Origin: an uncultured Bacteroidia bacterium
GTDB taxonomy: Bacteria > Bacteroidota > Bacteroidia > Bacteroidales > Prolixibacteraceae
Direction of reading: 5' to 3'
Length of the DNA stretch: 51,103 nt
NCBI GenBank assembly: GCA_903918045.1
Contig: CAIXCY010000068.1
Coordinates: 1-51,103 of the forward strand
Part shown: in pieces, positions 1-51,103 of the stretch
Layout of the letters: every line of letters begins with the position of its first letter
How positions within the stretch are numbered: the first letter of the stretch is position 1
Program-made: the position numbers and the translations under genes
Notes under the pieces: model-generated
What the model saw: only the letters and a program-made list of their open reading frames with translations
Told to the model about the DNA's origin: nothing
The model's database searches: none

Positions 1-2
1 TA

Positions 3-1883
3 GGATCGGTTATAGCGGCATATCCGCTTGGCGCCAAATTTAACGCGGGGAATTATACGATTACCTACGTTCCGGGCGACATCACCATTACAAAGGGAAA
101 AGTTACCGTTACGGCCGACACCAGGAATAAATGTTATGATGGTTTAGTTTACAGTGGCCCTTATTCCTATACAGCGGTTGGTTTGGCTCCGGGAGATGTG
201 TTGTCCGGGATACCGGTTTATGGTGGACCTGGTGGTCCGGGTACAATCGCAAAAAACCCGGGACTCTATCCGATTACAATTAGCGGGTTTATTTTAAATC
301 CACTTTACGATATAACCTATCCGGCAGCCGGAGGTAATCTTTCAATTAATGAGCTACCTTCTGCAACTGTTGTGGCAGACACAGCGATTTGTGCCGGAGC
401 TGGTTTAAATATCGGGGCTTCATCAGGGGCTGGAACCAGAAACTATAGCTGGACCTCATCGACTCCCGGTGAAACTCTGGCTAACCAGCCCAATCCTTAT
501 GTTACACCTGCAATATCTACTACGTATACCCTGGTTGAAACAATCACCGCTACTGGTTGTACCAATCATCATTCGACACTGGTAACTGTAAAACCTCAAT
601 TGACGGCAAATGCAGGTCCGGATCAGGAGATCTGTTATGGTGGGACAGTTACCATAGGTACTCCTGGTGTTGCCGGAAATACGTATACCTGGACCAACGG
701 TGATGGAGCTGTAGTTTCTAATCAGGCTAATCCTACGCTATCTCCTCAAAATGGCACTTTCTATACATTGACAGTGAGCAAGCCGGGTTCATGTTCTGCC
801 ACTGACGGGGTGTTGGTGAACGTTATACCTATGCCTTCCCCGCAGATCTCCGCTCTGCCATTCGCTAATTTGGTATGCTTTGATAGTGAGGTAGTCTATA
901 CAACAGAATCGGGGATGTTTGGATATGCATGGACCTGGTCGGGGGGAACAAAAATCGCCGGTGGCGCCTCAACTGATAATTCAGTCACGATCAAATGGAA
1001 TGTTGAAGGGGCGCAAAAGGTAACAGTGACCTACTCCAGTGGTCCGAACTGCGCAACAGGCAAAATTGCAGAGTCAACGCTATCGATAAGCTCTGCACCT
1101 GCAGCTCCGGGAGCAATTTCCGGTTTAACTGCGATATGTGCTCCATCAAACAATGTTGTTTATTCAGTTGCTCCAATAACTGGTGTTTCTTCCTATGTCT
1201 GGTCTGTATCATCTCCAGGTGCAACAATTATTTCCGGTCAATTCACATCGAGTATAACCGTAAACTTTGATGCCACTGCAACTGCCGGAACGGTATCCGT
1301 TTATGGGAAAAATGATTGCAGGGCGGGTGCAACTTCAAGCCTCGCCTATGAACTGACGCAAAAACCACTTGCTGCCGGAATTATTACAGGCGAGCCTAAT
1401 TTTGTACTCAACAGCTCGGGTGTTTATTCGGTTAGCCCCGTAGAAAATGCAACAGACTATACCTGGACCGTACCTTCTGGTGTTACTATTACAAAGGGGG
1501 TTACTCCGAACATCGTTACCCTTAATTTCGGCCCAGCAGCTGTGGCAGGAGACCTCTATGTGGTGGGTACGAATAGTTGTCCGGGTGTTGGAGATAAATC
1601 TCCTGTAATTAGCCTGACGGTGCCACCAAAGTCGTCAATCATCTATCCCGTACCAAATAGCGGAATCTTCAGGGCCAAGATCACGTTCCCTGAAGAGACA
1701 ACCTTTAATATCGCTGTCTACGATCCGTTGGGTAATATGGTAAGAGAGATTCTTGATGCTAAAACATCTCAGGGTGTTTATGACCAGGAAATTAATCTGG
1801 GTTCAGTTTCCTCCGGACTTTATGTCTTGCTTTTCTACAACAGTAAAATTAAGATTGAACACAAGATACAGATACATAAATAA
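3..1883 (+). CDS. Secreted multidomain adhesin-like protein with T9SS sorting domain (3' part, 5' end outside window)
   Basis: The frame is open from the first bases of the window, so this is the last 626 residues of a longer protein; the TTG at 183 is not a real start. The N-terminal part (to about residue 115) resembles MBG-type domains (Y-G motif, many Gly/Pro/Tyr). It is followed by four or five Ig/PKD-like modules of about 80-90 residues, several opening with a short Cys motif (AICAG, EICYG, LVCFD, AICAP) and containing Y-W/T-W strands. The last 85 residues, starting near IYPVPNSGIF and ending in KIEHKIQIHK, look like a type A C-terminal Por secretion domain. Such proteins are exported by the type IX system and attached to or released from the cell surface. 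The binding partner is unknown. A strong terminator follows the stop codon. Confidence 0.85.
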   Translation, partial: GSVIAAYPLGAKFNAGNYTITYVPGDITITKGKVTVTADTRNKCYDGLVYSGPYSYTAVGLAPGDVLSGIPVYGGPGGPGTIAKNPGLYPITISGFILNPLYDITYPAAGGNLSINELPSATVVADTAICAGAGLNIGASSGAGTRNYSWTSSTPGETLANQPNPYVTPAISTTYTLVETITATGCTNHHSTLVTVKPQLTANAGPDQEICYGGTVTIGTPGVAGNTYTWTNGDGAVVSNQANPTLSPQNGTFYTLTVSKPGSCSATDGVLVNVIPMPSPQISALPFANLVCFDSEVVYTTESGMFGYAWTWSGGTKIAGGASTDNSVTIKWNVEGAQKVTVTYSSGPNCATGKIAESTLSISSAPAAPGAISGLTAICAPSNNVVYSVAPITGVSSYVWSVSSPGATIISGQFTSSITVNFDATATAGTVSVYGKNDCRAGATSSLAYELTQKPLAAGIITGEPNFVLNSSGVYSVSPVENATDYTWTVPSGVTITKGVTPNIVTLNFGPAAVAGDLYVVGTNSCPGVGDKSPVISLTVPPKSSIIYPVPNSGIFRAKITFPEETTFNIAVYDPLGNMVREILDAKTSQGVYDQEINLGSVSSGLYVLLFYNSKIKIEHKIQIHK

Positions 1884-1955
1884 TTGTGAGTTAACCTTCC
1901 TGTGCTTGAACCGCTGATTTAGGTTAAACGTTTAAGGGTTACTACTTTATCACGA

Positions 1956-2002
1956 TGACCTTAAGAGGAACTGAAATGGTTCTCTTAAGGTCATTTTTTT
2001 TT
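1956..2002 (+). terminator. Rho-independent terminator of the adhesin gene
   Basis: Twelve perfect base pairs (1956-1967 with 1982-1993) enclose a 14-nt loop and are followed by nine T residues (1994-2002). It lies 72 bases after the adhesin stop codon. Confidence 0.9.
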
Positions 2003-2115
2003 AATCAAAGTTTTTTTTAATTTAGCAGAACTATAAATTGGTCCATAGAGTTTTTTTACCTGTCACATTTTCTTTAGTGTAAATAGTACTATCATAATAA
2101 ACTTAGTAAAGCCTA

Positions 2116-2868
2116 ATGATTAATGCTGTAGTTATAGAGGATGATCCTTTACTGGGTAAGCACCTCACAATGTTAATCGCGGAGTATTGTCCTGAAATCA
2201 AAATTATTGCTTTAATCGATTCAGGAAAAAAGGCGCTTGACCTTTTGCCTTTACTCACCTATGAACTTGTTTTTTCAGATATTCAGCTCGGTGATATGGA
2301 CGCATTCACCCTTTTTGAGCTTCTTGAAAATAGCCATCAGCATATCATATTTACTACGGCCCATGACGAATTTGCATTACATGCTTTTAAGTTGGATGCA
2401 ATTGATTACCTATTAAAGCCAATCCTTCCGGAGGATCTTAAAAGGGCTGTATCCAGGGCATTGGATCACATTTCGGGAAGAGACCAGACCCAGGCAATTC
2501 AGGGCTCTTATACGGTCCAGAAAAGCGGGAAAATACTCATAAAGAGTAATGATGAACTTCATTTTCTTTCACCAGAAGGAATTATATTCTGCGAGGCCGA
2601 CGGCGCTTATACTAAAGTTTATCTGGACAATAATCCAAGTGATTTTAAGGTCGTAACAATGCATCTTAAAAAGATTGAGATGGTTCTACCTAAGGATCAT
2701 TTCTTTAGAATTCACGATGCGCACATTGTAAATGCTAATTATATCGATCATATTAAGTATCAGAAAAGGATTTGTGTCGTTAATCATAATACCCCTACAG
2801 GTAAGACTCAACTTAAAATTTCAGAGCGAAAATATCTGGCTTTTATTGATTTTCTTAAAAACGGCTGA
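2116..2868 (+). CDS. LytTR-family response regulator (orphan)
   Basis: A 250-residue DNA-binding response regulator. Residues 1-120 form a receiver domain with acidic residues E8, D9 and D10, the likely phospho-acceptor D55 in FSDIQ, and the conserved K101 in DYLLKP. Residues about 140-248 are a LytTR DNA-binding domain (FCEADGAYTKVYL, FFRIHDAHIVNANYI). Members bind DNA repeats and usually pair with a LytS-type kinase, but no kinase gene lies next to this one, unlike the second LytTR regulator at 35.2 kb. It stands alone between the adhesin gene and a 580-base gap, with its own downstream terminator. The target genes cannot be deduced from the sequence. Confidence 0.92.
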   Translation: MINAVVIEDDPLLGKHLTMLIAEYCPEIKIIALIDSGKKALDLLPLLTYELVFSDIQLGDMDAFTLFELLENSHQHIIFTTAHDEFALHAFKLDAIDYLLKPILPEDLKRAVSRALDHISGRDQTQAIQGSYTVQKSGKILIKSNDELHFLSPEGIIFCEADGAYTKVYLDNNPSDFKVVTMHLKKIEMVLPKDHFFRIHDAHIVNANYIDHIKYQKRICVVNHNTPTGKTQLKISERKYLAFIDFLKNG

Positions 2869-3027
2869 TCCTGTTTAGATCCATTCCAGGATAAATTTAA
2901 TTTGCACTTATTGGTAAAAGGAGTACACCTGTTATGAAATAGGGGTCATCTGCCAAGTCATTCTCAAAAGCACGGCTGCAAAGGTATTTTCCTATCATTT
3001 TTTATCGAGATTTGCATGGCATTTAAG

Positions 3028-3071
3028 GTATAAAACCTCATGATCATTTTGGTTTTATACTTTTAATTTTT
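3028..3071 (+). terminator. Rho-independent terminator after the orphan LytTR gene
   Basis: A perfect 10-bp stem (3028-3037 with 3051-3060) with a 13-nt loop is followed by the T-rich run TTTTAATTTTT. It lies 160 bases past the regulator stop codon. Confidence 0.75.
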
Positions 3072-3198
3072 GATATCAGGTTTATCGTGGTGATATTTAC
3101 CTCTATTAAATATATTAATGCATGGGTAGAGAGTGAAGAACTACTAATTTTTCTATCCTACTTTTTTGTACCCTAATCATTTTATATATATCCACAGT

Positions 3199-3229
3199 AC
3201 TCTGGCAGATCTTTCACCTCTGCCAGAGT
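3199..3229. repeat. Perfect 11-bp inverted repeat in a 582-base gene-free stretch
   Basis: Between the LytTR stop (2868) and the TetR start (3451) I find no credible open reading frame. Apart from the terminator at 3028-3071, the main structure is this perfect inverted repeat (3199-3209 with 3219-3229, arm ACTCTGGCAGA, 9-nt loop). It is not followed by a clean T-run, so it may be an operator, an RNA hairpin or a degenerate terminator. The TetR gene, whose family binds palindromes near its own promoter, starts 220 bases downstream. Confidence 0.6.
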
Positions 3230-3418
3230 TAATCTCCTTTTCATATACCTGGTTCCTGTATGTGATTTTTATTCCAATCATCTATAGAAATGAGGCTATA
3301 TTGCCCTGTTAAATAGCTTTTTCTCAAATTTATGAGTTTAGTTAATAATAAATGAAGGAGAATGGTTATCTTTACCAATGGGAGAGAGGTTTATATATAT
3401 TTTTTTAACTAAAATGTA

Positions 3419-3426
3419 TATATTTG
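3419..3426 (+). promoter_or_regulatory. Candidate -7 promoter element of the tetR-like gene
   Basis: TATATTTG matches the Bacteroidota -7 consensus TAnnTTTG and lies 25 bases before the start codon, giving a predicted 5' UTR of about 20 nt. I do not see a convincing -33 TTTG element at the expected distance. Confidence 0.45.
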
Positions 3427-3450
3427 ACCCGATTGTATTAAAATTCAGAT

Positions 3451-4053
3451 ATGAGCATTGATAATAATATTACTAAAAGGGACGCAGTAAGAGAGAATAT
3501 ACTCAAAATTGCACAGGAAATATTCAGCAAATACGGGTATAAAAAAACTACGTTGGATGATATTGCCAATGCTGTAAGAAAGGGTAAAAGCTCCCTGTAT
3601 TATTATTTTAGCAGTAAGGAGGATCTTTTTCAGGAAGTTATTCAAAAAGAGGCTGATATTCTTAGGGAAGAACTTTCAAAAGTTCTTCAAAAGGATATTG
3701 ATCCTGCGGAAAAACTTAAGGATTACGTGATGACTAAAATTACCACCTACCGTCAGTTAGCCAATTTTTATAATGCCATTGAGAACGATACAGCTGCAGT
3801 CGAGTTTATTGATAAAATAAAATCGCAGTATTATCAGGAAGAGATTCGTATGATGAAACGAATTTTATTGGAAGGTGCACGTCAGAGAAAATTTATAGTA
3901 AAGGATTTTACACTGGTTGCAATTGGAATTACAACGGCGATACGTGGGCTTGAAATGCCGCTCTCAGCCGGACCTTACCGATCCACTGACCTTGGGAAGA
4001 GTGTTGATTCAATCGTGAAAATTATCTGCTATGGGATTATGAAGCGGGAATAA
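3451..4053 (+). CDS. TetR/AcrR-family transcriptional regulator
   Basis: A 200-residue one-component regulator. Residues about 12-58 form the typical TetR helix-turn-helix: ILKIAQEIFSKYGYKKTTLD, then IANAVRKGKSSLYYYFSSKE and DLF. The C-terminal ligand-binding half is all-helical and not assignable to a known effector. Members repress by binding palindromic operators and release DNA on ligand binding. No efflux pump or lipid gene is directly adjacent; the neighbour downstream is the convergent GIN-domain lipoprotein. The stop codon is inside the left arm of the hairpin shared with that neighbour. Confidence 0.93.
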   Translation: MSIDNNITKRDAVRENILKIAQEIFSKYGYKKTTLDDIANAVRKGKSSLYYYFSSKEDLFQEVIQKEADILREELSKVLQKDIDPAEKLKDYVMTKITTYRQLANFYNAIENDTAAVEFIDKIKSQYYQEEIRMMKRILLEGARQRKFIVKDFTLVAIGITTAIRGLEMPLSAGPYRSTDLGKSVDSIVKIICYGIMKRE

Positions 4054-4096
4054 CAATGAATTGCCATATCTATCAGAACATGGCAATTCATTGTTA
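4051..4096. terminator. Bidirectional hairpin between convergent genes
   Basis: A 17-bp perfect stem (4051-4067 with 4080-4096) and a 12-nt loop separate the convergent tetR-like and lipoprotein genes. It includes the TetR stop codon and ends 3 bases from the lipoprotein stop. A T-run is weak on both sides, so it may act as a transcript-stabilising or collision hairpin as much as a terminator. Confidence 0.7.
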
Positions 4097-4099
4097 AGA

Positions 4100-4813
4100 T
4101 TAGTCAATATCGACATTCCCACCGCTCGATTTTTCAACATTACGCTCCTTTGGGTTTCCCGATATTTTTATATTTCCCCCACTACTGGCTTGTGCATTAA
4201 TTTTATCTGTAACAACAAGCCTTAGGTTAGCTCCGCTTGAAGCTCCTGCATTGCATGATTTGCTTGAAAGCTCTTTTGCTTTTATATTTGCACCGCTTGA
4301 TCCGTCTACATCCAGCGTTTGAACATTGCCCTTGATTGTAATATTGGCCCCGCTGCTCCCTTCTAAATTAAGTTTATTTGCAGTGATTTTCAATTCGATA
4401 TCAGCTCCGCTTGAACCCGATACCTGTAGCGATTCAAACCTGAGTTCTGCAGTTGATTTAACCTCTGATCCTGAACTGGCTTCGATAGAATGGAGGTTTT
4501 TAAAGGTAACGAAAACCTTCTTAGACTCACAGGTGCTAATTCGTTTTTTTGGATAAATTTTCAATTCTCCATTCGAAACCTCTGTTTTAATAATCTCCTG
4601 TAGGTTGCTGTCGGCTTCAACAACGACTTTTGTAACCGAATCCTGCAGAAGGATTACTTCGATGCCTGCACTGGCTGAAACTGCCTCAAATGATGAAACC
4701 TGTCGCTCGCTTTTTACAACTTTCCGATTCCCTCGTATACCGTAAAGGCAGGAAGTAAACAACATGCAAGTCAATATAACTATTACAAATACGGAGGTAA
4801 TAATCTTCTTCAT
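4100..4813 (-). CDS. DUF2807 (head GIN domain) putative lipoprotein
   Basis: A 237-residue protein. It begins with a lipoprotein-type signal (hydrophobic residues 4-19, then FTSC with C22 as the likely lipidated cysteine). The rest matches the DUF2807 'auto-transporter adhesin head GIN' family: FEAVSASAGIEVIL near the start, then a ladder of short beta strands each carrying an SSG turn (SSGSE, SSGAD, SSGAN three times, SSGGN twice). This regularity implies a right-handed beta-helix with one SSG per turn. It is predicted to sit in the periplasm or outer membrane. The family is widespread in Bacteroidota and its function is not established. The convergent TetR regulator is not clearly linked. 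Confidence 0.88.
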   Translation of the reverse strand: MKKIITSVFVIVILTCMLFTSCLYGIRGNRKVVKSERQVSSFEAVSASAGIEVILLQDSVTKVVVEADSNLQEIIKTEVSNGELKIYPKKRISTCESKKVFVTFKNLHSIEASSGSEVKSTAELRFESLQVSGSSGADIELKITANKLNLEGSSGANITIKGNVQTLDVDGSSGANIKAKELSSKSCNAGASSGANLRLVVTDKINAQASSGGNIKISGNPKERNVEKSSGGNVDID

Positions 4814-4952
4814 GATGAAAAATATTAGAGTTATTAATTTTGGAACTTAAGCCAATAAATTATTAGACGCAAATCTGTTTATACCGGTTACAGAAATATT
4901 GTTTAGTCCGTGAGAGATTTTAAGTCACAAGCTGACTAATTCACTCTCCGGA

Positions 4953-4986
4953 CAAAAAAAGCCCCGAGCATAAACTGTTCGGGGCT
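4953..4986 (-). terminator. Rho-independent terminator after tatA
   Basis: Read on the minus strand, an 8-bp GC-rich stem (AGCCCCGA at 4960-4967 with TCGGGGCT at 4979-4986) with an 11-nt loop is followed by a run of T (A residues on the plus strand from 4954). It starts 22 bases past the tatA stop. Confidence 0.9.
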
Positions 4987-5008
4987 TCTGTAAAGGTAAG
5001 TACGAGAC

Positions 5009-5224
5009 TTACTCTTTCATGGGCTCTTTTTTATTTTCCGCTCTGGGTACTTCTTTTGGAGGATCTGCAGATGGTTCGTCATCATCTTTAATAGCTTTTT
5101 TGAAATCTTTCATCCCTTTTCCAATTCCGCTCATGAGTTCGGGAATTTTTTTGCCGCCAAACAGCAGTAATAAAGCTACTACCACTATGATTACGTGTGC
5201 TGCGGAAAGTGCCAGTAATATCAT
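5009..5224 (-). CDS. tatA: Twin-arginine translocase subunit TatA/TatE
   Basis: A 71-residue protein with one N-terminal membrane helix (residues about 5-21), then the hallmark FGGKKIPEL hinge, an amphipathic helix ([15 protein letters not shown]) and a charged tail. TatA multimers form the export pore that carries folded proteins with twin-arginine signals across the inner membrane. No tatB or tatC is adjacent. A likely Tat substrate, the superoxide dismutase at 12.5 kb, occurs in the same window. The gene appears to be monocistronic, with a -7 element upstream and a terminator downstream. Confidence 0.93.
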
Positions 5225-5251
5225 TATTTCAATTTTAAATTTGTTTAATTA

Positions 5252-5259
5252 CAAAAATA
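5252..5259 (-). promoter_or_regulatory. Candidate -7 element for tatA
   Basis: On the minus strand TATTTTTG matches TAnnTTTG and lies 28 bases upstream of the tatA start codon. Confidence 0.4.
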
Positions 5260-5397
5260 GTATTTCCAGTGATAAATTATTCTGGTTCAGACTTAAATTT
5301 TTTATCTGTTACTATTTTAATGTCAAAGTTTAAGTCCTGTTAGCAACCAACTATTGCCAGTTGCAAAATAAATATAGCTGTAACCTGTGTAATATTC

Positions 5398-6732
5398 TTA
5401 AAATTTCCCCTGGTACCATTTAATGAAATCATTTCCATTCGCATAGAGCAATAATGAGAATAAGATAACCATTCCGACAATCTGAGCATATTCCAAAAAT
5501 TTGTCACTCGGTTTACGTCCGGTTATCATTTCAAAAAGTAGAAACAGAACATGACCGCCATCGAGGGCAGGGATAGGGAGAATATTCATGACAGCGAGGA
5601 TAATGGATAGAAACGCTGTCAGATTCCAGAATGATTCCCAGTCCCAGACACTGGGAAAAATATTCCCGATCGCGATGAATCCGCCCAACGATTCATAGGC
5701 TTTTGTTTCAGGAGCAAACAATAATTTGAATTGTTTGAGATAGTTGCCTACAGCATGATATCCCTTAATTACGCCAGCTGGCATCGATTCGAAGAATCCG
5801 TAATTTATCGTTTTAAACTCAAATATTCCGGCAAGATTATTTTCGCGCTGAATTCCAAGCATTCCAATTTTCCCGATTTTTACAGCGACGGTCTTCTCCA
5901 CACCTTGCCGGTGGATTTTTAGTTGGATTGTTTTCTCCCTGGATTGGGCAAGGCTATCTGAAAACTGGTCGTAGAATGTGAAGCCAGAGCCATTAATTGT
6001 AAGAACTTCGTCACCAAGCTGAAGCCCTGCATCCCTGGCCGGAGATTCTTTTGCGAATCCGATTATTTTACAGGCAAATGGAACTCTTAATCCGATCAGG
6101 TACTTATCCTTAAGTATTTTAGGAATAATTTCAGCTTTAACAGGTAGGATAACAGAATTCTCATTGCGCTCTACCTCAATTGTTTTTGCCCCATTTAAAA
6201 CTATCGAGGAAACTATTTTATTAAAATCCTCGATCGCTTTGCCATCCACCGAAATGATCTTGTCACCGTTGACAAATCCCATCTCTTTTCCTGTCTCACT
6301 AACCGCAATACCGTATTTGACATTTTTAGTTGGAAGGTATTGGTCTCCCCAGGTATAAAGTACAGCTGAATAAAGAATTACGGCAAGGATAAGATTGAAT
6401 AAAACACCACCGATCATGATAATCAACCTCTGCCATGTTGATTTGGAGCGGAATTCCCATGGTTCAGCAGGCAATTTCATGGCTTCCTTATCCATCGACT
6501 CATCAATCATACCCGATATTTTCACATACCCACCCAGTGGAAGCCATCCAATCCCGTATTCGGTTTCACCCCTCCTAAATTTAAAAAGGGAGAACCAGGG
6601 ATCAAAAAAAAGATAAAACTTTTCTACACGACAATTAAATGCTTTGGAAAAAATAAAATGACCAAACTCGTGGATAATAACTAATATTGAGAGGCTAAGA
6701 ATTAACTGTGCAGCTTTAATAAGAATAACCAT
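5398..6732 (-). CDS. rseP: Site-2 intramembrane metalloprotease RseP
   Basis: A 444-residue membrane zinc protease of family M50. The HExxH motif is H21-E22-F-G-H25 inside the first membrane helix, and the third zinc ligand is in the LDG motif (D391, NILPIPALDGGH) near the C-terminus. Two PDZ-like segments lie between (around ENGKVFNGDKI-like GFVNGDKIISVDG and AGLQLGDEVLTING), matching the two periplasmic PDZ domains of E. coli RseP. Substrates of the family are anti-sigma factors already clipped at site 1 and remnant signal peptides. It follows dxr by 13 bases, a linkage common in Bacteroidota. It could supply the site-2 cut for anti-sigma proteins such as the one at 22.1-23.2 kb, which is inference. 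Confidence 0.95.
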   Translation of the reverse strand: MVILIKAAQLILSLSILVIIHEFGHFIFSKAFNCRVEKFYLFFDPWFSLFKFRRGETEYGIGWLPLGGYVKISGMIDESMDKEAMKLPAEPWEFRSKSTWQRLIIMIGGVLFNLILAVILYSAVLYTWGDQYLPTKNVKYGIAVSETGKEMGFVNGDKIISVDGKAIEDFNKIVSSIVLNGAKTIEVERNENSVILPVKAEIIPKILKDKYLIGLRVPFACKIIGFAKESPARDAGLQLGDEVLTINGSGFTFYDQFSDSLAQSREKTIQLKIHRQGVEKTVAVKIGKIGMLGIQRENNLAGIFEFKTINYGFFESMPAGVIKGYHAVGNYLKQFKLLFAPETKAYESLGGFIAIGNIFPSVWDWESFWNLTAFLSIILAVMNILPIPALDGGHVLFLLFEMITGRKPSDKFLEYAQIVGMVILFSLLLYANGNDFIKWYQGKF

Positions 6733-6745
6733 GTGTGTAACGATA

Positions 6746-7912
6746 TCAATGTTTTTGTTCTAAAATACCCACGATTTCAAGCGCGTGGGCGCGTGCTTCA
6801 CGATCCGTAGCCATATAATCTTCAAGGGATGGATTCTGAATGAAGGTTGAATTTTGCATCAACCGTTCGTTTACCTCCCAAATGTTGGGGAAGGAGATCT
6901 TTTTTTTCAGAAATGCCTCTACTGCGATTTCATTAGCGGCATTCAGAATACAAGCCAGATTCCCCCCCTTTTGTAAAGCCTCGTAAGCGAGTGCAAGATT
7001 ACGAAAAATATTTGGTTTGGGAGGAGAAAATGTTAGGGAGGGGAAATCGGTAAAATTCAATCTCGGATAGGAGTTGCAGATTCTTTCCGGAAAGCTAAAT
7101 GCGTATTGGATAGGTAATCGCATATCGGGTAAGCCCAACTGTGCCTTGATCGATCCGTCGCAAAACTGGACCATCGAGTGGATGATACTCTGACAATGAA
7201 CCACTACCTCAATTTGCTCCGGTTTGAGGTCAAATAACCATTTGGCCTCAATTACTTCAAATCCTTTATTCATAAGGGTAGCCGAGTCTATAGTGATTTT
7301 GGAGCCCATCTCCCAGCACGGGTGCTTTAAGGCCTGCTCCGGGGTTATAGAGGCTATGAGTTTCTCATCAAACGCATGAAATGGACCACCTGAACAGGTT
7401 AATATAACTTTTTCAACAGGATTCATATATTCACCGGCCAGACATTGAAAAATTGCAGAATGTTCTGAATCGACAGGCAAAATATTTACCTTGTTCACGA
7501 TGGCTAATCGTTGAACTAATTCCCCGGCTACTACCAGGGTCTCTTTGTTGGCAAGCGCTATATGCTTCCCTGATTTAATGGCGTTTATCGTCGGATTCAA
7601 TCCTGCAAATCCAACCATGGCAGTAAGAACAAGATCGATACTTCCCATCTCTACAACCTGGTTTAGAGCTTCTACCCCGGCATATACTTTTATATTCTCA
7701 CTGGCCAGTGACTCCTGAACTATCCCATATTTTTCCTCATTTCCAATTACAACGACATTGGGATGATATTTCTTTGCCTGTGCAATCAATAATTCAAAAT
7801 TATTGTAAGCAGTCAATACTTCGACAGAGAATTTGTCGGGATTATTTTCAATTACTTCCAGAGCCTGCTGTCCGATGGATCCGGTGGAGCCAAGAATCGC
7901 AATATTTTTCAT
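6746..7912 (-). CDS. dxr: 1-deoxy-D-xylulose 5-phosphate reductoisomerase
   Basis: A 388-residue enzyme of the non-mevalonate isoprenoid pathway that converts DXP to 2-C-methyl-D-erythritol 4-phosphate with NADPH. The NADPH-binding motif ILGSTGSIGQQALEVI opens the protein. The metal and substrate motifs LPVDSEHSAIFQ, LTCSGGPF and SATLMNKGFEVIEA are intact, as is the C-terminal helical domain (LNAANEIAVEAFL). The length fits the family. It lies 9 bases after the M23 gene and 13 bases before rseP, so the three are probably cotranscribed. Confidence 0.97.
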   Translation of the reverse strand: MKNIAILGSTGSIGQQALEVIENNPDKFSVEVLTAYNNFELLIAQAKKYHPNVVVIGNEEKYGIVQESLASENIKVYAGVEALNQVVEMGSIDLVLTAMVGFAGLNPTINAIKSGKHIALANKETLVVAGELVQRLAIVNKVNILPVDSEHSAIFQCLAGEYMNPVEKVILTCSGGPFHAFDEKLIASITPEQALKHPCWEMGSKITIDSATLMNKGFEVIEAKWLFDLKPEQIEVVVHCQSIIHSMVQFCDGSIKAQLGLPDMRLPIQYAFSFPERICNSYPRLNFTDFPSLTFSPPKPNIFRNLALAYEALQKGGNLACILNAANEIAVEAFLKKKISFPNIWEVNERLMQNSTFIQNPSLEDYMATDREARAHALEIVGILEQKH

Positions 7913-7921
7913 CTTTCTGTT

Positions 7922-8785
7922 TTAGAATTTGATGTACTCTTCAGGATTAACAGAAACCCCATTAAGCCACATTTCAAAATGGAGATGGGGACCTGTTGTC
8001 TCTTTACCGGAATTTCCCATTATTGCAATAGCTTCTCCTGCCCTAACCTTATCTCCTTGTATTTTAAGTAGTTCGGCATTATGCCGATAGACTGTTATCA
8101 GATTTTGTTCATGTTGAAGGTAAATTACGTAACCGGTATCGATAGTCCAGCCTGCGAAAATTACAGTTCCGTCAAGGGCCGCTGATATGCGCGAATTTAA
8201 TTTTCCAACAATATCTACGCCGAAATGCCTTATACTTAAGTCATGTTTTCCGGTGACCATACCGCTAAGCGGGGGGAAAAAGAGCAATCCCGCAACTCCA
8301 CCCTTGCTTGCAGGGGTAGAATTTATTCCGAGATTAACCTGTTCCTGGGCAATTTCCTCCCTGAACAGAGAGTCATGATTATAACTTTTAAACTGAAGTT
8401 GTTCCGGCTTCAGTGGTGTTACATGTTTAACTGCGGTATCCGACGGGGTTTCACCGGCTAACATTGCTCTGAAATCTTTGAAATAAAGATCACGCCGTTG
8501 TGTTTCCTGCTCAAGCGAGTCGACAACAAGTACGTTTCGAATTAGCATTCGCCTCATTTTTCCGGTTGGATACCCTGGAATATATTCGCGTAATGGGGTA
8601 AAAGCGATTAGGATAGTTACACTGGTGATTATCGCAATAACTGCAAGGACCAAAGTACCCAGTGCTGTTCGCGCATTAAATCTTACCTGCCTGATTATAT
8701 GAAGATTGATGTCATTAAATATGACAATCCGGTACGGATTTTGAAATATTTTTCTTATTTTATCCCGTTTTCTTTCTTTCTCCAT
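7922..8785 (-). CDS. Membrane-anchored M23 family metallopeptidase
   Basis: A 287-residue protein with a basic cytoplasmic N-terminus, one membrane helix (about residues 41-63), a linker, and a C-terminal LytM/M23 domain. The zinc-site motifs are present: HFGVD (HxxxD) and GPHLHFEMW (HxH). The family either cuts peptidoglycan cross-links or, in degenerate form, activates amidases; this copy keeps the catalytic residues. It is the first gene of the probable M23-dxr-rseP operon. The stretch 8786-8932 before the divergent dapF should contain both promoters. Confidence 0.93.
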   Translation of the reverse strand: MEKERKRDKIRKIFQNPYRIVIFNDINLHIIRQVRFNARTALGTLVLAVIAIITSVTILIAFTPLREYIPGYPTGKMRRMLIRNVLVVDSLEQETQRRDLYFKDFRAMLAGETPSDTAVKHVTPLKPEQLQFKSYNHDSLFREEIAQEQVNLGINSTPASKGGVAGLLFFPPLSGMVTGKHDLSIRHFGVDIVGKLNSRISAALDGTVIFAGWTIDTGYVIYLQHEQNLITVYRHNAELLKIQGDKVRAGEAIAIMGNSGKETTGPHLHFEMWLNGVSVNPEEYIKF

Positions 8786-8902
8786 GCCTATATTTTTTCA
8801 AGAGTGTCAAACTTACATGAAAATAAACAGATACCCAAAAATAGAGTCGTTTTATCTACCCTCTAATATTAACTATCTATTCATTTAAGTACCCATTTTT
8901 AG

Positions 8903-8910
8903 TATCTTTG
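8903..8910 (+). promoter_or_regulatory. Candidate -7 element for dapF
   Basis: TATCTTTG fits TAnnTTTG and lies 22 bases before the dapF start codon. Confidence 0.5.
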
Positions 8911-8932
8911 TCTTTGGATTAAAATTTGAAGG

Positions 8933-9787
8933 ATGAAGTTTCAAAAAATGCACGGTCTTGGAAACGATTTCATTATTTTCAGTGAGCTCGATCCGAATAA
9001 GTTCGATTTACCCTCCTTAGCCATTCAATTATGCAACCGTCATCAGGGGATAGGGGCTGATGGTATTATTTTAATTCTCCCCTCTGAAATTGCGGATGTC
9101 AGAATGAGGATCATTAATTCGGATGGGAGTGAAGCGGATATGTGTGGTAATGGTATTCGTTGTTTTGCTAAGTATGTATATGATAATAAAATCCTGCCAC
9201 ACTCTTCTTTTACGATTGAAACCGGTGCCGGAATCATGATTCCTGAGCTGATTGTGGAAGATGGGAAAGTCCTGTTTGTAAAGGTTAATATGGGAGCTCC
9301 GGTTCTTGAGCGCTCTGAAATTCCAATGGAAGGGGCCTTGGGGAATGTAATCAACGAACCAATTTTCATTTCCGGTAAGGAATTACGGATTACAAGCTTG
9401 TTAATGGGTGTACCGCATACGGTTGTATTTGTCGATAATGTTGAGGATATGGATATTGTAACCATCGGAAAGGAGATAGAAACGCACCCCTCATTCCCCA
9501 AAAAAACCAATGTCAATTTTGTAGAGATTATAAATCAAAAGGAGATTAGAATCAGAACCTGGGAACGTGGGGCAGGAAGCACTCTGGCATGCGGAACCGG
9601 AAGCTGTGCATCGGTTGTGGCAGCTTGCCTGAATGGAAAAACAGGTTACGAAGTTACAGTTCACCTTGCGCTTGGCGATCTTCTGATTGAGTGGATTGAC
9701 GGTTTAGTATATATGACAGGCACTGCAGATCATGTTTTTGAAGGATGGTTCCAATCCGATAATTATGAACTTTTGGTTCACTCTTAA
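8933..9787 (+). CDS. dapF: Diaminopimelate epimerase
   Basis: A 284-residue PLP-independent racemase that converts LL- to meso-diaminopimelate for lysine and peptidoglycan synthesis. The N-terminus MKFQKMHGLGNDFI is diagnostic. Both active-site cysteines are present: C71 in ADMCGNGIRC and C220 in STLACGTGSCAS. The length is usual. It stands alone between the divergent M23 operon and a CDF transporter gene 71 bases downstream that could share its transcript. Confidence 0.97.
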   Translation: MKFQKMHGLGNDFIIFSELDPNKFDLPSLAIQLCNRHQGIGADGIILILPSEIADVRMRIINSDGSEADMCGNGIRCFAKYVYDNKILPHSSFTIETGAGIMIPELIVEDGKVLFVKVNMGAPVLERSEIPMEGALGNVINEPIFISGKELRITSLLMGVPHTVVFVDNVEDMDIVTIGKEIETHPSFPKKTNVNFVEIINQKEIRIRTWERGAGSTLACGTGSCASVVAACLNGKTGYEVTVHLALGDLLIEWIDGLVYMTGTADHVFEGWFQSDNYELLVHS

Positions 9788-9858
9788 TTGTTCTAAATCC
9801 CCCAACTGTAATCCCTGAGGTAATAAATATAATCTTAGTTAAGCCAAAAATTACAACA

Positions 9859-10713
9859 ATGCCTGGAGAGAAAAAAAGAGTCGCTCTGATTTCAGTGTTT
9901 GCAGCTGTTTTCCTGACCGTATCCAAGTTGGTTATCGGAATCCTGACCGGTAGTCTTGGTATCTTGTCTGAGGCCTTACACTCTGGTCTCGACCTTGTCG
10001 CTGCAGTTATAACCTATTTTTCTGTCAGAATATCCGATAAGCCTGCAGATAAGGATCACCATTTCGGCCATGGCAAAATTGAAAATCTTTCAGCGCTTAT
10101 CGAGACCATTCTTTTATTGATAACCTGTACCTGGATTGTTTATGAGGCGATAGGAAGATTGATTTCCGGTGAAACACAAATTAAAGTAACTTACTGGAGT
10201 TATATCGTTGTGATCACTTCAATAATTATTGATATAAACCGCTCCCGGATGCTTTCAAGGGTTGCGAAAAAACATAACAGCCAGGCTCTTGAGGCGGACG
10301 CACTTCACTTTTCTACCGATATCTGGAGTTCAACTGTAGTTTTGTTTGGGCTAATCTGCGCAAATTTTGGCTGGTATTCTGCCGATGCAGCAGCAGCATT
10401 GGGCGTCGCTATTATTGTTTTATCGGTTTCCTATAAGCTTGGGAAAAAAGCAATCGACGTTTTACTCGATAAAGCGCCAGAGGATATAATCGCTATCGTT
10501 GAAAAAACTTTGGCAAATTATAAAGAGGTCAGGTATTTCCATAATCTTAAAATCAGGAGTTCGGGTGCTGATACGTTTATAAAATTCAATATTCATCTTG
10601 AACCTGAGCTGACCTTGCGCCAGGTTCATGAATTATGCGATGAAATTGAGAAAGAATTGGGTAGTCTGATCGCCAGAAGCGAAGTCAATATCCATCCGGA
10701 ACCCAATGAATAG
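9859..10713 (+). CDS. Cation diffusion facilitator (CDF) metal transporter
   Basis: A 284-residue inner-membrane proton/metal antiporter. There are about six hydrophobic helices followed by a cytoplasmic ferredoxin-like C-terminal domain (from about residue 205: DIIAIVEKTLANYKEVRYFH). Two HxxxD metal-site motifs are in helix 2 (H41, D45 in LHSGLDLVA) and helix 5 (H150, D154 in LHFSTDIW). The HxxxD pattern in helix 2 is seen in zinc-type and other broad CDF members, so Zn2+ export is the first guess and Fe2+ or Co2+ is possible. The ATG at 9859 places the basic N-terminus directly before helix 1. Confidence 0.93.
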   Translation: MPGEKKRVALISVFAAVFLTVSKLVIGILTGSLGILSEALHSGLDLVAAVITYFSVRISDKPADKDHHFGHGKIENLSALIETILLLITCTWIVYEAIGRLISGETQIKVTYWSYIVVITSIIIDINRSRMLSRVAKKHNSQALEADALHFSTDIWSSTVVLFGLICANFGWYSADAAAALGVAIIVLSVSYKLGKKAIDVLLDKAPEDIIAIVEKTLANYKEVRYFHNLKIRSSGADTFIKFNIHLEPELTLRQVHELCDEIEKELGSLIARSEVNIHPEPNE

Positions 10714-10826
10714 TTTAATCTGACTTTCTCTCCACTTAAGAGTTTTGAAAACCTGAGATACAGACACACTTAAAAACACAGATTTTTCAAGCTCTACTCT
10801 TTACGTCCTGTTTTCCCCTAAATCCT

Positions 10827-10834
10827 TATCTTTG
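10827..10834 (+). promoter_or_regulatory. Candidate -7 element for gltX
   Basis: TATCTTTG fits TAnnTTTG, 35 bases before the gltX start codon. Confidence 0.5.
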
Positions 10835-10868
10835 CACAAAAAACAGGGAATTCCCAACATTTAATATC

Positions 10869-12398
10869 ATGAGCGAAAGAAAAGTCAGGGTTCGTTTTGC
10901 CCCAAGTCCGACAGGTCCGCTTCATATCGGAGGTGTACGCACAGCATTATTTAATTATCTGTTTGCCAAAAAACATGGAGGGGATTTTCTCCTTCGGATT
11001 GAAGATACTGATCAGGCAAGATATGTTCCCGGGACGGAAGAATATATTCAGGAGGCGCTTGAATGGTGTGGAATCACCATTGATGAAGGTCCGAAACAGG
11101 GGGGACCGTTTGCTCCGTATCGTCAAAGCGAACGGAAAGATCTTTACAGACAATATGCTGAACAGCTCCTTGAAAGCGGTCATGCCTATTACGCCTTCGA
11201 TACACCGGAAGAACTTGACCTGGCACGAACAAAGGCTGAAGCTAATGGTGAAACCTTCACCTACAATGCCTTGTCGAGAGGTCAAATGAAGAATTCACTT
11301 TCACTAACCGGGGAGACATGGCAGGCATTACTATCTTCATCAACTCATTATGTGATCCGCTTTAAGATGCCAGATAATCTTGATGTAACAGAGGTCGATC
11401 TGATCCGGGGAAGCGTCACTTTTAATACCGCACTACTCGATGATAAGGTTTTATTTAAGAGCGACGGAATGCCTACCTATCACCTTGCAAATGTTGTGGA
11501 TGATCATTTGATGGAGATTTCGCATGTGATAAGAGGAGAGGAGTGGCTTCCCTCAATGCCGCTGCATGTTTTATTGTATCGTGCCTTTGGATGGGAGAAT
11601 ACCATGCCCCGGTTTACGCATCTCCCATTAATCTTAAAACCTGAAGGGAAAGGGAAGCTTAGTAAACGGGATGGGGATAAGCTAGGATTCCCGGTTTTTC
11701 CACTGCTTTGGAAAGATAAGGTTACCGGAGAACCCTCTCGTGGCTATCGCGAAGATGGCTATTTCCCCGATGCCTTTATCAATATGCTCGCACTTTTGGG
11801 ATGGAACCCGGGAACGGAACAGGAGATTTTTTCAATGGCAGAACTATGTGAGACTTTTACCCTTGAAAGAGTGGGAAAATCAGGGGCACGATTCGATCCG
11901 GAGAAAACAAAATGGTTTAATCATCAATATTTTATAAAAAAATCGGATCTGGAACTTGGTAAACTGCTCCTCCCTCTACTTAAAGAGAAAGGTGTGGCAG
12001 CTGATCTGAATATGGCAACTAAAGTTAGTGGAATGGTTAAGGAGCGATGTAATTTCGTTTCTGAAATATGGGAACAGAGTTACTTTTTATTTCAGGCGCC
12101 TGTATCTTATGATGAGAAAATAGTAAGCAAACGTTGGAAGGATGATGTTCCGGCAATGATGGTTGAGATTTCAATTTTTTTTGAAGCTCTTGAGAACTGG
12201 AGCGCTCCCCTGATTAAAGAACCTTTTTCTGAATATGTAACTGGTAAGCAATGGAATTTTGGGACAGTGATGAATTCATTGCGGCTATGTTTGGTGGGTG
12301 GAAGTTTTGGTCCTGACATCTTCGACATCTGCGAAATAATCGGTCAGTCAGAAACAGTTATACGCATTCGAAAGGGTGTTGAAACGATAAAGATTTAA
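10869..12398 (+). CDS. gltX: Glutamyl-tRNA synthetase
   Basis: A 509-residue class I aminoacyl-tRNA synthetase that charges tRNA-Glu. The catalytic signature is FAPSPTGPLHIGG (HIGH-type motif near residues 19-22), and the KMSKS-type loop is K263-L-S-K-R. The following C-terminal helical region is the anticodon-binding domain. This organism also carries glnS (42.4 kb), so GltX is expected to be discriminating rather than also charging tRNA-Gln. Confidence 0.97.
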   Translation: MSERKVRVRFAPSPTGPLHIGGVRTALFNYLFAKKHGGDFLLRIEDTDQARYVPGTEEYIQEALEWCGITIDEGPKQGGPFAPYRQSERKDLYRQYAEQLLESGHAYYAFDTPEELDLARTKAEANGETFTYNALSRGQMKNSLSLTGETWQALLSSSTHYVIRFKMPDNLDVTEVDLIRGSVTFNTALLDDKVLFKSDGMPTYHLANVVDDHLMEISHVIRGEEWLPSMPLHVLLYRAFGWENTMPRFTHLPLILKPEGKGKLSKRDGDKLGFPVFPLLWKDKVTGEPSRGYREDGYFPDAFINMLALLGWNPGTEQEIFSMAELCETFTLERVGKSGARFDPEKTKWFNHQYFIKKSDLELGKLLLPLLKEKGVAADLNMATKVSGMVKERCNFVSEIWEQSYFLFQAPVSYDEKIVSKRWKDDVPAMMVEISIFFEALENWSAPLIKEPFSEYVTGKQWNFGTVMNSLRLCLVGGSFGPDIFDICEIIGQSETVIRIRKGVETIKI

Positions 12399-12460
12399 TT
12401 CGACAATGTGACGATTTGTTTATTTGCCAATCTGCAAATTGAAAAGCTGGCAGCATAAAT

Positions 12461-12499
12461 ATCCCCAAAATTCAGGTAAACTTCCTGATTTTTGGGGAT
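12461..12499. terminator. Hairpin terminator shared by gltX and the sod gene
   Basis: A 10-bp stem (12461-12470 with 12490-12499) extends, after one mismatch, by five more pairs (12472-12476 with 12484-12488) around a 7-nt loop. It separates the convergent gltX and sod genes. The flanks are A/T-rich on both sides, so it can serve both directions. Confidence 0.7.
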
Positions 12500-12542
12500 T
12501 TAATTTAAATACCATCCGTATGTTTAATTTTTTGTTCGAAGG

Positions 12543-13328
12543 TTATTTTATAGCCAGAAGCGCCTCATCATAACGTCGTGACACCTCTTTCCAATTGACA
12601 ATTTTCCAGAAGGCCTCCACATATTCAGGACGGCGGTTCTGATATTGAAGATAGTAAGCATGTTCCCAAACATCAAGCGCAAGTACCGGAATTCCCTTCA
12701 CCTCTGTGGTACTCATCAGGGGGTTATCCTGATTGGCTGTGGCACTTACCACTAATTTGGCGTGTTCATCAACAGAAAGCCAGGCCCAGCCACTTCCAAA
12801 CTGTTTCTTTCCTGCATTACTAAAAATCTCCTTGAATTTATCGAAGCTTCCAAACGATTCGGTAATGGCAGCCAGTAGTTTCCCTTCCGGAACCTGACCA
12901 GCAGCTGGAGCCAAAATAGTCCAGAATAACAAATGATTATAAAATCCTCCGGCATTATTTTTTAATGGAACCGGATATTTATCAATTTCTGCAAAGAGTT
13001 GGAAAAGCGGTTTCGAACCAGTGTTTGCAGCTGTCGACATCTCATTCATATTCTTTGTATAGGCAGCATGATGCTTCGAATAGTGAATCTCCATTGTTTT
13101 TGTGTCGACACTTGGTTCAAGGTCTGCATAACCGTATGGCAGTGGATTTTGCTTTGATTGTCCGGTGAGCTGATATTCAGCTAATTTAGAAATAACCTGA
13201 TCCAGTGATACACCAACAGGTGAGGATGCCTTTGCAGCAAAGGAGAATCTTGAGGAAACAAATAATGCAATTCCTGAAAGGGAAGCTTTTTTAAAGAAAT
13301 CGCGACGTGAATTTTGCTCGGTTGTCAT
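12543..13328 (-). CDS. Exported Fe/Mn superoxide dismutase with Tat signal
   Basis: A 261-residue iron/manganese superoxide dismutase. The enzyme body starts around residue 60 (NPLPYGYADLEPSVDTKTME). It has the usual metal-ligand segments: IHYSKHHAAYTKNMN, FYNHLLFW, and LDVWEHAYYLQYQNRRPEYV with the Asp and His ligands. It differs from cytosolic relatives in its N-terminal extension of about 55 residues with a twin-arginine motif (SRRDFFKKA) and a hydrophobic stretch, which predicts folded export by Tat after metal loading. A periplasmic role against extracellular superoxide is inferred. Metal choice cannot be read from the sequence alone. Confidence 0.93.
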   Translation of the reverse strand: MTTEQNSRRDFFKKASLSGIALFVSSRFSFAAKASSPVGVSLDQVISKLAEYQLTGQSKQNPLPYGYADLEPSVDTKTMEIHYSKHHAAYTKNMNEMSTAANTGSKPLFQLFAEIDKYPVPLKNNAGGFYNHLLFWTILAPAAGQVPEGKLLAAITESFGSFDKFKEIFSNAGKKQFGSGWAWLSVDEHAKLVVSATANQDNPLMSTTEVKGIPVLALDVWEHAYYLQYQNRRPEYVEAFWKIVNWKEVSRRYDEALLAIK

Positions 13329-13486
13329 AATAGCTTATGTTTTAAAACTGTTAATAATCAAACAATCATAGGCAGGAAAAGTTTAAAACAAACTTTTAAC
13401 AGACCATGCGATAAGTCCTTGTTCAAACGGACACTTTTCTTTAGTTTTAAATACTTAATTAATGGGACATTCAAACTCAAGATACT

Positions 13487-14677
13487 ATGTACGGAAAAAT
13501 AAGGGAACACTTACAAAAGGAACTTTCACAAATCCGGGAAGCCGGCTTATACAAAAATGAACGAATTATCACTTCAGCACAGGATGCTTTGATCAGACTT
13601 GATTCTGGTAAGGAAGTGTTAAATTTCTGTGCGAACAATTATTTGGGTCTTTCGAACCATCCCGAATTGATTAAAGCGGCTAAGTCTGCGCTCGATTCCC
13701 ATGGTTTTGGGATGTCCTCTGTTCGGTTTATTTGCGGCACGACCAACCTTCATAAGGTACTGGAAAGAAAGATCGCCGATTTCTTTGGAACGGAAGATTC
13801 TATTTTATATGCTGCCTGTTTTGATGCCAACGGAGGTGTATTTGAGCCTTTATTTGCCGAACAGGATGCAATTATATCTGACTCTTTGAATCATGCTTCA
13901 ATTATCGATGGAGTGAGGTTATCAAAAGCAAGTCGATACCGGTATAAAAATGCAGATATGGCCGATCTGGAACTGCAGCTTCAAAAAGCTCAGGACGCCA
14001 GGTTTAGAATTGTTGTCACAGACGGCGTCTTTTCAATGGACGGGAATGTAGCGCCATTGGATCAGATTATAACGCTGGCAAAAAAATATGATGCCATGGT
14101 GATGGTTGATGAGTGCCATTCCGCCGGGGTAGTTGGAGAGACAGGAAGGGGGGTTACCGAGAAATTTAATGTCCGGGGTGAGGTGGACATTATTACAGGT
14201 ACGCTTGGAAAGGCGTTTGGAGGGGCTATAGGAGGTTTTACAACGGGCAAAAGGGAGATCATTGAGCTATTACGACAGCGTTCACGTCCCTATCTTTTTT
14301 CAAATGCTATACCGCCATCGGTTGTAGGGGCGGGTATCCGGATGTTTGAGATGATGGCTGAAACATCTGAGCTTCAGAAGCGTCTGCAACGTAATACAGC
14401 GTATTTTGTATCTAAAATCTTAGAAGCCGGATTTGATGTCAAACCTACCAAATCGGCAATTTGCGCGATAATGCTTTATGATGCGAAATTATCTCAGGAG
14501 TTTGCTTCTCAACTTTTGGAGGAGGGAATTTATGTTATTGGATTTTATTATCCGGTAGTGCCTCAGGGTGAGGCACGGATTCGGGTTCAAATTTCAGCGG
14601 CTCATAGCCATGACCATCTGGATCTGGCAATTAACGCATTTAGAAAAGTTGGTAAGGTATTGGGAGTCTTAAAATAG
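13487..14677 (+). CDS. kbl: Glycine C-acetyltransferase (2-amino-3-ketobutyrate CoA ligase)
   Basis: A 396-residue PLP enzyme of the alpha-oxoamine synthase family that splits 2-amino-3-oxobutyrate with CoA into glycine and acetyl-CoA in threonine breakdown. The PLP lysine is K242 in GTLGKAFGGA. Motifs NFCANNYLGLSNHP, DSLNHASIIDG and MVDECHSAGVVG are typical of Kbl and distinguish it from the serine palmitoyltransferase at 48.4 kb. The usual partner threonine dehydrogenase (tdh) is not adjacent. A good terminator follows, so the gene is probably monocistronic. Confidence 0.95.
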   Translation: MYGKIREHLQKELSQIREAGLYKNERIITSAQDALIRLDSGKEVLNFCANNYLGLSNHPELIKAAKSALDSHGFGMSSVRFICGTTNLHKVLERKIADFFGTEDSILYAACFDANGGVFEPLFAEQDAIISDSLNHASIIDGVRLSKASRYRYKNADMADLELQLQKAQDARFRIVVTDGVFSMDGNVAPLDQIITLAKKYDAMVMVDECHSAGVVGETGRGVTEKFNVRGEVDIITGTLGKAFGGAIGGFTTGKREIIELLRQRSRPYLFSNAIPPSVVGAGIRMFEMMAETSELQKRLQRNTAYFVSKILEAGFDVKPTKSAICAIMLYDAKLSQEFASQLLEEGIYVIGFYYPVVPQGEARIRVQISAAHSHDHLDLAINAFRKVGKVLGVLK

Positions 14678-14694
14678 CCAATTCAGAAAATAAC

Positions 14695-14723
14695 AAAAGG
14701 GAAGTGTATAATACTTCCCTTTT
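14695..14723 (+). terminator. Terminator after kbl
   Basis: An 11-bp perfect stem (14695-14705 with 14713-14723, arm AAAAGGGAAGT) with a 7-nt loop lies 17 bases past the kbl stop. The stem ends in four U residues, as in an A/U-type bidirectional terminator. Confidence 0.85.
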
Positions 14724-14854
14724 AAAAAAGAAACTTTATTAACTCACTAATCAAAGCATCCTCTCACGGCACTTATTTATTAGTTCCTCTTGGTCTACGT
14801 TGAAATCAACAATTAATAGGATAGGAGTAATAATTGTTACCTCTTTTTGAAACT

Positions 14855-16156
14855 TTATTTCCCGTTGTCAAAAAAAGCTTTTAACGGATTGATTAGCCGG
14901 GTTATTAAACGCATCTCCTTTGTGATAATTTCGGCAGTCCCGTCCATTTGCTGAATAAACTTCAGGTTAACGCTGTGATAGGAGGATGTCATTCCTTCAG
15001 ATAGCTCTATTTCAGCAATATATCCTCTTGAATCCGGAACAAGGGAGATAGAGCGGATAACCCCCCTTAGCATCCCGAACTCCATGTAGGGAAATCCACT
15101 GAGTTTTATATTTACCCGTTGCCCAACTTCAACTTTTCCAAAACCGGAGGGTGGAATCACTGCCTTTGCTATAATCGCCGAGGGTTCAAGGGGAATGACA
15201 GTGGCGATCAGCTCCCCGGTTTTTACCTCCTGATTGATACTCCAAATCGAAGTAAAAGTCAATTTTCCTGTAATGGGACTGGCAACCAAATATTTCTCTT
15301 CCCATTGATGAATTGCATTCTCAAGGCTTTGCTTAGATTCATCCAACGCGAGTCTGAAATCGGAAAGCTCTTTTTCGTGTTGCATCTCTAATTCGACTTT
15401 ACTTGACTGCATCTGCAAGATGGTAGATTCTGTCTCTCTGAGCGCCGCCTCAAACCCTATGTAGGCCGATTTTTTTGAAAGGAAGAGCTGTCTTGATTTG
15501 TCGTATTCCGCCTCGCTTGTTGTTCTTTTCAGGAAGAGGGAAGAATCACGGATAAAGCTTTTTTCAGACAATACAAGGTCATTATGTTGGATCTCCATTT
15601 GTCGTACCAGCGTCCTGTAATACTCCTCATGCTTGAGAATCTGCTTGTTGATTAGTGCAATCTTTTGAGGCAGAAAATTTTGAGTAAGATATTGTTTGAA
15701 ATTATTCCGGCTTTTAAGAAAGGGGCCATAACTAATTTGCAATTCCCCGAGTGTAAGTTGTTCCGACAAATGAATTTCAAAAACCTGCCTGTCCCATTCG
15801 GTAATCCGGAAGCAATCGGTCAGTTCTTTTTTAAGGATCAGGTAATGGGTAAAATCAGTGGGATTATTTATCAGAGCAATCTTCCCTTTTTCTTTAATAT
15901 TCTGGCCATCAGAAGCAAATAAGCGGTCGATCTTACCTGTCGATTTACTGATTAACGAAACCGGTGGGTTTTTTGTCGTCAGTATCATCGGGGCCCGGAT
16001 TATCTCCGGCGATTTATAAAAGTAACATCCAACAACCAGAATTAAGAATATAATGAAGATCACTGTCAAACCCCACCGAATTACGTTGTTCGGGATGAAT
16101 GACATAATATCCTGTACCTCTTCGCTATGCGGCTGTATATTTATTTTTTCCGGCAT
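14855..16156 (-). CDS. HlyD-family periplasmic adaptor of the peptide exporter
   Basis: A 433-residue membrane-fusion protein. A cytoplasmic N-terminus is followed by one membrane helix (about residues 28-47), a lipoyl/barrel-sandwich half (PPVSLISKSTGKIDRLFASDG), a long coiled-coil hairpin (about 130-280), the second half (YLVASPITGKLTF) and a beta-barrel (VKTGELIATVIP, VGQRVNIKLSGFP). Such adaptors link an inner-membrane ABC exporter to an outer-membrane channel. It lies 69 bases downstream of the C39-ABC gene on the same strand, so the pair is probably one transcript. No TolC-like gene is in the window. Confidence 0.92.
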   Translation of the reverse strand: MPEKINIQPHSEEVQDIMSFIPNNVIRWGLTVIFIIFLILVVGCYFYKSPEIIRAPMILTTKNPPVSLISKSTGKIDRLFASDGQNIKEKGKIALINNPTDFTHYLILKKELTDCFRITEWDRQVFEIHLSEQLTLGELQISYGPFLKSRNNFKQYLTQNFLPQKIALINKQILKHEEYYRTLVRQMEIQHNDLVLSEKSFIRDSSLFLKRTTSEAEYDKSRQLFLSKKSAYIGFEAALRETESTILQMQSSKVELEMQHEKELSDFRLALDESKQSLENAIHQWEEKYLVASPITGKLTFTSIWSINQEVKTGELIATVIPLEPSAIIAKAVIPPSGFGKVEVGQRVNIKLSGFPYMEFGMLRGVIRSISLVPDSRGYIAEIELSEGMTSSYHSVNLKFIQQMDGTAEIITKEMRLITRLINPLKAFFDNGK

Positions 16157-16225
16157 TTGAAACTATCTTTGGGTTCAAAATTGAATTTACGGGTTTCCCT
16201 GAAAAAAAACGGCTGATTACTAGTT

Positions 16226-18442
16226 TTAATTTCCAAGTTCGAGTTGGTCTTTAACCAGATTATAATAGACCTCCCTCTTATCAACCAATTCGTCATGTGT
16301 CCCTTTTTCGACAATCTGCCCCTCTTCAAGGACAATGATCTGGTCGGCATTCTTAACTGTGCTCAGCCTGTGGGCGACAACTACCACAGTCCGATCTTTA
16401 AAGAAACGGTTCAGATTTTCCATGATTAAGAGCTCGTTTCTGGCATCGAGGGCATTGGTTGCTTCGTCAAAAAAAAGATATTCAGGATCTTTGTAAACAG
16501 ACCTTGCAATAAGGATGCGCTGTTTCTGTCCCGTACTCAACCCATGCCCATCACTGCCGATTCTTGTGGCATAGCCAAGTGGAAGTGATTCAATAAAAGA
16601 TTGAATATTAGCTGTTTTAACAGCACTTTCAATTTTTTTGGAATCTGGGAATTCATCAATTATGGCAATGTTTCCCGCAATAGTGTCTGAAAAAATAAAC
16701 CCCTCCTGCAAAACAACTCCACACCGTTTTCTCCATTGTTGCTGGCTGTATCGGGTCAAAGAGACCCCACCCAGCGAAATATCGCCAAGAACCGGCTTGT
16801 AAAAACCAAGAATCAGTTTTATAAGTGTGCTTTTCCCGCTTCCACTTGAACCCACAATGGCTGTGATCTTATTTGCAGGAATCCTCAGGTTTATCTCTTT
16901 TAATACTTTAGGGGAGCCGGGACCTTCATATTGAAAGGTTAAGTCTTTTATTACGATATCTTTTCCTGAGGGGATTTCGGCTATTTTAGGGTCATCAGCT
17001 TTCTCTTCATCATCCTGTTCATTAATCTCTCCTAATCTTTCAAGTGAAATTTTGGCATCCTGCGCAGATTGGACAAACCCGATAAACAACTGGATTGGGG
17101 CATTTAACTGACCAATAATATACTGAACAGCCATCATCATCCCCAGGGTCATATCACCCGTGACCACCGCCCTGGCAGTCATAAACGAGATTAATATATC
17201 CTTCGTCTGATTGATAAATGTTCCTCCGACAAGTTGATTCTGATTTAAAATAAGTCCCCTGATATTTACTTTGTACAGCTTTGCCTGAATCCGTTCCCAT
17301 TCCCACCTTTTTTGCTTTTCACAGTTATTGAGCTTAATATCCTGCATGCCGGTAATCAACTGAACAATATTGCTTTGATTTGCTGAGGCCTGTTGGAAAC
17401 GTTTATAATCAATCTCTCTTCTTTTTTTAAGAAAAAGCAAAACCCATCCGATGTAAAGGATACTTCCAATAAAAAAAACAACCAAAATAGCAGGTTGATA
17501 GGTCGCCATTATAATTGTATAAATCACAAGGGTAATGGTTGCAAAGAGGATATTGACAAGCGAGGTTGTGAGAAAGTTTTGAATCCGGCTATGGTCACCC
17601 AGTCGCTGCATAATGTCGCCAACCATCCGTGAATCGAAGAAGGAAATGGGTAATCGCATTAATTTGATCAGAAAATCGGAGATCAGCGAAATACTTACAC
17701 GCGTTGTTACATGCAGCATGATCCAGTTTCGGATCAACTCGTTGGCAGTCTGACCAAAGGTGAGCACCAACTGGGCGATCAAGACCATCCCAATAAAACT
17801 CAGGTCGCTGTTTCCAATTCCATAGTCAACAATCGATTGGGTTAGAAATGGGAAAATCATACTTATAAAACTTCCGGTTAGCATACCCAGAAGGAGCTGA
17901 ATGATGAATTTACGGTAAGGGCGTAAATAATTCAGTAAATGACTGTATTTCCTTGTATTCTGATTTTCTGGTTCTTCATTATAGAATTCTGCGGTTGGCT
18001 CAATCAATAATGCAATTCCGTCAATTCCCTGCGAAGACCAATATTTAAGAAATTCAGATTTATCATAGTGAAGAAGGCCGTGGGCCGGATCAGCAATATG
18101 TACGATTTCTTCCCTGTGTTTATTCCACAGAGAAAATGGAAATCTTTTTTTTTGTGTAATTGCAGTAACAATGACAAAATGATTTTGATTCCAATGGACT
18201 ATGCAGGGAAGTTGCACTTCATCCCGAAGTTGATTCCAGGTTAATCGAACCCCTCTGGTCCGAAACCCCATTTTTTCGGCGGCATCACTCAAACCAAGCA
18301 TCGATACCCCCTCGCGGGAAACAACCATTAGATTTCTAATCTGTTGCAGTGAATAAATGCGACCAAAAAACTTCGCAATCATCCGAATGCAGGAGGCCCC
18401 GCAATCCATTGCGTCAAGTTGTTTGAAAAAAGGGAATTGCAT
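16226..18442 (-). CDS. Peptidase-containing ABC transporter (C39, double-glycine peptide exporter)
   Basis: A 738-residue PCAT-type transporter that clips double-glycine leaders and exports the cargo. Residues 1-130 are an intact C39 cysteine peptidase: Q8 (oxyanion), C14 in DCGASC, H88 in NHFVIV and D118 in IADPAHG. Residues about 165-455 are the ABC membrane domain. The nucleotide-binding domain follows: Walker A GSSGSGKST at 531-539, signature LSTGQ at 635-639, Walker B with catalytic E660, and switch H691. The divergent gene at 18865 encodes a precursor with a matching leader, and the HlyD adaptor follows downstream. No lanthipeptide synthetase or other modifying enzyme is present nearby, so the cargo is probably unmodified. 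Confidence 0.95.
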   Translation of the reverse strand: MQFPFFKQLDAMDCGASCIRMIAKFFGRIYSLQQIRNLMVVSREGVSMLGLSDAAEKMGFRTRGVRLTWNQLRDEVQLPCIVHWNQNHFVIVTAITQKKRFPFSLWNKHREEIVHIADPAHGLLHYDKSEFLKYWSSQGIDGIALLIEPTAEFYNEEPENQNTRKYSHLLNYLRPYRKFIIQLLLGMLTGSFISMIFPFLTQSIVDYGIGNSDLSFIGMVLIAQLVLTFGQTANELIRNWIMLHVTTRVSISLISDFLIKLMRLPISFFDSRMVGDIMQRLGDHSRIQNFLTTSLVNILFATITLVIYTIIMATYQPAILVVFFIGSILYIGWVLLFLKKRREIDYKRFQQASANQSNIVQLITGMQDIKLNNCEKQKRWEWERIQAKLYKVNIRGLILNQNQLVGGTFINQTKDILISFMTARAVVTGDMTLGMMMAVQYIIGQLNAPIQLFIGFVQSAQDAKISLERLGEINEQDDEEKADDPKIAEIPSGKDIVIKDLTFQYEGPGSPKVLKEINLRIPANKITAIVGSSGSGKSTLIKLILGFYKPVLGDISLGGVSLTRYSQQQWRKRCGVVLQEGFIFSDTIAGNIAIIDEFPDSKKIESAVKTANIQSFIESLPLGYATRIGSDGHGLSTGQKQRILIARSVYKDPEYLFFDEATNALDARNELLIMENLNRFFKDRTVVVVAHRLSTVKNADQIIVLEEGQIVEKGTHDELVDKREVYYNLVKDQLELGN

Positions 18443-18672
18443 AGTTAAACAGATAATTGATGGTTGTTAGAAATTCGGGAGTAAAAATCCCGAGTGTTGT
18501 AGTGTTATCCAGGTTAAGTTCAAAATTCCTTGGTGTAAAAATAGTGTAAAAAAAGTTTTATGCATCGATTCAATCGGTGTATAGATAGAATTTCTTAAAC
18601 TTTAAACGATATTTAAAGATGGCTGTCATTTAAGGAACAGGATAAAAATAATTCTCAAATTGAATTTGTTTT

Positions 18673-18705
18673 CTTATCTTTGATCCACCATAGATCAAAG
18701 ATAAG
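18673..18705. promoter_or_regulatory. Perfect 13-bp palindrome with -7-like elements on both strands (operator/promoter)
   Basis: The 422-base gap between the divergent exporter and precursor genes is AT-rich and holds a perfect inverted repeat: arms 18673-18685 (CTTATCTTTGATC) and 18693-18705, with a 7-nt loop. Each arm contains TATCTTTG, which matches the -7 consensus TAnnTTTG, on the plus strand at 18675-18682 and on the minus strand at 18696-18703. It could place face-to-face promoters for both divergent genes, or be a regulator operator covering them. The 10-mer AGATAAGTCA at its right edge (18699-18708) recurs at 19377-19386 just before the CHAT gene. No other gene-like feature was found in the gap. 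Confidence 0.65.
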
Positions 18706-18864
18706 TCACTTTATTATTCAGAGTGTAAAATATTTATTTATACCTGAGTAAATTTATTTATATTTGTTCGAATATATTCTCGAATTAAAATAATTTACTT
18801 CCTTAGGTAACAAATTATTGTCAATGCCTATTAATATATCGTTTAATTCAATTATCCAATTAAG

Positions 18865-19113
18865 ATGAAAAATAACTATTCCAGGCCTTCAAAAGGCAAT
18901 GACCTTGGTGGTCAGTTTACAAGCTTAGACAACCTTGAAATGCATAACGTTAAGGGCGGTAGTTCAGCTAATCCTAACCCTCCACTACCTCCAAGCGGCG
19001 GTGTAGATTTTCCCCTTTCATTAAGTACTGTTCAAAAAATCCCGGTATTGGTTATTTCTGTTGATCATGCAATGCCTGCAGCAGCAAGTAATGCAGCTGT
19101 TTCGTTTAGTTAA
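18865..19113 (+). CDS. Double-glycine leader peptide precursor (putative bacteriocin or signalling peptide)
   Basis: An 82-residue precursor. Residues 1-32 form a leader ending in GG (G31-G32). Hydrophobic residues sit exactly at the canonical positions V29 (-4), M26 (-7), L21 (-12) and F18 (-15), and E25 is at -8. The predicted mature peptide (residues 33-82) starts SSANPNPPLPPSGG, has no cysteine, and continues with a hydrophobic stretch (FPLSLSTVQKIPVLVISV) and an Ala/Ser-rich tail. It lacks the Cys needed for lanthionines or disulfides. It is divergent from the C39-ABC gene, its presumed processing exporter. The peptide is not one I recognise. Antibacterial, pheromone or adhesion roles are all possible. 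Confidence 0.8.
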   Translation: MKNNYSRPSKGNDLGGQFTSLDNLEMHNVKGGSSANPNPPLPPSGGVDFPLSLSTVQKIPVLVISVDHAMPAAASNAAVSFS

Positions 19114-19137
19114 ACAAGGATAACAAAATATTTAAAT

Positions 19138-19169
19138 CAAGGTGGTATCTTTTAGTAGATACTGCCTTG
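19138..19169 (+). terminator. Hairpin after the precursor peptide gene
   Basis: A 13-bp stem including two G-U pairs (19138-19150 with 19157-19169) and a 6-nt loop is followed by TTGTTGTGT. It starts 24 bases after the precursor stop and probably ends that transcript. The rest of the gap up to 19405 shows no convincing gene. Confidence 0.65.
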
Positions 19170-19394
19170 TTGTGTCTAAAATATCCAATGAGTGGAGAAA
19201 ATTGCAGTTAATTTCCAGGATTTCAATTCTTTGATGCTCGACACTAATACAGGTTATCGCTATTTTAATTATAGTTACCATCGGGCAGCGTTACCCTTGA
19301 AAACCAATTTTAATTGATAATCAAAATTTATTAATGACCAATCCTAAAGTCGTTCAACAAATTATTATCTTGTCCGAGATAAGTCATGGCAATT

Positions 19395-19402
19395 TATCTT
19401 TG
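19395..19402 (+). promoter_or_regulatory. -7 promoter element abutting the CHAT start codon
   Basis: TATCTTTG fits TAnnTTTG perfectly and ends 3 bases before the ATG at 19406. The expected transcription start falls on or next to that ATG. Just upstream, AGATAA (19377-19382) and TTATCT (19394-19399) form a dyad that overlaps the element and shares sequence with the palindrome at 18673-18705. Confidence 0.5.
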
Positions 19403-19405
19403 TGA

Positions 19406-22198
19406 ATGATGGGATTGAAATTTATTTATTTGTTGCTTATTTGTTCTTTTTGGTTTACATATTCTAGCCAAGGAGCCCCAGATGAGACTTACCAGACTGT
19501 GATGACCAGGTATGAGCAATTTGTGAAAACTGGTCGTTTTAAGGAAGCGGTAAGCTGTCTGGACGCATTTCTTATTCCCCCGAACCACTTATCTTCCAAA
19601 GAAAAGCTTGTAATAAACAATAATCTGGGTATTCTACACAAAAATCTTGGAGAATACGAGGATGCCCTGAAGCATTATAATGTTGCTGAATCAATTTATT
19701 TTGCGGATAATATTCCAAATCACTCTTTTATTGTGAGTATATATGGCAATATAGCGAATATTTACTCGATAAAAGGGGATCTGGGTAAGGCGCTGGATTA
19801 TTGTGAAAAGGCAATTCGGTCTATCTCTGAGACTGATTGGGATGAGCTTCAAAAACAAAAGTATACTTCAGATTTATACCTTAATTCCGGAATTATAGAT
19901 TATCAGCTAAATAAATTCAATCAGGCTTTAGCGGCATTTAAAACCAGCTTTTTTCTGAAAGACAAGTATAACCTGCCGGGGAAAGATATTTTATATAAGC
20001 AAATTGCGAATACATACGCTAAAATGGGCAATAATCCGATGGCGGATAAATTCTTCAATTTGAGTATCAGTCAGTCGAATGGCGAAAATAATCCTTATGT
20101 AATCAATCAAATTAATATTTATATTGAATATGGTCATTTTCTGTTATCAGGTAAAGATTTTTCTAAGGCATTGACATCTATCAGGAAGGCATTGGAATTA
20201 AGTTTGACCTACGGTAAAGACAATCAGGTGACATCAAATTGTTATCAGTTATTGGGCGATTATTACAGGATAATAAAAGATTATCAGAGAGCATTAAGCT
20301 ACTATCAGCAAGCATTAATCTTCGGTTCTCAAAATTTTAAAGATCAAAATTTTGAAGCGAACCCACCCCCAGAGGAGATTTCGGTAAATCTTTGGCAAAT
20401 GCGGATTTTTCAATTAAAAGCTGAGGTACTTGGGATGTTGGCTGAAAAGGAAACGGATAAAAATAAAATAATCAAGGATCTTACACTGAGCTTTAATACG
20501 AATAGCCTTGTTATTAATATGACAAATCAAATTCGTGTAGATTATCATGACGGAGAAACCAGAATGAATTTCAATCAAAAACAAAAGAATGTTTTTGATC
20601 AATCAGTAGAAACTGCCCTAAAACTTTATAATCTTACTTCTGAAAAGAGATTTTTACAGCTTGCCTATCAAAGTTGCCAGCAATCCAAGGCGAACGAGTT
20701 GAAATATGAAATTTTGAGGAACCAGGGGTTTTCAAATAAGGAAATACCGGATTCTCTTCAAAACAAAGAGAGGGAACTTCAGAATAGTGTGGCAGCCTAC
20801 GGGGCTCTTATCCGAACAGAATCGGCATACCTAAGACCAGATACGGTAAAAATTGCCTATTGGAAAGATTTGCAATTTAAATTAAACAGGGCCCTCGAGA
20901 AAAATATTGAGACCATTGAGCAAGAATTTCCCAGATTCACAGATAAGTTAAAAAAGGGGAAAATTGTTGGGATTGAAACAATCCAGGAAAATTTAAAACC
21001 TGATAGGACTTTAATTGAATACAACTTTTCGGAGAGGGATAGTCATGGTGAGCGGAAGTTATATGAATTTGTAATTACTCCCAATGATTTGGTGTGTCAC
21101 ACCGAATTTATTGATAGCACTTTATCTGCTGATTTATCCGGACTAAAAGGACACTTTGCAAGGGGAATAGGTGAAGTCAACGGGGTTGATAATTATAATG
21201 CTATGAATCACCGACTATTTAAAGCTTATTCTGTATTAATTCAACCTATTGAAAAATATTTTTCAGGAAAACAACTAATAATTATTCCTGACGAGGAGCT
21301 CTCCTTGCTGCCCTTTGATGCTTTCTTAACCTCCTGGAGCAGGAAAACAACAATTAATTACGCAGAGTTAGCCTATTTAATTAAGGATTATGCAATATCG
21401 TACGGTTACAGCACCAACACTCTTTGGAATAATGAAGTTAAACCTGAATATTTTCCAACCGTTAAAGGGTATGCGCCTCTTTATACTGCCATTGGAAATG
21501 GAAGTGGCTACAATTCAATAAAAAATAATGGGTTAGAGATAAAGAGCATTTTGAAACATTTTAGAGGGAATTTATTTAAAGCTGATCAGGCTACCGTTTC
21601 CAATTTCAGATTAAATCTGTTTAATGGAGCAATACTTCACCTGGCTATGCATGCAGAACTGGATACCACAATAGCAGGTTCTTCTAGTTTAGTATTTACC
21701 CCTGGCGAACACAGCAATGACATTTATCATTTATACAATTATGAAATTGGACAAATGAACATCAAATCCCCGATGGTCGTCTTAAGCGCATGTAATACCG
21801 GGAATGGGAAGCTATATAATGGAGAAGGTGTTTTAAGCCTTTCACGAAGTTTTGTTTTGGCAGGTGTTTCATCGGTTGTTGAAACGCTTTGGCCTGTTGA
21901 AGATATGGCAGGTTCAAAAATAATGGGGGATTTTTATAGGTATCTTGGAGAAGGAAAACCTAGAAATACTGCTTTAAGACAGGCAAAGCTCGATTATATT
22001 AACAGTACATCACCTTCATTTGTAAATCCGGAATATTGGGCTGCATATTCCTTACTTGGCGAGGTAACTCCAATTAAAAAGTTTTGGTGGAAAGGGCCGT
22101 GGCTGATTTTTGCTATAACCCTTTCTATTTTGGTTTTTAGTGCAATAAGAATTTATTGGTTTAGACTTTTAAGGATTTTGAAAGCTTTATTCTTATAA
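19406..22198 (+). CDS. TPR-CHAT protease, exported and membrane-anchored
   Basis: A 930-residue protein. An N-terminal signal sequence (residues about 4-23, ending near SSQGA) is followed by about six tetratricopeptide repeats (about 50-320), a helical linker, and a C-terminal CHAT caspase-like domain (about 600-885). The catalytic dyad is intact: H749 in LHLAMHAELD and C796 in VVLSACNTGNGK, with the family motif SLSRSFVLAGVSSVVETLWP. A membrane helix near residues 897-915 is followed by a short basic tail. I therefore place TPR and CHAT in the periplasm. TPR-CHAT proteins act as regulated proteases (separase relatives; Csx29 of type III-E CRISPR). The gene converges on and overlaps the anti-sigma-like gene by 46 bases. 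The substrate is unknown. Confidence 0.9.
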   Translation: MMGLKFIYLLLICSFWFTYSSQGAPDETYQTVMTRYEQFVKTGRFKEAVSCLDAFLIPPNHLSSKEKLVINNNLGILHKNLGEYEDALKHYNVAESIYFADNIPNHSFIVSIYGNIANIYSIKGDLGKALDYCEKAIRSISETDWDELQKQKYTSDLYLNSGIIDYQLNKFNQALAAFKTSFFLKDKYNLPGKDILYKQIANTYAKMGNNPMADKFFNLSISQSNGENNPYVINQINIYIEYGHFLLSGKDFSKALTSIRKALELSLTYGKDNQVTSNCYQLLGDYYRIIKDYQRALSYYQQALIFGSQNFKDQNFEANPPPEEISVNLWQMRIFQLKAEVLGMLAEKETDKNKIIKDLTLSFNTNSLVINMTNQIRVDYHDGETRMNFNQKQKNVFDQSVETALKLYNLTSEKRFLQLAYQSCQQSKANELKYEILRNQGFSNKEIPDSLQNKERELQNSVAAYGALIRTESAYLRPDTVKIAYWKDLQFKLNRALEKNIETIEQEFPRFTDKLKKGKIVGIETIQENLKPDRTLIEYNFSERDSHGERKLYEFVITPNDLVCHTEFIDSTLSADLSGLKGHFARGIGEVNGVDNYNAMNHRLFKAYSVLIQPIEKYFSGKQLIIIPDEELSLLPFDAFLTSWSRKTTINYAELAYLIKDYAISYGYSTNTLWNNEVKPEYFPTVKGYAPLYTAIGNGSGYNSIKNNGLEIKSILKHFRGNLFKADQATVSNFRLNLFNGAILHLAMHAELDTTIAGSSSLVFTPGEHSNDIYHLYNYEIGQMNIKSPMVVLSACNTGNGKLYNGEGVLSLSRSFVLAGVSSVVETLWPVEDMAGSKIMGDFYRYLGEGKPRNTALRQAKLDYINSTSPSFVNPEYWAAYSLLGEVTPIKKFWWKGPWLIFAITLSILVFSAIRIYWFRLLRILKALFL

Positions 22199-23166
22199 AT
22201 GCCTTCAGATTCCGATACTGTTGCCATCAGCAGGCGTGCGTTGGATAAATCTCCGGTTTTAAAATAACATAATCCCAGATACCACTGTGCTTCAGGAACA
22301 AACTTATTTTTAAGAATAAGAAGATTGCTGAAATAGGGGATTGCCGCTTTAAAATTATTCTTTCCCATATGATTAAGACCAGAATATAAGAGGAGTTCAG
22401 GCAGTTCTGAATCAATCTTGCGTAAATTGTTAAATGCAAGTTCTGCCTTATTATAATCCTTGGATAAATAGTAATCCACACCTTCCTGCAATTTACTGCT
22501 AACCTCCTGAGCGCTTCCTCTGAATTGAAAAGAGTTTGACTCCAGGGGCTCATAATAATTTTTATAAACGCTATCACCAGAAAAACCAGGTGTGAGGGCT
22601 TTGAACAGTAAAAGGGACAGAATAAATACTGCTGCTGCTGCCTGAAAAATAATCTTCCTGGATATATGGCGACTAACGGCTGGTATTTGAATATCTGATT
22701 CGAGCGAAATTCCATTCTTGCTGATATAATCGAAGATGTGCTGAGCTGAAACGTTGCCTTGAATAGCTGGTTTACGAAGTTCGAAGTCCCTTACCCACTC
22801 TTCTGCGAGATCGTCAATACCTGAGAGAACCATTTCAACTTCAGCTTTTGCGATCTTTTTTCTGATTTCAACCTCTGTTTCAATGTTAATTGTCTTATTC
22901 TCCATCCTAATATTTTTCATATTGCTATTATTCAGATAGTTATCAATATCTTGCAGGGCAAGAATTTCAGCTTTTATTAGATTAGGATCACTTTCAATAC
23001 CTTCCAGAAATAAATTTTTTTTCATAACCTTGTCAAGCTTCTCCTGAAACAGGAATTCCTTTCTTAACTCCTCAGAGAGAAAAAAATTTCGGTTAAACTC
23101 CTCCCGTTCAGGAATGGTCATCTCTCCTGATTGGTATTTGAGTATTAGGTCATTATAGTTATTCAT
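22153..23166 (-). CDS. Single-pass anti-sigma-like protein with periplasmic TPR domain
   Basis: A 337-residue protein. Residues 1-50 have the look of the cytoplasmic N-terminus of Bacteroidota anti-sigma factors (LILKYQSGEMTIPEREEFNR, then LSEELRKEF). Residues 51-170 are charged, 171-191 form one membrane helix, and 215-335 contain three or four TPR-like units (EGVDYYLSKDYNKAELAF, HMGKNNFKAAIPYFSN, WYLGLCYFKTGDLSNARLLM). Its start overlaps the end of the sigma gene by 8 bases, so translation is probably coupled. Sigma binding is inferred from this order and the N-terminus; no zinc-binding HCC motif is seen. The periplasmic TPR half would face the CHAT protease encoded on the opposite strand. 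Confidence 0.8.
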   Translation of the reverse strand: MNNYNDLILKYQSGEMTIPEREEFNRNFFLSEELRKEFLFQEKLDKVMKKNLFLEGIESDPNLIKAEILALQDIDNYLNNSNMKNIRMENKTINIETEVEIRKKIAKAEVEMVLSGIDDLAEEWVRDFELRKPAIQGNVSAQHIFDYISKNGISLESDIQIPAVSRHISRKIIFQAAAAVFILSLLLFKALTPGFSGDSVYKNYYEPLESNSFQFRGSAQEVSSKLQEGVDYYLSKDYNKAELAFNNLRKIDSELPELLLYSGLNHMGKNNFKAAIPYFSNLLILKNKFVPEAQWYLGLCYFKTGDLSNARLLMATVSESEGIYKNKAFKILKSLNQ

Positions 23167-23761
23167 AAAATTTATTAATAGGTTTCTTTATATTTAGGTT
23201 TCGCTCCAGTTCGGTATAATCCTTATGACTAATGATCCTGTTCTTAAGTTCTTTCATACATTCACTTTTCTTTTTCCTGACGTACCCATATGTATATCCC
23301 AATTTCCTTGCGATCTCCGTAGGGGATATCTCCATCCAGTACATTTTTAGAATTTTCTGAGATACTTCATCCATTTCATCGAAGCATTGTCTGAAAATAT
23401 TCTCATAAAAAACACGATCTACCGTTTCAGTGAAATCATGATCCTGATGTCCAGAGGAACGGCGTAACTCATAATTCTTTGCAGCTTTCTGCTTGTCCAA
23501 GGCCATAAGCCACAGATTTTTGCAGATAGCAAATAAATAGGTTGATAATGTCCCGTGAAGGACCAAATCGTTATTGTAAACTTTTTCGATAATGATATAC
23601 AACGCATCCTGAAAAATATCTTTCGCATCCTCATCATTACCATTATTTTTCGATATAAAATAGCGGATTACCGGAAGAAATTCCCTAACCAGGTATTTTA
23701 CAGCAAATGATTCACCGGTTTTTAAGCCCTGAATGATTTCCTGATCGGTATATTTTCTCAT
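23159..23761 (-). CDS. Sigma-70 family (ECF-type) RNA polymerase sigma factor
   Basis: A 200-residue ECF-type sigma factor. Region 2 spans about 15-90 (DAKDIFQDALYIIIEKVYNN, TLSTYLFAICKNLWL) and region 4 about 130-180 (SQKILKMYWMEISPTEIARK, LGYTYGYVRKKKSECMKEL) with its helix-turn-helix. It is the first gene of a two-gene unit with the anti-sigma-like protein. Its own upstream region lacks a clean TAnnTTTG element, so autoregulation through a different promoter is possible. It is the probable transcription output of the CHAT module. Confidence 0.93.
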   Translation of the reverse strand: MRKYTDQEIIQGLKTGESFAVKYLVREFLPVIRYFISKNNGNDEDAKDIFQDALYIIIEKVYNNDLVLHGTLSTYLFAICKNLWLMALDKQKAAKNYELRRSSGHQDHDFTETVDRVFYENIFRQCFDEMDEVSQKILKMYWMEISPTEIARKLGYTYGYVRKKKSECMKELKNRIISHKDYTELERNLNIKKPINKFYE

Positions 23762-23843
23762 TTATAACAAATATTCAGAGTTTTTGCTGACGTCTGTAGT
23801 GCAAGGAGGCACAAAATCAAAAGTCAAATCTATGCAATCCAGA

Positions 23844-23867
23844 CTAAATATTTTAAAAAATATTTAG
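23844..23867. repeat. AT-rich palindrome upstream of the sigma gene
   Basis: A perfect 10-bp inverted repeat (23844-23853 with 23858-23867, arm CTAAATATTT, 4-nt loop) lies 83 bases upstream of the sigma start codon. The 493 bases from 23762 to the first trp leader peptide contain no credible gene; they hold this palindrome and presumably the divergent promoters of the sigma gene and the trp operon. Confidence 0.5.
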
Positions 23868-24203
23868 TTAAAAGATTGTGTAAATATATGCAAAACTTTA
23901 AAATTTGTTTACAAAATCACCCCTCAGTAAAATAAAAATATCTCTTTTCAGAGTAATTCTGATAATAAGTAAAGCTTACCGGTCAAATTGACAGATTCAA
24001 TTCATGAATCAAAGAACGAACTGATATAACCCAAGACCTAAACTGCATAACTTTTGTCCAATGACTTTCAATTAAGACGATTCTAATAATCTATTATTCA
24101 GTTTAAATCTTTACTCTCTTAGTTAATATCACTGCAAAATTGTTACCTGTTTTTCTCAATTATTTTTTAAAAAACTCACTTTTTAAACAAAAACTATTTT
24201 TTT

Positions 24204-24235
24204 TTTGCTCAACTGATAATTTTTGTATTTCTTTG
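24204..24235 (+). promoter_or_regulatory. Candidate trp operon promoter
   Basis: TTTG at 24204-24207 could be a -33 element. About 20 bases downstream, TTTCTTTG (24228-24235) is a near match to the -7 element, lacking the TA. Transcription would start at about 24239, some 15 nt before the first leader peptide. Confidence 0.35.
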
Positions 24236-24254
24236 TCGCAGATAAAATTTAAAG

Positions 24255-24308
24255 ATGACAAGATTTAAATCAATATGGCTTTGGTGGGGCAACACTTTCC
24301 TCTGTTGA
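24255..24308 (+). CDS. trpL: trp leader peptide 1
   Basis: A 17-residue open frame, MTRFKSIWLWWGNTFLC, with three Trp codons (24276, 24282, 24285) close together. It starts just after the inferred promoter and is followed immediately by mutually exclusive RNA stems. This is the layout of a translation-coupled attenuator: a ribosome starved of charged tRNA-Trp stalls at the Trp codons. The left arm of an 11-bp 1:2 stem (24271-24281 with 24313-24323) covers the first Trp codon. Confidence 0.85.
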   Translation: MTRFKSIWLWWGNTFLC

Positions 24309-24378
24309 GGTGAAGCCATATTGTATTTTTAAAATATACATCCGGCTTACCTTTTACAGGTAAGCCGGATTTTTTATT
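24309..24378 (+). terminator. trp attenuator 1 (antiterminator and terminator)
   Basis: The terminator is a perfect 12-bp stem (24340-24351 with 24359-24370, arm ATCCGGCTTACC, 7-nt loop) followed by TTTTTATTT. The alternative antiterminator pairs GGTgAAGCC (24309-24317) with GGCTTACC (24344-24351): eight pairs with one bulged G. The leader-1 stop codon ends at 24308, so a ribosome finishing translation masks the 5' antiterminator arm and allows termination. A ribosome stalled on the Trp codons leaves it free. Confidence 0.88.
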
Positions 24379-24412
24379 TGAAGCTGAAATTATTAAAATA
24401 ATACATTAAGAT

Positions 24413-24475
24413 ATGAAAAATATTTCCCGAAATAATTGGACCTGGCGTTGGCAGGATTACTTTTTTCAAACGTGA
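24413..24475 (+). CDS. trp leader peptide 2
   Basis: A second 20-residue leader frame downstream of the first terminator, starting MKNISRNN and then WTWRW, with three Trp codons at 24437, 24443 and 24449. It differs in sequence from leader 1 apart from the Trp clustering, so it is not a simple recent duplication. Like leader 1, it is directly followed by an attenuator. Confidence 0.85.
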   Translation: MKNISRNNWTWRWQDYFFQT

Positions 24476-24478
24476 ATG

Positions 24479-24542
24479 GATAACCATCTTGTACCCCTAT
24501 GGAAGGGATAACGGTTTATCGGATCACGATAAGCCGTTTTTT
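24479..24542 (+). terminator. trp attenuator 2 (antiterminator and terminator)
   Basis: The terminator is an 11-bp stem with one G-U pair (24511-24521 with 24527-24537) and a 5-nt loop, followed by six T residues (24537-24542). The antiterminator candidate is GATAACC (24479-24485) with GGTTTATC (24513-24520): seven pairs with one bulge. The leader-2 stop codon (24473-24475) lies 3 nt before that arm, so a terminating ribosome would cover it. I see no strong protecting 1:2 stem here, unlike attenuator 1. Confidence 0.82.
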
Positions 24543-24570
24543 GTTTAAAATATTCAACTTAAATTTTGCC

Positions 24571-25980
24571 ATGAAGCAGTATAACTTTACAACCAATGTT
24601 CGGGAGATCTTAGCTGACACAGTTACACCGGTTAGTGTTTACCTTAAGATGCGTGACATTTTCCCAAATGCCCTTTTACTCGAAAGTTCAGATCATCATA
24701 GTCTTGAAAACAGCTACTCATTTATTTGTCTCAAACCTGAGGCCTCGCTGGAGGTAGCTCAATTTAAAGTCCTGCGGAAATACCCGGATGGGAAAACCGA
24801 AACAGGAATAATCGATCGTAATGGGCAGTTAGCCGATGAGATGAAGTCATTTTTTGGGTGCTTTAAATCGGATACTCCGTTGAAGGAGCTACCAGCCAAT
24901 GGATTTTTTGGCTATGTCAGTTACGATGGTGTGCAGTATTTTGAAACAATTAAGTTTAATCATCCTGTTAACCCTGCCTATGAAATTCCTGAAGTTCATT
25001 ATGCTTTTTATCATTATATCATAGCAATAAACCATTTTCAAAACCGCATCCAGCTGATTGAAAACCTATTTGACGGAGAGAATTCGTCGTTGATTATGAT
25101 AGAGGATCTGTTGTCCAGCCGCAATTTTGCTACTTTTTCGTTTGATACAGTAAACGGTGAAAGTTCGAATATAACGGATGAGGCATTCAAGCAGATGGTT
25201 ACAAAGGGGAAAGAGCACTGTTTTCGTGGCGATGTCTTTCAGATTGTTTTATCGCGACAGTTTGCGCAGCAGTTTTTAGGTGATGATTTTAATGTTTACC
25301 GTGCCTTACGTTCAATTAATCCGTCGCCTTATTTATTTTATTTTGATTATGGGAATTATAAGATATTCGGATCCTCACCTGAGGCACAACTACAGATAAA
25401 TCAACAAAACGTATCGATCAATCCGATTGCAGGAACCTTTCGGAGAACGGGTAATGATGAACAGGATCGTCTTTTGGCTGAAAAGCTTTCAAAAGATCCG
25501 AAGGAGAATGCAGAACATGTAATGCTTGTGGATCTTGCACGCAATGATCTGAGCCGCAATGCTACAGATGTTAAGGTAGAGCTTTTCAGGGAGGTTCAAT
25601 TCTATTCGCATGTGATCCATCTGGTATCGAAAGTTACAGGAAAACTTCCTGAAGGGTCAAATCCTGTAAGTGTAATGGGGGATTCTTTTCCGGCGGGTAC
25701 CCTCTCAGGAGCACCAAAATTTAAGGCAATGGAACTGATTGACAAATATGAAAATCAAAATCGCGGCTATTATGGCGGGTGTATTGGTTTCATTGGTTTC
25801 GACGATTCTTTTAATCATGCAATTATGATCCGCTCTTTTCTGAGCAAGAACAATACGCTGTTTTATCAGGCAGGGGCCGGCATTGTTGCCGCTTCGGATG
25901 AGGAGAATGAATTACAGGAGGTCGTAAATAAACTTGCGGCACTGAAGAAAGCGATCATTATGGCCCAGGGGATTAAATAA
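24571..25980 (+). CDS. trpE: Anthranilate synthase component I
   Basis: A 469-residue enzyme making anthranilate from chorismate with TrpG. I chose the ATG at 24571 (MKQYNFTTNVREILADTVTP): the longer frame back to 24499 begins inside attenuator 2. The N-terminal Trp-feedback segment includes LLESSDHHSLENSYSFI. The catalytic C-terminal half has the chorismate-family motifs PSPYLFYFDYG, FGSSPEAQL, NPIAGTFRRTG, LVDLARNDLSR and AGTLSGAPKFKAMELID. It is the first gene of trpEGDCFBA. Confidence 0.97.
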   Translation: MKQYNFTTNVREILADTVTPVSVYLKMRDIFPNALLLESSDHHSLENSYSFICLKPEASLEVAQFKVLRKYPDGKTETGIIDRNGQLADEMKSFFGCFKSDTPLKELPANGFFGYVSYDGVQYFETIKFNHPVNPAYEIPEVHYAFYHYIIAINHFQNRIQLIENLFDGENSSLIMIEDLLSSRNFATFSFDTVNGESSNITDEAFKQMVTKGKEHCFRGDVFQIVLSRQFAQQFLGDDFNVYRALRSINPSPYLFYFDYGNYKIFGSSPEAQLQINQQNVSINPIAGTFRRTGNDEQDRLLAEKLSKDPKENAEHVMLVDLARNDLSRNATDVKVELFREVQFYSHVIHLVSKVTGKLPEGSNPVSVMGDSFPAGTLSGAPKFKAMELIDKYENQNRGYYGGCIGFIGFDDSFNHAIMIRSFLSKNNTLFYQAGAGIVAASDEENELQEVVNKLAALKKAIIMAQGIK

Positions 25981-26015
25981 TCGCGGTAAATTAAATTATT
26001 AAAAAATAAGTATCC

Positions 26016-26582
26016 ATGAAAATATTAGTAATTGATAATTATGACTCTTTTACCTATAACCTGGTCCATGCTTTAAAAAAGTTTGAAGGGGTAACCGTAG
26101 AGGTAAAGCGGAACGATGATCTTGCCGAAGGTGAGCCGGATCAATATGATAAGATTGTCTTTTCCCCGGGTCCCGGACTTCCTGAAGAGGCAGGGCAAAT
26201 GCCATCAGTTATTCGCAACTATGCTGGCAAGAAGCCGATGCTTGGAGTTTGTCTTGGTCATCAGGCAATAGGAGAATCTTTTGGCGGGAGGTTAGAAAAT
26301 ATGAATGACGTGCTTCACGGAATTGCAACTCCAATCACAGTGGTTGCAAAGAGCTATCTTTTCGAATCTTTACCCGAAACTTTTGATGCAGGACGTTACC
26401 ACTCATGGATCGTTGAGCGGGAATCGCTTCCTGCAGTTCTTGAGATTACCAGTTTGGATCAGGAAGGGAGAATCATGTCATTCCAGCACCGGGAATTCGA
26501 TATTCAGGGTGTTCAGTTTCATCCTGAATCTATTCTGACACCTATCGGGGAGAAAATACTCGAAAACTGGGTAAAACACTAA
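26016..26582 (+). CDS. trpG: Anthranilate synthase component II (glutamine amidotransferase)
   Basis: A 188-residue class I amidotransferase that feeds ammonia to TrpE. The nucleophile is in LGVCLGHQAIGE and the His-Glu pair in VQFHPESI; the N-terminal VIDNYDSFTYNLVHAL is typical. It is not fused to TrpD. It could be shared with folate synthesis (PabA role), but its place in the operon argues for TrpG. Confidence 0.96.
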   Translation: MKILVIDNYDSFTYNLVHALKKFEGVTVEVKRNDDLAEGEPDQYDKIVFSPGPGLPEEAGQMPSVIRNYAGKKPMLGVCLGHQAIGESFGGRLENMNDVLHGIATPITVVAKSYLFESLPETFDAGRYHSWIVERESLPAVLEITSLDQEGRIMSFQHREFDIQGVQFHPESILTPIGEKILENWVKH

Positions 26583-26659
26583 GAATATTTAATAGAAATA
26601 AGGGAATTGGAATACAGAATTATTTCAACCTTTTTCCATCCTAATCAATACTATAAAAT

Positions 26660-27652
26660 ATGAGAGAGATTCTGAACTACCTTTTTGAATACAAAAGGTT
26701 AACCAAACAGGAAGCTGAAGATATCCTGACAGAGATTACAGCCGGCAAACTCTCTGATGCAGAGATTGCAGCATTCATAACTGTTTTCAATATGCGAACA
26801 ATCAGCATCGACGAACTTGAAGGTTTTCGCGATGCATTGTTAAAAACAGCGCTTCCTGTTGACTTAACAGAGTTTAATACGATTGATTTGTGCGGCACCG
26901 GAGGAGATGGAAAAGATACCTTTAATATTTCAACCTTATCGGCATTTGTAGTCGCCGGAGCAGGTGCAACTGTTGCCAAACATGGTAACTATGCTGCATC
27001 GTCCGGATGTGGATCATCCAATGTTATGGAACACCTTGGGTACAAATTCTCGAATAGTCATGAGCGGTTACGCACCGAGCTGGATCAGTGCGGAATCACA
27101 TTTCTCCATGCCCCGCTGTTCAACCCTGCAATGAAAAATGTGGCACAGGTTCGTCGTGCATTGAGGCTAAAAACCTTTTTTAACATGCTTGGACCCATGG
27201 TTAACCCAGGCAGGCCACAAAATCAGGTTGTCGGAGTTTTCAGTCTTGAGCTTGCCAGAATGTATAATTATCTCTACCAAAAGAGTAATGTCAACTATTG
27301 TATTATACACAGTCTGGATGGGTATGACGAAATATCTTTGACCGGAGATTTCAAAGTGCTTTCCAATAAATCGGACCAGATTTTATCCCCATCCTCGCTT
27401 GGAATGGATGTTACAAAACCTGGGGAGCTGGTGGGATCCGGAGATGTCCCGGGCACTGCCGCTATATTCACGGATGTTTTGGAAGGGAGGGGAACGATTC
27501 CTCAAAATTCTGTAGTCTTATCAAATGCAGCAATGGCGCTTAAAACTTATTTCCCTGAAAAAGGGATTGAGCAGTGTGTCGAGGATGCCAGATCTTCCCT
27601 CATGGGTGGTAAGGCATTAAAAATATTTACAAAATTAATCTCCCTGCAATGA
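26660..27652 (+). CDS. trpD: Anthranilate phosphoribosyltransferase
   Basis: A 330-residue enzyme transferring phosphoribose from PRPP to anthranilate. The PRPP-binding loop CGTGGDGKDTFNISTLSAFV, the KHGNYAASSGCGSSNVME segment and NMLGPMVNP are all present. Its stop overlaps the trpC start by 4 bases (ATGA), so the two are translationally coupled. Confidence 0.97.
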   Translation: MREILNYLFEYKRLTKQEAEDILTEITAGKLSDAEIAAFITVFNMRTISIDELEGFRDALLKTALPVDLTEFNTIDLCGTGGDGKDTFNISTLSAFVVAGAGATVAKHGNYAASSGCGSSNVMEHLGYKFSNSHERLRTELDQCGITFLHAPLFNPAMKNVAQVRRALRLKTFFNMLGPMVNPGRPQNQVVGVFSLELARMYNYLYQKSNVNYCIIHSLDGYDEISLTGDFKVLSNKSDQILSPSSLGMDVTKPGELVGSGDVPGTAAIFTDVLEGRGTIPQNSVVLSNAAMALKTYFPEKGIEQCVEDARSSLMGGKALKIFTKLISLQ

Positions 27653-28440
27653 GGACCATTCTTGATGAAATCGTAGACAACCGGCGATTCGAGGTTGCAG
27701 GTGCGAAAGCGGTACTTTCATTGGCTGAACTAAAATCAAAAACCGATTTTAGTGTCGTTAGGAATTCGTTGGCAGCCAGATTGACTGCTCCGGGGAACAA
27801 TGGAATTATTGCAGAATTTAAAAGACGATCACCGTCAAAGGGGGTAATTAATGATCGGGTTTTTCCCGAAATTGTTACAAAAGGATATGCAGATGCTGGT
27901 GTTTGCGGAATATCTGTGCTTACAGAATTTCGTTATTTTGGTGGTGCCAACGCTGATTTTATTGTAGCCCGGACAGCAAATCCTTTAACTCCTTTGCTCA
28001 GGAAAGATTTTATGGTTGATGAATATCAGCTCTATGAATCGAGGATGCTAAATGCAGACGTGATTTTGTTGATCGCCGCCGTTTTGGAGAAGGAGGAGAT
28101 TTCAGGGTTTACGGCTATCGCTCATGAACTTGGAATGGAAGTTTTGCTTGAACTGCATGATGAGAGTGAAATTGAAAAAATAGATTTGAAAGTAGATCTG
28201 ATCGGCATAAATAACCGAAATCTGAAGGATTTTAGAGTGGATATGGACCGGTCTCTTAATTTACTGGATCAACTTCCTGCTAAATCGGTGAAAATATCGG
28301 AGAGTGGATTAAGTGATCCTGATACAGTTGACTTTTTAAGGGATAGAGGTTTCCTAGGATTCCTTATGGGTGAAAATTTCATGAAAACAGAAGACCCCGC
28401 AAAGGCATGTTTTGATTTTATTTCAAGATTAAGGTATTAG
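27649..28440 (+). CDS. trpC: Indole-3-glycerol phosphate synthase
   Basis: A 263-residue TIM-barrel enzyme closing the indole ring. Key motifs are IIAEFKRRSPSKG (catalytic Lys and phosphate region), LLRKDFMVDEYQ, ADVILLIAAVL, LLELHDESE, IGINNRNLKDF and ISESGL. It is not fused to TrpF as in E. coli; trpF follows separately 14 bases downstream. Confidence 0.97.
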   Translation: MRTILDEIVDNRRFEVAGAKAVLSLAELKSKTDFSVVRNSLAARLTAPGNNGIIAEFKRRSPSKGVINDRVFPEIVTKGYADAGVCGISVLTEFRYFGGANADFIVARTANPLTPLLRKDFMVDEYQLYESRMLNADVILLIAAVLEKEEISGFTAIAHELGMEVLLELHDESEIEKIDLKVDLIGINNRNLKDFRVDMDRSLNLLDQLPAKSVKISESGLSDPDTVDFLRDRGFLGFLMGENFMKTEDPAKACFDFISRLRY

Positions 28441-28454
28441 GAGGACAGGCTGAT

Positions 28455-29093
28455 ATGGATCTAAAAATTAAAGTTTGCGGAATGCGCCAACCTTTCAATA
28501 TCAGGGAGCTTGTTAAACTTAATCCTGATTATATTGGATTTATCTTCTATCCCAAATCAAAGCGGTTCATCGGAGAGGTAATTCCGGAAGAGATTCATTC
28601 GCTTATCCCTGGCTCAATACAAAAAGTTGGAGTTTTTGTGAATGAGCCGTTTGAAAGTCTGGTTGAAAAATGGGTCGAATCTAAACTTGATATAATCCAG
28701 CTTCACGGAGGTGAACTTCCTGATTATTGTAAAAGATTAAAGGTTCTCAATATTCCAGTGATCAAGGCGTTTAGTATCACCTCTGATTTTGATTTTAATT
28801 CAGTTTACCCGTTTGAAAAGGTTTGTGATTACTTCCTTTTTGATTCGGCCACTGAATTAAGAGGTGGATCAGGATTAAAATTCAATTGGGATATCTTGAA
28901 TCAATACAAAGGAACCAGGCCATTTTTCCTCAGTGGAGGGATTAAGTGTACCGATATTGATGCCATCAAAAGCATAATGCATAATAAATTGTATGCTGTT
29001 GATGTGAACAGTGGTTTTGAAATTGAAGCCGGATTAAAGGATCTATTAAAACTGGCACCATTTATTTACGATTTTAAAAATTTTAAAGTATAA
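28455..29093 (+). CDS. trpF: Phosphoribosylanthranilate isomerase
   Basis: A 212-residue TIM-barrel isomerase. It has the general base in IKVCGMRQP (Cys), the motifs [18 protein letters not shown] and IIQLHGGE, the Asp in YFLFDSAT, and FFLSGGI for phosphate binding. It lies between trpC and trpB with very short gaps. Confidence 0.96.
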
Positions 29094-29097
29094 AAAA

Positions 29098-30285
29098 ATG
29101 AATTATCAATCTAATGATAAAGGGTATTACGGAACATTCGGTGGTGCTTTTATTCCCGAGATGATGCAGCAGAATATCAGCCAGTTACAAAGTTGTTATT
29201 TGCAGATTATCGAAAGTGATTCATTTAAGGATGAATTTAAAAAGTTACTTTCCGATTATGCAGGGAGGCCTTCACCGCTTTATTATTCCGATCGTCTTTC
29301 GGATCGTTATCAGGCGCACATTTATTTGAAAAGGGAAGATCTGAATCATACCGGGTCGCATAAGATAAACAATACGATTGGTCAGATACTTTTGGCGAAA
29401 AGACTTGGGAAGACCAGGATTATTGCAGAAACGGGAGCCGGGCAGCATGGGGTTGCTACAGCTACGGTTTGTGCAAGAGCCGGGTTAGAGTGCATTGTTT
29501 ATATGGGGGCTGTGGATGTGGCGCGTCAATCACCTAATGTAGAGAAGATGAAAATGCTTGGTGCGGAGGTACGGGCGGTTAATAGCGGAAGTAAAACGCT
29601 GAAGGATGCCACGAATGAGGCAATTCGCGACTGGATCAATAATCCCGTTGATACCCATTATATTATAGGCTCGGTTGTTGGTCCTCATCCATATCCAGAT
29701 ATGGTCGCACGGTTTCAGTCGGTTATCAGCGAAGAGATAAGGATTCAGCTTAAGGAAAAAACAGGTCGCGAAACACCCGATTATGTGATTGCCTGTGTTG
29801 GAGGCGGGAGCAATGCTGCTGGTGCTTTCTACCATTTTTTGGATAATCCGGAAGTTCAGCTGATCGCCGTTGAGGCGGGTGGGAAAGGTGTCGATACCGG
29901 TGAATCTGCTGCCACAACCCAACTGGGACGCCCCGGTATTCTGCATGGCAGTCGCAGTCTGCTGATGCAGACCGCAGATGGTCAGGTAATTGAACCTTAT
30001 TCGATTTCTGCGGGTCTTGATTATCCCGGGATCGGACCGATGCATGCTAATCTTTTTTTAACCAAAAGGGGAAGATTTCTAAGTGCAACCGATGAGGAGG
30101 CTCTAAAGGCGGCATTATATCTTTCACAAAAAGAGGGGATTATACCGGCGTTGGAATCTGCTCATGCCTTAGCGGCACTTGAGATGATTGAGTTCAAACC
30201 CGAAGATGTTGTAGTGGTTAATGTTTCAGGGCGAGGGGACAAGGATATGGAGACTTTTCTGAAATATTTTCAATCAGTTAAATAA
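29098..30285 (+). CDS. trpB: Tryptophan synthase beta chain
   Basis: A 395-residue PLP enzyme joining indole and serine. The PLP lysine is in [11 protein letters not shown], the phosphate loop is [10 protein letters not shown], and the substrate region is [13 protein letters not shown]. These mark a TrpB1-type enzyme that works with TrpA. It starts 4 bases after the trpF stop. Confidence 0.97.
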
Positions 30286-30336
30286 TTATTTTTATAATAA
30301 ACAGTTATTAAGCATAAGTTTTGCAAAATTAACGTC

Positions 30337-31110
30337 ATGGAAAATCGGATTACATCGCTCTTTAAAAGAAAAGAGAGGAATATATTGTCAATCTATTTCA
30401 CCGCCGGATACCCGGCATTAAAGGATACTCTTACCATTATTAAAGAACTTGAGAAAAATGGGGCAGATTTGATTGAGATCGGGATGCCCTTTTCCGATCC
30501 TGTAGCTGATGGTCCGGTAATTCAGCACAGTTCTGAAATAGCCCTGGAGAATGGTATGACGATCAATCTTTTATTTGAACAATTGAAGGAGATCCGGAAA
30601 ACCGTTTCAATCCCGTTAATACTGATGGGCTATCTGAATCCTGTTATGCAGTATGGAGTTGAGGAATTTTGTACTAAATGCCATGAAACAGGGATTGACG
30701 GAACGATCATTCCCGATCTTCCTCTGGAGGTCTATGAGGAGGAATATAAAGCGATTTTTGAAAAACATTTATTGTCAAATATCTTTTTAATCACCCCTCA
30801 AACCCCCGAAGAGCGGATCATCAAAATTGACTCCCTCTCTACTGGTTTTATTTATATGGTCTCCTCTTCATCCACTACCGGCGTGAAAGAATCGGAGAAT
30901 AATGAACAGATCAGTTATTTTGAGAGAATCCAAACAATGAATCTGCGTTCCGGCCGGTTGATTGGATTTGGAATCTCTGATAAGTCCTCTTTTTTAAGGG
31001 CTTGCAATTATGCCAATGGGGCTATTATTGGAAGTGCATTTGTCACCGGAATGGCCGGAGATTCAAAAATCGAAGATAAAGTGAGCGCTTTTATGCAAAA
31101 GTTTTTTTAA
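30337..31110 (+). CDS. trpA: Tryptophan synthase alpha chain
   Basis: A 257-residue TIM-barrel lyase that releases indole from indole-3-glycerol phosphate. The catalytic acids are in IEIGMPFSDPVADGP (Glu) and GTIIPDLPLE (Asp); YMVSSSSTTG and GFGISDKSS bind phosphate. It is the last gene of the operon. I see no strong terminator before the S46 peptidase gene, which has its own promoter element. Confidence 0.97.
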   Translation: MENRITSLFKRKERNILSIYFTAGYPALKDTLTIIKELEKNGADLIEIGMPFSDPVADGPVIQHSSEIALENGMTINLLFEQLKEIRKTVSIPLILMGYLNPVMQYGVEEFCTKCHETGIDGTIIPDLPLEVYEEEYKAIFEKHLLSNIFLITPQTPEERIIKIDSLSTGFIYMVSSSSTTGVKESENNEQISYFERIQTMNLRSGRLIGFGISDKSSFLRACNYANGAIIGSAFVTGMAGDSKIEDKVSAFMQKFF

Positions 31111-31159
31111 ACCGCGGATAATATGCGTTTTATCAGGGATGTAATTTTGTAAATAAAGT

Positions 31160-31167
31160 TACATTTG
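31160..31167 (+). promoter_or_regulatory. Candidate -7 element for the S46 peptidase gene
   Basis: TACATTTG matches TAnnTTTG and lies 18 bases before the start codon. Confidence 0.5.
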
Positions 31168-31185
31168 CCGCAAAAATTATTTTAG

Positions 31186-33336
31186 ATGAAAAACAGTCTC
31201 TTAGCATTTCTTGTTCTTACACTTCTCCTTACTATAAATGTTAAAGCCGACGAAGGGATGTGGCTCCCCTCGCTGGTTGGAAAGTTGAATATCCGAAAAA
31301 TGAGTTCAATCGGATGTAAACTTACCGATGAGCAGATTTACAGTATTAACCATTCGAGCTTAAAGGATGCGGTTGTTGCACTCGACAGAGGTTCCTGTAC
31401 CGCTGAAATTGTTTCGAATGACGGATTATTATTGACCAATCACCACTGTGGATTTGACCAGATTCAAGCTCATAGTTCAGTAGAGCATGATTACCTGAAA
31501 GATGGTTTCTGGGCAATGAAACGTGAGGATGAGCTTGCGAATCCCGGAAAGACGGTAACATTTCTTATAAGCATGGAGGAGGTTACCGATCAGGTGCTTA
31601 AGAATGTTACGGATGATATGGATGATCAGACACGGTCATCTAAAGTTCGGGAAGCGATGGGTAAAATTGAGAAGGAGGCTAAAGGGAGTACCGAATTTGA
31701 GATCAGGGTGAGGAGTCTATTTGAGGCGAATAAATATTATCTTTTTATATCGCAGACGTTTAAAGATGTACGGCTGGTTGGAACTCCACCACAGTCGATA
31801 GGGAAGTTTGGTGGAGAAGCCGATAATTGGATGTGGCCACGTCATACCGGTGATTTTTCGATGTTCAGGGTTTATTGCGCACCGGATGGTAAACCGGCCG
31901 AATATTCGAAGCAAAATGTCCCGTATCACCCGAGGCATTTTCTTCCCGTATCCTTAAAGGGTGTAGTGAAAAATGACTTTGCCATGGTGATGGGATATCC
32001 AGGAAATACAACCCGTTATCGTACTTCCGCGGAAGTGCAAAATACGATGGATGTAGTCAATGAGATCCGCATTACAGCAAGAGAGGCAAAGCTGAATATC
32101 ATAAGAGATTATATGGCTACCAGCCAGAAAGCAAGGATTCAATATGCTTCGAAATTTGCAAGAAGCTCAAACTACTATAAGTATTCAATAGGTCAGAATA
32201 AGGGGCTGACAGACCTCAATGTGATCGCCCGGAAACTTGAAGGGGAAAAAGAATTTCAGAAGTGGGCAAATTCAACGCCAGAAAGGAAGGCTAAATATGG
32301 CGGAGCACTCGATACGATAAATGCAGCCTTTAAAAGTAAGGATGAGAAAATTGCAGATGAGTATTCCAGGGAATCTTTGCTCCGTGGAGCAGAAATCTTC
32401 TCATTTGCGGCAAAGTCTGCATCACTCTTTTCTGCACTTAAGGGTACTGATGATGTTAAAATTAAGGACGCTGCCTCTGAGTTAAGATCTTCGCTTGACC
32501 TTTATTTTAAAGATTACGATGCCAGCACCGACCAAAAGATTGTTGCAACCTTACTAAAGATTTATTCATCAAAGGTTAATCCCAAGTATATTCCTGGTTT
32601 TTTTCAGGTAATTCAATCAAAATTCAAGGGGGATTTTGAGGCTTACTCGAAAAAGTTATTTACTAAAACGATATTTGCCGATCAGGCTAAAATGGAGGCT
32701 TTTCTGAATAATCCATCTCGTAAGGTGATTGAGAAAGATATGGCTTTTATTGCAATGCGCTCGATTTTCGAAACACAATATGCAATCATGCACGACCTGA
32801 GCAGTTCAAAAGCTAATCTGGACAAAGCCAGACGGTTGTATGTTGCAGGATTAATGGAGATGGGTAATGAGAAATCGTTTTATCCTGATGCCAATTCCAC
32901 AATGCGTCTGACTTATGGTATTGTAGATGGGTATACTCCCCACGATGCTACCTATTTTGATTATTATACCACCCTCAAGGGGTATACAGAAAAGGGGATC
33001 CAGGGAGATGCCGACTTCGATTTTCCACAAAGGCTTGTAGATTTGTACCATGCGAAAGATTACGGGCAGTATGGTGATAAAGACGGTACCTTACACACCT
33101 GCTTCACCTCAAATAACGATATCACCGGAGGAAACTCAGGAAGCCCAGTGATTAACGGAAGCGGTGAATTAATCGGGATTGCGTTCGATGGCAATTGGGA
33201 AGCAATGAGCGGTGATATCGCTTTTGAGCCTGAATTGCAAAAATGCATCTGTGTCGACATCCGATTTGTGTTGTGGACAATCGATAAATTTGCTGGTGCA
33301 AGCCATCTTGTTAATGAAATGAAACTGGTCCGATAA
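31186..33336 (+). CDS. S46 family dipeptidyl-peptidase (DPP7-like)
   Basis: A 716-residue secreted serine exopeptidase that removes dipeptides from peptide N-termini in the periplasm. The signal peptide spans residues 1-21 (ending NVKA). The catalytic His is in LTNHHCGF (H86/H87) and the nucleophile is S651 in GGNSGSPV. The specificity position 18 residues on is G669 (FDGNWEAMSGD). In the family, Gly here goes with DPP7-type broad hydrophobic P1 preference, while Arg gives the Asp/Glu-specific DPP11. The enzyme fits peptide-based nutrition. Confidence 0.95.
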   Translation: MKNSLLAFLVLTLLLTINVKADEGMWLPSLVGKLNIRKMSSIGCKLTDEQIYSINHSSLKDAVVALDRGSCTAEIVSNDGLLLTNHHCGFDQIQAHSSVEHDYLKDGFWAMKREDELANPGKTVTFLISMEEVTDQVLKNVTDDMDDQTRSSKVREAMGKIEKEAKGSTEFEIRVRSLFEANKYYLFISQTFKDVRLVGTPPQSIGKFGGEADNWMWPRHTGDFSMFRVYCAPDGKPAEYSKQNVPYHPRHFLPVSLKGVVKNDFAMVMGYPGNTTRYRTSAEVQNTMDVVNEIRITAREAKLNIIRDYMATSQKARIQYASKFARSSNYYKYSIGQNKGLTDLNVIARKLEGEKEFQKWANSTPERKAKYGGALDTINAAFKSKDEKIADEYSRESLLRGAEIFSFAAKSASLFSALKGTDDVKIKDAASELRSSLDLYFKDYDASTDQKIVATLLKIYSSKVNPKYIPGFFQVIQSKFKGDFEAYSKKLFTKTIFADQAKMEAFLNNPSRKVIEKDMAFIAMRSIFETQYAIMHDLSSSKANLDKARRLYVAGLMEMGNEKSFYPDANSTMRLTYGIVDGYTPHDATYFDYYTTLKGYTEKGIQGDADFDFPQRLVDLYHAKDYGQYGDKDGTLHTCFTSNNDITGGNSGSPVINGSGELIGIAFDGNWEAMSGDIAFEPELQKCICVDIRFVLWTIDKFAGASHLVNEMKLVR

Positions 33337-33416
33337 CATCGTATTTCTAAGAATTGATTTTGACAACGAAGTAAATATGAAGCACAATGTCAAAAGCACC
33401 ATCTAAAATAGCAAGA

Positions 33417-33439
33417 GGCCGGTCAATTACCGGTCTTTT
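33417..33439 (+). terminator. Terminator between the S46 peptidase gene and rnhA
   Basis: A 7-bp GC-rich stem with one G-U pair (33417-33423 with 33429-33435) and a 5-nt loop is followed by TTTT. Confidence 0.75.
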
Positions 33440-33458
33440 AACTTCTCAATATTAAGGT

Positions 33459-33932
33459 ATGGGACTGCATGAGAATCCCGCAATAATTATTTTTACCGAT
33501 GGAGCTGCCCGCGGGAATCCGGGTCCGGGAGGTTACGGTGTTGTTTTGATATCCGGATCTCACCGCAAGGAACTTTCTCAGGGATTTAAACTTACTACCA
33601 ATAACCGCATGGAATTGATGGCTGCAATTGTTGGACTTGAAGCCCTTAAGATTACACCCTGTAATGTAACTATTTACACTGATTCAAAGTATGTTGCCGA
33701 TTCGGTTGAGAAAAAATGGGTTTTTAACTGGGTGAAAACCGGTTTTAAGGGGAAGAAGAACAGTGATCTCTGGAAAAGATTTTTGAAAGTGTATGGAATG
33801 CATCACATTAAATTTGTGTGGGTGAAAGGACATGCGAGTATTCCGGAAAATGAGCGGTGCGATCAGTTGGCTGTTGAGGCATCTTTTCAGCCAGGACTTC
33901 CGGAAGATGCTGGATATCATCCAGATAAATAA
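33459..33932 (+). CDS. rnhA: Ribonuclease HI
   Basis: A 157-residue enzyme cutting RNA in RNA-DNA hybrids. The active-site residues are all present: D14 in FTDGAARGNPG, E52 in NNRMELMA, D75 in YTDSKYV, H125 in VKGHAS and D135 in NERCDQLA. Ribonuclease HII is encoded separately at 49.7 kb, so both classes are present. The start at 33459 gives the usual short N-terminus. Confidence 0.97.
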   Translation: MGLHENPAIIIFTDGAARGNPGPGGYGVVLISGSHRKELSQGFKLTTNNRMELMAAIVGLEALKITPCNVTIYTDSKYVADSVEKKWVFNWVKTGFKGKKNSDLWKRFLKVYGMHHIKFVWVKGHASIPENERCDQLAVEASFQPGLPEDAGYHPDK

Positions 33933-33967
33933 ACGTCATTCGACTTTATTTATTTCACGAAATGAAA

Positions 33968-33975
33968 TACATTTG
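33968..33975 (+). promoter_or_regulatory. Candidate -7 element for kdtA
   Basis: TACATTTG matches TAnnTTTG and lies 20 bases before the start codon. Confidence 0.45.
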
Positions 33976-33995
33976 TCAGGCAAAATCGATAAACA

Positions 33996-35231
33996 ATGAG
34001 GTGGCTTTATAACTTAGGAATATTTGGATATTACCTTTTGGTTAGGATCGTTTCATTACGAAACGGGAAAGCCCGTAAATGGCTTGAGGGTCGGAAGGAT
34101 ATCTTCATCCGGTTACGTGAAACGATACAACCGGGTGAACCTATCCTGTGGTTTCATGCCTCTTCGCTTGGAGAATTTGAACAGGGAAGGCCGGTAATTG
34201 AGGCCATTCGAGCCCGTTGGCCTGAATACAAAATTCTTCTTACTTTTTTTTCCCCTTCGGGATACGAATTGCGGAAAAGCTATCCCTATGCGGACTATAT
34301 TTTTTATCTCCCCCTCGACACCAAAAAAAATGCAATCCGGTTTATTGAAATTGTCCGGCCAACAAAAGTATTTTTTATCAAATATGAGTTTTGGTACCAT
34401 TTTTTAACCCAGTTAAAGGAGGAAGGTATACCGACATACATCTTTTCAGCGCTATTCCGGCCTTCACAAATCTTTTTTAAGCCATGGGGCAAATGGTATC
34501 TTAAGGCAATCAGAACATACGAGCATATCTTTGTTCAAAATCAGGAATCGTTTGATATTTTGCATCGATATGGTTTTAAGAATGTTTCCCTCTCCGGGGA
34601 TACCCGTCTTGATCGGGTAGGTCAAATTGCCGATGCGAGTCCAAAACTCGAAAAACTTGAAATTTTTGGCGGAGGACAAAAGATAATAATAGCAGGAAGC
34701 ACCTGGAAAGAGGATGAGGATCTTTTTATACCCTATGTGAATAAGTCACCTTCGGGTTTGAAATTTGTTATTGCCCCTCATGAAGTAACCCCTCAATCGC
34801 TTGAGCGGATAACAAATGCATTGGAAAAACCATATACCTTTTATTCCACTTCCTCTACCCAGGACCTCCTGGATTCGGATGTTTTGATTGTTGATGGGTA
34901 TGGATACCTGAACTCGATTTACCGGTATGGGATTTTGGCTTATATAGGCGGTGGTTTTACTTCCGGGATTCACAGCATCCTTGAACCTGCAGTTTTTGGA
35001 CTCCCTGTTATATTCGGTCCCGATTATCATAAATTTCAGGAAGCTTATGATATGTTAAGTCTTGGAGCTGCCTGTGCTATTAGTGATTCAGGGGAGCTTG
35101 AAGATCAAATTGAAAGCTTACGGATGAATCCTGAAATGCTGAATATTGCGTCAAATCTCGCCAGGGGCTATGTGGATAAAAACCGGGGCGCTTCCAGGGA
35201 AATTGTCAACTATCTTTTTACTCAAAAATAG
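33996..35231 (+). CDS. waaA: 3-deoxy-D-manno-octulosonic acid (Kdo) transferase
   Basis: A 411-residue inner-membrane-associated GT30 glycosyltransferase (WaaA/KdtA) that adds Kdo to lipid A precursor, the first step of LPS core synthesis. The N-terminal hydrophobic anchor is residues 1-20. The motifs LWFHASSLGEFEQGRPVIEA, TFFSPSGYE, KYEFWYHFL, AGSTWKEDE, APHEVTP and YIGGGFTSGIHSILEPAVFG are diagnostic. It ends 5 bases from the stop of the convergent LytTR regulator gene. Confidence 0.96.
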   Translation: MRWLYNLGIFGYYLLVRIVSLRNGKARKWLEGRKDIFIRLRETIQPGEPILWFHASSLGEFEQGRPVIEAIRARWPEYKILLTFFSPSGYELRKSYPYADYIFYLPLDTKKNAIRFIEIVRPTKVFFIKYEFWYHFLTQLKEEGIPTYIFSALFRPSQIFFKPWGKWYLKAIRTYEHIFVQNQESFDILHRYGFKNVSLSGDTRLDRVGQIADASPKLEKLEIFGGGQKIIIAGSTWKEDEDLFIPYVNKSPSGLKFVIAPHEVTPQSLERITNALEKPYTFYSTSSTQDLLDSDVLIVDGYGYLNSIYRYGILAYIGGGFTSGIHSILEPAVFGLPVIFGPDYHKFQEAYDMLSLGAACAISDSGELEDQIESLRMNPEMLNIASNLARGYVDKNRGASREIVNYLFTQK

Positions 35232-35236
35232 GACCT

Positions 35237-35986
35237 TTAGATTTTTAGTTTCTCCTTTAGATTCAAATATCCTGCTTTACTCACTTTCAGTTTGGCCCCC
35301 TGCAGGGTAAGAACAACCCAAGAATCTTTTTCGTATTGCTGAATCTCGGCAATTGAGGAGAGGTTAAGTAAATAGGAGCGATGTATCCGTACAAATTGTG
35401 TTGTTTCGAGGTGTTCTTCAAAAAACTTCATGGTTTTTTGCTTCATAAAATGACCCTCCTTACAATAGATCATCACAAAGTCATCCTGTGATTCAAGGTA
35501 ATAGATCGAATCAACAGGAATGACCTGAATTTTTCTCCCCGATTTTACGACCACACGATTCAAAATTCCAACTTCCCGATCATGGGATACGATTAATTGA
35601 TTTACCCCGGAGAGGGGAAATTTACTATTAATCTTTTCAATGGCCTTATTCAGCGCAACTGCTGCTCTTTCATAAGGATATGGTTTAAGCAGGTAGTCTA
35701 TGGCATTTGCCTCGAAGGCGCGAATTGCGTAGTGATCGTATGCGGTCGAGAATATGATTGCCGGAGGTTCAGTGATTAGTTCAAGCATCTCAAAGCCTGT
35801 GATTTTTGGCATCTGAATGTCAAGAAAAACCAGATCCGGTTTTAGTTCCTGGATTGCCAATACCCCTTCAAAACCATTTGCACACTCTCCTACTAATTCA
35901 ATCCGCTCGTCTTTGGAGAGGTAATAGCGGAGTAAATCACGGGCAAGGGACTCATCATCAATAATTAGTGTCTTTATTTTATTCAT
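35237..35986 (-). CDS. LytTR-family response regulator (partner of adjacent kinase)
   Basis: A 249-residue regulator. The receiver domain has D10, D11 and phospho-acceptor D56 (LVFLDIQMP) and the Lys in DYLLKPYPYE. Residues about 145-248 are a LytTR DNA-binding domain (YYLESQDDFVMIY, FVRIHRSYLLNLSSI). It lies 138 bases downstream of the LytS-type kinase on the same strand, so this is a probable cognate pair. The LiaF-like membrane protein upstream of the kinase suggests envelope-stress sensing (inference). Confidence 0.94.
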   Translation of the reverse strand: MNKIKTLIIDDESLARDLLRYYLSKDERIELVGECANGFEGVLAIQELKPDLVFLDIQMPKITGFEMLELITEPPAIIFSTAYDHYAIRAFEANAIDYLLKPYPYERAAVALNKAIEKINSKFPLSGVNQLIVSHDREVGILNRVVVKSGRKIQVIPVDSIYYLESQDDFVMIYCKEGHFMKQKTMKFFEEHLETTQFVRIHRSYLLNLSSIAEIQQYEKDSWVVLTLQGAKLKVSKAGYLNLKEKLKI

Positions 35987-36124
35987 CCGAATATAATTTG
36001 TTTTTTAATTGCCGGATGGAACTCGCATGTGAGACATTCATTCGTGTTTATGTTTATCGAACATGCTCGTTTCATTGCTTGTGAGTTATCAATCTTTTAA
36101 TTTACAGTTCAGGGCTGAAGGATT

Positions 36125-37168
36125 TTAGTCAGGAATAACCATCGTCACTTTAAAGTTATTATCGCCTAACTCTGCTGTCAATAGTCTTGAACTTCCGTAA
36201 ATAAGGGTTAACCTCTCATTAATATTTGTCAGTCCAATCCCTTCGCCCTTAAGAGGGACTGATTCCGGATCAAAGTCATTGATAATAGTTATTTCCAGGA
36301 AACCTTGTAATTTTTGGGCTTTACAAAGAATTACAACGGGCTTTGAAGTTTCATAAACACCGTATTTAATTGCATTCTCAAAGATAGGTTGGAGGATTAG
36401 ACTGGGAATTAAGTGTTTTTTGCATTCTTCCTCGATTTCAAAGTTGTAAAGCAGCTTATTTTCGAATCTTATTTTCTCGATTTGTAGATAGAGCGCGATA
36501 TTCTTTAATTCAACATCCAGGGTAACCATATCGTTTTGTTGCTTTCGAAGTGAGAAGCGCATGAAATCGGATAATGCAATGACCATTCCGTGAGCCTTTT
36601 CGGGATTCGTCAGGGTTAATGATGCAATAGAATTAAGGCTATTAAACAAGAAATGGGGATTAATCTGTGATTTTAGGGCGTTAAGCTGGGCTTCCCGAAT
36701 CTGTTTTTGCAGCTCTGCCTCTTTTTGCGCTTTCTCCTGATTATGCTGGCTGTAAACATAAATATAATAGACCCCTACAAGTAAAGCGTAAAATAGCAGG
36801 CCAGCCAGAATTCGTGTTGTAAGCTCTCCATATAAGTAATTATGATACAGGGGATCACTTATTATTGACTTTGCGAGGATCCCGGAGGTGAGCATCCATA
36901 TCGTGGTAAAAACCAGAGATGCAGCCGCATGGCTTGCAATCATCTGGCCTTGTGCACTTTTTTCGGGGTCATTATATCTTACGACATACCATACAGCAAT
37001 TCCCAGGACGCCAAATACTGAGCCGAAAATCAGGCCGTCGAGCAAGGAATCTGAAACAGACAATAAATGATAAAAACTATTATAAACTGTCTGCAGGATA
37101 CCCGGAATCAAGAGGAATAGCCAATATATAATGGCTGATATTCGGTTGGTCGTTACTGGATGGTCCAT
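36125..37168 (-). CDS. LytS-type sensor histidine kinase
   Basis: A 347-residue kinase of the His_kinase (PF06580) family. Four membrane helices (about 12-30, 44-63, 82-100, 118-139) and a short coiled coil precede the phospho-acceptor H172 in QINPHFLFNSLNSI. The ATPase part has the N-box LILQPIFENAIKYGV and the G-box GEGIGLTNINERL. There is no large extracytoplasmic sensor domain, so it likely senses through the membrane region or through the neighbouring LiaF-like protein. Confidence 0.94.
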   Translation of the reverse strand: MDHPVTTNRISAIIYWLFLLIPGILQTVYNSFYHLLSVSDSLLDGLIFGSVFGVLGIAVWYVVRYNDPEKSAQGQMIASHAAASLVFTTIWMLTSGILAKSIISDPLYHNYLYGELTTRILAGLLFYALLVGVYYIYVYSQHNQEKAQKEAELQKQIREAQLNALKSQINPHFLFNSLNSIASLTLTNPEKAHGMVIALSDFMRFSLRKQQNDMVTLDVELKNIALYLQIEKIRFENKLLYNFEIEEECKKHLIPSLILQPIFENAIKYGVYETSKPVVILCKAQKLQGFLEITIINDFDPESVPLKGEGIGLTNINERLTLIYGSSRLLTAELGDNNFKVTMVIPD

Positions 37169-37227
37169 GAATTAATTAAAATTAAATCGGGCATGTTTTG
37201 TTAAATTTTAATTATCCAGCAGACTGT

Positions 37228-37995
37228 TTATGGCATTGAATTCAGTTCGCCACCTCCAAAGATACATGTTCCTTTAATTACAACTACTTTCCCAGTTCCT
37301 GTTCTCGAAATAACCGAGTACCCCCGTTTATCTTCAAACCCACCGAATATCGAAACGACCTCAATTTTTACATTCCAATCTTCAGGAACAATAATTTTAG
37401 TCCCTCCGAAGATCGTAGCAATATCGATCATACACCCTTCCACCGGTTTAGCATAGCGGAGGTTAATGTTGGCTCCCCCAAAAATTGAAGTGATTTTACC
37501 GCCCTGAAAATTTTCGGTGACTACTGAAACATTCTTTCCACCAAAAATTGCTGTTTCGTCAATAAAATCGGTTGATTTTTTGGATTTAGGATCCATATTA
37601 CTGAAAGGATTCCTGTGATTTGATCCTCCGCCTCTGCGCAGAATAAATGAGACACCCACCAAAACGATTAAAGCAGGCCAGAAATTTTCATGGAAATTTT
37701 CGGGTATAAAACTAAACTGTTCGACAAAGAAGAAAAGACCGATTGAGATTAAAATAATTGCAGGTGTATATGCTTTTCTAGCAAGATTAAAAAGCCCAAT
37801 TACGATCAGAAGCACAGGCCAGCTAAATAAGTGGTCATACAAATCGCTATTGAGCCATCCTGAATGCCTTGCAATCATCACTGCTCCAATGGCAACTAAA
37901 AGAATTCCAAGGAGAGATCTGGAATCTCCGCTTCTTCTGCTTTTTCTGTCAAATGAATTTTCATTTGTTCCCGGTGTTTCGTCGTACTTAATCAT
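37228..37995 (-). CDS. LiaF-like/DUF5668 membrane protein with IFGG repeats
   Basis: I place the start at the ATG at 37995 (MIKYDETPGTNENS, 255 residues). A longer frame back to 38145 overlaps the end of malQ and begins with an unlikely stretch. After a polar N-terminus come four membrane helices (LLGILLVAIGAVMI, WPVLLIVIGLFNLA, AIILISIGLFFFVE, FWPALIVLVGVSFIL). The soluble C-terminal domain has five evenly spaced FGG turns (AIFGGKN, SIFGGAN, TIFGGTK, SIFGGFE, CIFGGGE), like the LiaF cell-wall-sensing C-terminal domain. It is the first gene of the unit with the kinase and regulator, so it may control the kinase, as LiaF controls LiaS in Firmicutes. That role is inference. Confidence 0.85.
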   Translation of the reverse strand: MIKYDETPGTNENSFDRKSRRSGDSRSLLGILLVAIGAVMIARHSGWLNSDLYDHLFSWPVLLIVIGLFNLARKAYTPAIILISIGLFFFVEQFSFIPENFHENFWPALIVLVGVSFILRRGGGSNHRNPFSNMDPKSKKSTDFIDETAIFGGKNVSVVTENFQGGKITSIFGGANINLRYAKPVEGCMIDIATIFGGTKIIVPEDWNVKIEVVSIFGGFEDKRGYSVISRTGTGKVVVIKGTCIFGGGELNSMP

Positions 37996-38116
37996 TGTGT
38001 TTGTTTTAAAGGGTTTCTTAAACTGGGTTTTAAACTCGCACAAAACTAATTCCTTTATCAACCTCCAGGAATGAGGAATCGGTAAATGGAAGAAAAATAC
38101 CGGTAAACGGAGGAAT

Positions 38117-40840
38117 TCAGCTCTCAGAACCTCTGCCGGAGGCAAAAATCATGGATCTTAATTCGTTGTTGAGCTTTTTTTCATTGATCAGCTCTTCCAT
38201 TGTAAGGTGCATTCTGTAGCGCCAGTAGTGTTGGGCGATAGCTGGGACATTTATTCGTTCCCCTTCGGTATTATCCCATCTAAGTCGTCCATCCATGGCT
38301 AATAAATCCTGAATTGGGAATATCGCCCACATGGCCGGTGAATAGAAGTGCATATTCAGGATTTCGCGTGCAACCCACGGCTCCATAAAGTGGGGGAATT
38401 CCCCTTTTTGACCCATTACAATTCTAAAGAATCGTTCGCTGTGAGCCCTGTCTTCCTCCCACCAACCCCGGAGGGTTGACATATCGTGTGTTGAAGTTGA
38501 ACAAACAGATAAATAGGGAGCATCGGACGGATGTGCAAATTCGATATTGGGATCCTTTGGCATCCTTTGAATTTCGAGACTTAAGATACCAAGGTTACGC
38601 ATTACTCCTGGAACACTTTCGGGAACCATCCCCAGATCTTCGCCGCAAATGAGCATATCTGTTGATTTCATAAGGGCGGGTAATATCCACAGTGACTGCT
38701 TTTTCCAGCACTCTTCGTGTCGGTGGTAGAAAAAGTTGATATAGAGTTCATCCATAGCCCACCGATCCTCTGTCCTTAAGTTGAGGTAGCTGTTGGTATT
38801 GTGAAAAGCTACCCGGGGGTGAAACAGGCTTGGGTGATAGGGATCACGCAGGAATAAAACCTCTGAAATCAATGAACAAAGTCCGTCCCGTAAGCGTGTC
38901 TCTTTGCCTGTGAGCTCATCACCCTTTTTATTGGCCTCAAAATAATTCCACACCTTTCGCTGGGTGTTAAATTGTGGTTTTAGATTGTATTTTCCTGGTT
39001 CATATTCCAAAAGCGCGGTTGCTTTGGCTTCCTGAGTCTCCTCGCCAAAAAGTTCCCATAAGAAATACTCACGGATGTAAGGTTTTGTATACCGCTCTTC
39101 ATTAAAATTAATTCCCCGATCAATGATTTCGTCACGATTAAATGGTAATGCCGGTCTAAAATGGCCCATGATTCCCTGCACCTGATCCACAGGAATCTCC
39201 CAGATACGGAAGAATCCAAGGATATGATCTATCCGGGTAGCATCGAAATAGCGGGACATCTGTTTAAGCCGCTGGTCCCACCATGCGAAATTGTCTTCGG
39301 CCATCTTCTCCCAGTTATAGGTTGGGAATCCCCAGTTCTGCCCAAGATCTGCGAATTCATCGGGAGGAGCTCCTGCCTGCTGATCGAGATTGAATAATTC
39401 GGGATGAGTCCATGCCTCAACGCTGTCGGGGCTTATTCCGATTGGGATATCCCCTTTCAGGACAACTCCGTTTTCGCGGGCATATTCAGCTGCTTCAAGG
39501 AGTTGTTTGGAGGCATGAAACTGGATAAAGTAATGTACTGCGATATCCGAATACCAGGGTTGACCAGTCTCACATAACCTGTTGATTTCATCCTGATTAT
39601 AGGTGGAATATTCACTCCAGTTTCTGAAATTGGCCGTTTTATTTTTATCGCGCAGGTAGCAAAATGCCGCGTAAGGAACCAGCCAATCTTTATTTTCATC
39701 AAAAAACCGGATAAAGGGGGGATCGACGAGGAAAAGATCTTTTTGCTGATCGAAAATGAGTTTGAAGAATTTCGATTTTACTTTATGAATATCGTCGTAA
39801 CGGACTGTTTCAAGTGCATTGAATCCTGCAAGTGTCTGTGCAAAACCGATCTCCAGACTTTCATCATCCAGAACCCCTATTTTATTAATGTTTAAGTAGA
39901 CAGGATGGAGTGCCACAGTGGAAATAGACTTATAGGGATAAGTGTCAATCCAGGTATGTGTTGCCACTGTTTCATTCAATGGGAGAAGTTGAACCAGTTT
40001 CAATCCGGTAAGTTTCGCCCAGTCTACCAGTTTCCTGATATCGGGAAATTCGCCAATGCCTCCACTTTTTTCGGTACGTAAAGAAAAAACCGGGACAGCA
40101 ACACCTGCGCCTCTCCAATGGATAGCAGGAAACCTGAAACTCTCATCGGTATGGATCTTAAGACTTCGAGGTGAATCACACACAAAATCCCTGATCATTC
40201 GGTTACTTCCCTGCTCCCAGGTAACGATTTGTTTTTTTACCCTGTTGTAGATGACATATTTAAATTGAAAAGGGAACTTTAGCTTATCTGCATCAAGGTT
40301 GATACTCCACCACGGAAACTGTGCATCGCTCATCAGGAGGATATGCTGCTCCATCCAGTTTCCCAGAAAAGGCTGATCACCGAGAAGACCGACACAACAA
40401 TCAGGACTTATTCTGGGGACATGAATCTGGATTTTCAATGTCCTTGGACTGAGATTATAGGCAGAATCCTGCTCATTGGAGCTATGACGGGACAGGAGTA
40501 CTTTTGTAAATGCCGAAGAAGATAAGGCCACGTCAGATTCGTGAGTAGTTCTCCAGAAATCGCGGCATCTAAACTCATCCAGCGTATTATTATCAATATC
40601 GAGGGCACGATTTTTACCCCCTTCCCAAATGAAATTTCCATCCGGATTTTTGAGCAGGTATTTATATTCAAGCCGAGCCTCCGAAGAGAACTCACAATTC
40701 AGTTCCCATTCACCTGCAACAGCACTTTTCATTGGTAACGCATGGGCAGGATCCCATGCACCAAATTCAGATGCAGAACCGGTTACATAAAGGACCTGAC
40801 CCCATAGGGTCTGGTAATCAATTTTAAAAGATGCTTTCAT
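38117..40840 (-). CDS. malQ: 4-alpha-glucanotransferase with starch-binding modules (DPE2-like)
   Basis: A 907-residue GH77 disproportionating enzyme. Two N-terminal CBM20-like starch-binding modules (about 1-105 and 130-240; LYVTGSASEFGAWDPAHALP and CCVGLLGDQPFLGNWM) precede the GH77 barrel. Catalytic motifs are DATRIDHILGFFRIW (nucleophile Asp), LICGEDLGMVP (acid/base Glu) and STHDMSTLRGWW (Asp). A large insert within the barrel is typical of plant DPE2 and Bacteroidota relatives. The role is cytosolic maltose/glycogen metabolism. The start is preceded by AAAGGAG seven bases upstream, one of the few clear Shine-Dalgarno sequences in this window. Confidence 0.95.
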   Translation of the reverse strand: MKASFKIDYQTLWGQVLYVTGSASEFGAWDPAHALPMKSAVAGEWELNCEFSSEARLEYKYLLKNPDGNFIWEGGKNRALDIDNNTLDEFRCRDFWRTTHESDVALSSSAFTKVLLSRHSSNEQDSAYNLSPRTLKIQIHVPRISPDCCVGLLGDQPFLGNWMEQHILLMSDAQFPWWSINLDADKLKFPFQFKYVIYNRVKKQIVTWEQGSNRMIRDFVCDSPRSLKIHTDESFRFPAIHWRGAGVAVPVFSLRTEKSGGIGEFPDIRKLVDWAKLTGLKLVQLLPLNETVATHTWIDTYPYKSISTVALHPVYLNINKIGVLDDESLEIGFAQTLAGFNALETVRYDDIHKVKSKFFKLIFDQQKDLFLVDPPFIRFFDENKDWLVPYAAFCYLRDKNKTANFRNWSEYSTYNQDEINRLCETGQPWYSDIAVHYFIQFHASKQLLEAAEYARENGVVLKGDIPIGISPDSVEAWTHPELFNLDQQAGAPPDEFADLGQNWGFPTYNWEKMAEDNFAWWDQRLKQMSRYFDATRIDHILGFFRIWEIPVDQVQGIMGHFRPALPFNRDEIIDRGINFNEERYTKPYIREYFLWELFGEETQEAKATALLEYEPGKYNLKPQFNTQRKVWNYFEANKKGDELTGKETRLRDGLCSLISEVLFLRDPYHPSLFHPRVAFHNTNSYLNLRTEDRWAMDELYINFFYHRHEECWKKQSLWILPALMKSTDMLICGEDLGMVPESVPGVMRNLGILSLEIQRMPKDPNIEFAHPSDAPYLSVCSTSTHDMSTLRGWWEEDRAHSERFFRIVMGQKGEFPHFMEPWVAREILNMHFYSPAMWAIFPIQDLLAMDGRLRWDNTEGERINVPAIAQHYWRYRMHLTMEELINEKKLNNELRSMIFASGRGSES

Positions 40841-41004
40841 TTTTTTTCTCCTTTCCGAAGTCTTTGTTGACTACTTTCTTTTGATCTTGTATTAAAAGTA
40901 CGATTAGTCTTCGTAACTAAAATATGTTTAGTAAGTTCTTATTTACAAAGTTAAACCTTTGGGAGTCATAAGGTGTTGTAATAGTACATTTATTTTATCA
41001 AAAA

Positions 41005-42363
41005 ATGCTCAAATCAATTGATTTTACGTCAGCGCCTCTTCCACAGCTTATCCGCAGACTTGCCGTGCCGGCAAGCGTTGGGTTTATTTTTAATACCCTT
41101 TTCAACGTTGTTGATACCTATTACGGTGGAAGGATATCCACAGCCGCCCTGGCAGCCATGGGGCTTACCTTTCCTGTGTTTTTTATTATTCTGGCAATGG
41201 GAATGGGGATGGGAACAGGAACTACGGCATTAATATCACAATCGCTGGGTGCCGGACGGAATGAAGAGGCCGATAAAATCGGATATCAGGCTGTAACTTT
41301 TTCTGTAATCAATTCCGTTCTGCTAATGATTCTGGGATTGATTGCTGCCCCAACCCTTTTCCGGATTTTAGGAGCTACAGAGAATTATCTTGAGATTTCG
41401 GTTAAGTACATGGATACGATATTGTATGGCACGGTATTTTTTCTGATCAATAGCATCCTTAATTCCCTTTTAACAGCCAGGGGTGATACAAGGACCTATC
41501 GCAATTATCTGATTGCGGGATTTGTGCTCAATCTGATTCTCGATCCGTGGTTTATTTATGGAGGATTTGGTTTTCCGGCACTGGGAATACGTGGAATTGG
41601 CTTCTCTACTGTTATTATCCAGGTTTTAGGAGCTTTCTACATGATCTATGTTACCCGTAAATTAAAAGTTTTTCAACATGCCCGATTTAACGATTTTGTC
41701 CCCCGGAAAAAATACTTTTCCGCCTTGTTCGGGCAGGGATTTCCGGCGAGCCTGAACATGCTTACGGTGGCTATTGGTATCTTTGTGATTACCTATTTTG
41801 CAAGTCACTTTGGTAAGGAGGCAGTAGCTGCTTATGGCATTGCCACGCGGATTGAACAAATTGCCCTTTTGCCAACCATTGGTTTAAATATTGCAGCACT
41901 CACCCTGGCTGCCCAAAACATGGGAGCCAATCGTCCCGAGCGGGTTTATGAATCGTGGAAGCTTAATATCCGGTATGGTTTAATAATCATTACAATCGGT
42001 ACAGTATTGGTCCTGCTCTTTGCACGCCAGCTTATGCAGGCATTCACGGCCGACAGCCAGGTTATAGCAATTGGAATTGAGTATCTGCGTATTGCAGCGC
42101 TGTTTTTCTTTGCTTACATCTTTCTCAATATGTCGGTTTCGACTTTGCAGGGGATGAAAAGGCCGATGTATGCGATATTTGTAGGTGTTTACCGGCAGTT
42201 TCTGATGCCGCTTCCCCTTTTTATATTACTTGCCATTACCCTCGGGTGGGGGACAAAGGGTATCTGGTGGGGAATTTTCGTAGTAAACTGGAGCGCTGCG
42301 ATATTTACGTTTTTCTATACCAGAAATCAGATAAAGAAGGTCTTGCATGTGAATGATCTCTAA
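41005..42363 (+). CDS. MATE family efflux transporter
   Basis: A 452-residue inner-membrane exporter of the multidrug and toxin extrusion family with about 12 membrane helices in two related halves. The N-terminal half has PLPQLIRRLAVPASVGFIFN, VVDTYYGGRIST and MGMGTGTTALISQSLGAG; the C-terminal half has GFPASLNMLTVAIGIFVITY. Na+ or H+ drives export of cationic compounds in the family; the substrate here is unknown. It is divergent from malQ and converges on glnS with a strong hairpin between. Confidence 0.93.
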   Translation: MLKSIDFTSAPLPQLIRRLAVPASVGFIFNTLFNVVDTYYGGRISTAALAAMGLTFPVFFIILAMGMGMGTGTTALISQSLGAGRNEEADKIGYQAVTFSVINSVLLMILGLIAAPTLFRILGATENYLEISVKYMDTILYGTVFFLINSILNSLLTARGDTRTYRNYLIAGFVLNLILDPWFIYGGFGFPALGIRGIGFSTVIIQVLGAFYMIYVTRKLKVFQHARFNDFVPRKKYFSALFGQGFPASLNMLTVAIGIFVITYFASHFGKEAVAAYGIATRIEQIALLPTIGLNIAALTLAAQNMGANRPERVYESWKLNIRYGLIIITIGTVLVLLFARQLMQAFTADSQVIAIGIEYLRIAALFFFAYIFLNMSVSTLQGMKRPMYAIFVGVYRQFLMPLPLFILLAITLGWGTKGIWWGIFVVNWSAAIFTFFYTRNQIKKVLHVNDL

Positions 42364-42370
42364 TTTCAAC

Positions 42371-42415
42371 AGTGACCGGGTGAGTTTTCAAGTCCTGAAC
42401 ACTCACCCGGTCACT
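42371..42415. terminator. Bidirectional hairpin between the MATE gene and glnS
   Basis: A 15-bp perfect stem (42371-42385 with 42401-42415, arm AGTGACCGGGTGAGT) has a 15-nt loop and starts 7 bases after the MATE stop. T-runs are weak on both sides. Confidence 0.8.
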
Positions 42416-42446
42416 AATTACAGAATTAACCTTTGACCATTATACC

Positions 42447-44141
42447 TTATTTCTTAAATCCATCCTTAAGTGAAACAATTCGGTTAAATACAAGCTGTTC
42501 GGCAGTCGAATCCGGATCTATATTGAAATACCCCAGTCTTTCGAACTGAAAGCTATCCAAGGGTTTGCTGTTTTTGACAAATGGTTCAATAAAACATTCC
42601 TGCAAAACTTTCAATGAATCGGGATTAAGAAACTCAAGCAGATCTTTATCCTTATGGCCGGCGGGATCGGGATCGGTAAACAGGCGGTCATACAAGCGCA
42701 CCTCTGCTTTAACAGCCTGTGCAACAGCTACCCAATGCAAAGTTGCTTTTACTTTTCTTCCGTCAGGCGCATTACCCCCTTTGGTTTCGGGATCATAGGT
42801 GCAATGAAGTTCAATAATTTCACCAAGATCGTTTTTTATGATATCTGTACATTTAATGAAGTATGAATAGCGCAGTCTAACCTCACGACCAACAGAAAGG
42901 CGGTAGAATTTATTGGTTGGGTTCTCCATGAAATCTTCCCGTTCCAGATAAAGTTCGCGTGAAAACGGAACTTTTCGCTTGCCCATTGTTTCATCTTCGG
43001 GATTATTTATTGCATCGAGTTCTTCAACCACCCCTTCCGGATAATTTGTAATAACCACCTTAATCGGATCGAGTACACCCATAACCCGTTGTGCCCTTTT
43101 GTTGAGATCCTCGCGGATGCAATATTCGAGTACGGCTACATCGGTAACCCCGTCGACTTTAGTGATTCCCACCATATCCGAAAAGGCGCGCATCGATTCC
43201 GGGGTATAACCGCGGCGGCGTAAACCGCAAATGGTTGGCATACGTGGATCGTCCCACCCTTTGACATAATTTTCCTTGACCAATTGAAGTAACCGACGTT
43301 TTGACATCACCGTATAACTGATATTGAGCCTTGAAAACTCAATTTGCCGGGGGCGGTAGTCGCTATCTTTGAGTTGATCAATGAACCAATCATAGAGCGG
43401 ACGGTGGACCTCAAATTCGAGCGTACAGATCGAATGGGTGATCCCTTCCCAATAGTCGCACTGGCCATGCGCATAATCATACATCGGATAGATGCACCAT
43501 TTATCGCCCGTACGGTGGTGAGGTTGTTTTAATATTCTGTACATCAGAGGGTCACGCATATGCATATTGGGAGAAGACATATCGATTCTGGCCCGAAGGA
43601 CGCAATCACCTTCATTAAAGAAACCGCTTTTCATTTTTGCAAAAAGTCCGAGATTTTCCTCAGGTGATGTATTTCGGTAAGGACTGTCTATACCCGGACG
43701 GGTAGGAACCCCTTTTTGTTCGCTGATGACTTCCTGAGGCTGAAAATCCACATAAGCTTTTCCCTCCTTTATAAGAGAGACAGCAAATTCGTAAAGTTTA
43801 TCGAAATAATCGGAAGCGTAAAATAACCTGTCGTCCCAGTCAAAACCCAGCCAGCGAACATCCTCCATAATTGAATCGACATATTCGGTCTCCTCTTTGG
43901 TGGGATTGGTATCGTCGAACCGAAGATTAGTTAATCCACCGAATTTTCGGGCTGTGCCGAAATTGAGGCAAATCGACTTTGCATGTCCAATATGCAGATA
44001 ACCATTTGGTTCTGGAGGGAAACGTGTGTGAATTCTACCCTCGTTCTTCCCTTCAGCCAGTTCATCACAGATTTGCTGCTGAATAAAATTCTTTGGAAGT
44101 ATCTGCTCCTGATCGACGCGACTATTCTCAATTTCTGTCAT
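42447..44141 (-). CDS. glnS: Glutaminyl-tRNA synthetase
   Basis: A 564-residue class I synthetase charging tRNA-Gln. It has the HIGH motif in [20 protein letters not shown], the GlnRS-specific [20 protein letters not shown], and the KMSKS equivalent [11 protein letters not shown]. The C-terminal beta-barrel anticodon-binding domains are complete. Its presence means direct Gln charging rather than the Gat amidotransferase route. The upstream gap to folB (44142-44278) should hold divergent promoters. Confidence 0.97.
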
Positions 44142-44278
44142 AACGTTTTAATTTTCTTTGCTTCTGAAAAATTTGTGTAAAAGTAATAAGAGTTGAACGA
44201 ATAGAGATATAATTTGGGGGGTTAAATGCAGATTTAAAAATAGATTAATTTTACACGCGTCAACAAAACTGATTAAGG

Positions 44279-44641
44279 ATGGGTATCATTGAAATTGAAG
44301 GGATGGAATTTTATGCTTATCATGGCCATTTTGCTGCGGAACAGCTGGTAGGAAACCGTTTTATTGTAGACTTAAAAGTCAAAACAGAATGTTTAAAAGC
44401 GGCAGAGAGTGATGATCTTTCTGATGCCTTAGACTACCAAAATGTGTATCGGATTGTTAAGGAGGAGATGGAGATTAAGTCGCGCCTTCTGGAAAATATT
44501 GCGGGGAGAATCCTGAACCGGTTAGAGAAGGAGTACAATTCACTTGAATATGTAAAAATAAAAATATCGAAATTGAATCCCCCGATGGGTGGCGAAATCG
44601 GTAAAGTAAGTGTGACGCTTGAACGTTCAAACATGACCTGA
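44279..44641 (+). CDS. folB: Dihydroneopterin aldolase
   Basis: A 120-residue folate-pathway enzyme that cleaves 7,8-dihydroneopterin to 6-hydroxymethyl-dihydropterin and glycolaldehyde. Conserved features are FYAYHGHFAAEQ (with E21), DYQNVYRIV, LLENIAGRIL (Glu for pterin binding) and the catalytic Lys K98 in KISKLNPP. The length and fold fit the octameric family. Confidence 0.95.
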   Translation: MGIIEIEGMEFYAYHGHFAAEQLVGNRFIVDLKVKTECLKAAESDDLSDALDYQNVYRIVKEEMEIKSRLLENIAGRILNRLEKEYNSLEYVKIKISKLNPPMGGEIGKVSVTLERSNMT

Positions 44642-44716
44642 ATTAGAAGTTTTCAATTGAATAGGATAAACCAAATTGTGTGATTGTTTCTGTAAAACTG
44701 TTTTTCATTAAATTAT

Positions 44717-44799
44717 TATTTTTGTAAACATTTGGCAGTTATCAAAAGTGTAAGTATCAGGAATGCAAGTAACTAACACTTTAAAGTTGATAACTTTTT
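44717..44799 (+). promoter_or_regulatory. Candidate promoter and leader hairpin upstream of nrdJ
   Basis: TATTTTTG (44717-44724) matches the -7 consensus. A transcript from about 44728 would begin with a long hairpin: 44737-44745 pairs with 44787-44795 (9 bp), then 44746-44751 pairs with 44776-44781 (6 bp) across a 5-nt bulge, with a 24-nt loop and a TTTTT run at 44795-44799. It could attenuate nrdJ, whose start is 116 bases further, or end a folB transcript. I see no cobalamin riboswitch consensus in it. Confidence 0.45.
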
Positions 44800-44915
44800 A
44801 TTTTCTGTAATAAAATTGTAACCAGAAATAGTAAATACCCTTTATATTGCATTAGTAGAAATTACGGTTTTGGGTAGTCAATAAGCCCTATTAAATCAAC
44901 CTAATAATTAAATTA

Positions 44916-47462
44916 ATGGAATTAAAAGAGATCACCCCCCAGCAAAAAGATGAGGTTCCCACAACCTATACTCCCGACCAGGCATTCCTGGCATCAGTCA
45001 AATATTTTAAGGGTGACGATCTGGCGGCACGTGTGTGGGTAAATAAATATGCCTTAAAGGACTCCTATGGGAATATTTTTGAATTAACTCCCGATGACCT
45101 TCACCGACGGCTTGCAAAGGAAATTGCAAGGATTGAAAAGTTGTATCCGAATCCCCTTTCGGAAGATGAGTTATTTGAACTTTTCAGGGATTTTAAATAT
45201 ATTGTACCTCAAGGTGGGCCAATGACGGGAATTGGAAATGATTTTCAGGTTGGTTCCTTATCGAATTGTTTTGTGGTTGGAAACGGGGCAGATTCGTATG
45301 GTGGAATTATAATGATTGACCAGGAACAGGTACAATTGATGAAAAGGCGCGGAGGCGTTGGTCACGATTTGTCGCACATCCGTCCAAAAGGGTCACCGGT
45401 TAAAAATTCTGCACTAACCTCTACAGGTATTGTGCCGTTTATGGAACGGTTCTCCAACTCCACCCGCGAGGTGGCACAGGATGGCCGACGTGGTGCGCTG
45501 ATGCTGTCTGTCTCGATCAGACACCCCGATTCGGAAGATTTTATTGATGCAAAAATGGATGAGGGTAAAGTTACCGGGGCCAATGTTTCAGTGAAAATCG
45601 ATGATGAATTTATGCAGGCGGTACGTGACAAGACCACTTACCACCAGAAATATCCGATTGAAAGTCAGAGTCCTACCTATACAAAGGATATTGACGCAGC
45701 TGGTTTGTGGGAAAAGATCGTGTTTAATGCCTGGAAATCCGCCGAGCCGGGTATTCTTTTCTGGGATACCATTATTAAGGAGTCTGTTCCTGATTGTTAT
45801 GCTGACCTTGGCTATAAGACTGTTTCAACCAATCCATGTGGTGAGATCCCCCTTTGTCCATACGATAGTTGCCGGTTAATTGCATTAAATCTTTATTCCT
45901 ATGTAGATGAGCCATTTACTAAGGAGGCAAAGTTTAATTTTGAACTGTTCAGAAAGCACATCCGCCAGACTCAGCAGATCATGGATGATATCATCGATTT
46001 GGAACTTGAAAAGATCGATGCCATTTATAATAAAATTAAAGCTGATCCTGAAGACGCTGAAATCAAACGGGTTGAAATAAACCTCTGGGAGAAAATACGG
46101 GAGATGGCAGTCAATGGTCGTCGTACCGGTATTGGGATCACTGCCGAGGGAGATATGCTCGCCGCGCTTGGCTTACGTTACGGATCTGAAACGGCAGTTG
46201 AGTTCTCGGTGGAAGTTCACAAAATTGTTGCCCTTGAGGCTTATCGCGGATCGGTTATTCTTGCGAAGGAACGTGGGGCTTTTCCTGTCTATGATGCCAA
46301 ACGAGAGAAGAACAATCCGTTCGTTCAGCGGTTGGCTCAGGCCGATCCTGAACTTTACAAGGATATGACCAAATATGGCCGCCGGAATATTGCCTTACTC
46401 ACCATTGCCCCAACAGGAACGACGAGTCTCATGACGCAGACTACCTCTGGTATTGAGCCGGTGTTTATGCCTGTTTATAAACGACGCAGAAAGGTTAATC
46501 CCAATGATAAGGATTCCCGTATCGATTTTGTTGATGAGATGGGTGACAGCTGGGAGGAGTATATGGTATTTCACCATAAGTTTAAAACCTGGATGGAGGT
46601 TAACGGATTTGAGCTTAAAAGGAATTATTCGAACGATGAGTTGGACGAGCTGATCGCCAAATCACCTTATCATAAGGCTTCATCGAATGATATCGACTGG
46701 CTTGCAAAAGTAAGAATGCAGGGGCAAATTCAAAAATGGGTCGATCACTCAATTTCTGTTACAATCAACCTGCCCGAAGAAGCTACCGAAGAATTGGTGA
46801 ATAAGCTTTATTTTGCAGCGTGGGAAAGTGGCTGTAAAGGGGTTACCGTATACCGCGAAGGTTCACGCACCGGGGTTCTGATTTCAACAAAAGAGAAAAA
46901 CATCGAGGGAATATTCCCAACTAAACGTCCTGAGATCCTTGAGGCCGACATTGTCAGGCTTCAGAATAACAAGGAGAAATGGATTGCTTTTATTGGCTTG
47001 ATTGATGGTAAACCGTATGAAATATTCACCGGTTTGGCCGACGATGAAGATGGTATTCTGTTACCCCGTTCGGTGACTGAAGGGTGGATTATCAAGAGTC
47101 GTGATGAGGCAGGAGCTTCACGGTACGACTTTCAGTATCGAAATTCCCGTGGTTATAAAACAACAATTGAGGGGTTATCTTTTAAATTTAATCCGATCTT
47201 TTGGAATTATGCAAAATTGATTTCCAGTGTATTGCGTCACGGTATGCCTATTCAAAAAGTGGTCGAGCTTGTCACGAGTCTTCAGTTTGATGTGGAGTCT
47301 ATCAATACCTGGAAAAACGGAGTAGCGCGTGCCTTAAAGAAATATATTCCAAACGGAACAGCTGCAGAAGATGCCAAATGCGAAGCCTGCAGTTCAGCCA
47401 ATGTCATCTACCAGGAGGGGTGCCTGATCTGTCAGGATTGTGGTTCTTCCAAATGCGGATGA
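44916..47462 (+). CDS. nrdJ: Adenosylcobalamin-dependent (class II) ribonucleotide reductase
   Basis: An 848-residue enzyme making deoxyribonucleotides with a B12-derived radical; it needs no oxygen. The active-site strand is NPCGEIPLCPYDSC with C308 and E310. SLSNCFVV gives another redox cysteine, and RRGGVGHDLSHIRPKGSPV and PTGTTSLMTQTTSGIEPVF are typical. The C-terminus has a zinc-ribbon-like Cys cluster (CEAC, then CLICQDCGSSKCG), usual for this subclass and probably also carrying the reducing cysteines. The gene is single, with no nrdR beside it. Confidence 0.95.
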   Translation: MELKEITPQQKDEVPTTYTPDQAFLASVKYFKGDDLAARVWVNKYALKDSYGNIFELTPDDLHRRLAKEIARIEKLYPNPLSEDELFELFRDFKYIVPQGGPMTGIGNDFQVGSLSNCFVVGNGADSYGGIIMIDQEQVQLMKRRGGVGHDLSHIRPKGSPVKNSALTSTGIVPFMERFSNSTREVAQDGRRGALMLSVSIRHPDSEDFIDAKMDEGKVTGANVSVKIDDEFMQAVRDKTTYHQKYPIESQSPTYTKDIDAAGLWEKIVFNAWKSAEPGILFWDTIIKESVPDCYADLGYKTVSTNPCGEIPLCPYDSCRLIALNLYSYVDEPFTKEAKFNFELFRKHIRQTQQIMDDIIDLELEKIDAIYNKIKADPEDAEIKRVEINLWEKIREMAVNGRRTGIGITAEGDMLAALGLRYGSETAVEFSVEVHKIVALEAYRGSVILAKERGAFPVYDAKREKNNPFVQRLAQADPELYKDMTKYGRRNIALLTIAPTGTTSLMTQTTSGIEPVFMPVYKRRRKVNPNDKDSRIDFVDEMGDSWEEYMVFHHKFKTWMEVNGFELKRNYSNDELDELIAKSPYHKASSNDIDWLAKVRMQGQIQKWVDHSISVTINLPEEATEELVNKLYFAAWESGCKGVTVYREGSRTGVLISTKEKNIEGIFPTKRPEILEADIVRLQNNKEKWIAFIGLIDGKPYEIFTGLADDEDGILLPRSVTEGWIIKSRDEAGASRYDFQYRNSRGYKTTIEGLSFKFNPIFWNYAKLISSVLRHGMPIQKVVELVTSLQFDVESINTWKNGVARALKKYIPNGTAAEDAKCEACSSANVIYQEGCLICQDCGSSKCG

Positions 47463-47488
47463 TTTTATCAACCCAATATATATATTCA

Positions 47489-47512
47489 GAAAGGCCCGGA
47501 AACGGGCCTTTC
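47489..47512 (+). terminator. GAAA-tetraloop terminator after nrdJ
   Basis: A perfect 10-bp stem (47489-47498 with 47503-47512, arm GAAAGGCCCG) is closed by a GAAA tetraloop, 26 bases after the nrdJ stop. It is followed by AATTTGTT, a weak T-run. Confidence 0.85.
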
Positions 47513-47526
47513 AATTTGTTGACATA

Positions 47527-47557
47527 TACCCTCAAGGTTTCAAAAACCTTGAGGGTA
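47527..47557. terminator. Second palindrome between the convergent nrdJ and SDR genes
   Basis: A 14-bp perfect stem (47527-47540 with 47544-47557, arm TACCCTCAAGGTTT) has a 3-nt loop and ends 9 bases from the SDR stop codon. It may terminate the minus-strand spt-SDR transcript or be a copy of a dispersed intergenic palindrome. I cannot test copy number here. Confidence 0.7.
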
Positions 47558-47566
47558 TGCGATTTA

Positions 47567-48370
47567 TTATTTTATTCCGTAATGTGAGGATAGGATTGAG
47601 GAAAACAGTGATCCAGGCAGGATTCGTTTAAGCACGACAGCAAATTTTTGTTCAAGAGTCGCAATAATATAGCTATGACAAGGATTTTTCTTCTTCAGGA
47701 TTTTTGAAAGTTTTCGGGCCAGGAATTCGGGTTTTAATCCACCTTTCTCATCTTTCTCAATGAGGGATAATGTCTTTTTGAATTGATCGGAATAGGCAGT
47801 ATCCTTTGTATTTGTGGGTTTGCGATTAGCCGTAAAGCTTGTATAAAAATCGCCGGGCTGGATGACAACTACCTTGACTTTATAAGGTAACAGTTCCATT
47901 CTCAGCGATTCGCTTAACCCCTCAACTGCGAATTTGCTGGCTGCATAAAATCCCTGGTAAGGTAATCCCATCAATCCTCCGATGGAGCTTACGTTTACAA
48001 TGGTGGCTCCACCCTGTGCGCGCATTGCCGGGAGAACAGCCTGGATCATATTTACATAACCCATGAAATTTGTATTCATTTGCAGCTCAATATCTTCCTG
48101 GGTAGAATCTTCGATTGAACCCGTTATCCCCATTCCTGCGTTATTTATCAGGATATCGACACGACCCTCGCGGGTTAATAAAGCCGCAACAGCATTCTTT
48201 ATAGATGGTACATCGGTCACATCTGCCTGAAGGAGTTTAATCTTGCCTGTGAAATCCTCCTTTTGTCTTCGGCTGATTCCGTAAACACTATATCCATCAG
48301 AGGCGAGGAGCTCTGAGATTGCTTTTCCAAATCCGGATGAGATCCCTGTTATCAATACAACTTTCGCCAT
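47567..48370 (-). CDS. Short-chain dehydrogenase/reductase, candidate 3-ketosphinganine reductase
   Basis: A 267-residue classical SDR. The NAD(P) motif TGISSGFG is at 8-15, followed by R34-R35 (NADPH preference likely) and NNAG at 77-80. The catalytic Ser129, Tyr142 and Lys146 (YAASK) are present. A C-terminal hydrophobic/basic region (KFAVVLKRILPGSLFSSILS) may touch membrane lipid. It starts 16 bases after the serine palmitoyltransferase gene on the same strand. Reducing 3-ketosphinganine is the next reaction after that enzyme, so this is the natural candidate. The assignment rests on context; SDR sequence alone does not give the substrate. Confidence 0.75.
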   Translation of the reverse strand: MAKVVLITGISSGFGKAISELLASDGYSVYGISRRQKEDFTGKIKLLQADVTDVPSIKNAVAALLTREGRVDILINNAGMGITGSIEDSTQEDIELQMNTNFMGYVNMIQAVLPAMRAQGGATIVNVSSIGGLMGLPYQGFYAASKFAVEGLSESLRMELLPYKVKVVVIQPGDFYTSFTANRKPTNTKDTAYSDQFKKTLSLIEKDEKGGLKPEFLARKLSKILKKKNPCHSYIIATLEQKFAVVLKRILPGSLFSSILSSHYGIK

Positions 48371-48386
48371 CGTTATAAAATTTCAG

Positions 48387-49619
<1,233 letters not shown>

Positions 49620-49691
49620 TTATAATTGGTCCAAAAGTAATAAAAAAATATTATTTTATTAAATTTCTTCTTCATGGTTTGATTCTTAATC

Positions 49692-50294
49692 CTAATAAAA
49701 TGTAATCAAAAGTTGAGGATCAGTTAGTTTAAAGCTTTTCCGGTGGAATGGGGTAATTCCATATTTAACAATTGCCGACCGGTGAACGGTGGTTGGATAC
49801 CCTTTATTTTGACACCACCCATATTCGGGAAAATGTTCATGGAGCGCAATCATATAATCATCCCGGTAGGTTTTTGCAAGAATAGATGCTGCTGCAATGG
49901 AGAGGTATTTCCCATCACCCTTAATAACAGTTGCAAATGGGATATCCCTATATTTTTTAAAACGGTTTCCGTCAACAATGATATGATCGGGACGTACAGA
50001 TAGCTGATCTAGTGCACGATGCATCGAGAAGATGGAGGCATTCAGAATATTGACGTCATCAATTTCAAGATTGGTGTAACTTCCTACAGCCCAAGAAATT
50101 GCTGCTTTTTGGATAATAGGGCGCAATTCTAAACGTTGTTTTTCAGTTAGCTTTTTTGAGTCATTGAGCAGTTCTGATCTGAAATTTTCGGGTAATATAA
50201 CGGCAGCTGCGAACACCGGTCCTGCAAGGCAACCCCGACCAGCTTCATCGCATCCGGCTTCGATTGCTCCAGGTTTATAATTATTCAGTAACAT
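49692..50294 (-). CDS. rnhB: Ribonuclease HII
   Basis: A 200-residue enzyme removing single ribonucleotides and RNA primers from DNA. The acidic residues are D16 and E17 (CDEAGRGCLAGPV) and D108 (IIVDGN), and SIAAASILAKTYRDD is conserved. Its start overlaps the 3' end of the sirtuin gene by 14 bases, indicating cotranscription and coupled translation. Confidence 0.97.
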   Translation of the reverse strand: MLLNNYKPGAIEAGCDEAGRGCLAGPVFAAAVILPENFRSELLNDSKKLTEKQRLELRPIIQKAAISWAVGSYTNLEIDDVNILNASIFSMHRALDQLSVRPDHIIVDGNRFKKYRDIPFATVIKGDGKYLSIAAASILAKTYRDDYMIALHEHFPEYGWCQNKGYPTTVHRSAIVKYGITPFHRKSFKLTDPQLLITFY

Positions 50295-50970
50295 GTTTTA
50301 ATTTTTCAAAAAACAATCCTACACCTACGCCCGCCTTTTCGGGGATTACCTGAATATGTTGGGGTAAATGAGCCGGTGGATTAGGATCAATCAGGAAAAC
50401 AGGAATGTTTTTAGGGGCATAATTGAGCAATCCGGCGGCTGGATAAACGTTTAGCGAAGTACCGATTACGCATAAAATATTGGCAGATTGGGTCAATTCG
50501 ATTGCTTTATCCATTTCGGGTACCGCCTCACCAAACCATACAATATGAGGCCTGAGCTGTGACCCTTTGTCACAGAGGTCCCCGATTTTCATTTCAGGAT
50601 TGTCAAGAACGTAAATCAGATCAGGATCTTTGGTGCTTCTTGCCTTGGTTAATTCACCGTGGAGGTGGAGCACATGATTAGAGCCTGCTCTTTCGTGAAG
50701 ATCATCGACATTTTGAGTAATGATTTGAACATCAAAAATTTTCCCGAGATCGGCAAGCAAAAGATGCCCCCTGTTTGGTTGGCTTGCGATCATCTGTTTC
50801 CGCCGGTCGTTGTAAAAACGGAGCAGCAATTCAGGATTCTTGTGCCAGGCTTCAATACTTGCAACCTCCATCACATCATATTCTTCCCAGAGCCCGTTCA
50901 TATCCCGAAAAGTGCGGATTCCACTCTCGGCAGAGATTCCTGCACCAGATAAAATTACAAGACGTTTCAT
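50281..50970 (-). CDS. cobB: NAD-dependent protein deacylase (sirtuin) lacking the zinc cysteines
   Basis: A 229-residue class III (SIRT5-like) sirtuin. The NAD motifs are SGAGISAESGIRTFRD, TQNVDDLH and IGTSLNVYPAA. The catalytic His is H104 in HLHGE. Y53 and R56 (FYNDR) form the YxxR pair that binds succinyl/malonyl-lysine in this class. The region that normally holds the four zinc cysteines, between the HGE and the RPHIVWFGE motif, has only one Cys (C133). Family relatives in Bacteroidota seem to share this loss, so the gene is probably functional. Substrates are unknown. Confidence 0.92.
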   Translation of the reverse strand: MKRLVILSGAGISAESGIRTFRDMNGLWEEYDVMEVASIEAWHKNPELLLRFYNDRRKQMIASQPNRGHLLLADLGKIFDVQIITQNVDDLHERAGSNHVLHLHGELTKARSTKDPDLIYVLDNPEMKIGDLCDKGSQLRPHIVWFGEAVPEMDKAIELTQSANILCVIGTSLNVYPAAGLLNYAPKNIPVFLIDPNPPAHLPQHIQVIPEKAGVGVGLFFEKLKHVTE

Positions 50971-51103
50971 AATTTAATGGATACAGAGTAAATCTAAATT
51001 TGCAGGAAAGCTTCGTTAATTATTAAACCTAATATTTATTCAAATGTATTTAATCGTAGTCAGTTTTCAAAATGTTTAAATATTTGAGTATATTTAAACT
51101 AAA

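Follow-up and report, generated by a model that had tools for sequence, protein, structure and literature searches.

Results

Two Trp-rich leaders and two terminators upstream of trpE

The window, a stretch of 51,103 nucleotides from a genome of 5.4 Mb in 281 contigs, carries the operon trpEGDCFBA (24571 to 31110), with Pfam matches for all 7 genes. Within the 320 bases 5' of trpE lie two Trp-rich short open reading frames (ORFs) and two intrinsic-type terminators (Table 1). An earlier note, made from the sequence alone, had described this region as two complete trp attenuators in series, leader-peptide attenuation being a textbook mechanism. The coordinates and peptides it gave for both ORFs proved exact, and a terminator scan of 23500-25500 recovered, as it had proposed, a terminator after each leader: T1 with 13 pairs and a T run, and T2 with 12 pairs and a T run. 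The scan returned 4 terminator-like sites compared to a mean of 1.0 (sd 1.0) in shuffles, the remaining 2 being T1 on the opposite strand and a site inside trpE. Each leader ORF contains three Trp codons, which in ORF 1 occupy 24276-24278, 24282-24284 and 24285-24287. On both strands of the window, these two are the sole ATG ORFs of 8-30 amino acids with three Trp within six residues; among 5000 mononucleotide shuffles of 24241-24570, one such ORF arose in 2 and two arose in none. Leader 1 folds far below shuffles (z of -6.5 and -7.1), leader 2 with its ORF folds more weakly (z about -2), and the stretch 3' of the ORF 2 stop codon together with T2 gives a z of -3.4. The spacing from the U run of T1 to the ATG of ORF 2 is about 37 nt. 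Upstream of the trp leader, divergent on the - strand, are a sigma-70-like gene (23159-23761) and a gene for a TPR protein (22153-23166).

Table 1. Features of the trp leader, in window positions.
Feature	Position	Strand	Basis or remark
Promoter-like TTG-N18-TATTTCTTTG	24205-24235	+	Consensus match, just upstream of leader 1
Leader ORF 1, MTRFKSIWLWWGNTFLC	24255-24308	+	Codons TGG CTT TGG TGG
Conserved RNA element	24267-24328	+	Predicted fold; covariance model R1
P1	24271-24281 with 24313-24323; extension 24267-24270 with 24325-24328	+	Predicted fold
Element core UGGUGGGG	24282-24289	+	Predicted fold; nearly invariant
P2	24299-24302 with 24307-24310	+	Predicted apical hairpin; sequence and loop variable
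Antiterminator strand of attenuator 1 (predicted), AGGUGAAGCC	24308-24317	+	Begins in ORF 1 stop codon; partner 24344-24352
Terminator T1	Hairpin 24340-24370, with U run to 24375	+	Terminator scan
Leader ORF 2, MKNISRNNWTWRWQDYFFQT	24413-24475	+	Codons TGG ACC TGG CGT TGG
Candidate antiterminator strand of attenuator 2, ACGUGA	24470-24475	+	Overlaps ORF 2 stop codon
Terminator T2	Hairpin 24510-24538, with U run to 24542	+	Terminator scan
trpE, first gene of trpEGDCFBA	24571-25980	+	ATG at 24571; Pfam match

Both units recur across the family

The comparison centred on the GTDB family of the window, presumably Prolixibacteraceae and referred to here as the family. Loci of trpE were drawn from three sources: a scan of relatives' contigs, from which the best 80 out of 384 were used; a search of 140 family genomes with a sequence pattern, which matched in 70, one of them by chance (L127); and a covariance-model search of those same 140 genomes. 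Among the best 80 of the 384 relatives, the nearest to the window are Bacteroidia MAGs, including ones named Mariniphaga, and further loci come from Draconibacterium, Maribellus and other Prolixibacteraceae. The RNA element around leader 1, described below, was readable together with trpE in 97 distinct leaders (98 loci including the duplicate pair L039/L158); L098, L112 and L152 have no trpE match and were left out of this set.

ORF 1 and T1 were both present in 80 of the 97 distinct leaders and both missing from 17, and no leader had only one of them. At all 80 T1-bearing loci, every ATG codon in the 48 nt preceding the first UGG was in frame, and the ORF 1 stop codon preceded the 3' arm of P1. 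Leader 2 was found at 97 of the 98 element loci, in each case with T2 (97/97). When relatives' leaders were compared in this way, a check that the earlier note had suggested, both complete units (leader 1 with T1, leader 2 with T2) were found in 79 of the 80 leaders with ORF 1 and T1, which is 79 of the 97 distinct leaders. Cultured bacteria with both attenuators include Draconibacterium orientale (L030) and Maribellus maritimus (L019). The exception, L014 (2640-3010), keeps leader 1 and T1, but its leader 2 has neither the ATG nor the Trp run and its T2 looks weak. L014 is the reverse of the 17 ORF-less leaders, which retain leader 2 without ORF 1 and T1, and together these cases indicate that the two leaders are separable.

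The listed trpE loci without the element, from several Bacteroidota groups, each carry at least one Trp-rich short ORF, mostly one with a WWW-like run. Leader 2 would thus appear to be the general attenuator in these Bacteroidota, to which the family seems to have added attenuator 1. With at least one Trp-rich short ORF at all listed trpE loci across several groups, the earlier note's view that ribosome-coupled attenuation is itself notable in Bacteroidota did not hold up. A convincing element was absent from 39 of the 140 family genomes, some of these incomplete, which makes the system look dispensable.

Predicted antiterminator pairings differ between the two attenuators

The earlier note had proposed, for each leader, a segment directly after the stop codon that competes for the terminator. 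For attenuator 1 this stood: the predicted antiterminator strand pairs with the 5' arm of T1, and 24297-24355 has a folding energy of -14.6 kcal/mol. Since the AAGCC of this strand also belongs to P1, the window would hold the classical exclusive set of 1:2, 2:3 and 3:4 pairings. The antiterminator covaries with T1, with strands from the same locus pairing at -13.1 kcal/mol compared to -10.3 (sd 0.27) for permuted partners; no permutation was as low among 2000 (66 distinct combinations) or among 5000 within the 49 of CCG type, counts that are not probabilities because the loci are related by descent.

For attenuator 2, the proposed pairing can be drawn in the window (GATAACC with GGTTTATC, -6.4 kcal/mol) and finds no support in the relatives. 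The segment after the stop codon paired with the 5' arm of T2 at -5.2 for own partners and -5.4 for permuted ones, with 1891 of 2000 permutations as low (85 combinations), and a longer version of the segment gave 937 of 2000 (92 loci); the textbook antiterminator was rejected on these tests. The compensatory changes that the earlier note had suggested looking for are thus seen at T1 and not in leader 2 as it had implied, where another pairing is supported instead. The ACGUGA strand at the ORF 2 stop codon is complementary to UCACG in the loop and 3' arm of T2 (24524-24528). Tested against the T2 loop and 3' arm, own pairs reached -10.16 vs. -9.53 at 92 element loci and -9.57 vs. -8.25 at 39 loci without the element, with 0 of 2000 permutations as good in either set; the test scored the best duplex anywhere in the segment, and its assignment to CGUGA comes from printed examples rather than position by position. 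Within the 17 ORF-less leaders, 37 of 2000 permutations were as low, and in 12 leaders of the window clade, which hardly vary, the pairing gave no signal (1808 of 2000). CGUGA with the T2 loop and 3' arm is therefore a supported candidate for the antiterminator of attenuator 2. Trp leaders of these Bacteroidota (e.g. L042, L070 and L019) have an antiterminator that seems to capture the terminator loop and 3' arm, CGUGA with UCACG.

A conserved hairpin is predicted around leader 1

ORF 1 is nested in a predicted hairpin in which P1 pairs CAAUAUGGCU with AGCCAUAUUG and the 5' core ends in UGGUGGGG; the P1 extension is usually AAAUAC with GUAUUU or similar, around one bulge. A covariance model, R1, was built from 44 chosen elements; of the 140 family genomes, it matched 101 with E <= 4.6e-5 and 104 with E <= 0.1, where 3 (G032, G119 and G121) were unconvincing when read. 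In the family genomes a convincing element occurs at one place per genome, and it lies 5' of trpE in the 97 distinct leaders read. Apparent second copies (L208, L209, L210), weak sole matches (L173, L174, L175) and the chance pattern match looked by eye like hairpins of another kind, coding regions or unrelated sequence. A convincing element is missing from several family genera, for example from one (g3) in 8 of 8 genomes.

Pairing statistics for P1 were taken from 57 sequences of the 58 loci searched, L165 falling below threshold. P1 was paired in 97.5% of cells; in an alignment that had been fitted to P1, 22 cells carried double changes vs. 5.1 in shuffles, and the covariation score was reached by 0 of 500 shuffles. 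Two further measures do not stand out, namely pairs with double changes (3 vs. 2.0, with 32 of 500 shuffles as high) and further pair types (11 vs. 11.2, 432 of 500). The changes fall mainly in the extension, the inner pairs being hardly variable. Of 57 distinct inner segments, 39 folded into P2 better than 95% of their shuffles.

Beyond the family, an order sample of 393 genomes gave 5 matches at E <= 0.01, comprising 3 family members and 2 matches that on reading were due to chance (L156, L157), and a class sample of 395 genomes gave 1 at E <= 0.001, the window itself; both samples were searched with stricter filters, under which weak matches are lost. Weak matches in outgroup trpE leaders were also discarded; of six inspected as alignments, 3 placed the element over the UGG run of leader 2 with a badly paired P1 and 3 were other hairpins near the terminator. 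No Rfam family matched the window at its gathering score, and the sub-threshold lists for 24200-24570 and for four loci (L138, L132, L030, L011) contained nothing convincing; the T-box family appeared in neither. Pairing of the core with the genome's own tRNA-Trp, judged by eye, gave nothing compelling.

The hairpin persists without ORF 1 and T1

In the 17 distinct leaders that have neither ORF 1 nor T1, L138 among them, the hairpin is kept. There the element runs straight into leader 2, with the first ATG 18-26 nt 3' of P1. At 5 of 13 such loci examined, a stop codon lies no more than 6 codons 5' of the first UGG and the interval contains no ATG, GTG or TTG, and at two (L155, L161) the Trp frame is lost in the core while the hairpin is kept. 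Across 12 ORF-less loci, the 5' half and core of the element were identical in every pair, compared to 39% identity (down to 24%) at four-fold sites of trpE, silent sites that are saturated in this comparison. The corresponding values were 100% vs. 35% for the window clade (11 loci) and 86% vs. 36% for the other ORF-less group (4 loci). The pattern search favours identical cores; the model search added no divergent copies in the genera concerned, in which both searches alike found the element in 4 of 4 (g15), 6 of 7 (g21) and 1 of 1 (g8) genomes. On a TrpE tree made by a quick method from 106 rows, with both members of the duplicate pair included, the ORF-less state requires at least three changes and takes in a deep branch; the direction of change is not inferable from this tree, and two loci (L142, L161) sit on long branches of unsure position.

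Because the 5' half and core stay fixed in the ORF-less loci while trpE four-fold sites diverge, the constraint, judged from these alignments, is on the RNA (or DNA) of the element itself. RNA seems the better reading, since compensatory changes, some of them to G-U pairs, maintain both P2 and the extension of P1. The element thus probably has a function independent of ORF 1 and T1. An arrest peptide was rejected as the cause of leader 1 conservation: the bases are fixed without the ORF, and the hairpin is kept in the two frame-broken loci. A non-AUG start (AUA) is possible in those ORF-less loci that keep the frame; at L155 and L161 it could not yield the Trp run, and T1 is absent from all ORF-less loci. 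The earlier note's leader 1 attenuator accordingly stands as a Trp-codon ORF with T1 in 80 of the 97 leaders and falls short in the other 17, in which the retained hairpin points to something more. This conservation exceeds what an attenuator needs and may alter the picture of attenuator 1.

One such revision would make attenuator 1 a riboswitch or protein-controlled switch, with P1, the core and P2 as sensor, T1 as expression platform and ORF 1 incidental or a folding modulator. It would account for sequence conservation that greatly exceeds the demands of coding or pairing, whether or not ORF 1 is present, for the bases that P2 and P1 share with the T1 antiterminator strand, and for the occurrence of one convincing element per genome, 5' of trpE in the leaders read. 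We nevertheless consider it unlikely. The three Trp codons of ORF 1 are in frame, and in all 80 leaders with T1 it is accompanied by an in-frame ATG and an in-frame stop before the P1 3' arm, with ORF 1 and T1 both gone in 17 of 17; the absence of Rfam matches at gathering score in the window, and of convincing ones in the sub-threshold lists, also counts against it.

A second alternative is trans action by the T1-terminated RNA or by the ORF 1 peptide, with the conservation reflecting this role. The attenuated trp leader RNA of Sinorhizobium reportedly acts in this way. Attenuation at T1 would set free an RNA of about 135 nt here, and the core UGGUGGGG is nearly invariant. For the Sinorhizobium trp leader peptide, peTrpL, trans action is reported in the part of PMC7298713 drawn on here. 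This alternative appears quite improbable against the 17 leaders without T1 and ORF 1, in which there would be neither the short RNA nor the peptide. Our preferred reading is a ribosome-coupled attenuator 1 whose hairpin probably has a further role.

Transcription probably runs through both terminators

The promoter-like motif TTG-N18-TATTTCTTTG, which we take to be the Bacteroidota promoter type, would place the start of transcription near 24241. A loose form was present upstream of the element at 58 of 98 loci (at 30-32 nt in 47), compared to 3.9 in shuffles, and a stricter form at 16 of 98 compared to 1.0. Between the element and leader 2, the loose form occurred at 1 of 70 loci (0.6 in shuffles) and the strict form at 0 of 70. 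A motif that lies upstream and hardly ever between, together with the short gap from the T1 U run to the ORF 2 ATG, argues that polymerase passes both terminators. Along with the family-wide conservation of both units, this bears out the earlier note's description of two complete attenuators in series. The least probable alternative, that T1 terminates an independent small RNA encoded upstream and a promoter between T1 and leader 2 serves the trp operon, with no series, can draw on the strong terminator-like hairpin and the roughly 37 nt that follow it, but conflicts with the motif counts (1/70 vs. 58/98) and would require a promoter that, within 37 nt, overlaps T1.

Discussion

Since both units are conserved, ORF 1 and T1 are present or absent jointly, and antiterminators covary with their terminators, we think it likely that two serial ribosome-coupled attenuators control trpEGDCFBA and that the leader 1 hairpin is in addition a separately functional RNA element. 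A single transcript would start just 5' of leader 1. When charged tRNA-Trp is plentiful, the ribosome would reach the ORF 1 stop codon and cover the antiterminator strand, and T1 would form. When Trp is short, it would stall on the UGG codons and block P1, the strand at 24308-24317 would pair with the T1 5' arm, and polymerase would continue; P1 and P2 would serve as the 1:2 hairpin of attenuator 1. Polymerase would then face a second decision at leader 2, whose stop-codon CGUGA is able to sequester the T2 loop and 3' arm: a ribosome at the ORF 2 stop would cover CGUGA, and stalling on the Trp codons would expose it. Full-length mRNA would require passage of both T1 and T2. From this layout we infer stalling, termination, a Trp response and an output given by the product of two readthrough probabilities, and the earlier note's expectation that two leaders multiply and sharpen the Trp response would hold on the same footing.

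At the 5' end of the trp mRNA, the element most likely binds a factor, which could be a Trp-related ligand, a tRNA, a protein or RNA polymerase. Without ORF 1 it might sense a ligand or a tRNA, offer a binding site for a protein or modify polymerase. Its sequence and structure are conserved independently of the coding frame and beside pathway genes, as expected of a structured cis-acting RNA, and there is a fair chance that it represents a new RNA class. Our fuller proposal is tentative, and we would not put it above the competing possibilities taken together: the leader 1 hairpin would be a family-specific, trp-dedicated cis-regulatory RNA sensing a trp-related signal or protein, its UGG-UGG core would be both aptamer and stall codons (recruited or relic), and the attenuator on top would have been gained or lost on at least three occasions along the TrpE tree. 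With bases more constant than the protein regulated, independent of the ORF, the element points to an unrecognised trp-linked RNA sensor or factor site in Bacteroidota.

The arrangement can be compared with three known systems. First, the E. coli trp attenuator (RF00513, Trp_leader), whose mechanism is summarised in the part of PMC3641672 used here, likewise has a short ORF with Trp codons, a strand common to the 1:2 hairpin and the 2:3 antiterminator, and an intrinsic terminator before trpE. Unlike it, the present leader has two units in series, leader 1 lies inside a nearly invariant hairpin, and in leader 2 the antiterminator that finds support pairs with the loop and 3' arm of the terminator instead of its 5' arm. 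With RF00513, leader 1 of the window scored 17.4 bits and L030 26.3 bits, below the gathering score of 41, so neither is a member by that model. Second, Salmonella mgtCBR, as far as the same part of PMC3641672 describes it, has tandem attenuators in which a single leader contains two short ORFs and transcription elongation is the step affected; its signals are ATP and proline and its stem-loops are unlike intrinsic terminators, whereas in the present case Trp codons occur in both leaders, each of which is followed by an intrinsic-type terminator. Third, tandem riboswitches for the same ligand, an arrangement held to give a more digital response in the part of PMC9481103 consulted, also combine two complete sensors and expression platforms for one signal, from which a steeper response is expected. 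In those riboswitches RNA binds the ligand, whereas here the sensing would be ribosome stalling on Trp codons. That review (PMC9481103) nowhere uses the terms 'leader peptide' or 'attenuat'. Among the matches listed from the open-access literature, none concerned leader-peptide attenuators arranged in series for a single amino acid, or an RNA motif like the leader 1 element.

The possible gains from stacking are a steeper response, a lower leak and a wider range. The 79 leaders with both units, and the relatives without one or the other, form a natural set in which the value of stacking could be assessed.

At three loci (L027, L172 and L106), extra genes lie between T1 and leader 2, which is moved 683-698 nt downstream. 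In L027 (292-916) and L172 (744-1368) the inserted genes have Pfam matches to a nucleotidyltransferase and a HepT-like protein, and the inserted ORF of L106, judged by eye, is similarly nucleotidyltransferase-like. These inserted genes would be controlled by attenuator 1 alone.
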